A DNA stretch of 64,000 nt, taken from NCBI GenBank assembly GCA_017303675.1, contig JAFLBX010000001.1:1065970-1129969 (forward strand). The letters run 5' to 3'. Each line of letters starts with the position of its first letter. The stretch's first letter is position 1. The notes beneath the pieces were generated by a model that was given only the letters and a program-made list of their open reading frames with translations, was not told where the DNA came from and did no database searches. Both the position numbers and the translations under genes were made by a program. The stretch comes from Ignavibacteria bacterium (GTDB lineage: Bacteria > Bacteroidota > Ignavibacteria > Tepidaquicellales > OLB5). Shown piece by piece: positions 1 through 64,000 of this stretch.

Positions 1-1
1 A

Positions 2-460
2 GGTATGTTCAATATATTTATCGCAATATTCTCATTTGCGCTTGCCTTCGCGTTCTTTTCAGCGCCGGGCAAAACAAATGAGCCGGTTTCCTTCTTCATC
101 AGCTTCCTGATCTCAATCGCTGTATTCGGCCTGTTCCAGGCAATGTTCATGGCTAATGCCGGCGGCGCTTGGGATAATGCGAAGAAAGTTGTTGAAGTTG
201 ACCTGAAAGAAAAGAACACTCCGCTTCACGATGCTACAGTAGTAGGTGATACAGTGGGTGATCCGTTCAAAGATACATCATCAGTTGCCTTGAACCCGAT
301 CATTAAATTTACAACACTGTTCGGTCTCCTGGCTATGGAAATGGCTATTACTGAATCATTCAGAGCTACAGCTCCTTACGTTGGCGGATTATTCTTCCTC
401 ATCGCTATATACTTCGTATGGCGTTCATTCTACAAGATGAGAATCACCGCAAAGGCATAA
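2..460 (+). CDS. hppA: Membrane-bound ion-translocating pyrophosphatase, C-terminal part (5' end outside window)
   Basis: This is the C-terminal ~150 residues of an H+/Na+-translocating inorganic pyrophosphatase, an integral inner-membrane pump that uses PPi hydrolysis to move ions. The sequence shows the family's late signature: GGAWDNAKK followed about 30 residues later by VVGDTVGDPFKDT, whose Asp/Lys residues bind Mg-PPi, between hydrophobic segments at the start, middle and end. The reading frame is open to the left edge, so the Met at base 5 is most likely internal; full-length members are about 700 residues. The residues that separate K+-dependent from K+-independent types lie outside the window. 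A strong terminator follows directly. Pyruvate phosphate dikinase, which also uses or makes PPi, lies 9 kb downstream. Confidence 0.9.
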   Translation, partial: GMFNIFIAIFSFALAFAFFSAPGKTNEPVSFFISFLISIAVFGLFQAMFMANAGGAWDNAKKVVEVDLKEKNTPLHDATVVGDTVGDPFKDTSSVALNPIIKFTTLFGLLAMEMAITESFRATAPYVGGLFFLIAIYFVWRSFYKMRITAKA

Positions 461-480
461 ATTTCTGCAAATAAAAATTA

Positions 481-508
481 AAAAGGCACTCGTTTGAGTG
501 CCTTTTTT
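481..508 (+). terminator. Rho-independent terminator after hppA
   Basis: A perfect 7-bp stem GGCACTC / GAGTGCC (485-491 and 496-502) with a GTTT loop is followed by six T and preceded by four A. It lies 21 bases after the hppA stop codon. The A-run on the left could let it act on the minus-strand genes too. Confidence 0.88.
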
Positions 509-590
509 CGTTGTAAGCTTAATTCAGATTCCTTTAACTTGCTTTCATTCCGCGTCTCATCTTTAACATAGTTAGCAGGAAATGTTTCAG

Positions 591-950
591 CTAACCGATT
601 ATCATCTCTACATGGTGGCCTTCATCAGATTTAAAATCAAGTATCTTGCCGTCGTTTCCTGTTTCTATTGCATTTTTAAGTACCTTCAGGTCTATTTCTT
701 TAACACCGTGAACTTTTACAGGAAGCTTTCCTGTTGCTCTCATTATTGCTTTTGCAAATTTGAGCGGGATCGAAAGATTAACTTTATTCTTTCCTTCTTT
801 AAGAACATTTATTCTCAGGTTCTTATCTTTTGTTTCTGTTCTAACAGGTGTTCTTTCTTCCTTAACGGCATCAATCAGCGCAGATGCCTGATCAGAATTG
901 ATTTTACCATCCTCAAGCAGTTTCAGTATGCGTTTAATATCGTCACTCAT
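591..950 (-). CDS. SHOCT-like domain protein paired with DUF2089 regulator
   Basis: This 119-residue protein has no signal peptide or membrane segment. The first ~30 residues (DDIKRILKLLEDGKINSDQASALIDAV) are a short helical module of the SHOCT-like type also found at the end of DUF2089 and YvlB-like proteins. The remainder is a small alpha/beta domain rich in Lys, Val and Ile, of unknown function. It is read 11 bases after the DUF2089-type gene at 962-1330, whose own C-terminus carries the same kind of module, so the two are probably one operon and may interact through these helices. No clear Shine-Dalgarno sequence is visible. A regulatory or anti-regulatory partner role is inference from context only. 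Confidence 0.75.
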   Translation of the reverse strand: MSDDIKRILKLLEDGKINSDQASALIDAVKEERTPVRTETKDKNLRINVLKEGKNKVNLSIPLKFAKAIMRATGKLPVKVHGVKEIDLKVLKNAIETGNDGKILDFKSDEGHHVEMIIG

Positions 951-961
951 ATTTTTTTTGT

Positions 962-1330
962 TTATTTATTTTCATTAATTTTTTTCAAAGCCTCTTCCGG
1001 GGTAATTTCTCCGCGCTCAAGCAGGTCTATTACAGAAGGGGATTTTTCCGGCTTTTCAGCTTCAATATTATAGCCAAACGCTTTTATCAGGTCATTCAGT
1101 TTACCCTTTACTGTTGGATAAGATATCCCCATCTCTTTTTCCACATCTTTGATGCTCCCGCTGTTTTTAATAAAGATCTCTGCAAAAGCCAGTTGATCTT
1201 CACTTAGCCGGTCAAACTTAGAAAGGGAAAAATCATTTTCTATTACTGTTCCGCATGTATTGCAGCTTAACCGGGTTGCCTTCATTGCTGATGAACATAC
1301 CGGGCAGCTATTTATTAACTTATATGACAT
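962..1330 (-). CDS. DUF2089 family zinc-ribbon/HTH putative transcriptional regulator
   Basis: 122 residues in three visible parts. The first is an N-terminal zinc ribbon with CPVC and CNTC pairs (Cys 9, 12, 23, 26). The second is a central helix-turn-helix-like segment around residues 45-85 (SIKDVEKEMGISYPTVKGKLNDL). The third is a C-terminal SHOCT-like helix pair (VIDLLERGEITPEEALKKI). This order is that of the DUF2089 family, which is presumed to bind DNA; no target is known to me. The gene is divergent from the three-membrane-protein cassette across a 246-base AT-rich gap that contains a duplicated 12-mer, so that gap is a reasonable place to look for its operator. Confidence 0.82.
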   Translation of the reverse strand: MSYKLINSCPVCSSAMKATRLSCNTCGTVIENDFSLSKFDRLSEDQLAFAEIFIKNSGSIKDVEKEMGISYPTVKGKLNDLIKAFGYNIEAEKPEKSPSVIDLLERGEITPEEALKKINENK

Positions 1331-1381
1331 TAACTATTTTTTTCAAAAATAAAACAAAGCTTCATAATAATCAAGTATATT

Positions 1382-1445
1382 ATTAAGAATATTAATATTA
1401 TTGCAATTATATGTTATAAATATTAATTATATCATTAAGAATATT
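1382..1445. repeat. Duplicated 12-mer ATTAAGAATATT in the divergent promoter region
   Basis: Identical ATTAAGAATATT copies lie at 1382-1393 and 1434-1445, 52 bases (about five helical turns) apart, between the DUF2089 gene and the plus-strand cassette. They may be binding sites of one of the adjacent regulators, but the region is very AT-rich and chance cannot be excluded. Confidence 0.35.
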
Positions 1446-1488
1446 TAGTTATTTTGGATATTTTAATAAAATTCTATAATAATTCCGC

Positions 1489-1519
1489 TTGACAAATCAA
1501 TTTGTACGAAGTATATTTG
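1489..1519 (+). promoter_or_regulatory. Bacteroidota-type promoter for the membrane-protein cassette
   Basis: CTTG ending at 1491, a 20-base spacer, and TATATTTG at 1512-1519 match the Bacteroidota housekeeping promoter pattern TTTG-N19-TAnnTTTG. Transcription would start near 1524, giving a leader of about 50 bases before the first gene at 1577. Confidence 0.6.
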
Positions 1520-1576
1520 TAAAGTACTTTAAAAAATAAAGTAGATATTTATTAAATTTTATTAAATATTGTAAGA

Positions 1577-2176
1577 ATGGATACTAAACAGGCAGAACTT
1601 GAACTTACTGAGATAAAACGTATCATGGCTGATAGCCGGCGCATTATGGTTGATGATGGTATAGGTTTTATTCTATGGGGGACTTTGGTGGCTGCCGGTT
1701 TGATAGCAACATATTTATCAGTACTCGGATATATTCCCTGGAATATTACCAGTATTGCATGGTTTGCGCTTATTGGTACAGGATGGATAATTACCATATT
1801 ACAGTATAGAAATGAAGATAAAAAACGTAAAGCGGTTACCTTTGCCGGTAAAGTTGCAGGTGCTATTTGGGGTTCGGCAGGGTTTACAATGACTATTATT
1901 GGATTTATAGGTTCTGCAACAGGGCTGGTTAAAGGAATGGGAATTTCACCACTAATGGCTTGTGTACTTGCTGCAGCTTTTTTTGTTAGCGGTGTAATTT
2001 ATAATGATAAAACCTTCCGCTACCTTAGCTTTGGCTGGTGGGCTGGAGCCATTTTAATGTTTTTCTGGCACTCGCCGCATACTTTGCTGCTGTTTGCCCT
2101 CATGATAATATTTATGCAGGTACTACCCGGATTTATTATGTACAAAAAATGGAAGAAGGAAATAAATGCAGCCTAG
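1577..2176 (+). CDS. Multi-pass membrane protein, paralogue 1 of a tandem triplet
   Basis: 199 residues. An N-terminal soluble helix with the pattern AELELTEIKRIMADSR is followed by about six hydrophobic segments (roughly 30-50, 56-76, 95-117, 122-142, 148-168, 170-190). Conserved features shared with the next two genes are a Trp after the first helix (ILWG), FAGK before the third segment, GWWAG, a His in the loop that follows, and a C-terminal YKKWK. I do not recognise a named family. The start at 1577 is the first Met after the promoter. It overlaps the next gene by 11 bases, so translation is probably coupled. Function is unknown; a role in sensing or membrane stress would be a guess based only on the neighbouring regulator. 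Confidence 0.8.
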   Translation: MDTKQAELELTEIKRIMADSRRIMVDDGIGFILWGTLVAAGLIATYLSVLGYIPWNITSIAWFALIGTGWIITILQYRNEDKKRKAVTFAGKVAGAIWGSAGFTMTIIGFIGSATGLVKGMGISPLMACVLAAAFFVSGVIYNDKTFRYLSFGWWAGAILMFFWHSPHTLLLFALMIIFMQVLPGFIMYKKWKKEINAA

Positions 2177-2756
2177 TATAAATAAACAGCAGGCAGAGCT
2201 CGAGCTTTCCCTGATAAGAAAAGTAATGGAAGACAGCCGTAAGGCTGTATATGATACAAGTAAACAGGGCACCTACTGGACTTTAATAATGGCTCCGGCT
2301 ATTTTGATAAACTACCTGATGATAATAACCGGGATAGCAAATGAATATACCGGTTTATTATGGCTTGCTGCGGTAATTGCCGGCACTATAGGCTCAATAG
2401 TAATTGCACGAAAAGAAAAAAAGACTGTTCGTGTAAAAACATTCGCCGGAAAGATCTTAACATCGATCGGAATAGCTGCCGGAGGCGCAAATTTGATTTT
2501 GGGGATCTCATCTGGATTCTTTAATGCTTTTGACCCTGTATATATTGTACCCGCAGATTCAGTAATTTTAGGAATGGCTTTTTATTTGGTGGCAGTAATT
2601 CAGCAGATCAAAATCCTGAAATTCTTCGCATTCATTTGGTGGGCAGGCGCTGTTTTCTTTTTCTTTTTTCCGGGTATGCACTGCCTTCTTTTCCTTGCTG
2701 TGATGCTTATACTTATGGTTTTGCTGCCGAAAATAGAAGGGAGCAAGAATGCTTAG
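2166..2756 (+). CDS. Multi-pass membrane protein, paralogue 2 of a tandem triplet
   Basis: 196 residues with the same plan as its neighbours: soluble N-terminal helix (AELELSLIRKVMEDSR), about six hydrophobic segments, FAGK in the middle, WWAG and a His near the end. It is the most divergent of the three: the C-terminal YKKWK is replaced by a short LPKIEG tail and the GWW Gly by Ile. The start lies inside the 3' end of paralogue 1, behind GAAGGAA. Function unknown; it is clearly an ancient tandem duplicate rather than a recent copy, since DNA identity is low. Confidence 0.78.
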   Translation: MQPSINKQQAELELSLIRKVMEDSRKAVYDTSKQGTYWTLIMAPAILINYLMIITGIANEYTGLLWLAAVIAGTIGSIVIARKEKKTVRVKTFAGKILTSIGIAAGGANLILGISSGFFNAFDPVYIVPADSVILGMAFYLVAVIQQIKILKFFAFIWWAGAVFFFFFPGMHCLLFLAVMLILMVLLPKIEGSKNA

Positions 2757-2781
2757 CAAAAATTTAACCGGTGAGAGCAGT

Positions 2782-3390
2782 ATGAACAGCAATATGGAAG
2801 CTGAAAACGAGCTGCTGGTAATAAAAAAGATCGTTCAGGATAGCCGAAATGCCGTTGCGGATAATGGCTGGCATTATATTTACTGGGGGGTAATTGTAAC
2901 AATAGCCCTCATTATAAACTATTGGATGATATTGAATAATTCATCTATGAACTCCCAGGGAATGCTGTGGTTTGTTTCAATGATTTCAGCCTCTGTAATT
3001 GAAATGATCATAACTAAAAAAATAGACAAAAATGATAAAGAAAAAAATTTTTCCGGCAGATTGTTAAGTTCTTTATGGGGTGTATCAGGTGCATGCATGT
3101 TTATTTTCGGATTTATCGGAACACTTTCCGGGGCATACAACCCCATTTTTATTTTTCCTGTAATATGCACAGTTTTAGGCGCAGCGTACTTTATCAGCGG
3201 AACCATACAGCAGGTAAATTGGCTTAAATACATTACGATCGGTTGGTGGACAGGTTCATTATTAATGTTCATATATCCCGGTATTCATTCAATACTTATC
3301 TTCGCTGCAATGCTTATATTGTTCCAGATAATTCCCGGTATAATTCTGTATAAAAAATGGAAAGCATCTTATACAATAGTTAATGACTGA
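2782..3390 (+). CDS. Multi-pass membrane protein, paralogue 3 of a tandem triplet
   Basis: 202 residues from the chosen start. An upstream Met at 2749 is possible, but the Met at 2782 has GGTGAGAG at 2770-2777 before it and aligns with the N-termini of the paralogues (ENELLVIKKIVQDSR). The body has about six hydrophobic segments with YWG after the first helix, FSGR, GWWTG, a His in the last loop and a C-terminal YKKWK, closest in plan to paralogue 1. The stop codon overlaps the start of the winged-helix gene by 8 bases, tying the membrane proteins and the regulator into one translationally coupled unit. Confidence 0.78.
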   Translation: MNSNMEAENELLVIKKIVQDSRNAVADNGWHYIYWGVIVTIALIINYWMILNNSSMNSQGMLWFVSMISASVIEMIITKKIDKNDKEKNFSGRLLSSLWGVSGACMFIFGFIGTLSGAYNPIFIFPVICTVLGAAYFISGTIQQVNWLKYITIGWWTGSLLMFIYPGIHSILIFAAMLILFQIIPGIILYKKWKASYTIVND

Positions 3391-3679
3391 TTTTAATTAC
3401 CATGAAATAGACGATGTTATACATTCACGTATAAGAACCGCTATTATGGCGGTGCTAATCAGCGTTGATGAAGCTGAATTTACGTTCATTCGTGAAAAAA
3501 TTAACGCAACAGACGGCAATCTAAGCGTACATTTAAAAAAGCTTGAAGACAATAATTATATTTCCGTAAAGAAAGAGTTTATTGACCGCAAGCCCGTTAC
3601 AAGGTATAAGATAACAGAAACAGGAAGAAAAGCATTTGAAGATTATATCAAAAAACTTGAAAGTATAATAAAAAGATAG
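3383..3679 (+). CDS. Winged-helix transcriptional regulator (HTH_34/MarR-like)
   Basis: A compact 98-residue DNA-binding protein. The recognition helix region is around DGNLSVHLKKLEDNNYISV (residues 43-62), and the wing is formed by FIDRKPVTRYKITETGRKAF. This is the layout of the stand-alone HTH_34 / PadR- and MarR-like regulators common in Bacteroidota, which often lack a ligand domain. It overlaps the third membrane protein by 8 bases, so it is probably autoregulated together with the cassette. The effector is unknown; one of the membrane proteins may act as a sensor or sequestering partner, which is inference. Confidence 0.85.
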   Translation: MTDFNYHEIDDVIHSRIRTAIMAVLISVDEAEFTFIREKINATDGNLSVHLKKLEDNNYISVKKEFIDRKPVTRYKITETGRKAFEDYIKKLESIIKR

Positions 3680-3722
3680 CAGCAAATATCAAATACTAAA
3701 TAACAATTTAATTTATAACATT

Positions 3723-4022
3723 ATGGATACTCAAAATAATTTTAACAGCAGCTCCCAGCCCAGGGATGAAAGATTATGGAGGCTTGCAAAAAAAAGAGCT
3801 GAATTTAAAAAACATTTATTAACATATCTTGTTATTAATATATTTTTCTGGGCATTTTGGGCGTTTAATTCGTTCAGACATAACGATTTTGATTTCCCCT
3901 GGCCGGTATTTGTAACGTTTGGCTGGGGTATCGGGCTTGGCATCAATTACATTTCCGCTTATTCTTCTTCATTTGAATCATTGCGTGAAAAAGAATACAA
4001 TAAACTGATAAATAAAAACTAA
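3723..4022 (+). CDS. 2TM domain-containing protein
   Basis: 99 residues. A basic helix (LWRLAKKRAEFKKHLLTYLVIN) leads into two membrane segments around residues 34-48 and 58-80, the arrangement of the Bacteroidota 2TM domain. The segment VTFGWGIGLGINY is typical. The domain is often found attached to LytTR or histidine kinase proteins or alone next to HTH regulators; here it follows one by 43 bases. Its biochemical role is not established. Confidence 0.8.
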   Translation: MDTQNNFNSSSQPRDERLWRLAKKRAEFKKHLLTYLVINIFFWAFWAFNSFRHNDFDFPWPVFVTFGWGIGLGINYISAYSSSFESLREKEYNKLINKN

Positions 4023-4049
4023 TAATCACATAATACTGCAGGTACAGCA

Positions 4050-6239
4050 ATGAAATATTTAATTACTTTATTATTACTTTTATCTTCCGGCATATACAGC
4101 CAGGATGTAAAAATATCCGGGAAAATTACCGGTGAACAGAACTTGCCCCTTTTTGGAGCTAACGTGGTGATAGAAGGAACAATTGACGGCGCTACCACGG
4201 ATTCAACCGGCTACTATGAGTTTGAAACATCAAAAACCGGTGTGCAAAACATTCTGTTTACATATATTGATTACAGCGATAAACGCCAGACTGTAAACAT
4301 CGAAGCCGGTAAGCCAATGGAGCTGAATGTACAGCTGCAAAAAGCTGTTGTAGAAACCGAAGAGATAATTGTAACAGCAAGCTCATATACTTCAGGGCAG
4401 AATTCTCAGGTAACAATTACACCTTTGGAAATCGTCAGAATTCCGGGCTCCGATGGAGACCTTTTCCGCGCCATTACAACATTCCCGGGCTCAAACCAGG
4501 TTGATGAAGGCAGCAGAATTACAGTCCGCGGCGGAGACGCTAACGAAGTGCTTACTATATTAGACCAGGCTTCACTTTATAACCCGTTTATCTTTGATGA
4601 TGATTTCAATACTTCATCATATACTACTATCAACCCTTGGGGCCTGCGTGGTATCAATTTTTCAAGCGGGGGATTTTCTGCCAAGTTTGGTAATGTACTT
4701 TCGGCTGTGCTTGATCTTAAAACATATGAAATGCCGCAGGGTACAGGCGGATTCCTCTGGCTCGGGCTGGCAAATGTTGGTATGAGCGGTGTTTACCTTA
4801 ATCAAAAGAAAGATTTCGGCGCTACAATTGATATTGGTCAAACAATACTCGAGCCTTATTTTAAGCTCAACGGGTATCTTACCGATAGGTACGACCCAAT
4901 TCCGCTTGCAAGAGGTATTGGCGGTTCTTTAGCATGGAAACCTTCCAAAAGCAGCAACCTGAAAGCTGTATTTGATTACAGCAAAGATAAAATTGGAATC
5001 AGGAACTCAAGCCCTTCATACGATGGATTTTTTAATTCAGGCTCTGAAACAGTTTTCGGCAATTTAAAATACTCTGCAGGTCTTGGAGCCAAGACATATT
5101 ACAGCATGGGGCTTTCATACAGCAATCACATTGATGATGTTTTGTATGGAGTGCTTAATACTGTTGCAAAACAGCGTTATGCCAAATACAGGCTTGATGT
5201 TACTCACCAGCTTTCAAAAAAAGTTGATATTAATACCGGCGCTGAGTATGAATACAATGAAGACCGCTTCTCCGGAAGGGTTCCGCAGTACAGCTATGCA
5301 ATTGGCAATAATGCCCCCTTCTTTGATGTTAACTCACTTAACCATACCGGCAGAATAGGAGCTTACATTGAAACACAGATAAAGCCCGCAAAAAGATTTT
5401 TTATAATACCCGGAATCAGAGTTGATAACCATACTCTTTCCAAAAAAACCGTTGTTGACCCCAGGCTTTCAATGGGATGGAAGTTCGCAAAAGATATGGT
5501 TCTGCGCGGAGCCGTTGGACTGTATCACCAGTTCCCAAGGCTTGAGTACTATGCGCAGTCAGATAACAACAATTTAAAACCTGAACAGGCAGCTCATTAC
5601 ATACTTGGTTATGAGCTTAACAAAATGGAAGGCCTATTCCTCTTCAGGGTGGAAGGTTATTATAAGCAGTATAAAGATCTTGTGCTGCGTGATAAGAACA
5701 GTTTCCTGTATAACTCCAACGGCAAAGGATATGCAAGGGGAGTGGATGTATTCCTGAAATCAGGTATCACAAATAAATATTCCACCTGGATATCGTACGC
5801 GTACACTGATTCCAAACGCAGCCAGTATGAAGCACAGAACGAAGCACCCGCTAATTATGATATTACACATAACTTAACATTTGTAGCCAGCTATAATATT
5901 AGTGATGTGATAACAACCGGGTTAACATACAGAATTTCTACCGGCAAACCTTACACTCCCGTTACAGGCGGCGTGTACGATCCGCAGAATAATGTTTACC
6001 AGCCCATATATGCTGAAACCAACAGCGGAAGATTCCCCACTTACCAAAGAATGGATGTTAATTTCCAGTACATATTTTCACTCTTTGGCAGGTTTGCAAT
6101 AGCGGTATTCCAGATAAACAATCTGCTTAACCAGAAGAATCTGTATGATTATACATATAATTTTGATTATACCAAACGCGAAGAGATTGTCACAACCAAC
6201 AAAAGGCAGTTTTATTTGGGACTGGGATTACAGTTCTAA
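4050..6239 (+). CDS. TonB-dependent receptor with carboxypeptidase-like regulatory domain
   Basis: 729 residues. A signal peptide (residues 1-17, ending SGIYS) is followed by a CarboxypepD_reg-like beta-sandwich (about 22-105, starting ISGKITGEQNLPLFGANV), a plug domain (about 105-215, with VRGGDANEVLTILDQASLYNPF) and a 22-stranded barrel that ends in an aromatic-terminated strand (FYLGLGLQF). Such receptors import large ligands through the outer membrane using TonB energy. The ligand cannot be told from sequence; no SusD partner is adjacent. It lies 27 bases after the 2TM gene and so probably shares the cassette's promoter. Confidence 0.9.
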   Translation: MKYLITLLLLLSSGIYSQDVKISGKITGEQNLPLFGANVVIEGTIDGATTDSTGYYEFETSKTGVQNILFTYIDYSDKRQTVNIEAGKPMELNVQLQKAVVETEEIIVTASSYTSGQNSQVTITPLEIVRIPGSDGDLFRAITTFPGSNQVDEGSRITVRGGDANEVLTILDQASLYNPFIFDDDFNTSSYTTINPWGLRGINFSSGGFSAKFGNVLSAVLDLKTYEMPQGTGGFLWLGLANVGMSGVYLNQKKDFGATIDIGQTILEPYFKLNGYLTDRYDPIPLARGIGGSLAWKPSKSSNLKAVFDYSKDKIGIRNSSPSYDGFFNSGSETVFGNLKYSAGLGAKTYYSMGLSYSNHIDDVLYGVLNTVAKQRYAKYRLDVTHQLSKKVDINTGAEYEYNEDRFSGRVPQYSYAIGNNAPFFDVNSLNHTGRIGAYIETQIKPAKRFFIIPGIRVDNHTLSKKTVVDPRLSMGWKFAKDMVLRGAVGLYHQFPRLEYYAQSDNNNLKPEQAAHYILGYELNKMEGLFLFRVEGYYKQYKDLVLRDKNSFLYNSNGKGYARGVDVFLKSGITNKYSTWISYAYTDSKRSQYEAQNEAPANYDITHNLTFVASYNISDVITTGLTYRISTGKPYTPVTGGVYDPQNNVYQPIYAETNSGRFPTYQRMDVNFQYIFSLFGRFAIAVFQINNLLNQKNLYDYTYNFDYTKREEIVTTNKRQFYLGLGLQF

Positions 6240-6334
6240 GTAAGGCAAAAACAAAACAAAAGTCAGACTCAAAGACACTAAGAAAAGATTTTTAACCGCA
6301 AAGGACGCCAAGACGCGAAGAAAAGATTTTTTGA

Positions 6335-6400
6335 GTAGCCACGGGTTTTAACCCGTGGAAAAAGAAGCCAAATATTATACGGCTTTAGCCGCGATTTAAA
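6335..6400. repeat. REP-like palindromes in the 6240-6521 intergenic stretch
   Basis: A near-perfect 20-base palindrome CCACGGGTTTTAACCCGTGG (6339-6358) is followed by CGGCTTTAGCCG (6380-6391). The bases just before (6290-6330) contain a degenerate tandem (ACGCCAAGACGCGAAG) and those after (6478-6507) a repeated TTTCACGTTT. No gene is visible here. The paired hairpins look like REP-type elements of the kind mobilised by REP-associated transposases; none of those enzymes is in the window. Confidence 0.6.
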
Positions 6401-6521
6401 GTATCTGAATGCATTATTTGCAAAACTAACAAACTTAATATATAAATCAAAATAAAAAGGAAATGTTGGTTGTCATTCGTTTCACGTTTGACATTTCACG
6501 TTTCACAAAAGGAAGATTAAA

Positions 6522-7298
6522 ATGAAAACTGTGATTCTTGCATTACTGTTAGCTGTGTTAACAACACTAAACACCGCCCACCTAAAAGCTGATGATTACA
6601 CCGATGCTATGCTTAAAGCCATCAAAAAAATGGGTGATGCTGCTGATAAGAACGATAAAGCCGCTATGCTGAAAGTGCGCGGTGATTTTGAGCGTATCCT
6701 GCAGCTTAAAAAAAATGAGTGGATGGTAAATTATTACCTCGGGTCCTTAGATTACATGCTCTCACGCACAGCCGCAGAAGAAAAGAATAATGATGATGTG
6801 AAGAAGTATACTGAATCTGCGATCAGCCTTTTTGATAAATGCACCGATATGAATGACCAGTTTGCCGATGCGTATATTATGAAAATGGCTGCCCAGGGAA
6901 ACCGCTGGCAGTATGAGCCGAACAAAATGAATGATATCATTGCCAAAACCCAGGAAGCCAAGGATATCGCAATGAAGCTTGAGCCTGAAAATCCGAGGTT
7001 TTATTTAATAGATGGTTATATGACATTCTACACACCTGAGAGCTTTGGCGGCGGTGTTGATAAGGCGCAGCCGATGTTTGAAAAAGCATGGGAATACTCA
7101 AAAACATACAAACCCAAAGACGAAACATACCCCAACTGGGGCAACGACCAGGCTGCGGGTATGGTCGCAATGTGTTATATTAAAAATGGCAAAATGGATG
7201 AAGCCAAAAAATGGATTGATATGGCGCTGGAAGTGAAGCCTGAATCAAACTTTATCAAAGGCTTTGTGATGACAGAATATGATAGGGCGAAAAAGTAG
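6522..7298 (+). CDS. Secreted TPR-like protein
   Basis: 258 residues with a cleavable signal peptide (about 1-23). The mature part is almost entirely helical and repetitive, with TPR-like units such as WMVNYYLGSLDYML, AMKLEPENPRFYLIDGYM and GKMDEAKKWIDMALEVKPES. It should be periplasmic and act as a protein-binding scaffold; the partner is unknown. The start has GGAAGA eight bases upstream. The gene is separated from the TonB receptor by a repeat-bearing gap, so it may have its own promoter. Confidence 0.78.
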   Translation: MKTVILALLLAVLTTLNTAHLKADDYTDAMLKAIKKMGDAADKNDKAAMLKVRGDFERILQLKKNEWMVNYYLGSLDYMLSRTAAEEKNNDDVKKYTESAISLFDKCTDMNDQFADAYIMKMAAQGNRWQYEPNKMNDIIAKTQEAKDIAMKLEPENPRFYLIDGYMTFYTPESFGGGVDKAQPMFEKAWEYSKTYKPKDETYPNWGNDQAAGMVAMCYIKNGKMDEAKKWIDMALEVKPESNFIKGFVMTEYDRAKK

Positions 7299-7304
7299 TT
7301 CTTG

Positions 7305-7384
7305 GTATCAGGAATTAGTTTGTTGTGACAGGTATTAATTAGCGGTAACAGGTATTAAGTCGTGGTGTCAGGTATCTACCTGAC
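7305..7384 (+). repeat. Four tandem units of exactly 20 bases merging into a terminator
   Basis: Units start at 7305, 7325, 7345 and 7365 and share the pattern GTNNCAGGTATTA. The last unit departs after CAGGTATC to complete the hairpin that forms the terminator. Divergence between units is moderate. Confidence 0.75.
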
Positions 7385-7396
7385 ACCATTTTTTTT
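7363..7396 (+). terminator. Rho-independent terminator after the TPR gene
   Basis: A perfect 12-bp inverted repeat TGGTGTCAGGTA / TACCTGACACCA (7363-7374 and 7377-7388) is followed by eight T. The two-base gap means the innermost pairs open in a real RNA loop. Confidence 0.88.
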
Positions 7397-7504
7397 GCGG
7401 AATTGAAACATGATGCAAATCATTTTATAGCCTAATTCAAAACATTATCTTTGAAAAAGGGAACTTTACTGAAATTAGAAATTGCCCTTTAATAGGTGGT
7501 TATC

Positions 7505-7966
7505 ATGTTAAGAAATATTTCAATCTTTACAATTTTACTTTTGATATTCATAAGCACTTCGAATGCTCAATTAATAAACAAAAAGGAATCCCGTTTAAAG
7601 GAATTAAAACCAACCGTAACTGATCTTTCTTTAAACAATAATCTTTATTCACAAAATTCAATCACACCCAAAAAAAGTTTATTGCTTGCGGGCGGACTCT
7701 CTTTTATAATTCCCGGCGCAGCATTGGGTCAGTTTTACAAGGAAGAATTTATTAATGGCGGAATAAGGTTAGGTATTTCGGGGTTATGTGTTTTGTGGTT
7801 TTTTCTTGCCCCTCCGTATAGTATCACAGGTGATGGTCCTTCAAGTAATCAAAAATTTCATGCGGCATTATTATTTACTGCTAATTGGATTGCATCAGTT
7901 ATTGATGCGTTCTTACCTTCAAAAAAAACTGTCAACAAAACCAAAAAACAGTATCATTCGTTTTAA
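7505..7966 (+). CDS. Small exported membrane protein of unknown function
   Basis: 153 residues from the ATG at 7505, preferred over an in-frame GTG at 7496 because AGGTGG (7494-7499) sits five bases before it. An N-terminal signal sequence ends near SNAQ. After a polar stretch come two or three hydrophobic segments (SLLLAGGLSFIIPGAALGQFY; GIRLGISGLCVLWFFLAP; AALLFTANWIASVIDAF), similar in layout to DUF5683/TM2-like proteins, where a Gly-rich turn precedes a helical hairpin. No catalytic motif is visible. Confidence 0.65.
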   Translation: MLRNISIFTILLLIFISTSNAQLINKKESRLKELKPTVTDLSLNNNLYSQNSITPKKSLLLAGGLSFIIPGAALGQFYKEEFINGGIRLGISGLCVLWFFLAPPYSITGDGPSSNQKFHAALLFTANWIASVIDAFLPSKKTVNKTKKQYHSF

Positions 7967-7983
7967 TTTATTTTTTAAAACTA

Positions 7984-8013
7984 TTTGTAACACGAGTATT
8001 TTTTGTATCTTTG
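7984..8013 (+). promoter_or_regulatory. Bacteroidota-type promoter directly abutting a start codon
   Basis: TTTG at 7984-7987, an 18-base spacer and TATCTTTG at 8006-8013 closely match TTTG-N19-TAnnTTTG. The ATG follows at 8018, so the transcript would be leaderless or nearly so. Confidence 0.65.
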
Positions 8014-8017
8014 TAAT

Positions 8018-8860
8018 ATGAAAGATACACTTCTCACCAAAAAACAAAAAGCAGTAATTGAAGCAGCTTTAAGTAAGCAGGATTACAAAAAAATTATTGC
8101 TGAGCTTGATAAAATTTCCACAAAGCACTCCGGTACTGCCAAGATGAAAGATAAGCGGTATGTCATAGCGGAAATTGTAAGACATGTAACAGAAGCTAAC
8201 CATAAAAATCCCGAACGTGAATTTTATATAGCAGGTTTAAATATACTCAAGTTAAATTCCGATAACGCCAAAGAAATCGGCATTCATATTTTATGGCGCG
8301 GATATAAATACAGTAAAGCTGCTGTAACAAAATGGCTATACAAAATCACAAATTATAGTAATTGGGAAGTGCGTGAATACGCAGCAGGAGCTTTAGGCAG
8401 TACGCTGAAAGCGAACCCGGAATTTTATTCCACCCTAAAAAAATGGGTGAGGGATAGCTCCGAAAACATTCGCCGCGGTGTTGTGCTTGCTGCAGCCTCG
8501 CTGCGAGATAAGAACGATCCCGTTAAAATTAAAAAAGCCTTCAGCCTGTTTGAACCTTTGATGTATGACAGCTCAAGATATGTAAAAGTAAACCTGGGAC
8601 CCTTTATACTGGGTTCATACTATGGCAACAATATGCCTGATGCTGTCTTTGGTTTCCTGAATAAAATGGTTAAAGTTAATGATCCGCACGTAAGATGGAA
8701 TGTTGCAATGGCTTTTAATAACAGCTTTGGTAACAACTATCCCAATGTAGCGGTTAAATTTCTTCGAAAGCTCTCAGGCGATAGTTCACCTGTTGTTCAA
8801 AGAGCTCTCAGGTCCACTCTTAATCATTTAAGGAAGAGAAGCAGAGGGTTAAAACTATAA
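8018..8860 (+). CDS. HEAT-repeat protein resembling the DNA alkylation repair (AlkC/AlkD) superfamily
   Basis: 280 residues, chosen from the ATG at 8018 because the promoter's TATCTTTG ends five bases before it; an upstream in-frame ATG at 8003 would lie inside the promoter. The protein is a run of paired helices with the HEAT look (NWEVREYAAGALGSTLKANP, ENIRRGVVLAAASL, YVKVNLGPFILGS, HVRWNVAMAFNNSFG). AlkC/AlkD-like glycosylases share this all-helical solenoid and remove alkylated bases, but I cannot identify the catalytic Asp with certainty, so a non-enzymatic HEAT protein is also possible. It is cytosolic (no signal peptide) and basic at the C-terminus. Confidence 0.65.
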   Translation: MKDTLLTKKQKAVIEAALSKQDYKKIIAELDKISTKHSGTAKMKDKRYVIAEIVRHVTEANHKNPEREFYIAGLNILKLNSDNAKEIGIHILWRGYKYSKAAVTKWLYKITNYSNWEVREYAAGALGSTLKANPEFYSTLKKWVRDSSENIRRGVVLAAASLRDKNDPVKIKKAFSLFEPLMYDSSRYVKVNLGPFILGSYYGNNMPDAVFGFLNKMVKVNDPHVRWNVAMAFNNSFGNNYPNVAVKFLRKLSGDSSPVVQRALRSTLNHLRKRSRGLKL

Positions 8861-8976
8861 ATTATCATTCGGTATTGCTTCATAGGCTGAATTCTTAAAA
8901 CCCTCATTACAAGACAATTATATGATAAAAATCATAAAATAATCGCTAAAAACGGCAAATCGGGATAAATTCACGA

Positions 8977-9007
8977 TTTTATATTAAATGGAAAATTACT
9001 AACTTTG
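8977..9007 (+). promoter_or_regulatory. Putative Bacteroidota-type promoter upstream of the EIIA gene
   Basis: TAACTTTG at 9000-9007 matches TAnnTTTG exactly; TTTT at 8977-8980 sits 19 bases upstream in place of TTTG. The start codon follows at 9048. Confidence 0.5.
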
Positions 9008-9047
9008 TAACTGAAAGTAAGAATTATATTTATTCAGTAAAGAGTTT

Positions 9048-9518
9048 ATGAAAATATCTGATATACTAAGCACTGATGTAATAGCAGTGAATCTGGAAAC
9101 TGCGGATAAAGAAGATGCGATAAGGAAAGTTATTGATCTTGCGGCTAAATCCGGTAAAATCCTTGACAAAGATAAAGTATCCAAAACAATATTTGAAAGA
9201 GAAAAGCTGGTTTCCACCGGGGTTGGCAAAGGATTTGCCATTCCTCACGGAAAAACCGATGCTATTGAAGATGTAGTTGCAGCTTTTGCAATTACTAAAG
9301 AACCGATCGATTTTGATTCAATAGATGGCGAGCCTGTCAGATTTATTTTTCTGCTCATTGGCAAAGAAAATCTTTTGAATACTCATATTAAGCTTTTAAG
9401 CCGTATTTCCAGGTTAATGAATAAAGACGATTTCAGGGAACGTTTACTGGAAGCAGCTGCACCTGATGAAGTACTTGCTATCTTCAAAGAAGAGGAGAAA
9501 AATTACTTCGATATTTAA
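9048..9518 (+). CDS. PTS EIIA-type (PtsN-like) phosphocarrier protein
   Basis: 156 residues covering one complete PTS_EIIA type-2 domain. The phosphorylated His is in AIPHGK (His67), preceded by the family motif EREKLVSTGVGKG (residues 50-62). The C-terminal HIKLLSRISRLMNKDDFRERLL helix is also typical. In known systems such domains receive phosphate from HPr and pass it to a sugar permease or, as PtsN, regulate nitrogen or potassium metabolism. No EIIB, EIIC or HPr is adjacent, so a regulatory role is more likely than sugar uptake. The next gene is pyruvate phosphate dikinase, which controls the PEP supply for any phosphorelay; that link is inference. Confidence 0.88.
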   Translation: MKISDILSTDVIAVNLETADKEDAIRKVIDLAAKSGKILDKDKVSKTIFEREKLVSTGVGKGFAIPHGKTDAIEDVVAAFAITKEPIDFDSIDGEPVRFIFLLIGKENLLNTHIKLLSRISRLMNKDDFRERLLEAAAPDEVLAIFKEEEKNYFDI

Positions 9519-9663
9519 TACAGTAATTGCCATGAATACTTGTTCTCATATCCGGAGATAAAACAAACGTGTTCATTTTTAGCTGATTAATCAATGTTCC
9601 GGTTTCTGCCGCTTTCATCCAGCAAGAAAACAATTTGTTATTTTAAAACAAACAAAAGATATA

Positions 9664-12513
9664 ATGCCTAAAAAATTAGTTTATTATTTTGGGGGTAAAA
9701 AGGCAGATGGCGATGCTGCGATGAAACCCTTGCTTGGAGGCAAGGGAGCAAATCTGGCTGAGATGGTCAATCTGAAACTGCCTGTTCCGCCAGGTTTTAC
9801 TATCACCACAGAAGTCTGCACCCATTACTACAAAAACAACAGAAAATATCCCAAAGAATTAAAAGCCCAGGTAAGAGCCGCTCTTGCAAGAATGGAAAAA
9901 GAGATCGGCAAGAAGTTCGGTGATAAAAATGACCCGCTGCTCGTATCTGTACGTTCAGGTGCCCGCGCTTCAATGCCCGGGATGATGGATACTATTTTAA
10001 ATCTTGGTTTAAATGATGATACTGTTCACGGCCTGATAGAAATGACAGGCAATGAACGTTTTGCATATGATTCATACCGCCGATTTGTACAGATGTACGG
10101 CGATGTGGTTATGGAATTAAGGCCTCACAGCAAAGATGAACGTGACCCGTTTGAGCTTATCATTGAAGCGATGAAAAAAACCAAAGGCGTAACTCAGGAT
10201 ACTGATCTTACTGCCGAAGATCTTAAAGAGCTGGTTTACCGCTTTAAGATGGAAATTAAAAACAGGCTTGGCAGAGAGTTTCCTGAAGATCCTGTTGAAC
10301 AGCTGAACGGGGCTGTGGATGCTGTGTTTAATTCATGGATGAACGAGCGCGCAATTGTTTACCGCAAGCTGAACAATATCCCTGAATCATGGGGTACTGC
10401 TGTTAATGTGCAGTCAATGGTTTTCGGGAATATGGGTGAAACCTCGGGTACCGGTGTTGCATTTACCCGTGACCCCGCAAGCGGCGAAAATGTATTTTAC
10501 GGTGAATATTTAATGAATGCACAGGGTGAAGATGTTGTTGCAGGTATCAGGACACCGCTTCCGATTGCTACATTGAACGTACAGGATCCTGCTATGTATG
10601 CTCAGCTTGAGAAGGTAAGAAGATCGCTTGAGAAACATTACAAGGATATGATGGATATTGAGTTTACTATCCAGGATGGTAAACTATATATACTGCAATG
10701 CAGGGTCGGTAAAAGAACCGGAAATGCTGCAGTAAGGATTGCAGTAGAAATGGTGAAAGAAAGGCTTATCAACGAAAAAGAAGCACTGCTTAGGATTGAA
10801 CCTGACCAGCTTAACCAGTTGTTAAGGCCTATTTTTGATAATACAGAAAAAGATGCTGCTATTAAACAGGGCAGGCTTATTGCAAAAGGACTCAATGCCG
10901 GGCCCGGTGCCGCAACAGGAAGAATTTATTTCAATGCCTCTGATGCTGAAGAAGCTGCTGCAAGAAGAGAAAAAGTTATCCTTGTCAGAATTGAAACATC
11001 ACCTGAAGATATTAAAGGAATGAACGCTTCTGAAGGTATTTTAACCGCAAGGGGTGGAATGACCTCTCATGCTGCTTTGGTTGCAAGGCAAATGGGCAAG
11101 GTATGCGTTGCCGGCTGCGGCTCGCTGGATATTGATTACAGCATCCGCGAGCTTAAAGTTGAGCTTGGCGATAAATTGGTTTCACTCAAAGAAGGGGACT
11201 GGATATCTATTGATGGTACAACAGGCGAGGTATTTGAAGGAAAAATAAACACTAAAGAATCAGAAATACTTCAGGTACTGCTTGAAAAATCTTTGAAGCC
11301 TGAATACAGTGAAACATACCAGATCTACGAAAAAGTTATGCACTGGGCTGATAAGAACAGAACACTTAAGGTTCGCACAAACGCTGACCAGCCTGACCAG
11401 TGCAGCAATGCCTTGGCTTTTGGCGCGCAGGGTATTGGCTTATGCAGAACCGAACATATGTTCTTTGGCGGCGATAGAATTGACGCTGTCAGAGAAATGA
11501 TACTTTCTGATACTCTTGAAGAAAGGGAAAAAGCGCTGGCTAAGCTTTTCCCGTTCCAGAAAGATGACTTCTACGGTATATTCAAAGTAATGGAAGACAG
11601 GCCTGTTACTATAAGGACACTTGATCCGCCGCTTCATGAATTTTTACCGCATTCTGAAAATGAACAGAAGGAGCTTGCGTTAAAAACCGGAAAAACATTT
11701 GATGAAATAAAAGCCAAGGTGGAAAATCTTCATGAATTCAACCCCATGATGGGACACCGCGGATGCAGGCTTGGAATTGTTTACCCTGAAATTACTGCAA
11801 TGCAGGCAAGGGCAATTTTTACCGCTGCTGCAGAAGTAAAAAAAGAAGGAATTGATGTTAAGCCCGAAGTGATGATACCGCTGGTTGGTTATGCCAGTGA
11901 GCTGGATAACCAGGCTAAGGTTGTGAGAAAAATTGCCAATGAAGTGATGGAAGAGTATGGTGTAAAATTTGAATACCATGTCGGTACTATGATCGAAGTT
12001 CCCAGGGCAGCTATTACTGCCGATGAAGTAGCGCATGCGGCTGAATTTTTCTCGTTCGGTACCAATGATCTTACTCAGCTTACAATGGGACTTTCCAGGG
12101 ATGATTCTGGTAATTTCCTTCCATTTTATGAAGATAAAGAAATTATCCCGGGTGATCCTTTCGTATCTATTGATTCAGGCGTTGCCGAGCTGGTTAGTAT
12201 GGCAGTTCAAAAAGGAAGAAGCGTAAAACCAAAATTGAAGGTTGGAATTTGCGGAGAACACGGCGGAGACCCGAGAACAATTCATTTCTGCCATAAAGCA
12301 GGCTTAAACTATGTAAGCTGTTCGCCGTTCAGGCTGCCTATTGCAAGACTTTCTGCAGCACAGGCGCATTTGATGTATGATGACTTAGCTTCAGGCAGAA
12401 AAAAACCGGCACAAAAGAAAAAGCCCGCTGTTAAAAAACCTGCAGTTAAAAAGCTCACAAGACCAGTGAAAAAAGCTGCCGTTAAAAAAGCTGTAAAAAC
12501 AAAAAGAAAATAA
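9664..12513 (+). CDS. ppdK: Pyruvate, phosphate dikinase with Lys/Ala/Pro-rich C-terminal tail
   Basis: 949 residues; the family is usually about 875-900. The enzyme interconverts pyruvate + ATP + Pi and PEP + AMP + PPi in the cytosol. Visible parts are the N-terminal ATP-grasp domain (about 15-350, [32 protein letters not shown]), the swivelling phosphohistidine domain with [12 protein letters not shown] (catalytic His469), and the PEP/pyruvate TIM barrel (about 540-900) with GHRGCRLG and [10 protein letters not shown] (Cys863). From about residue 912 to the end is an extra tail of ~38 residues made of KKPA/VKK repeats, resembling histone H1 or bacterial HU tails and absent from the usual enzyme. 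The ATG is the only sensible start; no strong Shine-Dalgarno sequence is seen. A terminator follows. Confidence 0.95.
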
Positions 12514-12585
12514 ACGCATTTGGAGCGGATTTTAATATACTGAATATTAAAATTGAATTCATAAATTAATTTATATATCTTTATT

Positions 12586-12614
12586 AACCCATAGTGTTAT
12601 GACTATGGGTTTTT
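12586..12614 (+). terminator. Rho-independent terminator after ppdK
   Basis: A perfect 10-bp stem AACCCATAGT / ACTATGGGTT (12586-12595 and 12602-12611) with a six-base loop is followed by a short T run. Confidence 0.82.
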
Positions 12615-12645
12615 AATTTATAAAATTAACCCGTTAAATTACATC

Positions 12646-13164
12646 ATGAAAGAAAAAATTCTTACTTTATTCATTTTAACAATTGCTGTCACTGTTTTGT
12701 CTTCCTGCGGAAAAGAAAAAAAGCCCGAATTTACAGATGAAAATACCGGTCAGAATATTCCCAGGGAAATGAGAAATGATGAACCCAAAAAAGACTCCGT
12801 ATCCAAATCTGATACCATTAGCCGCGAAACCCGTACAGAAAATTATAAGAACAGAAGCTTTGAAATAGGTAAACCGGAAGCTGTGATTTCTCCTCTTGAA
12901 GCAGGTAATTACAACGGAAGAACAGTTACGGTTAAAGGATTTGTGGCTGATGTTTACCAGTCAGAAAAAGTAGCATATTTGAATTTTGTCGAAAAATTCC
13001 CGAAGAATCCTTTTACAGCAGTAATTTTTGCAAGTAAATTCAGCGATTTCCCTGATATAATAAATTACAAAAATAAAGATGTTGAAGTTACCGGAAGAGT
13101 TTCTATGTACAGAGAAAAAGCGCAGATAATACTGAATAGCCCTAAACAGATTGTTGTAAAGTAA
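12646..13164 (+). CDS. Lipoprotein with OB-fold-like domain
   Basis: 172 residues. The signal peptide ends in the lipobox LSSC (Cys21), so the protein should be lipid-anchored. A polar linker of about 50 residues rich in Lys, Asp and Ser follows. The C-terminal ~95 residues (ISPLEAGNYNGRTVTVKGFV ... DVEVTGRVSMYREKAQIIL) have the five-strand pattern of an OB-fold such as the nucleic-acid-binding or tRNA_anti-like families often found in exported Bacteroidota proteins. The ligand is unknown. It has its own transcription unit after the ppdK terminator. Confidence 0.72.
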   Translation: MKEKILTLFILTIAVTVLSSCGKEKKPEFTDENTGQNIPREMRNDEPKKDSVSKSDTISRETRTENYKNRSFEIGKPEAVISPLEAGNYNGRTVTVKGFVADVYQSEKVAYLNFVEKFPKNPFTAVIFASKFSDFPDIINYKNKDVEVTGRVSMYREKAQIILNSPKQIVVK

Positions 13165-13174
13165 AAAATCAGTT

Positions 13175-13246
13175 CTCACCCTGAGTTTGTCGAAGGGTGA
13201 AAAATAAATTTAGAGTACATCTCACCTTGAGCCTGTCGAAGGGTGA
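13175..13246. repeat. Two copies of a hairpin repeat with core TGAG-N-GTCGAAG (type A arms)
   Basis: Copy 1 has arms TCACCCT / AGGGTGA (13176-13182 and 13194-13200) around GAGTTTGTCGA. Copy 2 (13222-13246) is the same with one G-T type mismatch. The same core with different arms occurs at 31699-31760. The repeats lie between convergent genes and may also help stop transcription. Confidence 0.7.
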
Positions 13247-13284
13247 AGGATAAATGAATATGATAAACATCCATTACTTATATA

Positions 13285-14805
13285 CTATATCTCCTTAAAC
13301 TTCTCGGCAGCGTCAATCAATACGCCCTGCTTTAATGCGCCTATAACATCATCTACGTATTTATTTTGACGCATACCTGTAAGCGTGCAGCTTACTTCTT
13401 TCAGGGAATTTATAAATAAAATTGCTTTCTGAGAAAGTGAAAGCTCTTTAAAGCTGTCCGCTTCTGAGCCTTCCACTGCTGTATTCAGCTTAACATGGAG
13501 GTCTTTTAGATTTACGTTTGCCATTAAACCGTATATGCTATCCATTATGCTCATTAATTTATTTGTCTGCCGGGCAATTTTATCAAGCCTTTCTTTCATT
13601 TCGTCAGTTAAATTTGGTGATGTTACCAGTGTTGTTAAAGCAAAGTTCACCCTGGGTATTAAAAATTGTTTTTTTACATCATTAAAGCTTTCAATTGAGC
13701 CAAAGCTTTTCCAGTTCTCCTTCAGCAGCTGACCGGCTTTCAGGAAATAATTTACCGCCTTTTTGTTTTCATCGGAGAGGTTTAGTATATCAATGTAATC
13801 CCTCAGAAAATCATCTTCCATCAGCTCCAGCAGATTGATCTCAGCAATTATCTGGTTCTCGTCAAGTTTTGAAAGTTCTTCATTGACCGGGAAATCTGCA
13901 AGTCTAGTTAACCCGTTTTCTCCAAGTGCATTAAGAGGTCTGTTTACCAAAACACCAAGCTCTGATTCATAAGCGTATTCAAGAACATTGAACGAATCAC
14001 CAACCTGGTTTTTGTTTAAAATTGCCCCTTTTTCAAACAGGTTCAAAGGAAGCTCTATAACATAAAAATTGTTATCTTCAGTGATCTCATTTGCTGCATC
14101 AACACAGCTTTTCAGCGATGTAAACACCGGATCATCAGACGATTTCACAAATGAATTCGATGAAATTCCGTAATAGCTTATTCTGCCTGCCTTAACCTCT
14201 TCTTCAAGATATGCAAATGCTTTTTTTATCCGCTTATAATACTCGTGCCGCAGTTCTTCCAGCTCAAGGTCTTTGGCCAGGGGTGAATCCAGGAAATATT
14301 CAGGATTGTGAAGCAGGTACACATCTATAGTTTCGAGCTTTAATCTTTCCAATGAAAGTGTTATCTGGTCTTTAAGGAAATCAGGATGAATACAGTGCCA
14401 GATCTTTTCGGCATATTCAGTTACCTCTTTATATCCGACTCCGTCTTCCTTCATTTTTTTTGCAGCTTCAAGATTTTTACCCTGAATGTAACCGCCTTTT
14501 GAAACGATAACAATTTCTTCACGGAGTATTTTTCCCTGGTTGATCAAGTCACCGATTACATTGCCTATAAGAATTTCACTTCCTCCATCGGAATAGTTCG
14601 CTGAAGTATCTATTATGTTTATTCCGTTCAGTATTGCATATTCAAGTGAATCAAAATGTTCTTTCACCCTGTAATCAACTCTGTATGCTCCAAAACCGCA
14701 AGCAGATATTGTAAAGCCGGTTTTACCAAGCGGTTTATACAGCAATTCCGGAAATTTTTCAGAGAAATCCTTTGTGTTTTCTGCAAGTGCGCGTGATTTG
14801 ATCAT
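13285..14805 (-). CDS. Aldo/keto reductase with long C-terminal extension
   Basis: 506 residues; most family members are 280-340. Residues 20-300 form the (beta/alpha)8 NADPH-dependent reductase with the catalytic tetrad in place: Asp66 and Tyr71 (NIIDTSANY), Lys103 (VSKGGY) and His166 (YLLHNPE). The opening KPLGKTGFTISACGFGAYR is typical of the Tas/YghZ-like branch. The last ~200 residues are helical and Asn/Leu-rich and are not part of the standard barrel; I do not recognise them. The gene is on the minus strand, 66 bases after the CASTOR-like channel, and may be cotranscribed with it. Substrate unknown. Confidence 0.85.
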   Translation of the reverse strand: MIKSRALAENTKDFSEKFPELLYKPLGKTGFTISACGFGAYRVDYRVKEHFDSLEYAILNGINIIDTSANYSDGGSEILIGNVIGDLINQGKILREEIVIVSKGGYIQGKNLEAAKKMKEDGVGYKEVTEYAEKIWHCIHPDFLKDQITLSLERLKLETIDVYLLHNPEYFLDSPLAKDLELEELRHEYYKRIKKAFAYLEEEVKAGRISYYGISSNSFVKSSDDPVFTSLKSCVDAANEITEDNNFYVIELPLNLFEKGAILNKNQVGDSFNVLEYAYESELGVLVNRPLNALGENGLTRLADFPVNEELSKLDENQIIAEINLLELMEDDFLRDYIDILNLSDENKKAVNYFLKAGQLLKENWKSFGSIESFNDVKKQFLIPRVNFALTTLVTSPNLTDEMKERLDKIARQTNKLMSIMDSIYGLMANVNLKDLHVKLNTAVEGSEADSFKELSLSQKAILFINSLKEVSCTLTGMRQNKYVDDVIGALKQGVLIDAAEKFKEI

Positions 14806-14871
14806 GGTTTAATTCAATTTCTAAATATTAATTTCTTGAAATGATCTGGATCGTGGAACTGTTTTAATAAA

Positions 14872-16776
14872 TCAATCTTCAGCAATAACTATCAGCTTAT
14901 CTTTATCGGTAAAAGTAACCATGTCTGATTTTTTCGGATTTACTACAACTCCGTAAGCTTTATTTACGTTATGTGAATATTCATTTATCCTGTAGCCAAT
15001 TGCAGTTTCACCTTTTCGTGCTGCTGATTCACACAAAGTGTAAAAATTTACCGGTGTACCCTCGTTAACATAATCAGTAACCGGTTTTACATATATTTCA
15101 GAGCCATCTGCATCAAAAAGGTCATCAAATACTGCTTTAAGATCTTTGTTTTCGCTTAACTGAGATAGCATTAAGCTGATAAGCTTATTGCTGATGATAA
15201 AATCATCTGCCTCGGTTACTTCGGCAAGCTCTTTATTTCGTATGTCCATCATTTCACTTACTATAGTGAAATCATGTCCGGTTTTTTCTTCGATGTTGCG
15301 TAAATGGAGCAGTGTGATAAGTGATTTTGAGTCAGCCTCCTGTTCAGGCATTGTATCTGAATAACTAAGTAAAATGATATGGTTAAATCTTTCAAGCTTT
15401 AAGGAATCAAGCAGTGATCTCTCGCTGATATTGCCTGATAAATGTTCGACCTTTTGGTTTTTCAGTTCTTTTTTAAGAGTGTCAAGTTTTTCATTGATAT
15501 CATCACCTTCTGCAACAATTGTTAAAGTGGAGCCCGTTGGAAGGTAGTTATCCAGCTCTTTAGCAATGCTGCACCCTTTGGAGTTCCATCCTAATATAAT
15601 AGTATGCTCAATATCAGCTTCTTTTGGCGCTCCCCGGGAAATAGCTGCGGAATTTATCTCTGGTTCTGATCTGCCGTTTAGATTAATGGTATCATCATCT
15701 TTTGAAATTGCTATTACTTTATCTCCGGATTCAAAAACTGTTCCCATTGGAGGGTTTATAACAGCAGCACCGCTGCTTTTCTTAATTCCGATAATTGTTG
15801 AATCTTCATAACTCATTACGGCATCTTTAAATGTCTTACCCTTAAGCGCAGGCTCTTCCTGGAAATAAATTTCATCGCCGTCAAAATCCAGCAGTTCTGT
15901 GTAAACCACACTTAAGCCCGATTGTCTGCATGACTGCGCGATAACCCTTGAAATAAGATCTTCAGTATGAACAAGTGTTACTTCCCCTGAAGCTATCATT
16001 TCTGCTACTTCTTTGTTATTGTTATCGCTTATTTCAGCAACTATATGATACGGTTCTTTTCTGCGGTTTGGATTGTTGGTTAATGCAAGAATTGTTTTTA
16101 TTACGCTTATATCCGGTTCACTGCCATCGGGAGAAAGTATTATTATTGAACGTGAATCGTGAGGATTAACAATTTCCAGGTCATTCATATCTATTGTGCT
16201 TCCGCTCCTGCAAATTATTCGGGTATTTTTTTTATCAGGAATTCGAAGATTTATCTCATCCTCCATTTCAACTTTGTCTTTGTGTCCAAGTATCACTATC
16301 ACCGGGTCTTTTTGATTTTCATTTGCTATCAGCAGCTCAGAAATTATCGGGAAAATTTTTTCAGACCAGCCAAGTATTAATGAATGTTCTTTTTCCACAA
16401 CAAATGAATGACCTTTGCGAAGCTCATCAAGCTTATTGGATATACCCGTTGCAAGAACACCGATAAGCGTTGATACTATGAAAATACCGCCCAGAGTCAC
16501 ACCAAGCATAACTACCCTGAATCCCCAGCCGGTATCACCGCCCATAGTTCCGGGATCAAGTGTTCTCATTAAGCTTTTCCAGGCTGCTTCCACAAAATTC
16601 ATCGATTCTCCGTCATCCTGTGTCAGTCCTGCAATAGTTAAAATTAATGCTGCAGTTATTACCAGCAACAGTGATAATATTCCAAGCCACCCTATCAGCG
16701 CAATTGGTCCTTTAGCCATCAGGTTATCAAAACGGTACCGCATTTTCTGGCCGAAGGATATATTATTTTCTTTCAT
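14872..16776 (-). CDS. CASTOR/POLLUX-like ion channel with tandem RCK-type domains
   Basis: 634 residues. Two membrane helices (about 25-52 and 86-112) flank a pore helix, with DPGTMGGDTG at the place where plant CASTOR/POLLUX channels have a similar DAGTHA segment. The large cytosolic part holds two Rossmann-like units, each starting with a conserved LGWS/LGWN turn (SLILGWSEKIFPIISELL near 132; TIILGWNSKGCSIAKEL near 394). Each is followed by a TrkA_C-like beta domain (DGDEIYFQEEP; DGSEIYVKPV). This is the CASTOR/POLLUX/SYM8 architecture, which regulates Ca2+ or K+ flux in plants; bacterial relatives are poorly studied. It lies 33 bases downstream of the CARDB-like gene on the same strand. 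Confidence 0.85.
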   Translation of the reverse strand: MKENNISFGQKMRYRFDNLMAKGPIALIGWLGILSLLLVITAALILTIAGLTQDDGESMNFVEAAWKSLMRTLDPGTMGGDTGWGFRVVMLGVTLGGIFIVSTLIGVLATGISNKLDELRKGHSFVVEKEHSLILGWSEKIFPIISELLIANENQKDPVIVILGHKDKVEMEDEINLRIPDKKNTRIICRSGSTIDMNDLEIVNPHDSRSIIILSPDGSEPDISVIKTILALTNNPNRRKEPYHIVAEISDNNNKEVAEMIASGEVTLVHTEDLISRVIAQSCRQSGLSVVYTELLDFDGDEIYFQEEPALKGKTFKDAVMSYEDSTIIGIKKSSGAAVINPPMGTVFESGDKVIAISKDDDTINLNGRSEPEINSAAISRGAPKEADIEHTIILGWNSKGCSIAKELDNYLPTGSTLTIVAEGDDINEKLDTLKKELKNQKVEHLSGNISERSLLDSLKLERFNHIILLSYSDTMPEQEADSKSLITLLHLRNIEEKTGHDFTIVSEMMDIRNKELAEVTEADDFIISNKLISLMLSQLSENKDLKAVFDDLFDADGSEIYVKPVTDYVNEGTPVNFYTLCESAARKGETAIGYRINEYSHNVNKAYGVVVNPKKSDMVTFTDKDKLIVIAED

Positions 16777-16809
16777 TTGTTTAGGTATAAATTATTTTCT
16801 GTAATTGTA

Positions 16810-17259
16810 TTATTTAATTTTAATATCCGCACCTTGAGGGAGGTTATTGAATTGTTTTATTTTAGGTTCTTTTAAAAGATTTTTAGGATCCGCATCCCCA
16901 TAAAAGAAATGTTCTCCTTTTGTAGCCGTCCATGTAATTGAAACTGAAAAACTGTCACCTGAATGAACTTCATTCCTTACACCGTGACAAAGTATTTTTT
17001 TGTTTTTAACTATCTGCCAGGGTATATGTTTCAACAATTTATCAGATACGTTTTTTATAGACATTGTGATCCTTAGCTTATCTCCTTTTTTAGGTTTAAG
17101 AGGACTTACAATAAACTTTGTAACACTTACTTTATCATCTTTTTTACTGTGGGTTGTTTTTACTTTTTTTAAACTTAATTTTTTCTTCATTTTTTTATCA
17201 GATTTTAGCTTTTTTATTATAAATTCCACAATTTTATAAGGATATTTATGCAAAATCAA
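16810..17259 (-). CDS. CARDB-like domain protein
   Basis: 149 residues from a TTG start at 17259; an ATG at 17190 is an alternative that removes 23 residues and leaves a Lys-rich N-terminus (MKKKLSLKKVK). The body reads as one immunoglobulin-like CARDB/APHP domain, with VTKFIVSPLKPKKGDKLRI, MSIKNVSDKLLKHIPWQIV and SFSVSITWTATKGEHFFYG following the usual strand order. Neither start gives a signal peptide, which is odd for this fold; it may be cytosolic or exported by an unseen route. It is the first gene of the minus-strand unit with the ion channel. Confidence 0.6.
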   Translation of the reverse strand: MILHKYPYKIVEFIIKKLKSDKKMKKKLSLKKVKTTHSKKDDKVSVTKFIVSPLKPKKGDKLRITMSIKNVSDKLLKHIPWQIVKNKKILCHGVRNEVHSGDSFSVSITWTATKGEHFFYGDADPKNLLKEPKIKQFNNLPQGADIKIK

Positions 17260-17386
17260 CCCTTTTATTCAAATTAGCTAATTCAGGTGATTTTTTGATA
17301 AAACTACGCACTTGATATAATATTTAAGTATGTTTATTTTTAATGAATTATACAGAAATTTCTCAATAAATTTATATAACATAAAA

Positions 17387-19231
17387 ATGAAAAAGTTATT
17401 TACTTTTTTCCTGTTTCTGGCTATAACTGCTAATATAGCAGCCGGTGACAGGATGGTTTTAATTGAAAGATTCACAAGCTGGACATGCGGTCCGTGCGCA
17501 TCCAACAACCCAACAATGGAAGCTTTTATCAACGGACTTGATGCAGATAAAATAGTAGGTATTGCATATCATATGAACTGGCCAGCTCCGGGTAATGATG
17601 GATATTATTTATACAATCCCGGTGATAACAACGCCAGAAGGACAATGTACGGAATTAACGCTATTCCGCAGGCACAAATGGATGGATTAATAAATATTCA
17701 ATCTCCATATACCAACGGAACATTAACATCATTGTTCAACAGCAGAACCAATTTGTTAAGTCCAATTACAGTAATACTTACAGACAGCACTTTTGGTGAC
17801 AGCATTAGACTTACTGCAAGAATTTACACAGAAATAAGTCTTGAAAACCCGGTTGCAAATGTACATTTCTCTTTGCAGGAAAGACATAATCACTTTACTT
17901 CTCCTCCCGGCACAAACGGTGAAACAGATTTTTATGATGTTATGAGAAGAATGAATAACGGAGGTTTAGGTGCAAGTGTTGCGTTATATCCGGGGCAGAC
18001 TGTAACAGTATCAAGAACTTTTTATAAAGACCCTGTATGGAATCAGTCCCAGGTAATGCCGATAGTTTTTGTTCAGCGCGGTCAGGAAATTCTTAATGCG
18101 GCTAAGAAAACAAACAATTTTACATTGATCCCGAACAGCCCCTATAGATCTGTACTGCAGGGGCAGTCTCAGAGCGCAACGTACCAGATGCAGATTCCGG
18201 TAACATCTGCAGGCTACAACTCTCCTGTAACTTTAACAGCAGAAGTTGATCCGCCAAATGCAGGAGTTACTGTTTCGTTCCCTGGCGGAAATACTGTAAG
18301 TACTTTCCCTGCTAGCTTTAACGTTCAGGTTAATTCTAGTTCGTCTGTACCAACAGGTTCTTACAGAATAATTGTTACCGGTACAAATTCCAACAACAAA
18401 GTTCATAAAACGTCTGTTTCATATCTTGTAGGCAAAAATATTATAGTAGTAAATGCAAACAGACCAACATTGCAGTTTGCGGTCGATAATACCGTGTTTA
18501 CAAATGTTGCGGCTTTTAACTGGGATATAAGCTCAGTACACCAGGTTGCAGTTATATCTCCCCAGACATTCGGTTCAACCAGGTATGTTTTCAATTACTG
18601 GAGCGATAACGGAGATTCAAGCCATTCAATAACAACCGGAACTGTTGTTTCAGCCTATACAGCTAATTACAAAACACAGTTCAAATTAATAACAAATGCT
18701 TCACCATCCGGTATTCCGGTTACAGTTTCCGGCGGTAATGTTTTTTATGATTCTTCAGCTACAGTTAATTTTTCTGTTTCGCCTACTGCACTTGTTTACA
18801 ACGGAAAAGAATATTATTTCCAGAGGTGGAACGGAACAGGTATCGGTTCATATAATGGAACTAATCCGAACGGAACCATTACCAATATGAATAATATCAT
18901 TGTCCAGGGAGCCGTTTTTGATACAATACCTCCTATCGGAATTCAGAACCTGAATAACGGTGTACCGCAGGTATTCCAGCTGCACCAAAATTATCCTAAT
19001 CCGTTCAACCCTGTAACAAAAATAAAATTTGATATACCCAAATTTTCAAATGTTAAGATCAGGGTTTATGATGTGATCGGAAACGAAGTAGCGCAGCTGT
19101 TTAATGGTGAGCTTAATGCAGGTTATTACGAAGCTGATTTCAACGCTTCAAGTTATGCTTCTGGCGTTTATTTCTATAAAATAGAAGCCGGCGACTATAA
19201 CAGCGTTAAACGTATGATATTGGTTAAATAA
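17387..19231 (+). CDS. T9SS cargo protein with Omp28/thioredoxin-like N-terminal domain
   Basis: 614 residues from the ATG at 17387, which places a clean signal peptide (MKKLFTFFLFLAITANIAAG) at the start; an earlier in-frame ATG at 17330 would bury it. The mature protein begins with a thioredoxin-like domain (MVLIERFTSWTCGPCASNNP) with a CGPC redox motif, as in Omp28-related proteins. A beta-rich middle follows with a repeat-like region (about 260-500). The last ~80 residues are a type A T9SS sorting domain (LHQNYPNPFNPVTKIKFDI ... ASGVYFYKIEAG). The protein should cross the outer membrane through the Por machinery. It is the first of seven clustered T9SS cargo genes. Confidence 0.88.
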   Translation: MKKLFTFFLFLAITANIAAGDRMVLIERFTSWTCGPCASNNPTMEAFINGLDADKIVGIAYHMNWPAPGNDGYYLYNPGDNNARRTMYGINAIPQAQMDGLINIQSPYTNGTLTSLFNSRTNLLSPITVILTDSTFGDSIRLTARIYTEISLENPVANVHFSLQERHNHFTSPPGTNGETDFYDVMRRMNNGGLGASVALYPGQTVTVSRTFYKDPVWNQSQVMPIVFVQRGQEILNAAKKTNNFTLIPNSPYRSVLQGQSQSATYQMQIPVTSAGYNSPVTLTAEVDPPNAGVTVSFPGGNTVSTFPASFNVQVNSSSSVPTGSYRIIVTGTNSNNKVHKTSVSYLVGKNIIVVNANRPTLQFAVDNTVFTNVAAFNWDISSVHQVAVISPQTFGSTRYVFNYWSDNGDSSHSITTGTVVSAYTANYKTQFKLITNASPSGIPVTVSGGNVFYDSSATVNFSVSPTALVYNGKEYYFQRWNGTGIGSYNGTNPNGTITNMNNIIVQGAVFDTIPPIGIQNLNNGVPQVFQLHQNYPNPFNPVTKIKFDIPKFSNVKIRVYDVIGNEVAQLFNGELNAGYYEADFNASSYASGVYFYKIEAGDYNSVKRMILVK

Positions 19232-19258
19232 ACCGGTAAGTATAGTTTCAAAACTAAA

Positions 19259-19285
19259 GGCGTTCAGTTTTCTGAACGCCTTTTT
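19259..19285 (+). terminator. Rho-independent terminator after the first T9SS cargo gene
   Basis: A perfect 9-bp stem GGCGTTCAG / CTGAACGCC (19259-19267 and 19272-19280) with a TTTT loop is followed by five T. Confidence 0.9.
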
Positions 19286-19348
19286 AATTGCCTATAAGTA
19301 ATATGTACAGATGTGCCGCAGGCACGTCTCCCATTATTTACAATATCT

Positions 19349-21712
19349 CTACTTTATCAATACCATTTTTTTAGATTCAACAAAATCACCTGCCTTATAT
19401 ACATAAAAATAAACTCCGGATGGCAGGTTAGTTCCGTCAAAATTAAAGCTGTACTTTCCGGCAGCGCGGAATTCATTATTTACCGCTGTGAATATTTCCT
19501 GGCCGGTTATATTATAAATTTTTACCGTTACAAATGCATCTGAAGGCAGTGAATAATTGATCTTAGTTGCGGGATTGAATGGGTTTGGATAGTTGAATAC
19601 TTCAAACTTCAACGGCAGCTGGTTATGCGTAATGCCTGTTAATATGGAATCATCACATCTGTCAGAATACCCGTTGATTATGGCTCTGTCAGAGCTTAAT
19701 GATTCAAGTTCAGTAAGGTCCACTGCTGAGATCACATAATTCAAGCTTCTGAAAAAATTAGTGCAATTTACCAAACCGCCGCCTTCTGGATATAATGCAA
19801 ATGAGCTGTCAATAAAAGTATTTGAATCAGCAGGTACGCTGCTTATCAGTTCGTAAACAGGGGTTGAGTCCGGGCTGCATGAGTTAAATACACCGCGGTA
19901 AATATTATACCTTCCCTGTAATTTTGGAGTACCTGTCAGATCAGGCTCACGGTTCTTATCCCAGCTCAGTTTAGGGTAAAACCTTCCTGTACCGGGTTCA
20001 AAAATTTCTTTTTTAACCTTCAGGTTTTTGGGTTTGGCCGGAGGCAGTTCGCTTAAAGCAGAATTATCATCATAATACACTTTAATAGTTATTGCCCCGG
20101 TCACAGAATCGCGGTTCAATAACTTTATTGTTACCCCTGAAGCAATCCCGCTGCAGGTATTGCTTGGCGGATTGCTGTAAGGACTTAAAATTTCATCATA
20201 TCCTATATTATATGCATCCTTGCCGTCGCCAAGCCAGTCATATGTTACAAAATAATCATTAGAATGATCTGAACATGGATCGTCATTTACTTCCTGCATA
20301 TTTGTGAATACACTATCTAACCTCTGGTGAAACTCAGACCTGCCGTTTATATTGCCTTCTGATCTTTCATAGAGCGGAATATCAAAATTAAATCCCGGAA
20401 TGAAATAAGGTACCATTCTGTCTATGTACCAGTTATATCTGCCATCGGCCTGTACAAGATTTACATCTTTCAGATCATTGCACCGTGATGGTGTCATCTG
20501 GTGATAAATATATAATCCTTTGCCATCGGGACAGTAAGGATCCTGTTGTGCGCTGTTTATATTCCAGCAATTATTTCCGCCGCGCGATATTCCGTCATAC
20601 AATGATTTTTTCTGGTGGTTCGCTATATAATACATCTCGCCTGTTTCAGGTAATTCAATTGCAAGCAGGTCACCGGTAAATACATAATCTCTCAAAATGT
20701 AAGTTTCGCTTCCCTGAGGATAAGGAAATCTGACTAAAGGCGGGTCAACATAATTAACTAATGTTCTTTCAAATGGAGAAAAATTAAAGCTGCTGTGCTC
20801 TACCCCCGTCATTAAGCCAATTTCAAAATGATTAAAGAAATACCTGTGGCACATTTCATGCAGCATTATCTGTGTCATTTTTGAATAATTCTGCATCAGG
20901 CTCAGGCATGTTACGCCGCTTCCGCTGGTAACTTTTGTGCTGTCTAATAAAAAATTATTTATCAGCCCAAGATCAGATATTCCCGATACCGGTATTGATG
21001 CGTTTATGAACCAGTTAACTTCGGGATATCCCGGAGCCCTGCGGTAAACCATTACTATCATATCAGCCTGCTTATCACCGCCGCCCGGTGTCCATGTCCA
21101 TCCTTCTTCAGTAAGGCTCCAGTTATTGTACCGTTTGAAATCAAGCTGGTATTCCTGCTCAGCCTGTTTAATTGCTATTTCATTTATTTCACTCGAGCTG
21201 AAGCCCATATTTCTGTATTCCACCGAGGATAACGGCAGCAAAACGGAATATTCATCGCCAATCACATCGAACTGTCCCAGAGACATTTCCGAAAAATAAT
21301 CTGATATAGTATACGGGCGGTATCTTTCTGTGAAATCAACCGAAGGCGAGCCTTCAGCAGTATCTATAAATTTAAAGTCATTGGTATAATGATTTACAGG
21401 CGCAAGCTGGTTTGGATTTGGCCAAACTGCGAATCCGTTCATAGTATTGCCAACAAGTACATCATCAGGGAACTTTACATATAATATCAGTATCCTTAAA
21501 AACTGGCCTTCAGCCGGTGTACTATGTACCATGCTGCCGAGAAATTGGCTGACTGCGCTGTTGTTAGGTGAATTTATTTTACCGTGCTTTTGTACCGGAC
21601 TGCTTTCCGGAAAGCAGCCGTTATACCTGATGCGGTTATTATTTATGGGTTGAGAGCTTAATTGAGATACACCCCAAAGAATAAAGATAAGGTAAATGAA
21701 TAATTTTTTCAT
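19349..21712 (-). CDS. Secreted M6-like metalloprotease with T9SS sorting domain
   Basis: 787 residues with a signal peptide (about 1-20). The N-terminal half matches M6 (immune inhibitor A-like) peptidases: ILYVKFPDD, YFSEMSLGQFDVIGDEYSV, and the zinc site HEMCH (His285-His289, a good HExxH). A fibronectin-like region around 570-650 (PPAKPKNLKVKKEIFEPG ... LSWDKNREPDLTGTP) leads to the C-terminal sorting domain (FNYPNPFNPATKINYSLPSD ... PSGVYFYVYKAGD). It is read towards the preceding plus-strand gene and away from the next; AGGAG precedes the start. It is likely cell-surface or extracellular, degrading protein. Confidence 0.87.
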   Translation of the reverse strand: MKKLFIYLIFILWGVSQLSSQPINNNRIRYNGCFPESSPVQKHGKINSPNNSAVSQFLGSMVHSTPAEGQFLRILILYVKFPDDVLVGNTMNGFAVWPNPNQLAPVNHYTNDFKFIDTAEGSPSVDFTERYRPYTISDYFSEMSLGQFDVIGDEYSVLLPLSSVEYRNMGFSSSEINEIAIKQAEQEYQLDFKRYNNWSLTEEGWTWTPGGGDKQADMIVMVYRRAPGYPEVNWFINASIPVSGISDLGLINNFLLDSTKVTSGSGVTCLSLMQNYSKMTQIMLHEMCHRYFFNHFEIGLMTGVEHSSFNFSPFERTLVNYVDPPLVRFPYPQGSETYILRDYVFTGDLLAIELPETGEMYYIANHQKKSLYDGISRGGNNCWNINSAQQDPYCPDGKGLYIYHQMTPSRCNDLKDVNLVQADGRYNWYIDRMVPYFIPGFNFDIPLYERSEGNINGRSEFHQRLDSVFTNMQEVNDDPCSDHSNDYFVTYDWLGDGKDAYNIGYDEILSPYSNPPSNTCSGIASGVTIKLLNRDSVTGAITIKVYYDDNSALSELPPAKPKNLKVKKEIFEPGTGRFYPKLSWDKNREPDLTGTPKLQGRYNIYRGVFNSCSPDSTPVYELISSVPADSNTFIDSSFALYPEGGGLVNCTNFFRSLNYVISAVDLTELESLSSDRAIINGYSDRCDDSILTGITHNQLPLKFEVFNYPNPFNPATKINYSLPSDAFVTVKIYNITGQEIFTAVNNEFRAAGKYSFNFDGTNLPSGVYFYVYKAGDFVESKKMVLIK

Positions 21713-21860
21713 TTGGTCTCCTCTGATTAAAAATAAAGATACTTATAGTAATCCAAAAATAACATAGTAAAAATCAATATTTTTAATTAGTAGTCTGCCG
21801 GCTAAAAATTGATTGATTATCATTTAATTATGTTGTTAAAATAGCTAAATTCAACTGATA

Positions 21861-23546
21861 ATGAAGAAAATTACACTGGTATCGGCAATTTTACTTTCCG
21901 TATTTTCGCAATCTGCGCTTTCGCAGGTGGTAACTGAATGGGTTAACCGTTTTAATGGTTCAGCCAACAGGTTTGATATAGTTACCACTATGAAAATGGA
22001 TAACAGCGGTAATGTTATAGTTTACGGAAATGCTAACAGGCAAGGCTCTTTTACTGATATTATGGCAATTAAGTATTCTTCAGGCGGTGCGGTGATGTGG
22101 CAGACATATTTTAACGGCTTTGGAAATATTATAGATGAATGCAAAGATGCTTACCTTGATAATGCAGGTAATTCATACATTACCGGGTTTACGGGCGATA
22201 CTAACGATGTGCTGAAGATCATCACACTAAAAATTGATAACAGCGGGAATCTCCTGTGGCAAAAAGTATTTTTGCCGCCTGCTAATAACCAGGGATTTGG
22301 ATTAAGCATAACCGGTGATAACACCGGCAATATTTACACATGCGGCTCTGTAAGAAGAACGAACGGCACGAACACTATAGCAATTATAAAATATTCGCCA
22401 AATGGAGTGCAGCTTGTAACAGCATTTTTTAATAAAACACCATCAAGCAGCGAAACACCGGTTTCGGTTTGCACTGATAACAGCGGAAACGTTTATGTTC
22501 TTGCTTCCTCAAACGCCGTTGGCGGTGTTAATGATATTCTGATGATTAAATACAGCTCATCACTTGGTTTGATATGGCAGAATACCTTCAGCGGCTCCGC
22601 CTTCGGTAATGATATTCCCGTTAAAATGATACGCTCCCCTGATAATAAGCTTGTGGTTGCTGCGGGAGTATATAACTCACCCGGCTCCATTGATTACGCG
22701 GCTTACCGCTTTGATACAAGCTCTGAGCTGATAATGCAGTATTTTTACAATGGTATTGGCAATAACCAGGACCTGCCTTATGATATCACCTGTGACAGCG
22801 CAAATAATATCTTTATTACAGGTTCATCTCGCAGCTTCGATACACTTGGCAGCGAAGATATCTTTACGATGAAAATTGATCCTACATCTGTGCTGCTGTG
22901 GCAGAAAAGGTACGACGGCACAGGGCGCGGACTTGATTACGGTACCAGTGTAACAGTTGATAACCGTGGAAATGTTTTTGTGGGCGGTACCACTGATAAA
23001 CATGATTTCCACCAGCAATACGCCCTGCTTAAATATAACAACCTTGGCGATCTTGAATGGCTCACTGAATACAGCCGCATTGAAAATTCAGAAGATTTTA
23101 TTTACACAGCTATTGCTGATAACAGGGGAAGTATTTTTGTGACCGGTATCAGCTTTGATAGCACAAGTGATTATGATATTGCTACTATTAAGTACAGCGA
23201 GCCTATCGGCATCGAACCCGTTTCAAATGAAGTGCCGGAAGATTTTAAGCTGTATCAAAACTATCCCAACCCGTTTAACCCTGTTACAAAAATTACTTTT
23301 CAAATTCCCCTCTCAAGAAGCTTGTCCCGCCAGGGCGGGAGGGTGTCCGGCTCTGCCGGACGGGGTGTGTTCATAAATATTTATGATGTTAACGGAAAAC
23401 TCATCAGGAAAGTATTTGAAGGAGATTTACAACCCGGAAGATATGAAATAGATTTCAACGGCTCAAACCTTCCAAGCGGGCTTTATTTCTGCAGGCTGGA
23501 ATATGATGCCGGGTATAAATCAATAAAAATTATGTTGATAAAGTAA
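21861..23546 (+). CDS. T9SS cargo protein with SBBP-type beta-propeller repeats
   Basis: 561 residues, signal peptide about 1-21. The body is a series of ~50-residue repeats of the SBBP type, recognisable as DNSGNVIVYG / DNAGNSYITGF / DNTGNIYTCGS / DNSGNVYVLAS / DNRGNVFVGGT followed by KY and W residues, so it probably folds as a seven-bladed propeller. The C-terminal T9SS domain (YQNYPNPFNPVTKITFQI ... PSGLYFCRLEYDAG) is interrupted after FQIP by about 18 extra residues rich in Ser, Arg and Gly, which come from a palindromic repeat at DNA level (23307-23369). The frame is kept. The ligand is unknown. Confidence 0.85.
   Translation: MKKITLVSAILLSVFSQSALSQVVTEWVNRFNGSANRFDIVTTMKMDNSGNVIVYGNANRQGSFTDIMAIKYSSGGAVMWQTYFNGFGNIIDECKDAYLDNAGNSYITGFTGDTNDVLKIITLKIDNSGNLLWQKVFLPPANNQGFGLSITGDNTGNIYTCGSVRRTNGTNTIAIIKYSPNGVQLVTAFFNKTPSSSETPVSVCTDNSGNVYVLASSNAVGGVNDILMIKYSSSLGLIWQNTFSGSAFGNDIPVKMIRSPDNKLVVAAGVYNSPGSIDYAAYRFDTSSELIMQYFYNGIGNNQDLPYDITCDSANNIFITGSSRSFDTLGSEDIFTMKIDPTSVLLWQKRYDGTGRGLDYGTSVTVDNRGNVFVGGTTDKHDFHQQYALLKYNNLGDLEWLTEYSRIENSEDFIYTAIADNRGSIFVTGISFDSTSDYDIATIKYSEPIGIEPVSNEVPEDFKLYQNYPNPFNPVTKITFQIPLSRSLSRQGGRVSGSAGRGVFINIYDVNGKLIRKVFEGDLQPGRYEIDFNGSNLPSGLYFCRLEYDAGYKSIKIMLIK
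23307..23369 (+). repeat. Palindromic repeat element inserted in frame in a T9SS sorting domain
   Basis: The segment opens with CCCCTCTC and ends CGGGGTGTG. It holds two hairpins: CCCGCC / GGCGGG (23326-23331 and 23334-23339) and TCCGGC / GCCGGA (23346-23351 and 23355-23360) with loop TCT. Its frame resembles the intergenic elements at 28456 and 29388, which also run CCCCTCTC - hairpin - GGGG - second hairpin - GGGGTG. GC content is well above the surroundings. Confidence 0.75.
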
Positions 23547-23558
23547 CAAAGTTACTTT
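23540..23558 (+). terminator. Weak hairpin over the stop codon of the SBBP gene
   Basis: AAAGTAAC / GTTACTTT (23540-23547 and 23551-23558) with loop AAA spans the stop codon. It is AT-rich and has only a short T tract, so termination strength is doubtful. Confidence 0.35.
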
Positions 23559-23641
23559 TGAAATCTGGATTAAGACAGATTATTGAAGTAATTATTTCGT
23601 TTTTAATTTTTTTGGTTAAATAAATATAGTTATCTTTATAT

Positions 23642-24889
23642 ATGATTAGTAAAATCAAGTTCATATTTATAATTTTTATTTTGTTTTTTGCCAATACCAT
23701 TTTTTCCCAATGGTATGCCCAAAATTCAGGAACTAATTACGCCCTTAAATCAGTATATTTTACCAATGAAAATACAGGATATACCTGCGGTTACAACACA
23801 GTCCTGAAAACTACCAATGCAGGTTTGAACTGGATTAATTCTTTTCTGCAGGGTAACCACCAGTCGTTAACTTTTACAGATGCTAATACAGGCTTTATCT
23901 GCGGCGATAGCGGCAAAATTTTTATTACGGTGAACGGGGGAGCAAACTGGGTAAGTCAAAGTTCCGGAACATTTAAAAATCTGACTTCAGTTAATTTTTA
24001 CAATTCATCAACAGGAATTATAACCGGTTACGGCAAAACTATTTTAAAAACCACAAACTCAGGTGTAAATTGGTTTTCAATTGCTAATATTATCTGGGAA
24101 ATAGATTTTCTTTCTTCAAAAGTTGTGAATGCTGAAAATTATTATGTTTCCGGAACCGACAGTTATATTATAAGGACTACAAACGGCGGAGCTAACTGGA
24201 TACCATATACACACGGCGAAGTAAACCCATTGTTCACAATAGAATTTATCAATGAAACCACCGGGTTTGCTTCAGGTTGCTGTGGAATGTTTATGTCAAC
24301 AACCAATGCCGGCGCAGACTGGATAAATAATTTTTATCTTTCCCTTGGATTTACTTTTTATTCGTTGGAATTTATAAACTCTATAACCGGTTACATTGTT
24401 GGCAGCAACGGCATGATCTATAGATCAACTAGCAGTGGCATTTATTGGGATTCCACTGTAACAACTACTGATGAGATGCTTCATTCTGTATCAATGATTA
24501 ATCAAAATACCGGGTGGACAGTCGGGGGTTACGGCACAATTTTAAAAACAACTAACGGAGGCGGTCCCGGATTTCCGATCGGCATAAATCAAATAAGCAG
24601 TAATGTACCTGATAATTTTTCGCTCGGTCAAAACTATCCGAACCCGTTTAACCCAACAACAAAAATTACTTTCGAAGTAAAGGCAAAAGGCAGAAGTGAA
24701 AAGGCAAAAATAAATTTATCTGTGTTTGATGTAACCGGAAAATTTATTAGTGAGCTGATAAATTCATCACTTGAGCCCGGAAGTTATGAAATAGATTTTG
24801 ACGGCTCCAACCTGCCGAGCGGGGTTTATTACTATACATTCAGCTCAAACGGATACCGTGAAACACGTAAAATGGTTCTCCTGAAATAA
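23642..24889 (+). CDS. T9SS cargo protein with YCF48-like beta-propeller repeats
   Basis: 415 residues, signal peptide about 1-22. The body consists of YCF48/BNR-like units: NENTGYTCGYNTVLKTTNAG, DANTGFICGDSGKIFITVNG, NSSTGIITGYGKTILKTTNS, NETTGFASGCCGMFMSTTNA, NSITGYIVGSNGMIYRSTSS, NQNTGWTVGGYGTILKTTNG. Six or seven blades are expected. The C-terminal T9SS domain (LGQNYPNPFNPTTKITFEV ... PSGVYYYTFSSNG) carries a short extra Lys-rich stretch (KAKGRSEKAK) at the same spot where the neighbouring gene has its repeat insertion. TATCTTTA (23631-23638) lies just before the ATG, so the mRNA may be nearly leaderless. Confidence 0.85.
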   Translation: MISKIKFIFIIFILFFANTIFSQWYAQNSGTNYALKSVYFTNENTGYTCGYNTVLKTTNAGLNWINSFLQGNHQSLTFTDANTGFICGDSGKIFITVNGGANWVSQSSGTFKNLTSVNFYNSSTGIITGYGKTILKTTNSGVNWFSIANIIWEIDFLSSKVVNAENYYVSGTDSYIIRTTNGGANWIPYTHGEVNPLFTIEFINETTGFASGCCGMFMSTTNAGADWINNFYLSLGFTFYSLEFINSITGYIVGSNGMIYRSTSSGIYWDSTVTTTDEMLHSVSMINQNTGWTVGGYGTILKTTNGGGPGFPIGINQISSNVPDNFSLGQNYPNPFNPTTKITFEVKAKGRSEKAKINLSVFDVTGKFISELINSSLEPGSYEIDFDGSNLPSGVYYYTFSSNGYRETRKMVLLK

Positions 24890-25051
24890 ATCCTTAATTT
24901 CACGCCAAAAATCACACTTTATTTCTGATATTAATAGCATGTTAAGTATAAATTAGACTTGAAAATTAAAGGAAAATAAGGTAGTTTTTCAGTTACATAT
25001 TAACTAAAATTTAATTAATTCAAAATATTTTCAAGAGAGAGGATATTAAAC

Positions 25052-26119
25052 ATGAAAAAGCATTTACTTATTGTATTTGCCCTCATCGCTCTGGTTGGTT
25101 TTAAACCCAACACTTCAGCTCAAACAGGTTTTAATACAGCAGTAGAGTATTTTACAGGTACATGGTGTCAATGGTGCCCCTGCAGCCACGCTATTGTTGA
25201 AAACATTTTAACCAATTTTCCCAATACAGTAATATTGGCTTATCATGGACCAAGTAATAGTAGTGATCCATGGTTTTCTACCGGTGCACCAATGATTCAG
25301 TATTTCGGAGGAACCTCTTATCCAACAGGTGTTGTAGGCAGAAGAACAGGTATCATTGGAAATACCAGTTGGAATAACAGGGTTGTAGTTCAATCAAATA
25401 CTGTTCAGCCTGGTGTTAGTATCCAAATCAATAATAAAGCTTATAATACTGGAACAAGAACAATTACTGGTGATATTGTAATTACTGCATTAACAAGTTT
25501 AGCCGGCAGTTATTATATGAACATTATAATTACCGAAGATAATTTAGTATATCCACAAACTGGTAATGGTTCATGCCCGGGATCATCAAATTATGTTCAT
25601 CATAATGTTTCAAGAGGTCTCGTAACACCGGCAGCAGGCCAATTACTTAATACAACTGATGACTGGACACAGGGTAATTCAGTCACAGTTCCACTAAATT
25701 ATGTATTACCAGCAGGTATAATTGAAGGAAATAGCAAAATTAATATTATAGTATTCAAAGGTGGTGGTAGTCCGTCAGTTGATCAGAACATACAACAGTC
25801 GTTTAAAACATCCGTTTCAAATACAGTAGGTATACAGAATCAGAACTTAATCGCTGAAGAATACAGCTTAAGCCAGAACTATCCTAACCCGTTTAACCCG
25901 ACAACAAACCTGAACTTTTCAATTCCAAAAGATCAGAATGTCAGCTTAAAGTTCTACAACTCAATGGGTCAGGAAGTTGCAACATATGTTGATGGCTTTT
26001 TAAAAGCCGGTGTTTATAACGTTGATTTCGACGGTTCAAGTCTTTCTAGCGGAATCTACTTCTATACATTAAAAACAAACGATTTTGCTGAAACCAAAAA
26101 AATGATGCTCGTTAAATAA
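25052..26119 (+). CDS. T9SS cargo protein, Omp28/thioredoxin-like (CQWC)
   Basis: 355 residues, signal peptide about 1-24 ending TSAQT. The thioredoxin-like domain opens VEYFTGTWCQWCPCSHAI, with a CQWC redox pair followed by a third Cys two residues on, then VILAYHGP. A middle beta-domain (about 130-265) and the T9SS sorting domain (LSQNYPNPFNPTTNLNFSI ... SSGIYFYTLKTND) complete it. GAGAGAGG precedes the start. It is the closest relative in the window of the next gene, with which it shares the WCxWCPC motif; the pair arose by duplication. A role as secreted disulfide or redox protein is inferred from the motif. Confidence 0.87.
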   Translation: MKKHLLIVFALIALVGFKPNTSAQTGFNTAVEYFTGTWCQWCPCSHAIVENILTNFPNTVILAYHGPSNSSDPWFSTGAPMIQYFGGTSYPTGVVGRRTGIIGNTSWNNRVVVQSNTVQPGVSIQINNKAYNTGTRTITGDIVITALTSLAGSYYMNIIITEDNLVYPQTGNGSCPGSSNYVHHNVSRGLVTPAAGQLLNTTDDWTQGNSVTVPLNYVLPAGIIEGNSKINIIVFKGGGSPSVDQNIQQSFKTSVSNTVGIQNQNLIAEEYSLSQNYPNPFNPTTNLNFSIPKDQNVSLKFYNSMGQEVATYVDGFLKAGVYNVDFDGSSLSSGIYFYTLKTNDFAETKKMMLVK

Positions 26120-26173
26120 TCATCATTTTTACATAATACCCCGTGTAAACGGGTCGTTGTAAGTTTTTTTCTA

Positions 26174-26208
26174 ACTAAAGCGGGGCATGTTGTCCCGCTT
26201 TAGTTTTT
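26174..26208 (+). terminator. Rho-independent terminator between the two CxWCPC genes
   Basis: A 10-bp stem CTAAAGCGGG / CCCGCTTTAG (26175-26184 and 26194-26203) is followed by five T. A smaller hairpin CCCGT / ACGGG at 26140-26153, with a run of seven T starting at 26164, precedes it. Confidence 0.85.
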
Positions 26209-26239
26209 ACAGCTTACTAAACTATTCAGGAGAATTAAC

Positions 26240-27331
26240 ATGAAAACAAAAATATTTTTACCGTTATTATTAATGGTAACAATGCTTGTTTCAAATCAAT
26301 TGAATTCTGAACCCAAAAGAATGGTTCTTGAATTCTGTACAGGTACATGGTGCGGATGGTGTCCCTGCGGTCACCAGGCAGCAGACCAGATACTTTTAAC
26401 ATACCCTAATACTATAGTTATTGCATATCACGGCGCAAGCAGTGATCCGTGGCAGAACTTCCCCGGGAATACAATCCGTTCATTACTCGGATTTTCAGCC
26501 TACCCAACTGGTGTGTTCGATAGAACAAATCATCCCGGCAATAACGGCGCGCCATACCCGTATGTAACTTATACAATGTGGGCATCTTATGCGCAAAACA
26601 GGTATACTGCAGCCCCTAACAGCAGCATTGATGTTCTGGTTACTGCCACAAATTATAATCCCGGTACCAGGCAGTATACAGCTACATTCAATTCCACTGC
26701 TGTTACAAATCTCACAGGCCAGTATAAAGTGATGTATGTAATTACTGAAGATAACGTTGTTTATCCTCAGAATTTTTATGCATCCTGCGGTGCAGCCGGA
26801 TATCATAATGACTATGTTCATGAAGATATTGCAAGGATTGTACCTGTTCCCGCAGGCGAAAACCTGAATACGGGCACATGGAACCAGAACCAGACTATTA
26901 CAAAAAATGTTAATATTACACTTGATACTGCATGGGTAGCATCAAATTGCAGGCTCAACATCATAGTTTACAAAGATTCTTCAAATCTGTTTCATGCTGC
27001 TGTTGAACAGGGTACAAAACAATCTGTAACCGGTATGGTAGGCATAGTAAATACAAATGAAATTCCTCTTGAATATTCATTATCACAAAACTATCCTAAC
27101 CCGTTTAACCCTGTTACCAACATTCAGTTTTCAATTCCTAAAGATGGCTTTGTAAGCCTGAAAATATTTAACTCCCGCGGTCAGCTGGTTGATACATATA
27201 CCGAAGGTTTTATGAGCTCCGGTAAATATAACGCTGATTTTGACGGCACAAAGCTTGCAAGCGGAGTTTATTTCTATACGCTTACTGCTGGTGATTTTGT
27301 TCAGACAAAAAAGATGATACTTATAAAATAA
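26240..27331 (+). CDS. T9SS cargo protein, Omp28/thioredoxin-like (CGWC)
   Basis: 363 residues, signal peptide about 1-23. The thioredoxin-like domain has VLEFCTGTWCGWCPCGHQ (CGWC plus two further Cys) and VIAYHGASSDPW, followed by a beta-domain with additional Cys (ASCGAAGYHNDYVHEDIAR) and the sorting domain (LSQNYPNPFNPVTNIQFSI ... ASGVYFYTLTAGD). AGGAG lies seven bases before the start. It is a paralogue of the preceding gene with extra Cys residues. It lies 19 bases upstream of the next member, so these two probably share a transcript. Confidence 0.87.
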   Translation: MKTKIFLPLLLMVTMLVSNQLNSEPKRMVLEFCTGTWCGWCPCGHQAADQILLTYPNTIVIAYHGASSDPWQNFPGNTIRSLLGFSAYPTGVFDRTNHPGNNGAPYPYVTYTMWASYAQNRYTAAPNSSIDVLVTATNYNPGTRQYTATFNSTAVTNLTGQYKVMYVITEDNVVYPQNFYASCGAAGYHNDYVHEDIARIVPVPAGENLNTGTWNQNQTITKNVNITLDTAWVASNCRLNIIVYKDSSNLFHAAVEQGTKQSVTGMVGIVNTNEIPLEYSLSQNYPNPFNPVTNIQFSIPKDGFVSLKIFNSRGQLVDTYTEGFMSSGKYNADFDGTKLASGVYFYTLTAGDFVQTKKMILIK

Positions 27332-27350
27332 TTAAACGTAATTTATTAAA

Positions 27351-28394
27351 ATGAAAAAACTTTTTATTATCTCCTCGGTTTTAGTTTTGCTTTTTTCGGC
27401 GGTTTCTGCCAACGCGCAATTCGTAAGGAAAGTATTATTTGAAGAAGCAACAAATGCATCTTGTGTGCCATGTGCGCAGAATAATCCATTTCTGAAAGCA
27501 TATCTTGATGAAAAAGGTGATTCAATTATTGCCATAAAATATCATGCAAGCTTTCCGGGGGTTGACCCGATGTATTCTCATAACCCTACCCAAAACGCTG
27601 AGCGTTACAGCGCTTATTATAATATGAATGCTATGCCATGGCTTAATTCAGATGGTATTATCAACGATATATGGCCATTCACAATTGCAAACCTGAATAA
27701 CGGATTTTACGGAAGGCTTGCCATACCTGCTCCGCTGACTGTTACTGTAACCGATCAGCGTATTGCGGGTGATTCAATAAGAGCAACAGTGAATATTAAC
27801 CTTCCTTCCAATCTGCCTTCAGGAAATTATAAGCTGCGTGTAATGGCAATAGAAAAATGGGTGATCTATCAAACTCCTCCGGGCTCAAACGGTGAAACAG
27901 TATTTGAGCATGTTTTCAGAAGGGCTTTCCCCAATACTGCAGGCACAACATTTAACGGCACTGCAGGCAACCAGCAGTTTATTTTTACTTACAAAATAGA
28001 TCCTGTTTGGAAAGATACTTCACTTATCACCATTGCATTTATACAAAATGATAATAATAAAGAAGTATTAAACAGCGGAAAAGGTTCTTTCAGTACAGTA
28101 GGTATAAATAACAATAATACCGGAATACCGGCTGCGTATTCACTTTCACAAAATTACCCGAATCCGTTTAACCCCGTTACAAATATTAATTTCAGCCTGC
28201 CAAACAGCAGTGATGTAAAGCTTGCGGTTTATGATATGCTTGGGCAGCAGGTTGCCCTGCTTGCAAACGGTAAATTCGATGCGGGAAGCTACACCATTGA
28301 TTTTGATGCATCTCAATTGACCAGCGGAATATATTTCTATACACTGAGCGCAGGCTCATTTAAGGAAACAAAAAAGATGGTAATTGTTAAGTAA
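27351..28394 (+). CDS. T9SS cargo protein, Omp28/thioredoxin-like (CVPC)
   Basis: 347 residues, signal peptide about 1-23 ending SANAQ. The redox-like motif is VLFEEATNASCVPCAQNNP, with CVPC closer to the CGPC of the first island gene than to the CxWC pair. The region IIAIKYHASFPGVDPMYSHN mirrors IVGIAYHMNWPAPGNDGYYLYN of that gene, so they form a second subgroup. The sorting domain is LSQNYPNPFNPVTNINFSL ... TSGIYFYTLSAGS. Last gene of the T9SS island before the repeat-filled gap. Confidence 0.86.
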   Translation: MKKLFIISSVLVLLFSAVSANAQFVRKVLFEEATNASCVPCAQNNPFLKAYLDEKGDSIIAIKYHASFPGVDPMYSHNPTQNAERYSAYYNMNAMPWLNSDGIINDIWPFTIANLNNGFYGRLAIPAPLTVTVTDQRIAGDSIRATVNINLPSNLPSGNYKLRVMAIEKWVIYQTPPGSNGETVFEHVFRRAFPNTAGTTFNGTAGNQQFIFTYKIDPVWKDTSLITIAFIQNDNNKEVLNSGKGSFSTVGINNNNTGIPAAYSLSQNYPNPFNPVTNINFSLPNSSDVKLAVYDMLGQQVALLANGKFDAGSYTIDFDASQLTSGIYFYTLSAGSFKETKKMVIVK

Positions 28395-28455
28395 ACACTT
28401 GAATTTAATTAAAAAAAAATATCCTTTCTAAATAAAACAATCTTTCACACATTCT

Positions 28456-28525
28456 CCCCCCTCTCCTTTTAGGAGAGGGGCTGGTCTATGACTCTTCGAG
28501 TTGCAGACTCGTAGAGGGGTGAGGT
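28456..28525. repeat. Double-hairpin element, intergenic copy 1
   Basis: Stem 1 is CCCCTCTCCT / AGGAGAGGGG (28458-28467 and 28471-28480) with loop TTT. Stem 2 is CGAGT / ACTCG (28497-28501 and 28507-28511). The element closes with AGAGGGGTGAGG. About 90 per cent identical to the copy at 29388. Confidence 0.8.
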
Positions 28526-28572
28526 CACCACTTTCCCTCCAAAAGAGTCCTTCGGACATATTCCGGTTCTTT

Positions 28573-28598
28573 CGTTCCCAAACTCCGGTTTGGGAACG
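28573..28598. repeat. CGTTCCCAAAC palindrome, copy 1
   Basis: A perfect 11-bp inverted repeat CGTTCCCAAAC / GTTTGGGAACG with loop TCCG. The second copy at 28934 has the same arms and loop TCTA. Confidence 0.8.
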
Positions 28599-28600
28599 TT

Positions 28601-28639
28601 AAAACCCGGCAGGTCTTTAACACCTGCCAGGTTTTTTTT
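28601..28639 (+). terminator. Terminator-like hairpin with T8
   Basis: GGCAGGT / ACCTGCC (28608-28614 and 28622-28628), extended by AAAACC / GGTTTT across one mismatch, is followed by eight T. It is 200 bases past the last T9SS gene and may be a repeat that doubles as a terminator. Confidence 0.6.
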
Positions 28640-28726
28640 GAACACAGATTACACTGATTAAGCTGATTTACACGGATAGAAATCGGTGAGAATCAGCTTA
28701 ATCCGTGTGTTCCGTGTTCCTCACTT
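28640..28726. repeat. Inverted-repeat element with arms GATTAAGCTGATT
   Basis: A perfect 13-bp pair GATTAAGCTGATT / AATCAGCTTAATC (28656-28668 and 28691-28703) lies inside a longer imperfect match of AACACAGATTACAC to GTGTGTTCCGTGTTC. No gene is present. It resembles widely scattered intergenic repeats of related genomes, by memory only. Confidence 0.65.
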
Positions 28727-28933
28727 CTTATGTCCAGGCTTTTTTATCAATTCTTTTTGGACTTTTGAAGTTAGCGGCTGTTACCAATACAATATTTATT
28801 CAAATCCCCTTTGAAAAGGGGGAGTAGATCTAACACTCTGAATCTCACTTCAATATTTCAATAATTTATAAAAACCATATAACTGCGATGGGGGATTTTG
28901 GGAAAGTAAATTCTTCATTTTCTCATTTATTCT

Positions 28934-28959
28934 CGTTCCCAAACTCTAGTTTGGGAACG
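28934..28959. repeat. CGTTCCCAAAC palindrome, copy 2
   Basis: Identical 11-bp arms to the copy at 28573, loop TCTA; flanked on both sides by unrelated sequence, so the palindrome itself is the unit that moves or is conserved. Confidence 0.8.
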
Positions 28960-29095
28960 TTACATAATATAACTTAGCCCTGGCTTGATTATGTTAAATG
29001 CATATATTATATTACAGGTAGTATGCTATATGCATATACATTTTCCTTTAAAATTTGATACCTGTAGAATTTAGAATTTTTTCATAAACCCGAAA

Positions 29096-29213
29096 GATTA
29101 GAAAATGCGAATTCTGTATAATTTTAAACTTTTCCAGCTTTCTAAGCTGTCAGTCAAAACATACCCAAAGGCTGGAATTCCTGCAATTATATTACGGATT
29201 CGCCATTCTAATC
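29096..29213. repeat. Nested foldback, possible structured RNA or small element
   Basis: Three separate blocks pair in nested order: GATTAGAA (29096) with TTCTAATC (29206), GCGAAT (29107) with ATTCGC (29198), and TTCCAGC (29132) with GCTGGAA (29171). No protein is encoded. Confidence 0.5.
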
Positions 29214-29387
29214 GGTCAACCTTTAAAAAATTATCAATGATTAGAATTTCACAGTTTCATTTTTTATGGGAGCAATCTTAAAATTTCGGGTTATAGCCTA
29301 TTATGTTTGGGTTATCATACATATGAGGTCGGACACTGTTGAAATTGCTTGTTGTTCTTCAGGAATGCATAGAAGTTTCCCGCTTTT

Positions 29388-29459
29388 CTCCCCTCTCCTA
29401 TTATAGGAGAGGGGTTGGTCTACGACTCTTCGAGTTGCAGACTCGTAGAGGGGTGAGGT
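29388..29459. repeat. Double-hairpin element, intergenic copy 2
   Basis: Stem 1 is CCCCTCTCCTA / TAGGAGAGGGG (29390-29400 and 29404-29414) with loop TTA, one pair longer than in copy 1 because both sides changed together. Stem 2 is CGAGT / ACTCG (29431-29435 and 29441-29445). It closes with AGAGGGGTGAGG. Confidence 0.8.
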
Positions 29460-29531
29460 ATACAATGGGCTAATATATTCTTAAAACCTTTCATAATTTT
29501 TTTCTATATTTATGACTAATCAACTCAAAAT

Positions 29532-31658
29532 TTGTCAAATTACTTAAAATACATATTTCCTGTACTGTTCCTTTTTTTGTGGATTTTTACAGGTTTTGCG
29601 CAAAACGACTCGATAAAGCAGCTTACCGATAGCGTAAAAGTTACCGGCGATACTGTTGATGCGCGCGATAACGGCGATATTGAAAACCTGCTGGAAAGCC
29701 AGACAGAAGACGCCGAAGATTCAAAGCTGCTTGAGCAGCTTCTGCAGCTCGAGGCTAACCCGGTAGATCTGAATTCAGCTAATACCAACGACCTGCAAAA
29801 AATACCTTATATTGACGCAATAATTGCTACTAAGATCCTGCAATACAGGATCAAGAACACCAAATTTTATACTATAGCTGAACTGAGATATGTAGAAGGA
29901 ATAGATGATGATACTTATGAAAAAATAAAAAAATATGTTATTGTAAAAAGCTCACAGGTTGATTTTATTAAAGATGAATTCGGAATAGTTCAGAAGCTGA
30001 AGGATAATAAAAAAGGATTTTTCAGCCGTATAAATTTTGAAATGCGCACACGTTTCAGCAATGACCTTCAGCCAAGCAGGGGTTATCTTCCCCCGGCTAA
30101 TTATTTAGGGCCAAGACCCAAATTCTACAACAGGCTTGTTGCAAGGTATGCAAACGCCGGCTACATTTTTACAGGAAGCATTCTTGCTGAAAAAGATCCG
30201 GGTGAGCTGAACTGGGCAGATCATGTAGGGGGATTCGCTGAAATGAAATCAGGCCTGATATTAAATCAATTACTTGTTGGTGACTACACTCTTGAGTTCG
30301 GGCAGGGTATTACTCTCTGGGGCTCATATTCATTTTCAAAAAGCAGCGATGCTGTTTCAGGCATGAAGAAAAAAGGCGATGATATCGATTCATATAATTC
30401 AGTCAATGAAGTCCAGTATTTCCGCGGTGTTGCAGGCAAGCTGAAGCTTCCGACATCACTGGGTGATATCAGCCTCTTCGGTTTTTATTCAAACAACAGC
30501 CTTGATGCATCGATCGATACTACACTTAACCAGTTATCAAGTGATTATATCGACGGGTATCACAGAACACAATCAGAAATTAACAGAAAAAATGCCGGTA
30601 AAGAAAAGCTTTACGGCGGCAGGCTGTTCTATGAATCAAAGATTTTCGGAACCACTAAAATAGGGTTAACTTACTACAACAGTAAATTTGATAAGCCGTT
30701 TGAATATAAGGGTCTCTATGAGTTTTCAGGCTCAAATTCAAATGCGCTGGGCGTTGATTTTGATATTGTACACAAAAATGTAAACGTTTTTGGGGAGTGG
30801 ACAAGAAGCTATACTGATATTGTAGGCGGTGTAACCGGGGTTAAATTCCTTTTCTATAAGCTTGCTGATGTGGTCTTTATGATAAGAAATTATCCAAAGA
30901 ATTTTATCAGCCTCCATTCATATGGCTTCGGTGAGCAAAGCGGTGTATCGCAAAATGAATTTGGTATTTATTCAGGCATCCGTTTCAAAATTGGCAAGCT
31001 TGCAATTATCAATGCTTATTATGACCAGTATAAGTTTCCGTATGCTACTTTCTTTAACCCCGTGCCTACCACCGGCAGGGATTTTATGACATATACCCAG
31101 TGGAATGTAAGCCGTAACCTTACTTTATATACCAAGTACAAAAATGAAATTAAAGAAGATGTAACCGATTTTATTACCCCGAACGGACTGGAAGAAGACA
31201 GGATATATGACCGCGCTCAAACTAACTACAGGCTGCAGTTTGATTACGATATATTCAAAACCTTCAGGGTACGCAGCCGGTTTGAATATGTTTTTGTTGA
31301 TTACCAGGGATACAATCCCTCTGAAAAAGGGCTAATGTTCTTTTCTGATTTCCGTGTAGTGCCGGTAAAAGATATTGTTCTTGACGGAAGATTTATAATA
31401 TTCCAGACGGATTCGTATGATTCCCGTATTTACGAATATGAAAATGAGCTTAACGGAGTTGTATCCAACCAGGGATTGTACGGAAAAGGCAGAAGGTGGT
31501 ACCTGATGCTGAAATACCGTCCATATAAATTCCTGGAGCTTTCAGCAAAATACGCAGAAACAATTATCGATGGCGCTAAATCCACAGGTTCCGGCAACGA
31601 TGAGATAATGGGCGACCTGAAAAACAGGTTCTCCCTTCAGCTTGATATTAAGTTCTGA
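29532..31658 (+). CDS. Exported helix-hairpin-helix protein with outer-membrane beta-barrel-like C-terminus
   Basis: 708 residues from a TTG start, the only reasonable start after an in-frame TAA at 29517; the signal peptide (about 1-23, ending GFAQN) confirms it. Residues ~76-135 hold two ComEA-like helix-hairpin-helix units (NSANTNDLQKIPYIDAIIATK; AELRYVEGIDDDTYEKIKKY). From ~155 to the end the sequence alternates polar and aromatic residues in strand-like stretches and ends in FSLQLDIKF, as outer-membrane barrels do. HhH units bind DNA non-specifically in ComEA. Their presence on a probable outer-membrane protein hints at DNA binding or uptake, but the HhH fold may be used for protein contact here. 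Confidence 0.75.
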   Translation: MSNYLKYIFPVLFLFLWIFTGFAQNDSIKQLTDSVKVTGDTVDARDNGDIENLLESQTEDAEDSKLLEQLLQLEANPVDLNSANTNDLQKIPYIDAIIATKILQYRIKNTKFYTIAELRYVEGIDDDTYEKIKKYVIVKSSQVDFIKDEFGIVQKLKDNKKGFFSRINFEMRTRFSNDLQPSRGYLPPANYLGPRPKFYNRLVARYANAGYIFTGSILAEKDPGELNWADHVGGFAEMKSGLILNQLLVGDYTLEFGQGITLWGSYSFSKSSDAVSGMKKKGDDIDSYNSVNEVQYFRGVAGKLKLPTSLGDISLFGFYSNNSLDASIDTTLNQLSSDYIDGYHRTQSEINRKNAGKEKLYGGRLFYESKIFGTTKIGLTYYNSKFDKPFEYKGLYEFSGSNSNALGVDFDIVHKNVNVFGEWTRSYTDIVGGVTGVKFLFYKLADVVFMIRNYPKNFISLHSYGFGEQSGVSQNEFGIYSGIRFKIGKLAIINAYYDQYKFPYATFFNPVPTTGRDFMTYTQWNVSRNLTLYTKYKNEIKEDVTDFITPNGLEEDRIYDRAQTNYRLQFDYDIFKTFRVRSRFEYVFVDYQGYNPSEKGLMFFSDFRVVPVKDIVLDGRFIIFQTDSYDSRIYEYENELNGVVSNQGLYGKGRRWYLMLKYRPYKFLELSAKYAETIIDGAKSTGSGNDEIMGDLKNRFSLQLDIKF

Positions 31659-31698
31659 TTAATTTTACCGGTCTTAATACCTGACAGTTAAAGCCTAT

Positions 31699-31760
31699 GT
31701 CGGTCTGAGCGGAGTCGAAGACCAAAAAGCAATGTCGGTCTGAGCAGTGAGTCGAAGACC
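31699..31760. repeat. Two copies of a hairpin repeat with core TGAG-N-GTCGAAG (type B arms)
   Basis: Copy 1 has arms GGTCT / AGACC (31702-31706 and 31719-31723). Copy 2 has the same arms (31737-31741 and 31756-31760) and an internal AGTG difference. The core matches the type A repeats at 13175-13246, whose arms are a different but still self-complementary sequence. Confidence 0.7.
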
Positions 31761-31813
31761 AAATAACTATAAACAATTTTTTTATACCTTAACATTTTCA
31801 AATCACCTTCTTA

Positions 31814-32527
31814 TTGGATAAAATTAACTCTATAATATCGCTGCTTCAGCAGGAGTTTCCGGGGCTTGAGCCAAAACCCTCCAAAGCTGATCCGCTGGAT
31901 ATACTTATAGCTACGATGCTTTCCCAAAATACCACAGATAAAACAAGTTATATAGCATTTAAAAATCTTAAAAATAATATTGGTAACTGGGATGATGTCC
32001 TTGAGGCACCGCTGATTAAGATAAAAAATGCAGTAAAGGTATGCGGGCTCACAAACCAGAAATCAGCCGCAATTAAAGGACTTCTTAAAGAGCTGAAAAA
32101 AAAACACGGTAAGCTTAGCCTTAATTACCTCAAAAAATTTTCGAATGAAGATATTTATGAAGATCTGCTGAAATATAAAGGCATTGGTATTAAAACCATC
32201 TCATGCGTACTTGCCTTCTCGCTCGGAAGAGATGTATTTCCTGTTGATACCCACGTTCACCGTGTTTTGAACCGGCTTGGGATTGTTAAAGCGTTAACAC
32301 CTGTTAAAACTTTTGAGCAGGCAAACAGTAAGATACCTGAAGGTAAAAAATTCCTGCTTCACACACTGTTGATCAGGTTCGGCAGAAAGATATGCAGGGC
32401 TCAAAGGCCGCTTTGCGGCAAGTGCAGGCTTTACGATCTGTGTGAGTTCAGCGAAAAAGAAAAATATGCATTATTAAGCAACCCGGAACCTGCTGACAAT
32501 AATTTCATTATTCTGGAACATGTATAA
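31814..32527 (+). CDS. nth: Endonuclease III-like DNA glycosylase/AP lyase
   Basis: 237 residues. The family signs are complete. The helix-hairpin-helix is LLKYKGIGIKTISCVLAF, with the catalytic Lys in GIKT. The Asp is in PVDTHVHRVLNRLG. The [4Fe-4S] cluster loop has spacing C-x6-C-x2-C-x5-C (CRAQRPLCGKCRLYDLC). The enzyme excises oxidised pyrimidines in base-excision repair. The start is TTG at 31814 with no obvious Shine-Dalgarno sequence; LATMLSQNTTDK-like opening (LIATMLSQNTTD) confirms that the N-terminus is complete. A ~20-residue C-terminal extension after the cluster is not conserved in the E. coli enzyme. Confidence 0.93.
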   Translation: MDKINSIISLLQQEFPGLEPKPSKADPLDILIATMLSQNTTDKTSYIAFKNLKNNIGNWDDVLEAPLIKIKNAVKVCGLTNQKSAAIKGLLKELKKKHGKLSLNYLKKFSNEDIYEDLLKYKGIGIKTISCVLAFSLGRDVFPVDTHVHRVLNRLGIVKALTPVKTFEQANSKIPEGKKFLLHTLLIRFGRKICRAQRPLCGKCRLYDLCEFSEKEKYALLSNPEPADNNFIILEHV

Positions 32528-32574
32528 GCTGATTTTAAACTTAATTTTGCTGCAAACAGGCTAAAACAAAAAAA

Positions 32575-33636
32575 TTGCATTTCGAAAAGCATAAAATAAA
32601 TAAGATACTTATTATCAAGCAGGGCGCTATCGGTGATGTGCTTCTTTCAACACCGGTGATAGAAAACCTGCGTCATAACTTTCCCGATGCCGAAATTAAT
32701 TATCTTACACAAAGCTATTGCCGTGAAGTCCTGATAGGTAATCCTTTTTTGAACAGGGTACTTACATACGATATCGGAAAAGGGGACAGTTCATACTGCC
32801 TGATAAGAAATATACATAAACAAAAGTATGACCTCATTATAGATCTGTTCGGAAATCCACGGACTGCGATAATTACTTTTAACAGCGATGCGAAGTACAG
32901 GGTCGGTTTCCGTTTCGGCTGGCGCTCACTTGCATATAATATAAAAGTAAAGCCGCGCGGGGGAGAAGTTCATAACGTTGAATTCAACATTGATGCCCTG
33001 CGGGCTTTAGGACTTGATATTATTACAAATACTCCGAAAATCTATCTTAATGGTGTGCATACTGAATTTGCTGATGATTTTTTCAAGGAAAACAATCTGG
33101 ATGGTAAGCAGGTAATTGGTTTTAATCCAAGCGGCACATGGCCAACAAAAGTATGGTATCCTGAAAAGTGGGCAGAGCTTGGAAAAATGTTTTCTAAAGA
33201 AAGCCGCATACTGCTTTTCTGGGGTTACGGCGAAGAAAAAGAAACAGCACAAAAGATCAAAGATCAGATCGGTGAAAATGCGCTTTTGATCCCGGGTGTA
33301 AACCTTAAGTATATGGCGGCTTTAATAAAGAGGTGTGATCTGTTTGTAACAAACGATACAGGGCCGATGCATTTTTCATGGATAACCGGTACAAATACGG
33401 CTGCAATTTTTGGTCCAACAAATTCGCACCTGCAGGGTCCTTTAATTGAAAATTCAATTGTTCTTAAAAATGAAACTTTAAGCTGCCTTGGCTGTAATTT
33501 AACTCAGCTCTCAGAGTGCCCACATTCCCATAAATGCATGAAAGATCTTGATACAGAGTTTGTGTACAGCAAACTCATGGAATTTATGAAGATATATGGA
33601 CCTATTGGAACCAAATCCAACAGTAACACCGTTTAA
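32575..33636 (+). CDS. Glycosyltransferase family 9 (heptosyltransferase-like)
   Basis: 353 residues. The start KILIIKQGAIGDVLLSTPVI is the classic GT9 N-terminus, and the C-terminal half has the donor-binding GFNPSGTWPTKVW and FVTNDTGPMHFSWITGTNT motifs of ADP-heptose:LPS heptosyltransferases. It would add a heptose or similar sugar to lipopolysaccharide core at the cytosolic face of the inner membrane. The TTG at 32575 is the only usual start codon near the expected N-terminus; no Shine-Dalgarno sequence is visible. It lies 47 bases after nth. A C-terminal Cys cluster (LSCLGCNLTQLSECPHSHKC) is seen in several GT9 members. Confidence 0.9.
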   Translation: MHFEKHKINKILIIKQGAIGDVLLSTPVIENLRHNFPDAEINYLTQSYCREVLIGNPFLNRVLTYDIGKGDSSYCLIRNIHKQKYDLIIDLFGNPRTAIITFNSDAKYRVGFRFGWRSLAYNIKVKPRGGEVHNVEFNIDALRALGLDIITNTPKIYLNGVHTEFADDFFKENNLDGKQVIGFNPSGTWPTKVWYPEKWAELGKMFSKESRILLFWGYGEEKETAQKIKDQIGENALLIPGVNLKYMAALIKRCDLFVTNDTGPMHFSWITGTNTAAIFGPTNSHLQGPLIENSIVLKNETLSCLGCNLTQLSECPHSHKCMKDLDTEFVYSKLMEFMKIYGPIGTKSNSNTV

Positions 33637-33686
33637 TTATTGCATCGGTTTCATTATAAGTTGTTAAAATTAGAAGGAATAATAAA

Positions 33687-34172
33687 TTGTATAAATTCAG
33701 GTTTTTTGCAGTTCTTTTGTTTTTAGTTCAAACCGCTGGTTTATTTGCACAAAATGATTTTGAAGATGCCCTGAAAAAAGCGGCAGCAGAAAATAAACGT
33801 GTTGTTGTTGATGTTTACACAGACTGGTGCGGCTGGTGCAAAAAAATGGATGCTGAGGCTTACAGTAACTCTGAAGTGAAAAAGCTGCTCGAAGATAACT
33901 TTGTCCTGGTTAAGCTAAACGCAGAAGGTAAAAATAAGCTTACATATAACGGCAAGCAGTATACAGAAGAAGAGCTATCATACTATTTTGAAGTGTTCAG
34001 CTTTCCTACCACAATTTTTCTTGAACCGGACGGAAAACTTATAACATTCAGCTATGACAGCTATCCAATGAAGAACGTTCCCGGTTATATAAAAACCGAT
34101 GAGTTTAAAAAGCTGCTGATCTATTTCAGGGATGGTAAATACAAAGATGTTGATCTCAGCAAGATAATATAA
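33687..34172 (+). CDS. Periplasmic thioredoxin-like protein (Thioredoxin_7/DUF255 type)
   Basis: 161 residues from a TTG start supported by AGAAGGAA seven bases upstream. The signal peptide covers about 1-21. The mature domain has VYTDWCGWCKKMDAEAYSN with a CGWC redox motif and the cis-Pro region FSFPTTIFLEPDGK, as in thioredoxin-like DUF255 proteins. It should act in the periplasm as a disulfide reductase. The T9SS island upstream exports several proteins with similar CxxC motifs, so it could supply reducing power to them; that is inference. Confidence 0.88.
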   Translation: MYKFRFFAVLLFLVQTAGLFAQNDFEDALKKAAAENKRVVVDVYTDWCGWCKKMDAEAYSNSEVKKLLEDNFVLVKLNAEGKNKLTYNGKQYTEEELSYYFEVFSFPTTIFLEPDGKLITFSYDSYPMKNVPGYIKTDEFKKLLIYFRDGKYKDVDLSKII

Positions 34173-34205
34173 AATCGTTTTTATTCCGCACCTTTAAAAA
34201 AAGTA

Positions 34206-34232
34206 AAGGCAGGTAATACCTGCCTTATGTTT
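34206..34232 (+). terminator. Probable terminator after the thioredoxin gene
   Basis: A 9-bp stem AAGGCAGGT / ACCTGCCTT (34206-34214 and 34218-34226) with loop AAT is followed by ATGTTTTG, a weak T tract. Confidence 0.65.
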
Positions 34233-34381
34233 TGTTAAGAAAGTTGCAGCAGGTTTATTAAGTTTAATTAAATTTTGTTAGCTTTAAGTTAGGCAAACCT
34301 TAAAATTGCGAAAATTTTCTGTTTTATCTTAATTTTATCCAAACATTACACTCATACAAGATTAATCCAATTTAACAATTT

Positions 34382-34415
34382 TTGTATAATTAAATTATTA
34401 AAAGGAATTATACAA
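34382..34415 (+). promoter_or_regulatory. Inverted repeat enclosing the Shine-Dalgarno region of the TonB receptor
   Basis: A perfect 10-bp inverted repeat TTGTATAATT / AATTATACAA (34382-34391 and 34406-34415) encloses AAATTATTAAAAGG and ends five bases before the ATG at 34421. The ribosome-binding AAGGAA lies at the loop/stem edge. It could be a protein operator or an RNA hairpin. Confidence 0.5.
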
Positions 34416-34420
34416 TTAAA

Positions 34421-37204
34421 ATGAAGAGTAAATATATACTTTTATTCGCAGCAGTAATGATCTCGTTTTCATTGAATATTTTTGCTCAAAACGGAAAGAT
34501 CACCGGCAAAGTCCTTGACGGAACGAACGGCAGCGTACTGCCTGATGCAGTAATTAAAATTGAAACAATAAATAAAGGGACTGCATCTGATCTTGACGGA
34601 AAATTTTCATTCGAAAATATTGCCTCAGGTGAGGTAAATGTTAAGGCTTCCTACGTAGGTTATGTATCGCAAAGTGTTAATGTAAAATTAAAAGAAGGTG
34701 AAGTGGTAAGCCTGGATTTTGTGCTTCAGCCTGAAGGTACTTTGACCGATACTGTTACTATAGAGGCAACCAGGATACAGAATAACGATGCTGCGCTGCT
34801 GCTGAAGCAGCAAAAAGCTGAAAATATCCAGGACGGTATATCAAGCCAGCAGATAAAAAGAACCGCTGATGCAACAAGCTCTGATGTATTAAAAAGAGTA
34901 GTAGGTGTATCGATTGTTGATAATAAATTCGTATTTGTAAGAGGTACTAATGAAAGGTACAGTTCAACTACGCTGAACGGCGTTATACTTCCCAGCACTG
35001 ACCCGGATAAAAAAGCTTTTTCTTTTGATCTTTTTCCAAGCAACCTGCTTGATAATATTGTGATTTCAAAATCATATACACCTGATCTTGTAGGTAATTT
35101 TTCAGGCGGACTTGTACAGGTAACAACCAAAGATTTCCCTGACCAGCTTTCATTGAATTTTACAACTTCAAGCTCGTACAATACAATTTCTACAGGTGAA
35201 AACTTTTTAACATATAATGCCGGAGAAAAAAAGTTTTTATTCTTTAACTCAGGTATGGATAACGGCACAAGGCAGCTTCCCTCAATTTTCCCCGGGCAAA
35301 CAGTACTTTCATCCAATTACAATGTACAGGAAGTTAAATCATTCAGCCGCGCTTTAACCAACAACTGGGCTCAGGAAAATTCAACAGCCCCGGTTAACGG
35401 CGGTTTTCAGCTTTCACTTGGCAATAACTTCCTAATAGGTAAATCAAATAACCTGGGAGTATTTGGAGCTTATACTTACAGCAATTCATTCAGTTCAAAA
35501 AGTATGGAAAGGCAAAGCTACCAGACCGATGGTTTGCTTGAGTCAAAATATACAGGCAGCCAGTCTGAGTACTCTGTTTTATGGGGCGGTTTATTCAATT
35601 TAAGCTTCAGGGCTGGAGAAAATAACAAGTTCAGCTTTAAAAACACCTATGTTTTCAACTCTGAAGATGAAACTGATTACCAGGAAGGTTTTAATAATCC
35701 CCAGACACAGGAAAGAAAGCTGTACTCCACCCGGTTTGTGGAAAGAAACATGCTTTCTTCCCAGCTTTCCGGCGAGCATTTTATCAGCAAGCTGGGCAAG
35801 CTCAGAATTTCATGGAAAGCAGCATATTCAGAAGCTGACAGGAATGAGCCTGATTACAAGACATTAAGGTACCAGAAGGAAATTGGTACAGAAGGCAGAT
35901 TTTACGCTGCGCTTAGTACCGGCGAACCTAATTCCCTCGGCGGCGGAAGGTTCTTTTCATGGTTAAAAGATATTAACCGTTCTGCTGAATCGAATTTTGA
36001 GTTCAGCTTTAAACCCGCAAAAAAGATTGAAGTTAAAACAAAGCTCGGAGTTTTTTATAACAGAAGCTCAAGGGATTTTTCAGCGCGCCTGTTTGCGCCC
36101 AAGCTGATGGATGCGAATAATTTCGGGCTGTTTTATCTTTCACCTGATTCACTCTTCATGCCTGAAAATATAGATACAAACAAGATATTATATTATGAGC
36201 TGACAAGGAAGTCTGATGCGTACAATGCAACAGAGGATCTTGCAGCAGGATTTTTAATGTTTGATGTACCGGTTGGCAAGTTAAGAACGGTTATCGGCGC
36301 AAGGCTTGAATCAAATTTAAGCAGGCTTAATTCTTATGACCAGATCGGCGATCCGATCCAGAGGAATGTTAATAAGAATGATGTACTTCCTTCAATTAAT
36401 TTAACATATGCGTTAAATTCTCAGATTAATTTGAGAGCAGGGTATTACCAGTCTATTTCAAGGCCTGAATTCAGGGAAATTGCACCCTTCAGCTTTTATG
36501 ATTTTACCGAGCAGATCTTTACAATTGGTAACCCTGAGCTCGAAAGAAACCTAATAAGGAATTATGACCTCAGGTTTGAATATTTCCCGTATGCAGGAGA
36601 AATTATTTCTGTTAGTCTTTTCTATAAAAAATTCGATTCACCAATTGAAGAAGTTTTTGTTCCGAACTCCGGTGGTGATAACAGGATTAAAACCTACCAG
36701 AATGCAAAAGGCGGGGCTAACAATTACGGAATTGAGCTTGAAGCCAGAAAGAATTTAGGCTTTATTACCAAACACATGAAATATTTTTCACTTAATGCGA
36801 ATATATCCGTTATTAATTCAAAAGTAGATCTTTCCGGTATTGGTTCAACAGTAACAAACCTCGAAAGAAGGCTTCAGGGACAGTCTCCTTATACAATTAA
36901 CCTGGGTCTCTACTATGATAACGCTGATCTTGGAACAAGCGTGAATTTATCTTACAACAGGTTCGGCAAAAGAATATCTGAAGTGGGCCTGGAAGGTCTA
37001 TCAGATATTGAAGAAAATGGCAGGGATGTTGTGGATATATCAGTGATTCAGAAATTATTCAAAAATTTTGAAATAAAGCTTTCTGTAAAAGATATATTAG
37101 CACAGGATTACCTGTTCACACAGCAGGTTAACGGTAAAGAAGAAATGTTTAAAAAATTCAATGCCGGGACCGGTTACTCACTTAGCCTTTCATTCAAGTA
37201 TTAA
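34421..37204 (+). CDS. TonB-dependent receptor with carboxypeptidase-like regulatory domain
   Basis: 927 residues. Signal peptide about 1-22 (ending NIFAQ), a CarboxypepD_reg-like domain (about 25-105, GKITGKVLDGTNGSVLPDAV), a plug (about 120-235, with RTADATSSDVLKRVVGVSI and SFDLFPSNLLDNIVISKSY) and a barrel ending in a terminal aromatic strand (TGYSLSLSFKY). The QDGISSQQIKR and LDNIVISKSYTPDLVGNF pattern is that of the large FecA/oar-like receptors without SusD. The next two genes, each with its own terminator, are a T9SS beta-helix protein and a barrel, so the three may serve one uptake function. The ligand is unknown. Confidence 0.9.
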   Translation: MKSKYILLFAAVMISFSLNIFAQNGKITGKVLDGTNGSVLPDAVIKIETINKGTASDLDGKFSFENIASGEVNVKASYVGYVSQSVNVKLKEGEVVSLDFVLQPEGTLTDTVTIEATRIQNNDAALLLKQQKAENIQDGISSQQIKRTADATSSDVLKRVVGVSIVDNKFVFVRGTNERYSSTTLNGVILPSTDPDKKAFSFDLFPSNLLDNIVISKSYTPDLVGNFSGGLVQVTTKDFPDQLSLNFTTSSSYNTISTGENFLTYNAGEKKFLFFNSGMDNGTRQLPSIFPGQTVLSSNYNVQEVKSFSRALTNNWAQENSTAPVNGGFQLSLGNNFLIGKSNNLGVFGAYTYSNSFSSKSMERQSYQTDGLLESKYTGSQSEYSVLWGGLFNLSFRAGENNKFSFKNTYVFNSEDETDYQEGFNNPQTQERKLYSTRFVERNMLSSQLSGEHFISKLGKLRISWKAAYSEADRNEPDYKTLRYQKEIGTEGRFYAALSTGEPNSLGGGRFFSWLKDINRSAESNFEFSFKPAKKIEVKTKLGVFYNRSSRDFSARLFAPKLMDANNFGLFYLSPDSLFMPENIDTNKILYYELTRKSDAYNATEDLAAGFLMFDVPVGKLRTVIGARLESNLSRLNSYDQIGDPIQRNVNKNDVLPSINLTYALNSQINLRAGYYQSISRPEFREIAPFSFYDFTEQIFTIGNPELERNLIRNYDLRFEYFPYAGEIISVSLFYKKFDSPIEEVFVPNSGGDNRIKTYQNAKGGANNYGIELEARKNLGFITKHMKYFSLNANISVINSKVDLSGIGSTVTNLERRLQGQSPYTINLGLYYDNADLGTSVNLSYNRFGKRISEVGLEGLSDIEENGRDVVDISVIQKLFKNFEIKLSVKDILAQDYLFTQQVNGKEEMFKKFNAGTGYSLSLSFKY

Positions 37205-37254
37205 GAAGACAATTTTTGATATGATTTGTTAAGAATAAATTAAGATGTATGCTG

Positions 37255-37282
37255 AAATCCCGCTAAATCAGCGGGATTTTTT
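37255..37282 (+). terminator. Rho-independent terminator after the TonB receptor
   Basis: A perfect 10-bp stem AAATCCCGCT / AGCGGGATTT (37255-37264 and 37270-37279) with loop AAATC is followed by further T. Confidence 0.88.
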
Positions 37283-37409
37283 ATTTTCAGTTAAGATATA
37301 TTCACGATACATTAACATTTTCTTATTGGCACCCTAACACTCAAATCTTAAATTTGTTATAAACAAAATCAAAATCAGAACTCAAGCAAACCCAGAGAAA
37401 GGATTAAAA

Positions 37410-39062
37410 ATGCTTAGAAAATTTCTATTAGCTGCTATGTTTGTATTATTTACAGGGTCAGCTGTATTTGCCAGTAACTGGACAGATACTTTATCCGGCA
37501 GCATAACTTCAACTGTTACACTTCAAAGTTCAAAAAGGTACTTAATGCTTGGTACTGTGTTTGTGAAAGCCGGCGCAACACTTAACATTCCTGCCGGAAC
37601 ACAAATACTTGGCGATAAAAACTCCAAAGGAACCCTCGTTATTGAAAGAGGCGGAACTATAAATGCTACCGGTTCATCAACATCTCCAATTATATTCACA
37701 AGCGCTCAGCCGGTTGGCTCAAGATCAGCAGGTGACTGGGGCGGGATTGTAATATTAGGAAGAGCAAGAATAAACACCGCATCAGGTGCTGATACCGCTG
37801 CAATTGAAGGAATTTCACCTTCAGTTTATTACGGCGGTACAAATGATGCTGATAATTCAGGTACATTCAGATATGTGAGGATAGAGTATTCAGGTATTGC
37901 ACTTTCCCCAAACAATGAGATCAATGGTTTAACAATGGGTGGTGTAGGCTCAGCGACTACAATTGAATATGTAATGGTGGCATATAATGGAGATGATTCG
38001 TTTGAATGGTTTGGCGGCACGGTGAATTGCAAATATTTAATATCATATTTCCCGGTAGATGATGAATTTGATACAGATTTCGGTTACCGGGGTAAGCTGC
38101 AGTTCCTGTTAAGCGTCAGAAAACCTTCTATTGCAGATGTAAGCGGCTCAACCTGCTTTGAATCAGATAATAATAACGGCCCGAATTATAACAATCCCAG
38201 AACCCAGCCGATTTTTTCAAATGTAACATCTATCGGCCCGAAACAGTATGATACATCTGTTGTTAACCCGAATTATACCAGGGCCGGGCATTTAAGAAGG
38301 AATTCACTGATAAGCGTTGTTAATTCAGTAATAATGGGATGGCCCACTGGAATGTATTATGACGGCTCAGGTACTACATGTGCTGTTCAAAATGATACAT
38401 CCAGGGTAAAAGCAAATGTACTTGCAGGATTATACACACTCGCCGGCTCAACAAATGCAGGCTGTAGCTTTGATGCTTCAGGATATACCAATTCAAATAA
38501 CACGGTATTTGCCGCTATCACAGGAGCTTTACTTTCAAGTCCGTATGCAGGTGTTGTAACAGGTAATTATTTACCAGGAAATTTCTTTCCTGCAGCAGGC
38601 TCACCTGCTTTAAATGGTGCGAACTTCACATTGCCGGGAATGAATGATCCGTTCTTCACAACAACAACATACCGCGGCGCATTTGACCAGAACAGCACAT
38701 GGGCTAACGACTGGACAAACTTCAGACCTGATACAGTAAATTATAAAGGTCCTATCGGAATTTCACCGATAAGCAATGTTGTACCAAAATCATTCAACTT
38801 GCAGCAGAATTATCCTAACCCGTTCAACCCAACCACAAACATTAAGTTTGATGTTGCTTCTAACGGATTTGCAAAGCTGGTTGTATTTGATATACTTGGC
38901 AGAGAAGTAGCAACACTTGTAAGCGAAGAGCTTATAGCCGGCCAGTATGCAGTTAACTATAACGCAGCAAACTTACCTAGCGGTGTTTATCTTTATAGAT
39001 TAACAGTTGATGGAAACAATTCAACATTTGTAGATACTAAAAAACTTGTTTTAGTTAAATAA
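37410..39062 (+). CDS. T9SS cargo protein with parallel beta-helix-like body
   Basis: 550 residues. Signal peptide about 1-22, with AAAGGA eight bases before the start. The first ~200 residues (VFVKAGATLNIPAGTQILGD, GTLVIERGGTINATGSSTSP, GDWGGIVILGRARIN, YVRIEYSGIALSPNNEING) have the rung-like repeats of right-handed beta-helix proteins, with short strands and Asn/Gly turns. The T9SS sorting domain is LQQNYPNPFNPTTNIKFDV ... PSGVYLYRLTVDG. Such proteins frequently follow TonB receptors in Bacteroidota. No catalytic residues of a polysaccharide lyase can be pointed to, so binding rather than cleavage is possible. Confidence 0.82.
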   Translation: MLRKFLLAAMFVLFTGSAVFASNWTDTLSGSITSTVTLQSSKRYLMLGTVFVKAGATLNIPAGTQILGDKNSKGTLVIERGGTINATGSSTSPIIFTSAQPVGSRSAGDWGGIVILGRARINTASGADTAAIEGISPSVYYGGTNDADNSGTFRYVRIEYSGIALSPNNEINGLTMGGVGSATTIEYVMVAYNGDDSFEWFGGTVNCKYLISYFPVDDEFDTDFGYRGKLQFLLSVRKPSIADVSGSTCFESDNNNGPNYNNPRTQPIFSNVTSIGPKQYDTSVVNPNYTRAGHLRRNSLISVVNSVIMGWPTGMYYDGSGTTCAVQNDTSRVKANVLAGLYTLAGSTNAGCSFDASGYTNSNNTVFAAITGALLSSPYAGVVTGNYLPGNFFPAAGSPALNGANFTLPGMNDPFFTTTTYRGAFDQNSTWANDWTNFRPDTVNYKGPIGISPISNVVPKSFNLQQNYPNPFNPTTNIKFDVASNGFAKLVVFDILGREVATLVSEELIAGQYAVNYNAANLPSGVYLYRLTVDGNNSTFVDTKKLVLVK

Positions 39063-39098
39063 TACACAAATTTAGTATTTTATTCATAATATTTCCCC

Positions 39099-39125
39099 AA
39101 AACCCCGTGTAATCGGGGTTTTTTT
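39099..39125 (+). terminator. Rho-independent terminator after the beta-helix gene
   Basis: AAAACCCCG / CGGGGTTTT (39099-39107 and 39114-39122) with loop TGTAAT, inside a run of T. Confidence 0.88.
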
Positions 39126-39215
39126 ATTTTTAAAATAAAAGTTTGTTTTTAAAATAAATTTCTGTTAAATTAGCATATTCAAAAGGGGAATCAAACAACA
39201 AAAAGGAGAAAAAAA

Positions 39216-40073
39216 ATGAGATTAGCAAAATTTACTGTTTTGTTCTTGTTACTTTCATTTGTGGTAGTTAATACTGCAAATGCACAGGTGAAAACAAAAT
39301 CCAAGAACTGGAAATCACCTACATTTACAATTGATATTGCTCCAAATTTTACATTACCACTTCAGGAATCAAAAGGAAACAATATTGGCGAATTCTTTTC
39401 ATTTAAGAATTTCGGTACAAAAATCGGCTGGGGCGCTTCTTTTAATTTAAAATTCGGGTTAGGACCTCAGGGCCAGTACAGACCGTATGTATCTTTAGGG
39501 TTTACCCAGATGCAGGCTAAGGATGATAATACCGCTTATATTGGTAATAATTTAATTGAAGGCGGCTATCCATACAGAAATGATTCTATTCCAACATCTG
39601 CGCCGGGCAGCTCAAAGATGTATTTGAGGATCCCGTTCTTTGGCGCTGGTTTTGAATATGCTTTTACAAATGTCGATAAGAAAAAAAGAATGTGGTATCC
39701 CCACATCGGCGTTGAGTTTTTGATGAGCGTGATCACAGGTACATACAGACAGACCTCACCTAATGCACCTGCATCAAATACTCCGGGTGCTGAAACAGGA
39801 TTCACAATAAAATCAGATGTAAGACTTGGATTTGGCGCAGGAGTTGGAGCTACGATAAGGTTTGGAAAATCTGCAGGTATAACATTTGGTGCTAAATATA
39901 AATTGTATAACCTGATAGGTAAGAAATCTGACTTTCTGAATGAACAGAATAAAATGAACCTGCTTGATAAAGCAGCTACCGATCTTAATTCAAATCTATC
40001 TAAAGACAGAAATATAGGCGCAATGGAATTTTATCTTGGAGCTACTATATTTTTAGGCAAAACCAAGAAATAA
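39216..40073 (+). CDS. Outer-membrane beta-barrel protein (porin-like)
   Basis: 285 residues, signal peptide about 1-24 ending TANAQ, AAGGAG before the start. The mature protein alternates short amphipathic strands (PTFTIDIAPNFTLPL, GWGASFNLKFGLG, YRPYVSLGFTQMQA, LRIPFFGAGFEYAF, VRLGFGAGVGATIRFG, GITFGAKYKLYNL) and ends with MEFYLGATIFLGKTKK. This fits an 8-12-strand outer-membrane barrel. Substrate unknown. It follows the T9SS beta-helix and TonB receptor genes and may serve the same process. Confidence 0.78.
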   Translation: MRLAKFTVLFLLLSFVVVNTANAQVKTKSKNWKSPTFTIDIAPNFTLPLQESKGNNIGEFFSFKNFGTKIGWGASFNLKFGLGPQGQYRPYVSLGFTQMQAKDDNTAYIGNNLIEGGYPYRNDSIPTSAPGSSKMYLRIPFFGAGFEYAFTNVDKKKRMWYPHIGVEFLMSVITGTYRQTSPNAPASNTPGAETGFTIKSDVRLGFGAGVGATIRFGKSAGITFGAKYKLYNLIGKKSDFLNEQNKMNLLDKAATDLNSNLSKDRNIGAMEFYLGATIFLGKTKK

Positions 40074-40095
40074 GTTAAAAATTAAATATATTTTT

Positions 40096-41340
40096 TTAAA
40101 CCCCGCTTATTTCAGCGGGGTTTTCTTTTACCTTAAGGAATAATATCAATCCGGCAACGAAGAATATTATTATTGCTAGTACAGCAAATCTCTGGTTTCC
40201 TGTAAGCCATGATATAAGCCCGAAAGTTAACGGGCCGAGTATAGTTGAAGTTTTTTCAAACAGACTGTAAAAACCATACAGTTCTGTTTTCTTTTCATCA
40301 GGAATAAGCCTGCCGAAAAAGCTGCGCGAAAGCGCCTGAGATGAACCAAGAAATGTACCGGCAAACGCTCCGATAATCAGGAAAGTGGTTTTATCATTGG
40401 CAAAATAAACAGAAAGTGTCAATACAGCCCAGCTTATTATAATGAATATCAGTGTTTTTTTAGTGCCGGTTTTATCCGCTATCCAGCCAAATAAAAATGA
40501 ACCCAGAAGGGCTGTTACCTGTACAATGATAAAAAATAAAATAAGATCGGCAATTGAAAAGTTAAGTGTTGTTTGCGCAAAATTTGCTGAAAAAAAGATA
40601 ATGGTGTTCACACCATCAATGTAAAGGAAATAAGATAACAGGAATATCCTGATGTTTTTATAATTCTTAATATGTTTTAAAGTATCCAGTGTTCGTTTAA
40701 AGCCGATTTTCATAAAATTGGGATGCTCACCAATGATATCCTTCTTCTTTTCCTTAACAAAAAGAAAGATCGGCAGTGAAAAAATGAAAAACATTATTGC
40801 GCATGCAATAAATGTCAGTCTTGGGGTCTCCTGCAGAACTATTACGGCAGCCAGTGAAGCCAGTGAGCCTAAATAGCCAACAGCGTAGCCAAGTGAAGAT
40901 ACTTTGTTGTAATTTTTAAATTCTGAAATTTCTTTAATAAAGGCGTCATAGAATCCGAGTCCGGCCTGGAATCCGGTATTTGCCAGAATAAATAGTATCA
41001 TACCCCAAAGTATCATACCTTCTGTTATGAAATACAGCAGCGCTGTTGAAATGATACAAAGGAAAGTGAAGAAAAAGAGGTATTTCTTTTTGCTGCTGTA
41101 ATAGTCGCTTGCTGCCCCCAGAACCGGGCTTAAAACTGCAACAAGTATCATTGATATATTTATAGCAGTTGACCAATACAGATCTCCCACAGGCTGGTTA
41201 GAGGCAACTACCTTTTTGAAGTAAATTGCATAAACAAAGGCAACAATTATTGTTGCAAAAGTTGAATTGGCAAAATCGAAAAGGGACCAGTTAAAAACAT
41301 CTTTGGTAAACCATTTTTTTGGGGATGAAGGTTCTGCCAT
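40096..41340 (-). CDS. MFS transporter, UMF1/Atg22-like
   Basis: 414 residues with about twelve membrane segments. The opening FTKDVFNWSLFDFANSTFATIIVAFVYAIYF and the loop LGAASDYYSSKKKYL followed by NTGFQAGLGFYDAFIKEI are typical of the UMF1/Atg22-like branch of the major facilitator superfamily. A second MFS signature-like loop is GWIADKTGTKKTL. Transported compound unknown; amino-acid efflux is known for the yeast relative. It is the last gene of a minus-strand unit ydcF-like, nusB, MFS, and its final codons overlap the convergent terminator. Confidence 0.87.
   Translation of the reverse strand: MAEPSSPKKWFTKDVFNWSLFDFANSTFATIIVAFVYAIYFKKVVASNQPVGDLYWSTAINISMILVAVLSPVLGAASDYYSSKKKYLFFFTFLCIISTALLYFITEGMILWGMILFILANTGFQAGLGFYDAFIKEISEFKNYNKVSSLGYAVGYLGSLASLAAVIVLQETPRLTFIACAIMFFIFSLPIFLFVKEKKKDIIGEHPNFMKIGFKRTLDTLKHIKNYKNIRIFLLSYFLYIDGVNTIIFFSANFAQTTLNFSIADLILFFIIVQVTALLGSFLFGWIADKTGTKKTLIFIIISWAVLTLSVYFANDKTTFLIIGAFAGTFLGSSQALSRSFFGRLIPDEKKTELYGFYSLFEKTSTILGPLTFGLISWLTGNQRFAVLAIIIFFVAGLILFLKVKENPAEISGV
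40098..40128 (+). terminator. Terminator of the barrel gene, coding on the opposite strand
   Basis: A perfect 10-bp stem AAACCCCGCT / AGCGGGGTTT (40098-40107 and 40114-40123) with loop TATTTC and T-rich 3' side stops the plus-strand gene. On the minus strand the same bases encode the last residues (NPAEISGV) of the MFS transporter. Confidence 0.85.
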
Positions 41341-41374
41341 TTATTAAAAGATTAAATTTTACGATTATTCTGCT

Positions 41375-41842
41375 TCAGCTGACAGGGTGTTTTTTACCGG
41401 TTATTAAACCTTTACCTTTTTTTGTGATTAGATTTTCTTTCTGAAGCTTATCAAGAATTGCGTCAAGAACACCATTAACAAACTTGCCCGAATTACGTGT
41501 GCTGAAATCCTTTGCTATATCGATCGATTCATTGATAGAAACTTTCGGCGGAATATCTTCAAAATGGAAAAATTCAGTAAGGCACATTTTTATAATAATA
41601 GAATCGATCAGGGCAATACGCTCCATATCCCAGTTATCAACTGTTTCTGTTATGATAGTTTCGTATTTTTCGTCGTTTTCAATTGTGTTCTTTATGAGTT
41701 CTTCACAGAACTTTCTGTCATCTTTTTTATCAAGCTCTTCCAGCTGCTGCTGTTTAACCTGGTCTATAGGGTCACCGGTAAGCTTGTAAGCATACAATAC
41801 CTGCAGAGATTTTTCGCGTAAATGTCTTCTTGTTAATGCCAT
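41375..41842 (-). CDS. nusB: Transcription antitermination factor NusB
   Basis: 155 residues, the usual size. The N-terminal RRHLREKSLQVLYAYKLTG is the conserved RNA-binding Arg-rich start of NusB, and the C-terminal half has ERIALIDSIIIKMCLTEFFHFEDIPPKVSINESIDIAKDFS and GKFVNGVLDAI, the family's signature. NusB binds boxA RNA with S10 to allow antitermination in rRNA operons. Located 15 bases after the YdcF-like gene and 34 before the MFS gene. Confidence 0.95.
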   Translation of the reverse strand: MALTRRHLREKSLQVLYAYKLTGDPIDQVKQQQLEELDKKDDRKFCEELIKNTIENDEKYETIITETVDNWDMERIALIDSIIIKMCLTEFFHFEDIPPKVSINESIDIAKDFSTRNSGKFVNGVLDAILDKLQKENLITKKGKGLITGKKHPVS

Positions 41843-41857
41843 AAGTACAAAGATAAT

Positions 41858-42931
41858 TTATCCTATACCAAATAACCAGAACAAAATTACTGCAAAACTT
41901 TCCTTAATACAGAAATTGAATGATGATTCTGTTGAAAGGGGAGTTTCTGAAGCGACTGTATAAGCGTTAATGCCGAAGAATTTACATATCTGTTTTGTAC
42001 GCAGCAGGTGAAAGTTATCACTGATAATTACAATATCCTTCCAGTTGTTTTTTTTATACAGGTTATTGTTAAGGTACAGAATCTGCTCAAGGGTAGAGTT
42101 TGACTTATTTTCTATGAAAATATTTCTTTCAGGTACGCCTTTTTTAAGCAGCTCATTTTTTGAAACCTCAGCTTCTGTCATTTCTCCGGGCGCGCCGCCG
42201 CCTGTTAAAATAATATTTTTGATAGTACCTGCAGAATAAAGCTCATATCCCTTATTTATTCTTTCGCGTAATACTGGTGATGGCCTGTTGCCGCCCCAAA
42301 CAGCTGCTCCCAGCACCGTTCCTGCATCAACTGTTTTTTTTGTGTTTTTCAGTGTTAAATAATCATCTGAATAGTTATAAGCGAACAGGAAAACTGTGCC
42401 GTAAGCTGTTGCCATAATTATCAAAGTAATCCATATACTTCTGAAAATATAAAATCTCATTAAAACCGAAAATGAGATCACACATGCGGATACTGCTATA
42501 AACAAATGTAATACCGCAAAGACCGATAATGAAATTGTCTGAATTCCTTTTTGCGACAGCGAAACAATATTTTCATAAAACGTTTCCCTGGGAATTCTGC
42601 CCTGAAAAAATGCAAATGCTATTAATGCAAGAGATATGAAAGAAAATACTGCGAGAGTCCTGAGCGCATTTTTGTTAACCTTTGCTGATTGCAGCGCAAT
42701 ATTGAATATTGCAATTATCGAGATAAGACAAATCGTTATCCAAAACAGATTCCCTGTATAAAGAATATTAAAGTTTGTGAAAAAATGTGAAATAAAGCTT
42801 CTTGAAGCCATAGTAGTGTAACCTGAATTCAGCCAGTATTTATAAGCTTCCATGAATGCCAAAATAAAGACCTCATAACATATCAGCCATATTATCAAAA
42901 TTGTGTTGCCGGATCTTTTATTCTTTTCCAA
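41858..42931 (-). CDS. YdcF/SanA-like DUF218 membrane protein
   Basis: 357 residues. About five membrane segments occupy residues 10-190 (including FLIWLICYEVFILAFM-like and SLALIAFAFFQG stretches). A C-terminal DUF218 domain follows with AGTVLGAAVWGGNRPSPVLRERI, NIILTGGGAPGEMTEAEVSKNELLKKG and SNSTLEQILYLNN. DUF218 proteins such as YdcF and SanA act at the envelope; YdcF binds S-adenosylmethionine in vitro and SanA affects vancomycin entry. First gene of the nusB unit. Upstream lie two IscR-type operators shared with the divergent barrel/cytochrome pair. Confidence 0.85.
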   Translation of the reverse strand: MEKNKRSGNTILIIWLICYEVFILAFMEAYKYWLNSGYTTMASRSFISHFFTNFNILYTGNLFWITICLISIIAIFNIALQSAKVNKNALRTLAVFSFISLALIAFAFFQGRIPRETFYENIVSLSQKGIQTISLSVFAVLHLFIAVSACVISFSVLMRFYIFRSIWITLIIMATAYGTVFLFAYNYSDDYLTLKNTKKTVDAGTVLGAAVWGGNRPSPVLRERINKGYELYSAGTIKNIILTGGGAPGEMTEAEVSKNELLKKGVPERNIFIENKSNSTLEQILYLNNNLYKKNNWKDIVIISDNFHLLRTKQICKFFGINAYTVASETPLSTESSFNFCIKESFAVILFWLFGIG

Positions 42932-43011
42932 TCGTTTTTGTGAATTTTATCAAAATTATAATATAAATATACAAACTTAGCTTATAAATTACGTGTAATT
43001 TCCAATATATA

Positions 43012-43026
43012 AGACTAAATTAGTCT
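43012..43026. promoter_or_regulatory. IscR-type operator, site 1
   Basis: AGACTAAATTAGTCT contains GACTAAATTAGTC, an exact match to the core GACTRWWWYAGTC of the E. coli IscR type 1 site. It is a 7-bp perfect dyad around a central A. It lies 81 bases before the ydcF-like start and 181 before the barrel gene. Confidence 0.6.
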
Positions 43027-43090
43027 GAATTGAATATTTGATAATTTCAAGTCTTTTATATGTGAATTGATAAAAAAAATTAAAACAGCC

Positions 43091-43117
43091 AATATTGGAC
43101 TAAATCAGTCTAATATT
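43091..43117. promoter_or_regulatory. IscR-type operator, site 2
   Basis: AATATTGGACTAAATCAGTC then TAATATT: the core GACTAAATCAGTC fits GACTRWWWYAGTC exactly, and the outer ATA...TAT of the IscR consensus is present too. It is 79 bases from site 1 and ends 90 bases before the barrel gene. Confidence 0.65.
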
Positions 43118-43121
43118 TAAA

Positions 43122-43188
43122 GGACAGGCTGATTTTTCGTCAAGTAGAAAACAAACCCAAAGGCATAGTGGTTTAATTCAGCCTGTCC
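43122..43188 (+). ncRNA. Putative structured 5' leader of the barrel/cytochrome operon
   Basis: A perfect 11-bp helix GGACAGGCTGA / TCAGCCTGTCC (43122-43132 and 43178-43188) encloses 45 bases with an inner AAACC / GGTTT helix (43153-43157 and 43170-43174) capped by a 12-base loop. A run of A and T and the ATG at 43207 follow. I do not recognise a known riboswitch class. Confidence 0.45.
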
Positions 43189-43206
43189 AAAAAATTTAAT
43201 TATTTT

Positions 43207-43989
43207 ATGAAAAGAACAATACTAATTATCGTTTTATTTATTACTGCATTAAATATTTATTCAAATGAACGTAAGTTCGGATATATTTACCAAAGCGGCG
43301 TACTGGGCAAAGGCAACCGCGAGCTTGAAATATGGACAACAGCCAGGATAGGCAAAGATATCCCGTATTATGCAAGAACTGAACACCGTATGGAATTTGA
43401 ATGGGGCATTACAAACAGGCTGCAAACAGCTTTTTATCTGAATTTCAGAAATACCAGCCAGGATAACGGTTCAGGTATGGTAAGTAAATTTGAATTTAAA
43501 GGAATTTCAAGCGAATGGAAATACCAGGTATCAAGTCCTTCTAAAGATGCAGTTGGATTTGCATTATACGGTGAGGTTGGACTGAACACAGATGAAGCAG
43601 AGCTTGAAGCAAAGCTTATATTTGATAAGAAGATAAAAAAGAATCTGTTTGCCCTTAATCTTGTTTTTGAAAATGAATGGGAGCTTGGCTCTCATACGCC
43701 GGAAACCGAAATGGTATTCGAAGGCGGACTTGGGTGGAGCTATGATATTTCAAGTTCATTTGCTGCAGGCATAGAAGTGCGCAGCCATAACCAGTTTGTA
43801 AAAGGTGAAATGGAGCACTCAGCACTGTTTGCCGGTCCGGTTATATCGTTTTCTCAGCCAGACTGGTGGTTAACCTTAACTGTACTTCCGCAGATAACAG
43901 CGCTTAAAGGAAAAACAGGTGAAACTAACCTTGTGCTCGGCGAACGCGAAAAGCTTGAAACCAGAATGCTGTTTTCCTTCAGACTGTAA
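43207..43989 (+). CDS. Outer-membrane barrel-like protein of unknown function (DUF6662-like)
   Basis: 260 residues, signal peptide about 1-20. The mature sequence has amphipathic strands throughout: KGNRELEIWTTARIG, HRMEFEWGITNRLQTAFYLNF, FEFKGISSEWKYQVSSP, VGFALYGEVGLNTDEAELEAKLIFDKK-like hairpins and a C-terminal LETRMLFSFRL. This suggests a 12-strand outer-membrane barrel like those annotated DUF6662, an assignment made by general resemblance only. It is nine bases upstream of a cytochrome c gene, so the pair probably supports an envelope redox process. Two IscR-type sites and a hairpin leader lie upstream. Confidence 0.72.
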   Translation: MKRTILIIVLFITALNIYSNERKFGYIYQSGVLGKGNRELEIWTTARIGKDIPYYARTEHRMEFEWGITNRLQTAFYLNFRNTSQDNGSGMVSKFEFKGISSEWKYQVSSPSKDAVGFALYGEVGLNTDEAELEAKLIFDKKIKKNLFALNLVFENEWELGSHTPETEMVFEGGLGWSYDISSSFAAGIEVRSHNQFVKGEMEHSALFAGPVISFSQPDWWLTLTVLPQITALKGKTGETNLVLGEREKLETRMLFSFRL

Positions 43990-43998
43990 ATTATAATA

Positions 43999-44346
43999 TT
44001 GAAGATATTTTATAAAATATTAACAGCATCATTGTTGTGCGGATTTTTTTATTTGCAGTATGACTTAAAAAGTGATACTGCAAACATCATTATTTCAGAT
44101 TCATTGAAAACAACGGATTCAGTTAAGTTAACAGCGGATTCGCTTGAGCTTAAAAAAATAAAACTTGCCGAAGGCAGATCACTCTACGAAAAGAAATGCC
44201 AGAAATGCCATATGTTATATGAACCGAAGGATTACAAACTGAAGCAGTGGAAAGAGAATCTTGAAGAGATGAAAGAAAAAGCCGAGCTAAACAAAGATGA
44301 ATACAGTTTAATACTCGGCTATTTATCAGCTAATTGTAAAAAATAA
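43999..44346 (+). CDS. Small monohaem c-type cytochrome
   Basis: 115 residues from a TTG start at 43999. An N-terminal signal/anchor helix (about 6-20) is followed by a Ser/Thr/Asp linker and one c-haem site, KKCQKCHML (CxxCH), with a nearby Met and QW that recall the end of small cytochromes. The C-terminal part EYSLILGYLSANC is the usual final helix. It should be periplasmic or lipid/membrane-tethered and carry electrons. Because cytochrome and Fe-S supply are both iron-linked, control by an IscR-like sensor would make sense. Confidence 0.82.
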   Translation: MKIFYKILTASLLCGFFYLQYDLKSDTANIIISDSLKTTDSVKLTADSLELKKIKLAEGRSLYEKKCQKCHMLYEPKDYKLKQWKENLEEMKEKAELNKDEYSLILGYLSANCKK

Positions 44347-44349
44347 AAC

Positions 44350-45324
44350 CTACCAGCCTAAGATCCATGCGAACATTAGCGGAGCGACAATTGTTGCATC
44401 GCTTTCCACAATGAATTTTGGAGTGTTTATATCAAGCTTGCCCCATGTAATTTTTTCATTTGGCACTGCGCCGGAATATGACCCGTAGCTTGTTGTTGAA
44501 TCGGATATCTGGCAGAAATAGCTCCAGAACGGAACATCGTGCCATTCAAGATCCTGGTACATCATAGGTACAACGCATATCGGGAAATCACCCGCTATTC
44601 CTCCGCCTATCTGGAAGAAGCCAACACCCTTGCCGCCGGAATTTTTCCGGTACCACTCACTTAATGTTACCATGTATTCAATCCCTGATTTCATAGTTGA
44701 AGCCTTAAGCTCACCTTTAATGCAGTATGAAGCGAATATATTACCCATTGTGGAATCTTCCCAGCCGGGTACGATTATAGGCAGATTCTTTTCTGCTGCA
44801 GCTATCATCCATGAATTTTTAGGGTCAATTTCATAATACTGCTCAAGCACACCGCTTAATATCATTTTATACATATACTCATGCGGAAAGTAACGCTCAC
44901 CTTTAGTATCGGCATCCTTCCATAATTCATAAATATGTTTCTGCAGCCTGCGGAACGCTTCTTCTTCGGGTATGCATGTATCAGTTACGCGGTTCAGGCC
45001 TTTTTCCAGCAGCTCCCATTCTTCCTTCGGTGTCAGGTCACGGTAGTTAGGCACGCGTTTGTAATGTGAATGTGCCACAAGGTTCATTAAGTCCTCTTCA
45101 AGGTTTGCGCCGGTGCATGAAATTATCTGTACTTTGTCATTTCTTATCATTTCTGCAAGAGATATGCCAAGCTCACCGGTGCTCATAGCGCCAGCAAGAG
45201 TTATCATCATCTTTCCGCCTTCTGCAAGATGAACTTCGTATGCTTTTGCAGCATCCATCATTGCAGCAGAATTGAAGTGAAGGTAATGCTTTTCCATGAA
45301 TTGTGAAATAGGACCGCGTGTCAT
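44350..45324 (-). CDS. Deoxyhypusine synthase-like protein
   Basis: 324 residues. The sequence follows the DHS family: LAGAMSTGELGISLAEMIRN and SCTGANLEEDLMNLVAHSHY in the NAD-binding region, PIIVPGWEDSTMGN, GFFQIGGGIAGDFPICVVPMM, and the end SYSGAVPNEKITWGKLD with the Lys that forms the enzyme intermediate (WGK, Lys296). In eukaryotes and archaea the enzyme moves the aminobutyl group of spermidine to eIF5A; bacterial relatives are thought to make homospermidine or related polyamines, since bacteria have no eIF5A. No polyamine gene is adjacent, so the product is uncertain. It is the third gene of the minus-strand run from 47427. Confidence 0.88.
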   Translation of the reverse strand: MTRGPISQFMEKHYLHFNSAAMMDAAKAYEVHLAEGGKMMITLAGAMSTGELGISLAEMIRNDKVQIISCTGANLEEDLMNLVAHSHYKRVPNYRDLTPKEEWELLEKGLNRVTDTCIPEEEAFRRLQKHIYELWKDADTKGERYFPHEYMYKMILSGVLEQYYEIDPKNSWMIAAAEKNLPIIVPGWEDSTMGNIFASYCIKGELKASTMKSGIEYMVTLSEWYRKNSGGKGVGFFQIGGGIAGDFPICVVPMMYQDLEWHDVPFWSYFCQISDSTTSYGSYSGAVPNEKITWGKLDINTPKFIVESDATIVAPLMFAWILGW

Positions 45325-45352
45325 TTGTTTTTCCCCTTTGAAGATTATGATT

Positions 45353-46090
45353 TTATAGTTTTAATTTCTTAAATATGAATTCAGGAATTGAAGTTATGAT
45401 CAGCATTATCCACCTCCAATAAAATGGAGTGTAGATCACACTTTTCCGCTTTATCATAGCCTTGTAAATATCCCTGCCTACTTTTTCAGGTGATGCTACA
45501 AGCGGTTTCGGCAGAGGCATTCCGTATGTCATCGGAGTGTTGACAAAACCCGGCTTAATAGTCAATACATTTACCCCGCTTTTAAATAAGCGGTTCCGTA
45601 GGCCTGAAAGATATACCGTTAACCCGCCTTTGGCTGAGCCGTACATATAATTGCTTTGCCTGCCTCTATCTCCGGCTACTGATGATATCACGGCGATATT
45701 GCCTTTTTTTACAGTTTCAAATTCCGCTGCCAGCAGCTCGCAAACAGAAACAACACCTGTGTAATTTGTATCAATTATCCTGTGCGCTTCGGTAAAATCT
45801 GATTGCGCTTTTTCCTGTGTGCCTAAATAACCGAATACAATTAAAACATATTCAAGATCCGGAGTTTTTGCAAGCACATCTTCTATGAATTTTTTATGAG
45901 AAGGATAATCAAGTGCGTCAATATATTCGGCGCGGCATTTTGTTTTATATCTTATACTGAAATCATTGGCGTATTTTTCAGGCTCATCCTGCTTTCTGCC
46001 TCCGAAAATTATTTCATGCCCTGCTTCAGCGAAATGAGATGCTGCAGCCTGCGCAATAAGTGAGTTAGCTCCAAGGACTAGGAGAGACAT
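45353..46090 (-). CDS. Short-chain dehydrogenase, DprE2-like
   Basis: 245 residues. A Rossmann opening GANSLIAQAAASHFAEAG is present, with the SDR active site Ser136/137 (AVISSVAG), Tyr150 and Lys154 (YMYGSAKGG), then GVNVLTIKPGFVNTPMT. The C-terminal hydrophobic stretch (FYWRWIMLIITSIPEFIFKKLKL) suggests membrane association, as in the decaprenylphosphoryl-2-keto-ribose reductase DprE2. The start overlaps the DprE1-like gene by 13 bases, so the two are coupled. Together they would epimerise a polyprenyl-phosphoryl pentose (ribose to arabinose) through a 2-keto intermediate, if the lipid substrate is present; that is inference from the pair. Confidence 0.82.
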   Translation of the reverse strand: MSLLVLGANSLIAQAAASHFAEAGHEIIFGGRKQDEPEKYANDFSIRYKTKCRAEYIDALDYPSHKKFIEDVLAKTPDLEYVLIVFGYLGTQEKAQSDFTEAHRIIDTNYTGVVSVCELLAAEFETVKKGNIAVISSVAGDRGRQSNYMYGSAKGGLTVYLSGLRNRLFKSGVNVLTIKPGFVNTPMTYGMPLPKPLVASPEKVGRDIYKAMIKRKSVIYTPFYWRWIMLIITSIPEFIFKKLKL

Positions 46091-47427
46091 AAGCCTATTC
46101 TCCTTCCGAGGTTTGAAGTGAATTTGTTATCAGGATCATATTTCATTTTTATTTTCATCCATTTTTCCCAGTGGCCGCTGTACATTTGCTTAAAGGTTTT
46201 TTCATCAAGTATAGAATCCTTTGTCAGGTATGTTCTGCCGCCGTATTCCATCACTATCTTATCGAGCTGACTGCACATTTCAATTGTTCCTTTTTTTACA
46301 GGGAAATCCATGGAAAGAGTATAGCCTTCAAAGGGGAAGGATAAGATGCCTTCCTGGTTTCCCATTTTTTTTATTACTGCAAGAAATGAACCGCCGCCGT
46401 ATGAAACTACGGTTTTGAGCACTTTATCAATTGCTTCCCTGCCTTTTTCAAGCGGTACATTCAGCTGGTACTGTATCAGTCCGTTTTTGCTGTAAATGTG
46501 GTTCCAGTCAAGAACAAAATCCAGCGGGTAAAAATATTTATCATAATGCTGGTAGTCTTCTGTATTGCGGGCAGTCATGTAGATACCTGCATTGAACAGG
46601 CTCACTGTCATTTTATTCAGCGCGTTGAAAGGAATTTCAAACGGCACTGCAATCTTTTTTTCTATATATTTTAAAAGAGATTTCTTTTTCAGCTTTTCAG
46701 GAAGCTCTTCCATTTCCGCGTTATTGCCAAGCAGCAGGATGCCCCTGCCGTAGCTGCTTCCTTTGGCAACTACATCTATCCATGCAACAGAATAATGGTA
46801 GTCATCACTGAATTCTTCGATCTTATCAAATAAAGCGTCCAGGTTACCGAGCTTTATTGCCTTATTAAAAATATACGGCGATGTAATTTTCTTAAGCTGA
46901 ATTTCGCACTCAAGAATAAAGCCTGTTAAACCCATACCGCCAACTGTTGCCCAATACAGGTCGCTGTGCTCGCTTCGCGAGCATTCAAGTATTTCTCCTG
47001 AAGCAAGAAGTATTTTAAAGCTTAATACATAACTTGAAAATGAACCGACCTTATGGTGGTTCTTACCATGAACATCGCTTGCAATTGCTCCGCCCATTGT
47101 TACATATTTGGTTCCCGGTGTAACACCTGGAAACCAGCCTCTTATCACGAAAGTTTCAAGCAGGTCTTTATAAGTTACACCGGCTTCACATCTCAAAATG
47201 CCCTTATTTTCATCAAACGATATAAATCGGTTCATAAGGAGTGATTCTGAAACTACGCCTTTATCATTCAGCGAGGCATCGCCGTAGCTGCGGCCAAGGC
47301 CGCGGGGAATTACTGAATTATTTTTGAGCAGTTCGCTTAAATCAAATATCCCGGGAGGGCGCGTTACCCTGCATTTAGCCTTGGGGTACTTTCCGAAGCC
47401 CGAGAGCTCAATTTCTTCAAATTTCAT
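46078..47427 (-). CDS. FAD-dependent oxidase, DprE1-like
   Basis: 449 residues. The N-terminal FAD_binding_4 domain (about 30-170) has IPRGLGRSYGDASLND and GVTPGTKYVTMGGAIASDVHGKNHH, the typical FAD pocket of DprE1 and sugar-1,4-lactone oxidases. The C-terminal substrate domain ends WMKIKMKYDPDNKFTSNLGRR, similar to the DprE1 end. With the overlapping DprE2-like reductase it forms the two-component epimerase known from mycobacterial arabinan precursor synthesis. The site of the mycobacterial inhibitor-reactive Cys cannot be placed with confidence. In this organism the arabinose-like product might decorate LPS or capsule, which is untested. Confidence 0.85.
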   Translation of the reverse strand: MKFEEIELSGFGKYPKAKCRVTRPPGIFDLSELLKNNSVIPRGLGRSYGDASLNDKGVVSESLLMNRFISFDENKGILRCEAGVTYKDLLETFVIRGWFPGVTPGTKYVTMGGAIASDVHGKNHHKVGSFSSYVLSFKILLASGEILECSRSEHSDLYWATVGGMGLTGFILECEIQLKKITSPYIFNKAIKLGNLDALFDKIEEFSDDYHYSVAWIDVVAKGSSYGRGILLLGNNAEMEELPEKLKKKSLLKYIEKKIAVPFEIPFNALNKMTVSLFNAGIYMTARNTEDYQHYDKYFYPLDFVLDWNHIYSKNGLIQYQLNVPLEKGREAIDKVLKTVVSYGGGSFLAVIKKMGNQEGILSFPFEGYTLSMDFPVKKGTIEMCSQLDKIVMEYGGRTYLTKDSILDEKTFKQMYSGHWEKWMKIKMKYDPDNKFTSNLGRRIGLCLS

Positions 47428-47660
47428 AAGTTTCTGCGTATTGAAAGCAAAATCTCCTGTATATTAAGCTGTAAATATCGTAAAATATAAAATGATAAGA
47501 AATTTAGAAATTGGGTAGTATGATGACAAAAAGCAGCAGGACAGAAAAATTGAGAAATTTCATTAACTTTAATATTAAGACATATATCATTATTATTGTA
47601 TAACAGTTCTTTGTAATACTCCGTTTTTAAAGACGGATATTGTTTTCGGTTCACTTATTT

Positions 47661-47835
47661 AAACAGTGAATAATAGGGAATCAGGTGAATTATACTATAG
47701 TTAATGAATAATCCTGAGCTGTCCCCGCAACTGTAATAAAGAAGACCGGTTATGTTTTTGTCACTGTCAAATAAAACTGACGGGAAGACTTTACCGGAAA
47801 TTGCTTTTAAGCCAGGAGACCTGCCGGAAATACTT
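47661..47835 (+). promoter_or_regulatory. Cobalamin riboswitch aptamer
   Basis: The conserved blocks of the RF00174 class appear in order: AGGGAATCAGGTGAA (47676-47690), the closing CCTGAGCTGTCCCCGCAACT (47713-47732), CACTG with CGGGAAG further on (47762-47787) and the B12 box AAGCCAGGAGACCTGCC (47809-47825). It binds adenosyl- or other cobalamins and should lower expression of the downstream B12 operon when B12 is plentiful. The upstream 47428-47660 holds no gene that I can support. Confidence 0.95.
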
Positions 47836-47883
47836 TTTAATGATCTTCGAGGGTAAAGATTACATGTTATTAAAATAAACGGG

Positions 47884-47996
47884 ACTCCCTGTTTCTATAT
47901 GACAATGTATATTTTTTATTCGTTTGGTCATTTAGGTACAGGGAGTTGTTATTTATAATCAACCAATTTTAATAACAAAACTTTTTTCATCGGGAG
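47884..47996 (+). promoter_or_regulatory. Putative expression platform of the cobalamin riboswitch
   Basis: ACTCCCTGT (47884-47892) can pair with ACAGGGAGT (47938-47946) or, through CTCCC, with the Shine-Dalgarno GGGAG at 47992-47996 that precedes the ATG at 48002. No poly-T follows, so translational control is more likely than termination. Confidence 0.5.
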
Positions 47997-48001
47997 AAAA
48001 T

Positions 48002-49081
48002 ATGAAAAAGTTAACTTCTGCTTTACTTCTGTTTATCACTTCGTTTTTTATTTTAACATCACTCAACGGCTGCGGCGATGAGGATATTGTAAACAATAAT
48101 CCTGTTACTTCAACAAAAGGCGTATTTGTTCTCTATGAAGGTGCATTCGGCCAGCCGCAATCCTATGATTATGCGTTTATTGATATTTCAAGTGATTCTG
48201 TATATTCTAATGTTTATCAAAATTCAAACGGGGGCTCAGCTTTAAATTCATTCCCGAACGGTATGGTTCTTTCAGGTAATGAATTATTTATCGCAGCTCA
48301 GGGTACTTTCGGCCAGCCGGGCTCTATGTACAAAATAAACTCTTCAAATAACCAGCTTATTACATCTGCGCCAAGTATAGGCAACAACCCCTATAATTTT
48401 GCTTTCGCAAACGGTAATATTTATATCACAAATACAGGAAGTGATTATGTTAAAGTAACTGATATGAACTTTGGCACAGTTATTGATTCACTCTCTGTAG
48501 GCTTTAATCCCGGGGATATACTGTTTGCAGGCGGAAATGTTTTTGTGGGCAAGCAATCTTTTACTTTTGAAAATTCACTAGCAGTAATCAATTCATCCAA
48601 CCAGGTTAGCAAATTATTTTTTCAGGGACCGCCCGTATCTATAGCTTTAAATACAGGCAAAATATTCGTTTCGACTTTTGGATACAAAAAACTGTTTGTT
48701 GTTGATGCCGCTTCAGCACAGATTGTTGATTCAATCAGTATGCCTGTAACACAGGCAGGTATAGGCTACCTTGCATCAGGAAGCGCAAATACCATGTATG
48801 TACTTGGGACTGATACTGCATTTCAGTACATGGAAGGAAAAAGTATATATAAAGTTGATCTTGTGAATAAAACCATAGACCCCGGTTTTAATGTTTCAGT
48901 TACAGGCACAGATGTAATTTACGGTATAGATTATGATGCCGTTGAAAACAAGATTTACATTGCAATTTCAAAAGGCAATAATAACGGTGAAGTAAGAGTA
49001 TATGATACTTCAGGCACATTATATAAATCATATCCTGATATAGGGGGCAAGTATCCAAGGAGATTTGCATTCAAGCATTAA
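48002..49081 (+). CDS. BtuG-like surface lipoprotein, beta-propeller (DUF5074/YncE-like)
   Basis: 359 residues. The signal peptide ends in SLNGC (Cys24), followed by the acidic GDED that in Bacteroidota favours export to the cell surface. The body is a seven-bladed propeller of the YncE type: VFVLYEGAFGQPQS, NGMVLSGNELFIAAQGTFGQ, PYNFAFANGNIYITNTGSDYVKVTD, GDILFAGGNVFVGKQSF, VSIALNTGKIFVSTFGYKKLFVVD. In Bacteroides, BtuG proteins with this fold capture B12 at the surface and sit on BtuB. Here the gene is directly controlled by the cobalamin riboswitch, and its stop overlaps the BtuB-like start (TAATG). Identity with BtuG is inferred from fold and context. Confidence 0.82.
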   Translation: MKKLTSALLLFITSFFILTSLNGCGDEDIVNNNPVTSTKGVFVLYEGAFGQPQSYDYAFIDISSDSVYSNVYQNSNGGSALNSFPNGMVLSGNELFIAAQGTFGQPGSMYKINSSNNQLITSAPSIGNNPYNFAFANGNIYITNTGSDYVKVTDMNFGTVIDSLSVGFNPGDILFAGGNVFVGKQSFTFENSLAVINSSNQVSKLFFQGPPVSIALNTGKIFVSTFGYKKLFVVDAASAQIVDSISMPVTQAGIGYLASGSANTMYVLGTDTAFQYMEGKSIYKVDLVNKTIDPGFNVSVTGTDVIYGIDYDAVENKIYIAISKGNNNGEVRVYDTSGTLYKSYPDIGGKYPRRFAFKH

Positions 49082-51069
49082 TGATTAAAAATATAGTAAT
49101 ACTATTTATATTAATCATCGTTATTCATGCCCGGGAGATAATTGCTTCGGGGCAGGATAGCGTTGTGACTGATGAAATTGTGGTTGAATCAAACCGCCTG
49201 AAGATGAAAAATTCAGAAGCGCCGAATAAGATACAGGTCATTGATAATGAATTACTTAAAAGGCTAAACGGCTCCCGCCTGCCCGATGCATTAAGCTTAA
49301 GTGATGCGGTGTTTATCAAGGATTACGGGTTTAATTCAGGTACTAAAACAATTTCACTCAACGCAACGCAAAGCGAGCATACTTTGGTGCTGATAGACGG
49401 CATCAGGCTTAACAGCCGGCAGAATGCGCAGTATGACCTTTCTTTGTTCGATCTTGAAGATATTGAACGCATTGAAATATCCAAGGGCGGTTCATCAGCT
49501 CTCTACGGCAGCGATGCAATTGGCGGTGTGATAAATATAATAACTTCCCGAGGTTCTAAAAAACCGTTCAGTTTGAATTTTAAAGGTCAGTTGGGTTCAT
49601 ACGGCTACAGGAAGTTTTATGTTAACATTACTCAAAGCTCTGATCTGGGTTCAGGGCAAAGACTTTCATATAATGCTTCTGTAACTGATGAAAGGGCTGC
49701 CAATGAGTTTAAGTTCAATTTTAAAAACGGACTCAACATTACTGAATATGAAAGAGAGAACTCTGATTTTAATTCACAATCAGTGAAATGCGATGTTAAG
49801 TATACTAATAGTGATAAAATGACTCTGAAGTATTTCGCGAAGTATTCATCGTTTGAGCGCGGAGTGCCCGGAGTGTTTTTGGGTTACTCAACCGGAACCG
49901 CAAGGCAGGAAGATAATATTGCTATGACAGGCTTTTTGTTTGATAGAAAAATATCAAAAAAAATATATTCCAAAAGCGGAATAAATTACCAGTACCAGCT
50001 GCAGAAGTATTATGATCCGGCAACATATAATCTAACTGCTGTAATTAACAGTTTTTACAAACTACACAGGCTGAGCTCGTTCAGCAATTTTAGCTTAGTG
50101 TTTAATCCAAAGCTCAGCCTGGAGTCCGGTATCGAGCTGAACCTTGATAATATGTCAAGCAATGAAACTGAAGAAGGAAAAGCCGCGCAGCTTGCAGTGT
50201 TTGCTGTATCAAAGTATGTTCTTAATTTATCAAACGGCGCAGTAATGACGATTTACCCCAGCCTGAGATATGATTATTATTCAAATATTTCTGATCATAA
50301 TGTATTAACAGGTAAATTCGGTATTAATATTAAACTGTTCGGAGAAACTGAATTTCATATTAAATCTTCATTAGGAAATAATTTCAGTGCGCCTACTTTT
50401 AATGAGCTGTACTGGAAGGATGTTGGCAATAAAGAGCTTAGACCAGAAAGATCACTTAGTTTTGATGCCGGCTTGTATTATAAATTCAATTTTGCAGGTG
50501 TAAATGAGCTGGAAGTTTCATACTATAATATTTTAACAAAAGACAGAATAGTATGGACCCCGGTTTCAGGTACGATCTGGCGGCCTGTAAATATACAGAA
50601 AGTACTTTCCGAAGGGTTAGATGCAGGCATTAGAAGTGAATTTAAGCTTAACAAATTTTTGCTGGCAAACATAGGTTTCAATTACAGTTTTGGAAGAACC
50701 ATTAAAAAAAGTGAGGATTTTCCGGGAGATCCAACATACGGCAAACAATTGATTTATCTGCCTAAAGAGATGGTAAAAGCATCTTTTATGATGAATTATT
50801 TGACTACAAGTAAATTATTAAAATATGTATCTTTTAGCCTGTTTTATAATTTTTCTACCAGAAGGTATACAAATTTTGAAAATACGCAGTTTATCCCAAG
50901 GTATGACGTTTTGGACGGAAATATAGGGGCTGGATTTAAATTTTCAGGGTTTGAAACAGGTGTAAGATTTATAGTAAATAATATTCTGAATGAAGATTAT
51001 TCTGTGCTGCCGGGATACCCGATGCCGCTCAGGAATTATAAAATAGAAATAAATATAAAATATCAATAA
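49081..51069 (+). CDS. btuB: BtuB-like TonB-dependent cobalamin receptor
   Basis: 662 residues with a signal peptide (about 1-22). A TonB box-like stretch TDEIVVESNR is followed by the plug domain (about 45-150, with NGSRLPDALSLSDAVFIKD, HTLVLIDGIRLNSRQNAQYDL, IEISKGGSSALYGSDAIGGVINI) and the barrel. It lacks a carboxypeptidase-like domain, as expected for BtuB. The specificity for B12 rests on the riboswitch upstream and the BtuG-like partner, with which it is translationally coupled (TAATG). The 16-base gap to the next membrane protein keeps the operon tight. Confidence 0.88.
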   Translation: MIKNIVILFILIIVIHAREIIASGQDSVVTDEIVVESNRLKMKNSEAPNKIQVIDNELLKRLNGSRLPDALSLSDAVFIKDYGFNSGTKTISLNATQSEHTLVLIDGIRLNSRQNAQYDLSLFDLEDIERIEISKGGSSALYGSDAIGGVINIITSRGSKKPFSLNFKGQLGSYGYRKFYVNITQSSDLGSGQRLSYNASVTDERAANEFKFNFKNGLNITEYERENSDFNSQSVKCDVKYTNSDKMTLKYFAKYSSFERGVPGVFLGYSTGTARQEDNIAMTGFLFDRKISKKIYSKSGINYQYQLQKYYDPATYNLTAVINSFYKLHRLSSFSNFSLVFNPKLSLESGIELNLDNMSSNETEEGKAAQLAVFAVSKYVLNLSNGAVMTIYPSLRYDYYSNISDHNVLTGKFGINIKLFGETEFHIKSSLGNNFSAPTFNELYWKDVGNKELRPERSLSFDAGLYYKFNFAGVNELEVSYYNILTKDRIVWTPVSGTIWRPVNIQKVLSEGLDAGIRSEFKLNKFLLANIGFNYSFGRTIKKSEDFPGDPTYGKQLIYLPKEMVKASFMMNYLTTSKLLKYVSFSLFYNFSTRRYTNFENTQFIPRYDVLDGNIGAGFKFSGFETGVRFIVNNILNEDYSVLPGYPMPLRNYKIEINIKYQ

Positions 51070-51085
51070 CAGGAGAAATTTTAAA

Positions 51086-51643
51086 ATGAATAACTCTAAA
51101 ATGACAAACTTTATTATTGCTGCAGTATTAATTCTCTTCGCGGCCTTTTCAAGGCTTATCCCGCATCCTATGAACTTTGCACCTGTTGCGGCTATTGCGC
51201 TTTTTGCCGCCGTATACATGGATAAAAAATACGCTTTCATATTACCAATAGCTGCAATGCTCTTAAGCGATATCTTCATCGGTTTTTATGCCGGTATTGA
51301 ATGGGTTTACGGTGCATTTGCTTTAGTTGCCTTTATAGGACTTTGGCTTAAGAAAAGGGTTGAAACAAAACAGGGACTTTCAAAAGCGGGATACATTGCA
51401 GGTACAACGCTTGTATCTTCAATAGTGTTTTTTATTGTAACCAATTTCGGGGTATGGCTCAGCGGAATGTTCTATGAAATGAATTTAAAAGGTTTAATAG
51501 AGTGCTATACAATGGCAATTCCGTTCTTCCGCAATTCACTTGGCGGAGACCTTTTTTATGTAACAGCAATGTTCGGTATATATGAATTGGTGACAAGATT
51601 TGCCGGCACCGCGGAATTAAAAGAAGCAAAGATCAGGAAATAA
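51086..51643 (+). CDS. Multi-pass membrane protein (DUF6580/ECF S-component-like), candidate B12 carrier
   Basis: 185 residues with about five or six membrane segments ([102 protein letters not shown]). The early [23 protein letters not shown] and [11 protein letters not shown] stretches recall DUF6580 proteins. Size and topology resemble the S components of ECF vitamin transporters. It lies between the BtuB-like receptor and metH under a B12 riboswitch, while no BtuCD or BtuF is present in the window. It is therefore a fair candidate for the inner-membrane cobalamin carrier. AGGAG lies upstream of the start. This function is inference from context. Confidence 0.78.
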
Positions 51644-51653
51644 ATCTCAATAT

Positions 51654-54600
51654 ATGATATCGCGCTTATTTGAAGAATTAAAGAAACGAATAGTATTCCT
51701 TGACGGTCCACGCGGAACGATGATACAGAAACGTATGCTCAGCGAAGCTGATTTCAGGGGAGAAAGATTCAAAAACCATCCTTACGACCTGAAAGGAAAC
51801 AACGATATTTTAAATATCACACAGCAGAAGGTAATTTCTGAAATTTACGAAGAATATCTTGATGCAGGTAGTGATATCGTCGGGACAAATACGTTCAATT
51901 CCACTTCAATATCACAGGGCGACTATCATACAGAAGATTATGTTTATGAAATAAATTTTGAATCAGCAAAGCTGGCAAGAATTGCCGCTGATAAATTTAC
52001 AGCTAAAACACCGGATAAACCCCGCTTTGTTGCGGGCGCTATCGGTCCAATGAATAAAACCCTTTCACTCTCACCGGATGTAAACGATCCCGGCTTCAGA
52101 GCAGTAACGTTTGACCAGATCAGGGAATCATACCTTGAGCAGGTAAGAGGATTAATTGATGGCGGCGTAGATATTCTGCTGGTTGAAACAGTGTTTGATA
52201 CCCTTAACTGCAAAGCGGCGCTGTTTGCAATAAATGAGTATTTCGATAAGATAGGCAGGAAACTGCCTGTTATGGTATCAGGTACCATTACAGATCTTAG
52301 CGGCAGAACACTTTCGGGTCAAACCGTTGAAGCGTTCTGGAATTCTATTAGTCATGCGGGCTTAATGAGTGTGGGCCTAAACTGCTCGCTTGGGGCAAAG
52401 GAAATGCGTCCTTATATAGAGGAGCTATCTGAGAAGGCAAATGTTTACTTAAGCGCATATCCCAATGCAGGATTGCCAAATGAATTTGGCGAGTACGATG
52501 AGCTTCCCAAAGAAACAGCGGAGCTTTTGCTGGATTTTGCGAAAAGCGGATTTTTGAATCTCGTTGGCGGCTGCTGCGGAACAACACCTGATCATATCAG
52601 ACAAATCACCACTTTATTAAAAGATATTCCTCCCAGGAAAATTCCTGAGATACATCCATATTTAAGGCTTAGCGGACTTGAAGCGCTGAACGTTACACCG
52701 CAGACAAATTTTGTAAATATAGGTGAGCGTACCAACATAACAGGCTCGGCTAAATTCGCAAAGCTTATACGCGAAGAAAATTACGAGGAAGCTTTAAGTG
52801 TAGCCCTGCAGCAGGTTGAAAGCGGCGCGCAGGTCATAGATATCAACATGGATGAAGGTATGATAGACGGCGTAGCAGCAATGGAAAAATTCCTGAAGCT
52901 TGTTGCCGTGGAGCCTGATATAGCAAAAGTACCTGTAATGCTTGATTCATCCAAATGGGAGATCATCGAAGCAGGCTTAAAATGCCTGCAGGGCAAAGGT
53001 ATAGTAAACTCGATAAGCTTAAAAGAAGGCGAAGCAAAGTTCATAGAGCATGCCCGTAAAGTAAAGCTCTACGGCGCTGCTGTAATAATAATGGCTTTTG
53101 ATGAGAACGGGCAGGCAGATAGCTACGAAAGAAGAATTGCCATCTGCAAAAGATGTTATGATATATTGACCAAACAGGTTGGATTTCCGCCGCAGGATAT
53201 TATTTTTGATCCAAACATACTCACTGTTGCAACGGGAATTGACGAGCATAATAATTACGCTGTTGATTACATCAACGCGACGCGATGGATAAAGGAAAAC
53301 CTTCCTCTTGCGAAGGTTAGCGGGGGAGTAAGCAATATTTCGTTTTCATTCCGCGGCAACAATGTTGTAAGAGAAGCGATGCACTCGGCTTTTCTTTATC
53401 ATGCTATTAAAGCGGGAATGGATATGGGAATTGTAAACGCCGGTATGATAGAAGTGTATGATGAAATTCCCAAAGACCTGCTTGAAAAAGTTGAAGATGT
53501 TCTGCTTAACCGAAAAGCAGATGCTACTGAAAGGCTTGTTGAATTTGCTGAATCAGTAAAGGCAAAAGGGAAAGTAATTGAACAGGATAACAATTGGCGG
53601 GAGCAGCCTGTTGAAGAACGGTTAAAACATGCGTTAATTAAAGGTATCACAGAATATATTGAAGCAGATACCGAAGAAGCGCGCCAAAAATACCCTGCAC
53701 CTCTTGATGTTATTGAAGGTCCGCTGATGGATGGTATGAATGTTGTCGGCGATCTTTTCGGTTCGGGCAAGATGTTCCTTCCGCAGGTTGTTAAAAGCGC
53801 GAGGGTAATGAAAAAATCTGTGGCATACTTAACTCCGTATATCGAAGCGGCTAAAGCCGCAGGCGCATCAAGCATCAATGGCAGGATACTGCTTGCCACT
53901 GTAAAAGGCGATGTGCATGATATAGGTAAAAATATTGTAGGCGTTGTGCTTGGATGCAATAACTATGAAGTGATAGACCTGGGTGTGATGGTTCCCGCAG
54001 AAAAAATTCTGCAGACGGCAAAAGAAAAGAATGTTGATATTATAGGGCTGAGCGGATTAATTACGCCATCACTTGATGAAATGGTGCATGTTGCCAAAGA
54101 AATGGAGCGCCAGGGATTTTCAGTTCCGCTGTTGATTGGCGGCGCAACTACTTCCAAGATACACGCTGCTGTTAAGATAGCGCCCAATTATTCCAATCCA
54201 ACCGTTCACGTGCTTGATGCATCAAGGAGTGTAACTGTAGCCGGAAGCCTGATGAACAAAGATAACCGCGATGGTTTTATAGGCTCAGTTAAGCAGGAAT
54301 ATGAGCGCATGAGGATGTCACACAAAGGCAGAAAAGATAATAAAAAATTCCTGAAAATTAATGAAGCCCGTGAAAAAGGATTAAAGATCAACTGGGCTGA
54401 AACAAAGATCACTAAGCCGGCATTTACAGGCAATAAAGTATTTGAAGATTTTCCATTGGATAAGATCCGCGAAAAAATTGACTGGACCCCGTTCTTTTTA
54501 ACATGGGAGCTGAAAGGCAAATACCCTACAATTTTTGATGATAAAAATTACGGTAGTGAAGCGAAGAAAATCTATGATGATGCAAACAAGCTTCTTGATG

Positions 54601-55349
54601 ATATCATAGCAAACAAATGGCTGAAAGCTAAAGCAGTGATAGGGCTATATCCCGCTAATTCAGTTGGGGATGATATTGAGCTTTATTTAAACGATAAGAG
54701 AAAAGAAATTGCGGCTACTCTGCACACCCTGAGACAGCAGGCGGAAAAAACGAATAACGATCCGTATTATGCTTTAAGTGACCTTGTAGCGCCTAAAGAA
54801 TCCGGCGCAAATGATTACATTGGCTGCTTTGCGGTAACAACGGGCATTGGAATTGAAGCAGTGCTCGAAAAATTCGCGAAAGAGCACGATGATTACAACA
54901 GCATTATGACCAAGGCTATTGCCGACAGGCTAGCCGAAGCATTCGCTGAGCTGATGCATGAGCTGGTGCGAAAGGAATTCTGGGGTTATGCCAAGAATGA
55001 AAACCTGAGCATTGAAGATATTATTGCCGAAAAGTATCACGGCATCAGGCCTGCACCGGGTTACCCCGCACAGCCTGACCACACAGAAAAACAATTGATA
55101 TTTGACCTGCTTGAAGCCGAAGAGAAAACGGGTATTAAACTCACCGAAAGCTTCGCTATGTATCCGGCATCATCAGTCAGCGGGTTGTATTTTTCGCATC
55201 CGGAGTCAAAATACTTTAATGTGGGCAAAATATCCCGTGACCAGATCGAAGAATACGCCCAAAGGAAAAATATGCCTGTAGAAGAAATTGAAAGATGGCT
55301 GGCTCCGATATTGGGGTATGAGAGAACTGAAAAAGAATCAGTTGGATAA
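51654..55349 (+). CDS. metH: Cobalamin-dependent methionine synthase
   Basis: 1231 residues, the full four-module enzyme. The homocysteine domain has zinc Cys244 (GLNCSLGA) and Cys307-308 ([10 protein letters not shown]). The folate domain opens [14 protein letters not shown]. The B12 domain has [13 protein letters not shown] with the axial His755. The C-terminal reactivation domain has [12 protein letters not shown], the S-adenosylmethionine site. It methylates homocysteine from methyl-tetrahydrofolate in the cytosol. The gene is ten bases after the candidate B12 carrier, and a Bfd-like [2Fe-2S] protein follows after five bases. The complete activation domain means the enzyme needs an electron donor. 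Confidence 0.97.
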
Positions 55350-55354
55350 GCTTT

Positions 55355-55546
55355 ATGGTCACCAAATGTGTATGTTCCGATGTATTGTTTTCTGATATGA
55401 AAAAGACTGCAGATAAGTATGGTCTAAAGAGTATCAATGAACTTAAAGAATATATAGAATTCGGCAATAATTGCCAGTTTTGCCACCCCTACATTGAATT
55501 AATGTTTAAAACAGGTGAAACTGAGTTTGAACCTGTAATTGAATAA
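55355..55546 (+). CDS. Bfd-like [2Fe-2S] protein
   Basis: 63 residues. Four Cys have the bacterioferritin-associated ferredoxin spacing C-x-C-x32-C-x2-C (Cys5, 7, 40, 43): TKCVCSDVLF at the start and EFGNNCQFCHPYI near the end, matching the E. coli Bfd pattern IPVGNQCGKC. It therefore should hold a [2Fe-2S] cluster. The start is five bases past the metH stop. There is no bacterioferritin nearby. A role in electron supply for MetH reactivation, normally done by flavodoxin, is suggested by position only. An overlapping minus-strand open frame is a shadow. Confidence 0.85.
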   Translation: MVTKCVCSDVLFSDMKKTADKYGLKSINELKEYIEFGNNCQFCHPYIELMFKTGETEFEPVIE

Positions 55547-55575
55547 ATTTTCCTTCCTTCAAAAGAGGTGATTAA

Positions 55576-56109
55576 TTGAATAAAATTATTGCGGTTGTTG
55601 GTATGTGCGGCTCAGGCAAAAGCGAAGCGGTGAAATTCTTTGTTGATAGCGGCTACAAGCGTGTTTACTTTGGCGAAGTAGTTATGAATGAAATGAAAAG
55701 GCTGGGACTTGAAGTGAACGAAGCCAATGAACGCGCAACAAGGGAAAATCTGCGAAAGGAATTCGGAATGGGCGCAATGGCAGTGAAGTCACTGCCTGTA
55801 ATTGAAGAGTTTATGAAGCACAGTAATGTTGTCATCGAAAGCCTTTATTCATGGGAAGAGTTTAAGATATTAAAAGATAAGTTCGGTGAAGCATTTAAGC
55901 TGATCACAATTTATACTACTAAGGATCTGCGTTATGAAAGGCTGCTTAAAAGACCCTTCAGACCGCTGACTTATGAGGAGTCAAAAAGCCGTGATATAAG
56001 TGAGATAGAGAAGCTTGATAAAGGCGGTCCGATTGCATACACTGATTACCTTATAATTAATGACGGCTCGCTGGAAGAGATGAATGAAGAATTGAAGAAA
56101 TATGTTTGA
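55576..56109 (+). CDS. P-loop kinase-like ATPase (archaeal UPF0200-like)
   Basis: 177 residues from a TTG start with AAGAGGTG seven bases upstream, a strong Shine-Dalgarno sequence. The P-loop is GMCGSGKSEAVKFF (residues 9-22). The sequence then has RVYFGEVVMNEMKRLGLEVNEANER and ENLRKEFGMGAMAVKSLP, and a lid region RYERLLKRPFRPLTYEESKSRD. This resembles the archaeal UPF0200 family and more distantly dephospho-CoA and nucleoside kinases. The substrate is unknown. The next gene is a dCMP deaminase, so a nucleotide substrate is a reasonable guess. Archaeal-like sequence may point to an old transfer. Confidence 0.75.
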   Translation: MNKIIAVVGMCGSGKSEAVKFFVDSGYKRVYFGEVVMNEMKRLGLEVNEANERATRENLRKEFGMGAMAVKSLPVIEEFMKHSNVVIESLYSWEEFKILKDKFGEAFKLITIYTTKDLRYERLLKRPFRPLTYEESKSRDISEIEKLDKGGPIAYTDYLIINDGSLEEMNEELKKYV

Positions 56110-56136
56110 CTCAAGTTTAAAATTTCAATTAATAAA

Positions 56137-56213
56137 GATTCCTGCTTTCGCAGGAATGACAATGTAGAAGTATAGATTCCCGCTTTCTCCCAGAAGGGTG
56201 AACAGGGAATGAC
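56137..56213. repeat. Two ATTCC...GGAATGAC hairpin repeats between the kinase and deaminase genes
   Basis: Copy 1 is ATTCCTGC / GCAGGAAT (56138-56145 and 56150-56157). Copy 2 starts ATTCCC (56176-56181) and ends GGGAAT (56205-56210) with a longer middle. Both end with GAC. The 110-base gap is otherwise the longest inside the B12 operon and has no gene. Confidence 0.7.
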
Positions 56214-56219
56214 AGAAGA

Positions 56220-56708
56220 ATGAAAAGAAAAGATTACATTTCGTGGGATGAGTATTTTATGGGAATTGCATTGCTTTCAGCAAAGCGGAGCAAGGATCCC
56301 AGCACACAGGTCGGCGCATGTATTGTGAACCAGTACAACAAAATTGTGGGTATCGGTTACAATGGGTTCCCCATAGGCTGTGATGATGACCAGCTACCAT
56401 GGGGCAAAACTGCGGAAGATAACAATGAAACCAAATATCCATACGTTGTGCATGCCGAAGCCAATGCGATACTTAATTCTACCAAAGACCTGCATGGCTC
56501 AAGAGTTTATGTTGCGTTATTCCCATGCAATGAATGTACAAAACTTATAATTCAATCAGGCATAAAAGAAATTATATACCTTTCAGATAAATATAAAGAT
56601 ACCGATAGTGTAAAGGCATCAAAGAAAATGCTGGATATGGCTAAGGTTACATACAGGCAGTTAGACCTGGGTGACCATAAGATCGAAATTGATTTTAAGA
56701 TAGGTTAG
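56220..56708 (+). CDS. dCMP deaminase (ComEB-like)
   Basis: 162 residues. The zinc site has HAEANAIL (His78, catalytic Glu80) and FPCNECTK (Cys103, Cys106). The opening [28 protein letters not shown] is typical of deoxycytidylate deaminases. It converts dCMP to dUMP, feeding dTMP synthesis, in the cytosol. The following cobalamin adenosyltransferase begins ten bases after the stop, so it is cotranscribed with B12 genes; the metabolic link may be folate/one-carbon flux through thymidylate synthase and MetH, which is inference. Confidence 0.92.
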
Positions 56709-56718
56709 CATTCCGGTT

Positions 56719-57387
56719 ATGGATAAGAAGAAAGTCACACTGGAAGAAGCAAAAAAGGCAGGGGGCAAAAGGTACCGCGAAAAGGTACAGAAAGTGCTTG
56801 CTGAATACGAACAATTACCCGACGAAGAAAAACACCAGTCGCATTTATATTACGGATACGGCAAAGGCAAAACCACGGCAGCTATGGGGCTCGCTTTCCG
56901 CGCCCTTGGCGCAGGTATGAGAGTTGCAATTGTTGAGTTCGATAAAGGCCACGACCAGGCCAAAGAGCATTACTTTGAGCGCAGGATATTCTTTAAGCTC
57001 AAAGAGCTGGGCTATCCCGTTGAGCTCCACTCAAGCGGCTGCGAAAGAATGAATGAGGACGGTACTTTCCGTTTTAAGAATGCCGAAGAGGATTTTGAGG
57101 AGGCAAAGAGGGCATTAGCCATTGTTCGTGACCTGATAGTAAACGGTAAACAAAATGTACTTGTGCTTGATGAGTTTGTAGCTGCGGCAAATTATCATTT
57201 AATAGAAGAAAAGGATGTATTTGATATACTTGAGCTGTATGATAAAAACCGAAGGTTTGAGCTTGTTATGACCGGGCACAAGTTATTTGAGGGGCTTGAA
57301 GAAAGGGTTGATCTTATCACAGAAAACAGGAAAGTAAAACATTATTTTGATAAAGGAATACAGGCGAGAAAAGGAATAGAATACTAA
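56719..57387 (+). CDS. cobA: Cob(I)yrinic acid a,c-diamide adenosyltransferase (CobA/BtuR type)
   Basis: 222 residues. The P-loop is GYGKGKTT (residues 46-53), followed by RALGAGMRVAIVEFDKG, and the Walker B-like VLVLDEFVAAANY. The end, ELVMTGHKLFEGLEERVDLITE, is typical. This enzyme attaches the 5'-deoxyadenosyl group to cob(I)alamin and cobinamide, making coenzyme B12 after uptake. A basic N-terminal extension of about 40 residues precedes the domain, as in many CobA proteins. With no corrin-ring genes nearby, the operon seems to salvage, not build, B12. Confidence 0.93.
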   Translation: MDKKKVTLEEAKKAGGKRYREKVQKVLAEYEQLPDEEKHQSHLYYGYGKGKTTAAMGLAFRALGAGMRVAIVEFDKGHDQAKEHYFERRIFFKLKELGYPVELHSSGCERMNEDGTFRFKNAEEDFEEAKRALAIVRDLIVNGKQNVLVLDEFVAAANYHLIEEKDVFDILELYDKNRRFELVMTGHKLFEGLEERVDLITENRKVKHYFDKGIQARKGIEY

Positions 57388-57420
57388 AAGCAGAAGGCAG
57401 AAATAAAAAGGCAAAAAAAT
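57385..57420. repeat. Short AAGGCAGAA-type repeat remnant
   Basis: AAAAGCAGAAGGCAGAAATA followed by AAAAGGCAAAAA closely resembles the in-frame insert at 24677-24710 inside a T9SS sorting domain. Its position, just after the adenosyltransferase stop, shows the same unit also in intergenic DNA. Confidence 0.5.
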
Positions 57421-57451
57421 AAATCAAGTGAATAACATAAATCTTATCATT

Positions 57452-58504
57452 ATGAAAATACATAAATTCACACTCATTTTAACAATTTTAATCCTTTCGA
57501 TAATATTTAATGCATGTAATGATTCAAACGGTCCTACTGTAAATAATAATGGAGGAAACTCCTTAGCAGGGGCGTATATACTTTATTACACTCCTGCCAC
57601 AAGTACAGATTATGCATATTATGATGCCGTTAAGGATTCAGTAACGGATTTTGTGTTTACTTCAAATAATCCGGGAGTGAAGCTTAATGTAAATCCGGGT
57701 GAAATGAAGATGAATTCAGACAGGAAGCTTTATTTCACAACGCTTGGCATACCGGGAAACAACGGTACGATATATAAGATAGATCCATTCAGCAATAATA
57801 TTGAAGATTCGTTAAGATTTGGTAATTCTCCTGATGGATTTGCTATCAATAACAACAGGATAGTCGTAGGTAATTCCGGAAGTACAAATGTTACTGTGCT
57901 TGATCTGGATTTTAATATTATAAAAGATACAATTGAAGTAGGCAGCAATCCCGCAAATGTTATATACGGCTTCAATAAATACATTGTTACCCGGAATACA
58001 TTAAATAATGAAAGATCTGCAGCATTTGTAGATGAAATAAATTACTCAGTAACTAAATTATTCTATCCGGCAGTGCCTTCAAACGCAATATACAATGTAA
58101 ACGGAATTTTCATTTCAACAAATAATAACAGGAATATTTACAGAGTAGATCCAGGTTCACTTACCACCACAGATTCTTTTCCTTTACCCACAATGTTTGC
58201 CGGAATCAGTGAACTTATATTAAAAACCCAAAACAGCTTTTATTCAATTGCCGATAACAGGGAAATTTGGCTTGTAAAGGCAGAATCAGGAACGCTGACT
58301 TTTACAAGGATCATGGAAGCGGTATCGGATCTATTTATCAGAACTGCCGCTTTTGAATCTGCTGCAAATGAGTTATATTTTACCAGTGAATCATTTACAG
58401 GAGGTAACACTCTTTATATTTTAAACGGAGAAAGCGGTATTGTAAAGCGGATAAAATCTTTCGCAGGCAATAACACCAAAAGTATTATCTTCAGGTATTT
58501 TTAG
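57452..58504 (+). CDS. Second BtuG-like beta-propeller lipoprotein
   Basis: 350 residues from the ATG at 57452, preferred over a GTG at 57428 because it places a lipoprotein signal (MKIHKFTLILTILILSII-FNAC) correctly at the start. The propeller blades match the first BtuG-like gene: LAGAYILYYTPATSTDYAYYD, GNNGTIYKIDPFSNNIEDSL, GFAINNNRIVVGNSGSTNVTVLD, ANVIYGFNKYIVTRNTL, and so on. It lacks the acidic surface-export cluster after Cys. It closes the B12 run; its last bases overlap the convergent PAP2 gene by 14. A role in B12 binding is plausible but it could capture another corrinoid. Confidence 0.78.
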   Translation: MKIHKFTLILTILILSIIFNACNDSNGPTVNNNGGNSLAGAYILYYTPATSTDYAYYDAVKDSVTDFVFTSNNPGVKLNVNPGEMKMNSDRKLYFTTLGIPGNNGTIYKIDPFSNNIEDSLRFGNSPDGFAINNNRIVVGNSGSTNVTVLDLDFNIIKDTIEVGSNPANVIYGFNKYIVTRNTLNNERSAAFVDEINYSVTKLFYPAVPSNAIYNVNGIFISTNNNRNIYRVDPGSLTTTDSFPLPTMFAGISELILKTQNSFYSIADNREIWLVKAESGTLTFTRIMEAVSDLFIRTAAFESAANELYFTSESFTGGNTLYILNGESGIVKRIKSFAGNNTKSIIFRYF

Positions 58505-59393
58505 AGGTTAGTATATCCTTATTGCGGTATACGATCATTCCGGTGATTATTGTAATAACGCACATTATCAATCCGCCCGCTATATCTACCACATAATGAT
58601 ACCTTAAATATATTGTAGCCGCTACCATACATAAAAAATACGGCAGGTAGAAGTAAAATGACTTCGATTTAAATTTCCACGAAAGATACATTATAAGAAA
58701 CGCCGTGATAGTATGCAGGCTTGGCATTGCATCACGCTGAACAAAATCCTGCGGATTCGGAACACCGGGTGGAATAGACTCTCCCATATTAAGAAATGCC
58801 CTTATTGGTTCAGTTAATAATATACCCGGCATTTCAGTACTTATGGCGTAAAAATCATGCAGATGAAATCTGGGACCGTTTGCCGGAAACAGCAAATAAA
58901 GTATATAGCTTGTAAAAAAACTGAAGAATAAAATAAATATTGTATACTTGAATTCCTTAAACCTGTTCCATAAGTATAGCTCAAGCCCGAATACAACTAT
59001 CATTGGATAGTAGTAAACATAAACTATCTGAAGGAATTCGGTCAAATAGGGATTTTCAAATCGGTACGCCCACTGGGTTGGATTTACCCCAAATAGCGAG
59101 AAATCAAGCCTCATGAACACCGGGTCCCAATCCATTGGCTTAAGCGCATATCCAATAATATACACCTGCTTAAAAATGAAGAGAATTGCCGCGACACCGT
59201 ACCAGTATCTTAACAGCTTTAATGGTGAAGAGTTGCTTAATCTGCTCTCACCGTATTTTTCTGCAAGGAGCTCATACTTTGTTACAATTTTGTAAATGCC
59301 CCAAACCAAAAATAAATTCACAGAAGCAAGAACCAGCCAGTAACCTATCTTAAAATTGAAATAAAAATAGATAAGGCTAAGCACTAACAGCAT
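58491..59393 (-). CDS. PAP2-type phosphatase/phosphotransferase, membrane
   Basis: 300 residues with about seven membrane segments. The active-site parts are SLHT (His227) and RYHYVVD (His266, Asp270), as in PAP2_3/inositolphosphotransferase-like enzymes that act on phospholipid head groups; the usual first KxxxxxxRP motif is not evident. The ATG at 59393 is the first standard start, but the frame stays open upstream to a TAA near 59451 and adds KKYTKYLSPADIVTQA, which looks like a real N-terminus, so a rare start or longer protein is possible. Third gene of the minus-strand run tsaD, mgtE, PAP2. Confidence 0.78.
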   Translation of the reverse strand: MLLVLSLIYFYFNFKIGYWLVLASVNLFLVWGIYKIVTKYELLAEKYGESRLSNSSPLKLLRYWYGVAAILFIFKQVYIIGYALKPMDWDPVFMRLDFSLFGVNPTQWAYRFENPYLTEFLQIVYVYYYPMIVVFGLELYLWNRFKEFKYTIFILFFSFFTSYILYLLFPANGPRFHLHDFYAISTEMPGILLTEPIRAFLNMGESIPPGVPNPQDFVQRDAMPSLHTITAFLIMYLSWKFKSKSFYFYLPYFLCMVAATIYLRYHYVVDIAGGLIMCVITIITGMIVYRNKDILTSKNT

Positions 59394-59461
59394 TGCCTGT
59401 GTTACTATATCAGCGGGTGAAAGATATTTTGTATATTTTTTAATAAGCTGTTACCGGTTAA

Positions 59462-60847
59462 TTAAAGCAGCCATTTTAGTGAAAGTGTTGCAAGAGTAAG
59501 AAAGACTGTTATTCCCACAACATCCTGGAACGCGGTTTCAAATGGTCCCACAGTAATTGCCGGATCAAAACCCAGCCTTTTAGAAAGCAGGGGAGTAGTA
59601 GTGCCTACAAAGGCTGAGATATTTATGGATATACACATTGAAATACCCACAACAAGCCCGAAAATTACCTTGCCAAACCAGAATGCGCCGATCAATCCGA
59701 TAATAACACCGCAAATTGTGCCTATAATTAAGCTTATCTGCAGCGAGCGTTTTACCGGTTCAGTCCACCGGGTGAGCGATATTCCGCCCGTAGAAAGCGC
59801 TCTTACTGTCATAGCCGAAGCCTGAAGTCCGGTATTGCCGGAAATAGCCGAAATAATAGGCATAAATGATGTGAGCAGCAAAACTTTAGCAAGTGTTTCA
59901 TCATAATAATTTATTACAACACCTGCCAAAAACTGAATTCCCAGTGTAATAAGCACCCACGGAAGGCGGAGCCATGCTATCTGGAACGGTGATTTGCTGG
60001 CAAGCTCTTCAGCATCAGAACCTACGATCTTAGCAACATCTTCTGTGAATTCTTCTTCCATGATCTCGGCAATATCATCAAATGAAATTTTGCCGACTAC
60101 TCTGTGAGATTTATCTATAACAGGAACTGATACAAGATCATATTTTCTCATTACAGCAGCTACTTCTTCCCTGTCGGTATCAACATCAACTGAGATCACT
60201 TCGTCAGACATTATATCAGCCATTATAACAGAAGGGGTGTTTAAAGCAACAATTATCTTTTTTAATGATACTATTCCCTGGAGCTTTCCGTCTGAATCAG
60301 TTACCCACACATGATACAGGTGTTCATTATCGGGCGCTTCTTCACGGATTATTTCAACAGCGCGGTTAATGGAATCAGCGGCATTAACAGTCACAAACTC
60401 CTTCTGCATAATACCGCCTGCGGTATGCTCATGGTAATTTAAGAGCTCTTTTACTTCGCTGGAATCTTCAGCTTCCATTTGACCCAGCACATCTTCGGCT
60501 TTTTCATCTTCAAGATCGCCGATAATATCTGTTGCGTCATCGGAATCCATCTCGCCGACAATTTCACTGATCTCTCCGCTGGAAAGATGCTCCAATATAA
60601 ATTCCCTGATATGGTCGCCAAGCTCCAGTATAACTTCTGCCTGGATCTCATCACTTAAGAGCTTGAACAGCCTTAAGCCTTCATTTTCTTCCAGGTTATC
60701 AATTATCAGTGCAATATCTGCCGGATAAATATCTGCAAGAATATTCCTGAGCAGAACATCTGAGCCGCTTTCAATAAGCTCAGAAATATCACTTAGAAGC
60801 TGCTCGTCAACTTCTATTACTGCTCTGTGTTGTTTTTTATCAGGCAT
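59462..60847 (-). CDS. mgtE: Magnesium transporter MgtE
   Basis: 461 residues, normal length. The N-terminal helical domain (about 1-135) has ILADIYPADIALIIDNL and ELLNYHEHTAGGIM. Two CBS domains follow (about 140-200 and 205-265, with VWVTDSDGKLQGIVSLKKI and ADIMSDEVISVDVDTDREEV), then five membrane helices (about 285-461) with SFMPIISAISGNTGLQASAMTVRALSTG, the ion-selective pore region. The channel is closed by Mg2+ bound between N and CBS domains. It lies 15 bases after tsaD on the same strand. Confidence 0.95.
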   Translation of the reverse strand: MPDKKQHRAVIEVDEQLLSDISELIESGSDVLLRNILADIYPADIALIIDNLEENEGLRLFKLLSDEIQAEVILELGDHIREFILEHLSSGEISEIVGEMDSDDATDIIGDLEDEKAEDVLGQMEAEDSSEVKELLNYHEHTAGGIMQKEFVTVNAADSINRAVEIIREEAPDNEHLYHVWVTDSDGKLQGIVSLKKIIVALNTPSVIMADIMSDEVISVDVDTDREEVAAVMRKYDLVSVPVIDKSHRVVGKISFDDIAEIMEEEFTEDVAKIVGSDAEELASKSPFQIAWLRLPWVLITLGIQFLAGVVINYYDETLAKVLLLTSFMPIISAISGNTGLQASAMTVRALSTGGISLTRWTEPVKRSLQISLIIGTICGVIIGLIGAFWFGKVIFGLVVGISMCISINISAFVGTTTPLLSKRLGFDPAITVGPFETAFQDVVGITVFLTLATLSLKWLL

Positions 60848-60862
60848 TTTTATGCTTAATTG

Positions 60863-61882
60863 TTAAAATTGGAATCTTGCGTATGCGCTTTCCAGGATCT
60901 GGTTTTCTGCGGATGAATACACACCTGAACGGAACTTCAGGTATGCATTATATCCTATCATTGCTGCATTATCAGTTGAATAAATCTTTTCAGGAAAGTA
61001 TATACTGTAACCCTCAGCTTCATATTTTTCAAAGCCTTTTCTCAAGGCGCTGTTGGCTGATACACCGCCGGATACTGCAATAATCTTTACATTATGGTCC
61101 CTGGCAGCGCGGATGGTTTTTTCGATGAGTGAGCCTGTTACCGCTGCCTGGAAGGAAGCGGCAATATCATTCACATTCATTTCCAATGAAGCTTTCTGAG
61201 AGCCGAAATTATTTTTTAGATAATATAACACTGATGTTTTAATTCCGCTGAATGAAAAATCATACGGCCTGCCTTTAATGCTTGATCTTGGAAATTTATG
61301 GAAATCAGGGTTTCCTGTCTGTGCAAGGTTATCTATAACAGGTCCTCCGGGATATTCCAATCCAAGCATTTTTGCAACTTTATCAAATGCTTCGCCTGCG
61401 GCATCATCATGTGTGCTGCCAAGTATTTTGTAAGATGAATAATTTTCAACAAGAAATAATATTGTATGCCCACCTGAAACAACCAGAGCAATAAACGGAA
61501 ATTCTATTTCTTCTTTTCCTATAAAACAGGAATAGAGGTGAGATTCAATATGATCAATTCCCATAAACGGGAGCTTTGCTGCAAGCGCAAAACCTTTTGC
61601 GTAATTATATCCAACCAGGATAGAACCTATCAAACCGGGACCCCGTGTGGCGGCAACCAATGAAATATCGGATCTTTTTAATCCTGATCTTTCAAAGCAG
61701 CAATTAACAATTTCATCTATATGCTCTACATGAGCTCTTGATGCAAGTTCCGGTACAATTCCACCGTATTCTTTATGGAAATATTGAGATGATATAATAT
61801 TGGATATGACTTTGCCGTTGGTTAAAATGGCTGCTGATGTTTCATCACAAGAGGATTCTATGGCAAATGTTATTATATCCAT
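60863..61882 (-). CDS. tsaD: tRNA threonylcarbamoyladenosine transferase subunit
   Basis: 339 residues, the usual size. FAIESSCDETSAAIL opens the ATPase fold; the metal site is DHIESHLYS (His111, His115), and VSGGHT, SGGVSANSALR and DNAAMIGYNA are all present. With TsaB and TsaE the protein adds the threonylcarbamoyl group to A37 of ANN-decoding tRNAs. It is the first gene of the minus-strand unit with mgtE and the PAP2 enzyme. Confidence 0.96.
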   Translation of the reverse strand: MDIITFAIESSCDETSAAILTNGKVISNIISSQYFHKEYGGIVPELASRAHVEHIDEIVNCCFERSGLKRSDISLVAATRGPGLIGSILVGYNYAKGFALAAKLPFMGIDHIESHLYSCFIGKEEIEFPFIALVVSGGHTILFLVENYSSYKILGSTHDDAAGEAFDKVAKMLGLEYPGGPVIDNLAQTGNPDFHKFPRSSIKGRPYDFSFSGIKTSVLYYLKNNFGSQKASLEMNVNDIAASFQAAVTGSLIEKTIRAARDHNVKIIAVSGGVSANSALRKGFEKYEAEGYSIYFPEKIYSTDNAAMIGYNAYLKFRSGVYSSAENQILESAYARFQF

Positions 61883-62157
61883 TTACAAAAATAGGATTTT
61901 AATTGAATTTTAGCAATTCTTACTGAAAACACACGATAATAATTAACCTGTTTTCGGCATATATACCGTAAGTATGGTATTGAGAACACTAACCATATAT
62001 CCTAATTTAGTATCCCCAAATGAAAATGTTGTTTGATTTTATGAAAAAATTGATTATTATTGTAACCGGGGGTATGCGCAAGTAATATTATGCATTAATG
62101 GCTTAGTTATAAAGTAACACTTTAAAGAAGCTATTTTTCAATCATTTAAAAAAATTT

Positions 62158-63135
62158 ATGTTGAAGAGATTACTCCCAATTTTCTTGATTTTCGCTGTAA
62201 ATTACTATGTTTTATACTCTCAGGAATTTGTTAACTCCGGCAGCTATGCGGATAGGACAAACTCAGTATCTGATATTGGAAATTTAGATTTTTCTTTAAA
62301 ATTAAAGAATAACGGCGAAAATAAATATTCCACATCTTCTTCATCTTTCAGTGAAAGAAAGGCCGGTTTAAATCCCTTCAAAAAAACTTCAACCCAGGAG
62401 ATCGGTTCATTCAAGTTAAAGGAAAAAGTTACCAAAGCCGGTAAAAAATACATAGATGTTTATTTCCATAACTTTTATGATTCTTACCAGGAAAATTACA
62501 TAGCGAATTTTATAGGACACCTTCATTTTGGAGTGGGTCCCGGATTTTTTGTTGGACCGTATCTTGATGTTTATGCAGATTCAAGATCAAGCAAAGCTCT
62601 TATTTATAATGATAGGTTTGTTGAAATTGGGTTTTTCTTAAGATATTATTTCTTTAAGAATCTTTATTTTGAAGGCAGGATAGGCTATACAAGGCAGATA
62701 GACCTTGATTCAAACAAAATAAACTTTAAGCCTATGCTGGTTTATTTTTACAGGTTCGGAGAGCCGGTATTTAAACGCACAAAATCCAGCGATCCAAAGA
62801 CAAGTCTTTACCTCGATATATATTACGCCGCAATGTATGATTACAAATACAAAAATGCGTTCTTACAGGGGATACTTACCCAGGCTTTGAGGTTCAGCAT
62901 GAAGGGTTATTCATACTTCGAAAATTACCTGTTCCAGTCAGGGCAGTTTGACGGCAGGAAGGTTGATTACAATAACTATTTTGAAATTGGTACAGGCGTA
63001 AGGTTCAAGCCGAATATGCTTGTGGGTCCGGTAATTTTTGTTGAGCCCACATATAAAATATATTTCTTCGGTGATAAGAAAAATTCGTTCCAGCTAAAGG
63101 CAGGGTTTATACTGAACTTCTTCCTGGAAATGTAA
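62158..63135 (+). CDS. Exported barrel-like protein of unknown function
   Basis: 325 residues with a signal peptide (about 1-22). After a Ser/Lys-rich region (about 25-95) the sequence has amphipathic strands with many aromatics: NFIGHLHFGVGPGFFVGPYLDVY, FVEIGFFLRYYFFKNLYFEGRIGYTRQ, FKPMLVYFYRFGEP, SLYLDIYYAAMYDYK, NYFEIGTGVRFKPNM, FQLKAGFILNFFLEM. The final Met follows an aromatic strand, typical of outer-membrane barrels. I do not recognise a family. The next gene is a GT2 enzyme starting 55 bases downstream, so a role in surface polysaccharide export is possible. Confidence 0.65.
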   Translation: MLKRLLPIFLIFAVNYYVLYSQEFVNSGSYADRTNSVSDIGNLDFSLKLKNNGENKYSTSSSSFSERKAGLNPFKKTSTQEIGSFKLKEKVTKAGKKYIDVYFHNFYDSYQENYIANFIGHLHFGVGPGFFVGPYLDVYADSRSSKALIYNDRFVEIGFFLRYYFFKNLYFEGRIGYTRQIDLDSNKINFKPMLVYFYRFGEPVFKRTKSSDPKTSLYLDIYYAAMYDYKYKNAFLQGILTQALRFSMKGYSYFENYLFQSGQFDGRKVDYNNYFEIGTGVRFKPNMLVGPVIFVEPTYKIYFFGDKKNSFQLKAGFILNFFLEM

Positions 63136-63190
63136 TTATACACAAATTTTATTTTTGAAAGAAAAAATTATAAAAGTTAATTAAAACTAT

Positions 63191-64000
63191 ATGCAAGAAG
63201 TTTTCACAGTATTACTCTGGATCTGTTCAATTCTGCTGATAATAAGCGGAATAGACGATGTGCTGGTTGACCTGCTTTACTGGTTCAACCGCTGGAAATA
63301 TAACAGGAGCCTGCCTAATATGGATGATGTGCTGGCAGCCGGTGAGAACAATATTGCTCTTGTTATCTGCGCATGGCGCGAATATAAAGTTATAGGCAGA
63401 ACGCTTACTTACGCGCTCAGCAAAATGAGGTATTCCAATTTTACTATTTTTGTGGGGATATACCCCAATGATACAAAAACCCTTGAAGTTGTTAAGCGTA
63501 TCGCGCAGAAGAACAACAAAGTTGTTATCTGCGTGAACTCTCATGACGGGCCGACTACAAAAGCCGATAACCTTAACAATGTTTATGAATCAATTAAACG
63601 CTTCGAAAAGGATAACGGAAAGAACTTTGATGTTATTTCAATTCACGACAGCGAAGATTTTATACACCCGTTAACGCTTAAAATTGATAACTACCTTATA
63701 ATGCACCAGGGCATTGATGCCGTGCAGATACCTGTTGTGCCTATTAAAGATGACAGGGGAAAGTTCATTCACAGAACTTACTGCGATGCTTTTGCGGAAG
63801 TACACTCAAAGGATCTTATTGTAAGACAGGCGCTAAAGGTATTTATACCTTTTGCGGGAACCGGGATGTCATTTCGCCGCGAAATTTTTATGAACTTAGA
63901 CGCGCATTACCCGCAGGTGTTCAATGAAGCGAATTTAACAGAAGATTACGAGCTTGGCTTAAGGTTATTTAAGATGGGCTATAAAACAGCTTATATTAAC
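63191..64000 (+). CDS. Membrane glycosyltransferase, family 2 (NfrB-like), 3' end outside window
   Basis: At least 270 residues; the frame stays open to the window edge. An N-terminal membrane helix (VFTVLLWICSILLIISGIDD) is followed by a region of nucleotide-sugar transferase type: NIALVICAWREYKVIGRTL, FTIFVGIYPNDTKTLEVV, VVICVNSHDGPTTKADNLN, VISIHDSEDF (the DxD-like spot), FAGTGMSFRREIF and LTEDYELGLRLFKMGYKT. This matches the GT2-like domain of NfrB (phage N4 adsorption protein B), which makes an exopolysaccharide and can carry a c-di-GMP-binding domain after the part visible here. The ATG at 63191 is the first in frame. Confidence 0.82.
   Translation, partial: MQEVFTVLLWICSILLIISGIDDVLVDLLYWFNRWKYNRSLPNMDDVLAAGENNIALVICAWREYKVIGRTLTYALSKMRYSNFTIFVGIYPNDTKTLEVVKRIAQKNNKVVICVNSHDGPTTKADNLNNVYESIKRFEKDNGKNFDVISIHDSEDFIHPLTLKIDNYLIMHQGIDAVQIPVVPIKDDRGKFIHRTYCDAFAEVHSKDLIVRQALKVFIPFAGTGMSFRREIFMNLDAHYPQVFNEANLTEDYELGLRLFKMGYKTAYIN

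Follow-up and report, generated by a model that had tools for sequence, protein, structure and literature searches.

How does vitamin B12 cross the inner membrane of a bacterium that has no BtuCDF importer? Many B12-dependent Gram-negative bacteria possess BtuB but not BtuCDF, and for most of them no inner-membrane carrier is known (PMC6072759). The question is raised again by a small gene between btuB and metH in the DNA analyzed here, a 64,000-nucleotide stretch of an Ignavibacteria genome (hereafter, the window). Its product belongs to the Pfam family DUF6580, and we consider it very likely that this protein is the inner-membrane B12 (cobalamin/corrinoid) carrier of the bacterium, working with neither BtuCDF nor an ECF module, like the solitary BtuM.

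Organization of the B12 operon

The gene is an intact open reading frame for 185 residues with an ATG start, which begins 16 bases past the btuB stop and is followed after 10 bases by metH (Table 1). The PF20221 (DUF6580) profile matched residues 6–171 of the protein with 176.7 bits (curated cut-off 27), making it a full-length member of the family, and a similarity search found the protein to be kept across several phyla. Because of this match and this conservation, the reading frame is not a chance one. To our knowledge, DUF6580 is a family without assigned function.

The initial annotation had described a 185-residue multi-pass protein between btuB and metH and a window without BtuCDF. Both statements agree with our results, as the frame is intact, the predicted model has six helices and no BtuCDF was found in the window. 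The protein had also been called undescribed, which holds within the open-access papers searched: none of them mentions DUF6580 or PF20221 (subscription journals or preprints may contain a description), and none describes the protein earlier as btuN or as a candidate cobalamin transporter. Similarly, no mention of this membrane protein was found in a paper on DUF71 and B12 salvage (PMC3541065).

All genes of the operon lie on the plus strand, in the order propeller lipoprotein, btuB-like receptor, DUF6580 gene and metH, and are headed by a cobalamin riboswitch which the initial annotation had overlooked. The lipoprotein has a lipobox-like LNGC close to its N-terminus and showed no match of weight among PDB sequences. 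The best NCBIfam match of the receptor was TIGR01779 (TonB-B12/BtuB) at E 9e-46, which is under the strict cut-off. Besides, a second propeller lipoprotein downstream of metH matched a YncE family protein, 8blw_B; the 8blw entry was used in a study of BtuB-BtuG (PMC10404256). The propeller-btuB-DUF6580-metH order is repeated in close Ignavibacteria relatives (L113–L123), as far as their contigs extend.

Table 1. B12-related features of the window (coordinates within the window).
Feature	Position	Strand	Supporting match
Cobalamin riboswitch (RF00174); no other found in the genome	47630..47842	+	Rfam 117.6 bits, E 7.6e-29
Beta-propeller lipoprotein, BtuG-like by position and architecture	48002..49081	+	Weak NCBIfam PQQ/YncE propeller matches
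btuB-like TonB-dependent outer-membrane receptor	49081..51069	+	TIGR01779 TonB-B12; Plug domain E 4.6e-24
DUF6580 inner-membrane protein, proposed S-component-type B12 carrier	51086..51643	+	PF20221 E 5.4e-52; AF2 pLDDT 95.3; BtuM Z 13.9
metH, B12-dependent methionine synthase	51654..55349	+	NF007024 2141 bits
ATP:corrinoid adenosyltransferase (BtuR/CobO type)	56719..57387	+	PF02572 E 9.8e-46
Second beta-propeller lipoprotein, BtuG-like	57428..58504	+	phmmer to 8blw_B, E 2.4e-4

B12 gene inventory of the genome

The genome (3.65 Mb, 2 contigs) is estimated to be 100% complete. The initial annotation had proposed to check whether it lacks btuCD, and the outcome was in favor of its reading: no match to a BtuC-type FecCD permease passed 1e-25, and no BtuF-type binding protein (Peripla_BP_2) was found in the genome. 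Its sole FecCD match (30.5 bits) was considered as a BtuC and rejected, since a reading of the sequence, rather than a family scan, places it among ABC-3-type (Zn/Mn) permeases. Neither was EcfT/CbiQ found in the genome at the Pfam level of detection. The annotation had left two ways for the protein to work, alone or with a shared ECF module encoded elsewhere; because EcfT is missing from the genome, the first is favored and the second is not. The corrin-ring enzyme CbiC was also not found in the genome, so that complete corrin-ring synthesis is missing. With btuB, BtuR and metH present but BtuC, BtuF and EcfT absent, another inner-membrane carrier is needed, and the single DUF6580 gene of the genome is the candidate that lies in the B12 operon.

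Predicted fold and comparison with BtuM and CbrT

An AlphaFold2 model of the protein, built with 81 sequences (mean pLDDT 95.3), consists of six helices. In Foldseek, BtuM with cyanocobalamin (E 0.01) and BtuM with hydroxycobalamin (E 0.04) took the first two ranks, each with probability 1.0, and other S components came next. VIA-align gave Z scores of 13.9 and 13.6 for BtuM; its best 20 rows were all S components (Z 8.4–13.9), and the first unrelated row had a Z of 6.7. The CbrT entry (6FNP) was not among the matches listed (50 fold rows), which carries no weight either way. By structure prediction, the protein has an S-component fold with BtuM as its best match, as the initial annotation had suspected from its likeness to ECF S components. 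Basic residues in the six-helix model are found in loops 2 and 4 and at the C-terminus, with none in loops 1, 3 and 5, and because of this confinement both ends of the protein are predicted to be cytoplasmic.

BtuM of Thiobacillus denitrificans (8ovv, 8c7p; PMC6072759) shares the six-helix fold (Z 13.9 over 160 residues, rmsd 3.1) and is also similar in size, in having btuB as a neighbor and in a host mostly without an ECF module. Like DUF6580, it occurs in Gram-negative bacteria without BtuCDF, but it is known mainly from Proteobacteria, whereas the DUF6580 proteins found here come mainly from Bacteroidota, Ignavibacteria and the Candidate Phyla Radiation (CPR). No BtuM chain was matched in the PDB sequence search by the single DUF6580 sequence or by either of two profiles, A1 (Bacteroidota-wide) and A3 (cross-phylum). 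In BtuM, Cys80 of loop 3 is invariant, ligates cobalt and is essential (PMC6072759). No conserved loop-3 cysteine is present in DUF6580: 7 of 81 sequences have any Cys at residues 62–80, in no shared column, and the window protein has none within these residues. Because the defining Cys80 of BtuM is missing from it, we file DUF6580 as a separate family. The BtuM pocket residues H28, D67, Y85 and R153 resemble H27, D62, Y75 and R149 of DUF6580 in spacing only, and we make no claim of correspondence. Residues (nearly) invariant across phyla in DUF6580 are R23, H27, N30, D62, Y75, N120, W124, Y130, G136 and F147; H27 was found in 60 of 81 sequences of the phylum set and in all 24 of the cross-phylum set, and position 140 in helix 6 (C140) holds Cys in 59 of the 81 sequences and Ser in 18. 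A role for C140 or H27 in ligating cobalt is no more than a guess.

The search of PDB sequences with the single protein and then with A1 gave no match at all. With A3 there was one match among 177,635 sequences, 6fnp_A (E 0.0015), from the B12-specific complex ECF-CbrT of Lactobacillus delbrueckii (PMC5997447). This match is marginal, covering chain residues 8–92 and only about residues 8–83, approximately half, of the DUF6580 protein; the pairwise hhalign probability against 6fnp_A was 86% with A3 and 55% with A1. CbrT depends on the ECF module, cannot transport when isolated from it (PMC5997447) and fails alone in E. coli, whereas DUF6580 hosts are mostly without EcfT, a feature of ECF-CbrT that is absent from the genome of the window protein. 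Because CbrT needs the ECF module and the BtuM cysteine has no counterpart in DUF6580, the fold by itself does not guarantee that the protein acts alone.

Complementarity with BtuC-type permeases

BtuCDF, an unrelated multi-subunit ABC transporter with the binding protein BtuF, does the job that we propose for DUF6580, and the two occupy almost complementary sets of genomes. Among 296 genomes spread over the phylum, each at least 90% complete, 118 had DUF6580 above the cut-off and 193 a strong FecCD permease: 100 had DUF6580 only, 175 FecCD only, 18 both and 3 neither (Fisher p 1e-55, a value to be read with the genomes not being independent). The same pattern was observed for the 140 genera (65 DUF6580 only, 63 FecCD only, 12 both, none with neither) and also within families. 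For example, in family f30 one genus (six genomes) had FecCD only and all 29 other sampled genomes had DUF6580; in family f3, one genome had FecCD only, three DUF6580 only and one both. DUF6580 and BtuC-type permeases are therefore nearly mutually exclusive in the phylum, and since FecCD also takes in siderophore permeases, genomes that truly have both DUF6580 and BtuC may be even fewer. DUF6580 very probably moves B12 over the inner membrane in many bacteria without the classical B12 pump.

Three genomes, G136, G256 and G280, lacked both DUF6580 and a strong FecCD permease; G136 nevertheless retains a cobalamin riboswitch. These genomes may use another carrier, or their assemblies may have gaps.

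Linkage to cobalamin riboswitches

We examined the surroundings of 81 DUF6580 genes from 74 genomes. A cobalamin riboswitch lay within 4.1 kb of 36 genes (14 family labels), on the same strand in 35 cases, whereas the riboswitch counts of the genomes would predict 0.23 genes. The commonest spacing, 2.0–2.5 kb, corresponds to one btuB gene, and in eight genomes of four families the riboswitch was located 60–173 bp directly upstream of DUF6580. The view of DUF6580 as a chance neighbor of btuB was rejected by these distances. Placed on a maximum-likelihood tree, riboswitch-linked genes require 11 label changes, at least 5 of them forced by well-supported branches, and the linkage is thus not limited to one clade.

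The remaining 45 genes had no riboswitch within 10 kb, and some members may therefore have another function. One large unlinked group sits in a conserved mutS/yceI/brkB neighborhood; its genomes, too, are mostly without FecCD. A diverged clade of family f23 (L075, L087, L091, L095, L099 and L110) has DUF6580 between phosphomannose-isomerase-like and RNase H genes, with no riboswitch nearby and no PH motif (His27 absent), and another substrate may apply to it.

Two other arrangements were observed. Five f10 genomes (L044, L056, L063, L069 and L039) have a single DUF6580 gene flanked by two same-strand cobalamin riboswitches, one 111–173 bp before and one 26–98 bp after it. In L070, L084, L086, L098, L109 and others, the riboswitch-linked DUF6580 gene is followed by a Peripla_BP_2 protein (~312 aa, no visible signal peptide), and at several of these loci also by a DUF71/Diphthami_syn_2 protein; their genomes are mostly without a strong BtuC-type permease.

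DUF6580 in other phyla

Similarity to the Ignavibacteria proteins led to 17 CPR genomes, for which we examined ~5 kb on each side of DUF6580 (less at contig ends). nrdJ was present in 10 of these 17 loci, and 15 of the 17 genomes encoded NrdJ above the cut-off. A cobalamin adenosyltransferase (Cob_adeno_trans or BtuR) was found in 8 loci and a riboswitch in 7 (AdoCbl-II in 6, cobalamin in 1). Levybacteria-type loci had the recurring order nrdR-nrdJ-riboswitch-DUF6580-PduO-type adenosyltransferase. The neighborhood of CPR members is similar to that of cbrT, a proven B12 S component, which in L. delbrueckii lies in an nrdJ-cbrS-cbrT-pduO cluster (PMC5997447). Outside CPR, two gammaproteobacterial genomes had a riboswitch, a TonB receptor (btuB), DUF6580 and a PduO-type gene in this order, and one acidobacterium had a riboswitch, a TonB receptor and DUF6580.

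The six CPR loci in which an AdoCbl-II riboswitch (RF01689) lies upstream of DUF6580 are L139, L140, L145, L152, L175 and L191; nrdJ occurs in five of them.

Proposed role and alternatives

In the pathway that we propose, the BtuG-like propeller lipoprotein would capture B12 and, with BtuB, bring it into the periplasm. The DUF6580 carrier would bind it in a periplasm-facing pocket (loops 1, 3 and 5) and release it inside, where the adenosyltransferase (BtuR) and MetH would use it; trapping of B12 by intracellular corrinoid enzymes is a possible driving force. The mechanism of solitary S components has been called unclear (PMC11109136). That the protein binds and moves B12 is a strong prediction, drawn from a predicted fold and an observed genomic context, and the proposal of the initial annotation that it is a B12 carrier is well supported.

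A B12-binding S component which needs a separate energizing module, either of ECF type or another ABC ATPase/T subunit encoded elsewhere, would also agree with the S-component fold and with the distant relation in sequence to the ECF-dependent CbrT. We regard such a dependence as unlikely, as EcfT/CbiQ was not found in the genome at the Pfam level (a diverged T subunit could escape) and EcfT occurred in just 8 of the 74 sampled DUF6580 genomes and in 2 of the 17 CPR genomes. It is also quite improbable that the substrate is related to B12 but different from it (a precursor such as cobinamide, a lower-ligand base, or cobalt), or that B12 transport is confined to some of the subfamilies. S components whose specificity is known bind many different vitamins, several DUF6580 clades are far from riboswitches and the phosphomannose-isomerase/RNase H clade has no His27, all of which would fit a different or mixed specificity. 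However, a genome with MetH and without CbiC needs an external corrinoid, DUF6580 is complementary to BtuC-type permeases, and its nearest solved relatives by fold (BtuM) and by sequence (CbrT) both bind B12.

The association with operons and riboswitches, taken alone, would fit accessory proteins too, and the DUF6580 protein could then be a B12-regulated membrane protein with no transport role, B12 being carried by another permease such as an SbmA/BacA-type importer. An S-component fold closest to BtuM and a near-perfect replacement pattern with respect to BtuC-type permeases make this very improbable. Our preferred reading remains that of an inner-membrane B12 carrier acting alone.

An S-component-type B12 carrier, possibly solitary, is of a kind already known; what is new, as far as the open-access literature shows, is DUF6580 as a family, how widely it occurs and its lack of the BtuM cysteine. 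In a broader proposal, which we think somewhat more probable than its opposite, DUF6580 proteins are widespread solitary, ATPase-free B12 importers that replace BtuCDF in much of Bacteroidota/Ignavibacteria, serve the B12-dependent ribonucleotide reductase of CPR and use a chemistry unlike that of the BtuM loop-3 cysteine. If DUF6580 is a B12 carrier, it fills most of the inner-membrane B12 gap of the phylum, suggests a route by which the minimal cells of CPR acquire the cofactor of their B12-dependent ribonucleotide reductase, and offers many natural variants for studying ATPase-free transport by S components.

One additional feature of the operon concerns its last gene. A B12 riboswitch normally turns expression off when B12 is plentiful, yet the B12-dependent metH ends the riboswitch operon (47630–55349) here, as it does in the close relatives L113–L123. 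A promoter of its own for metH, or an activating riboswitch, would explain this paradox.
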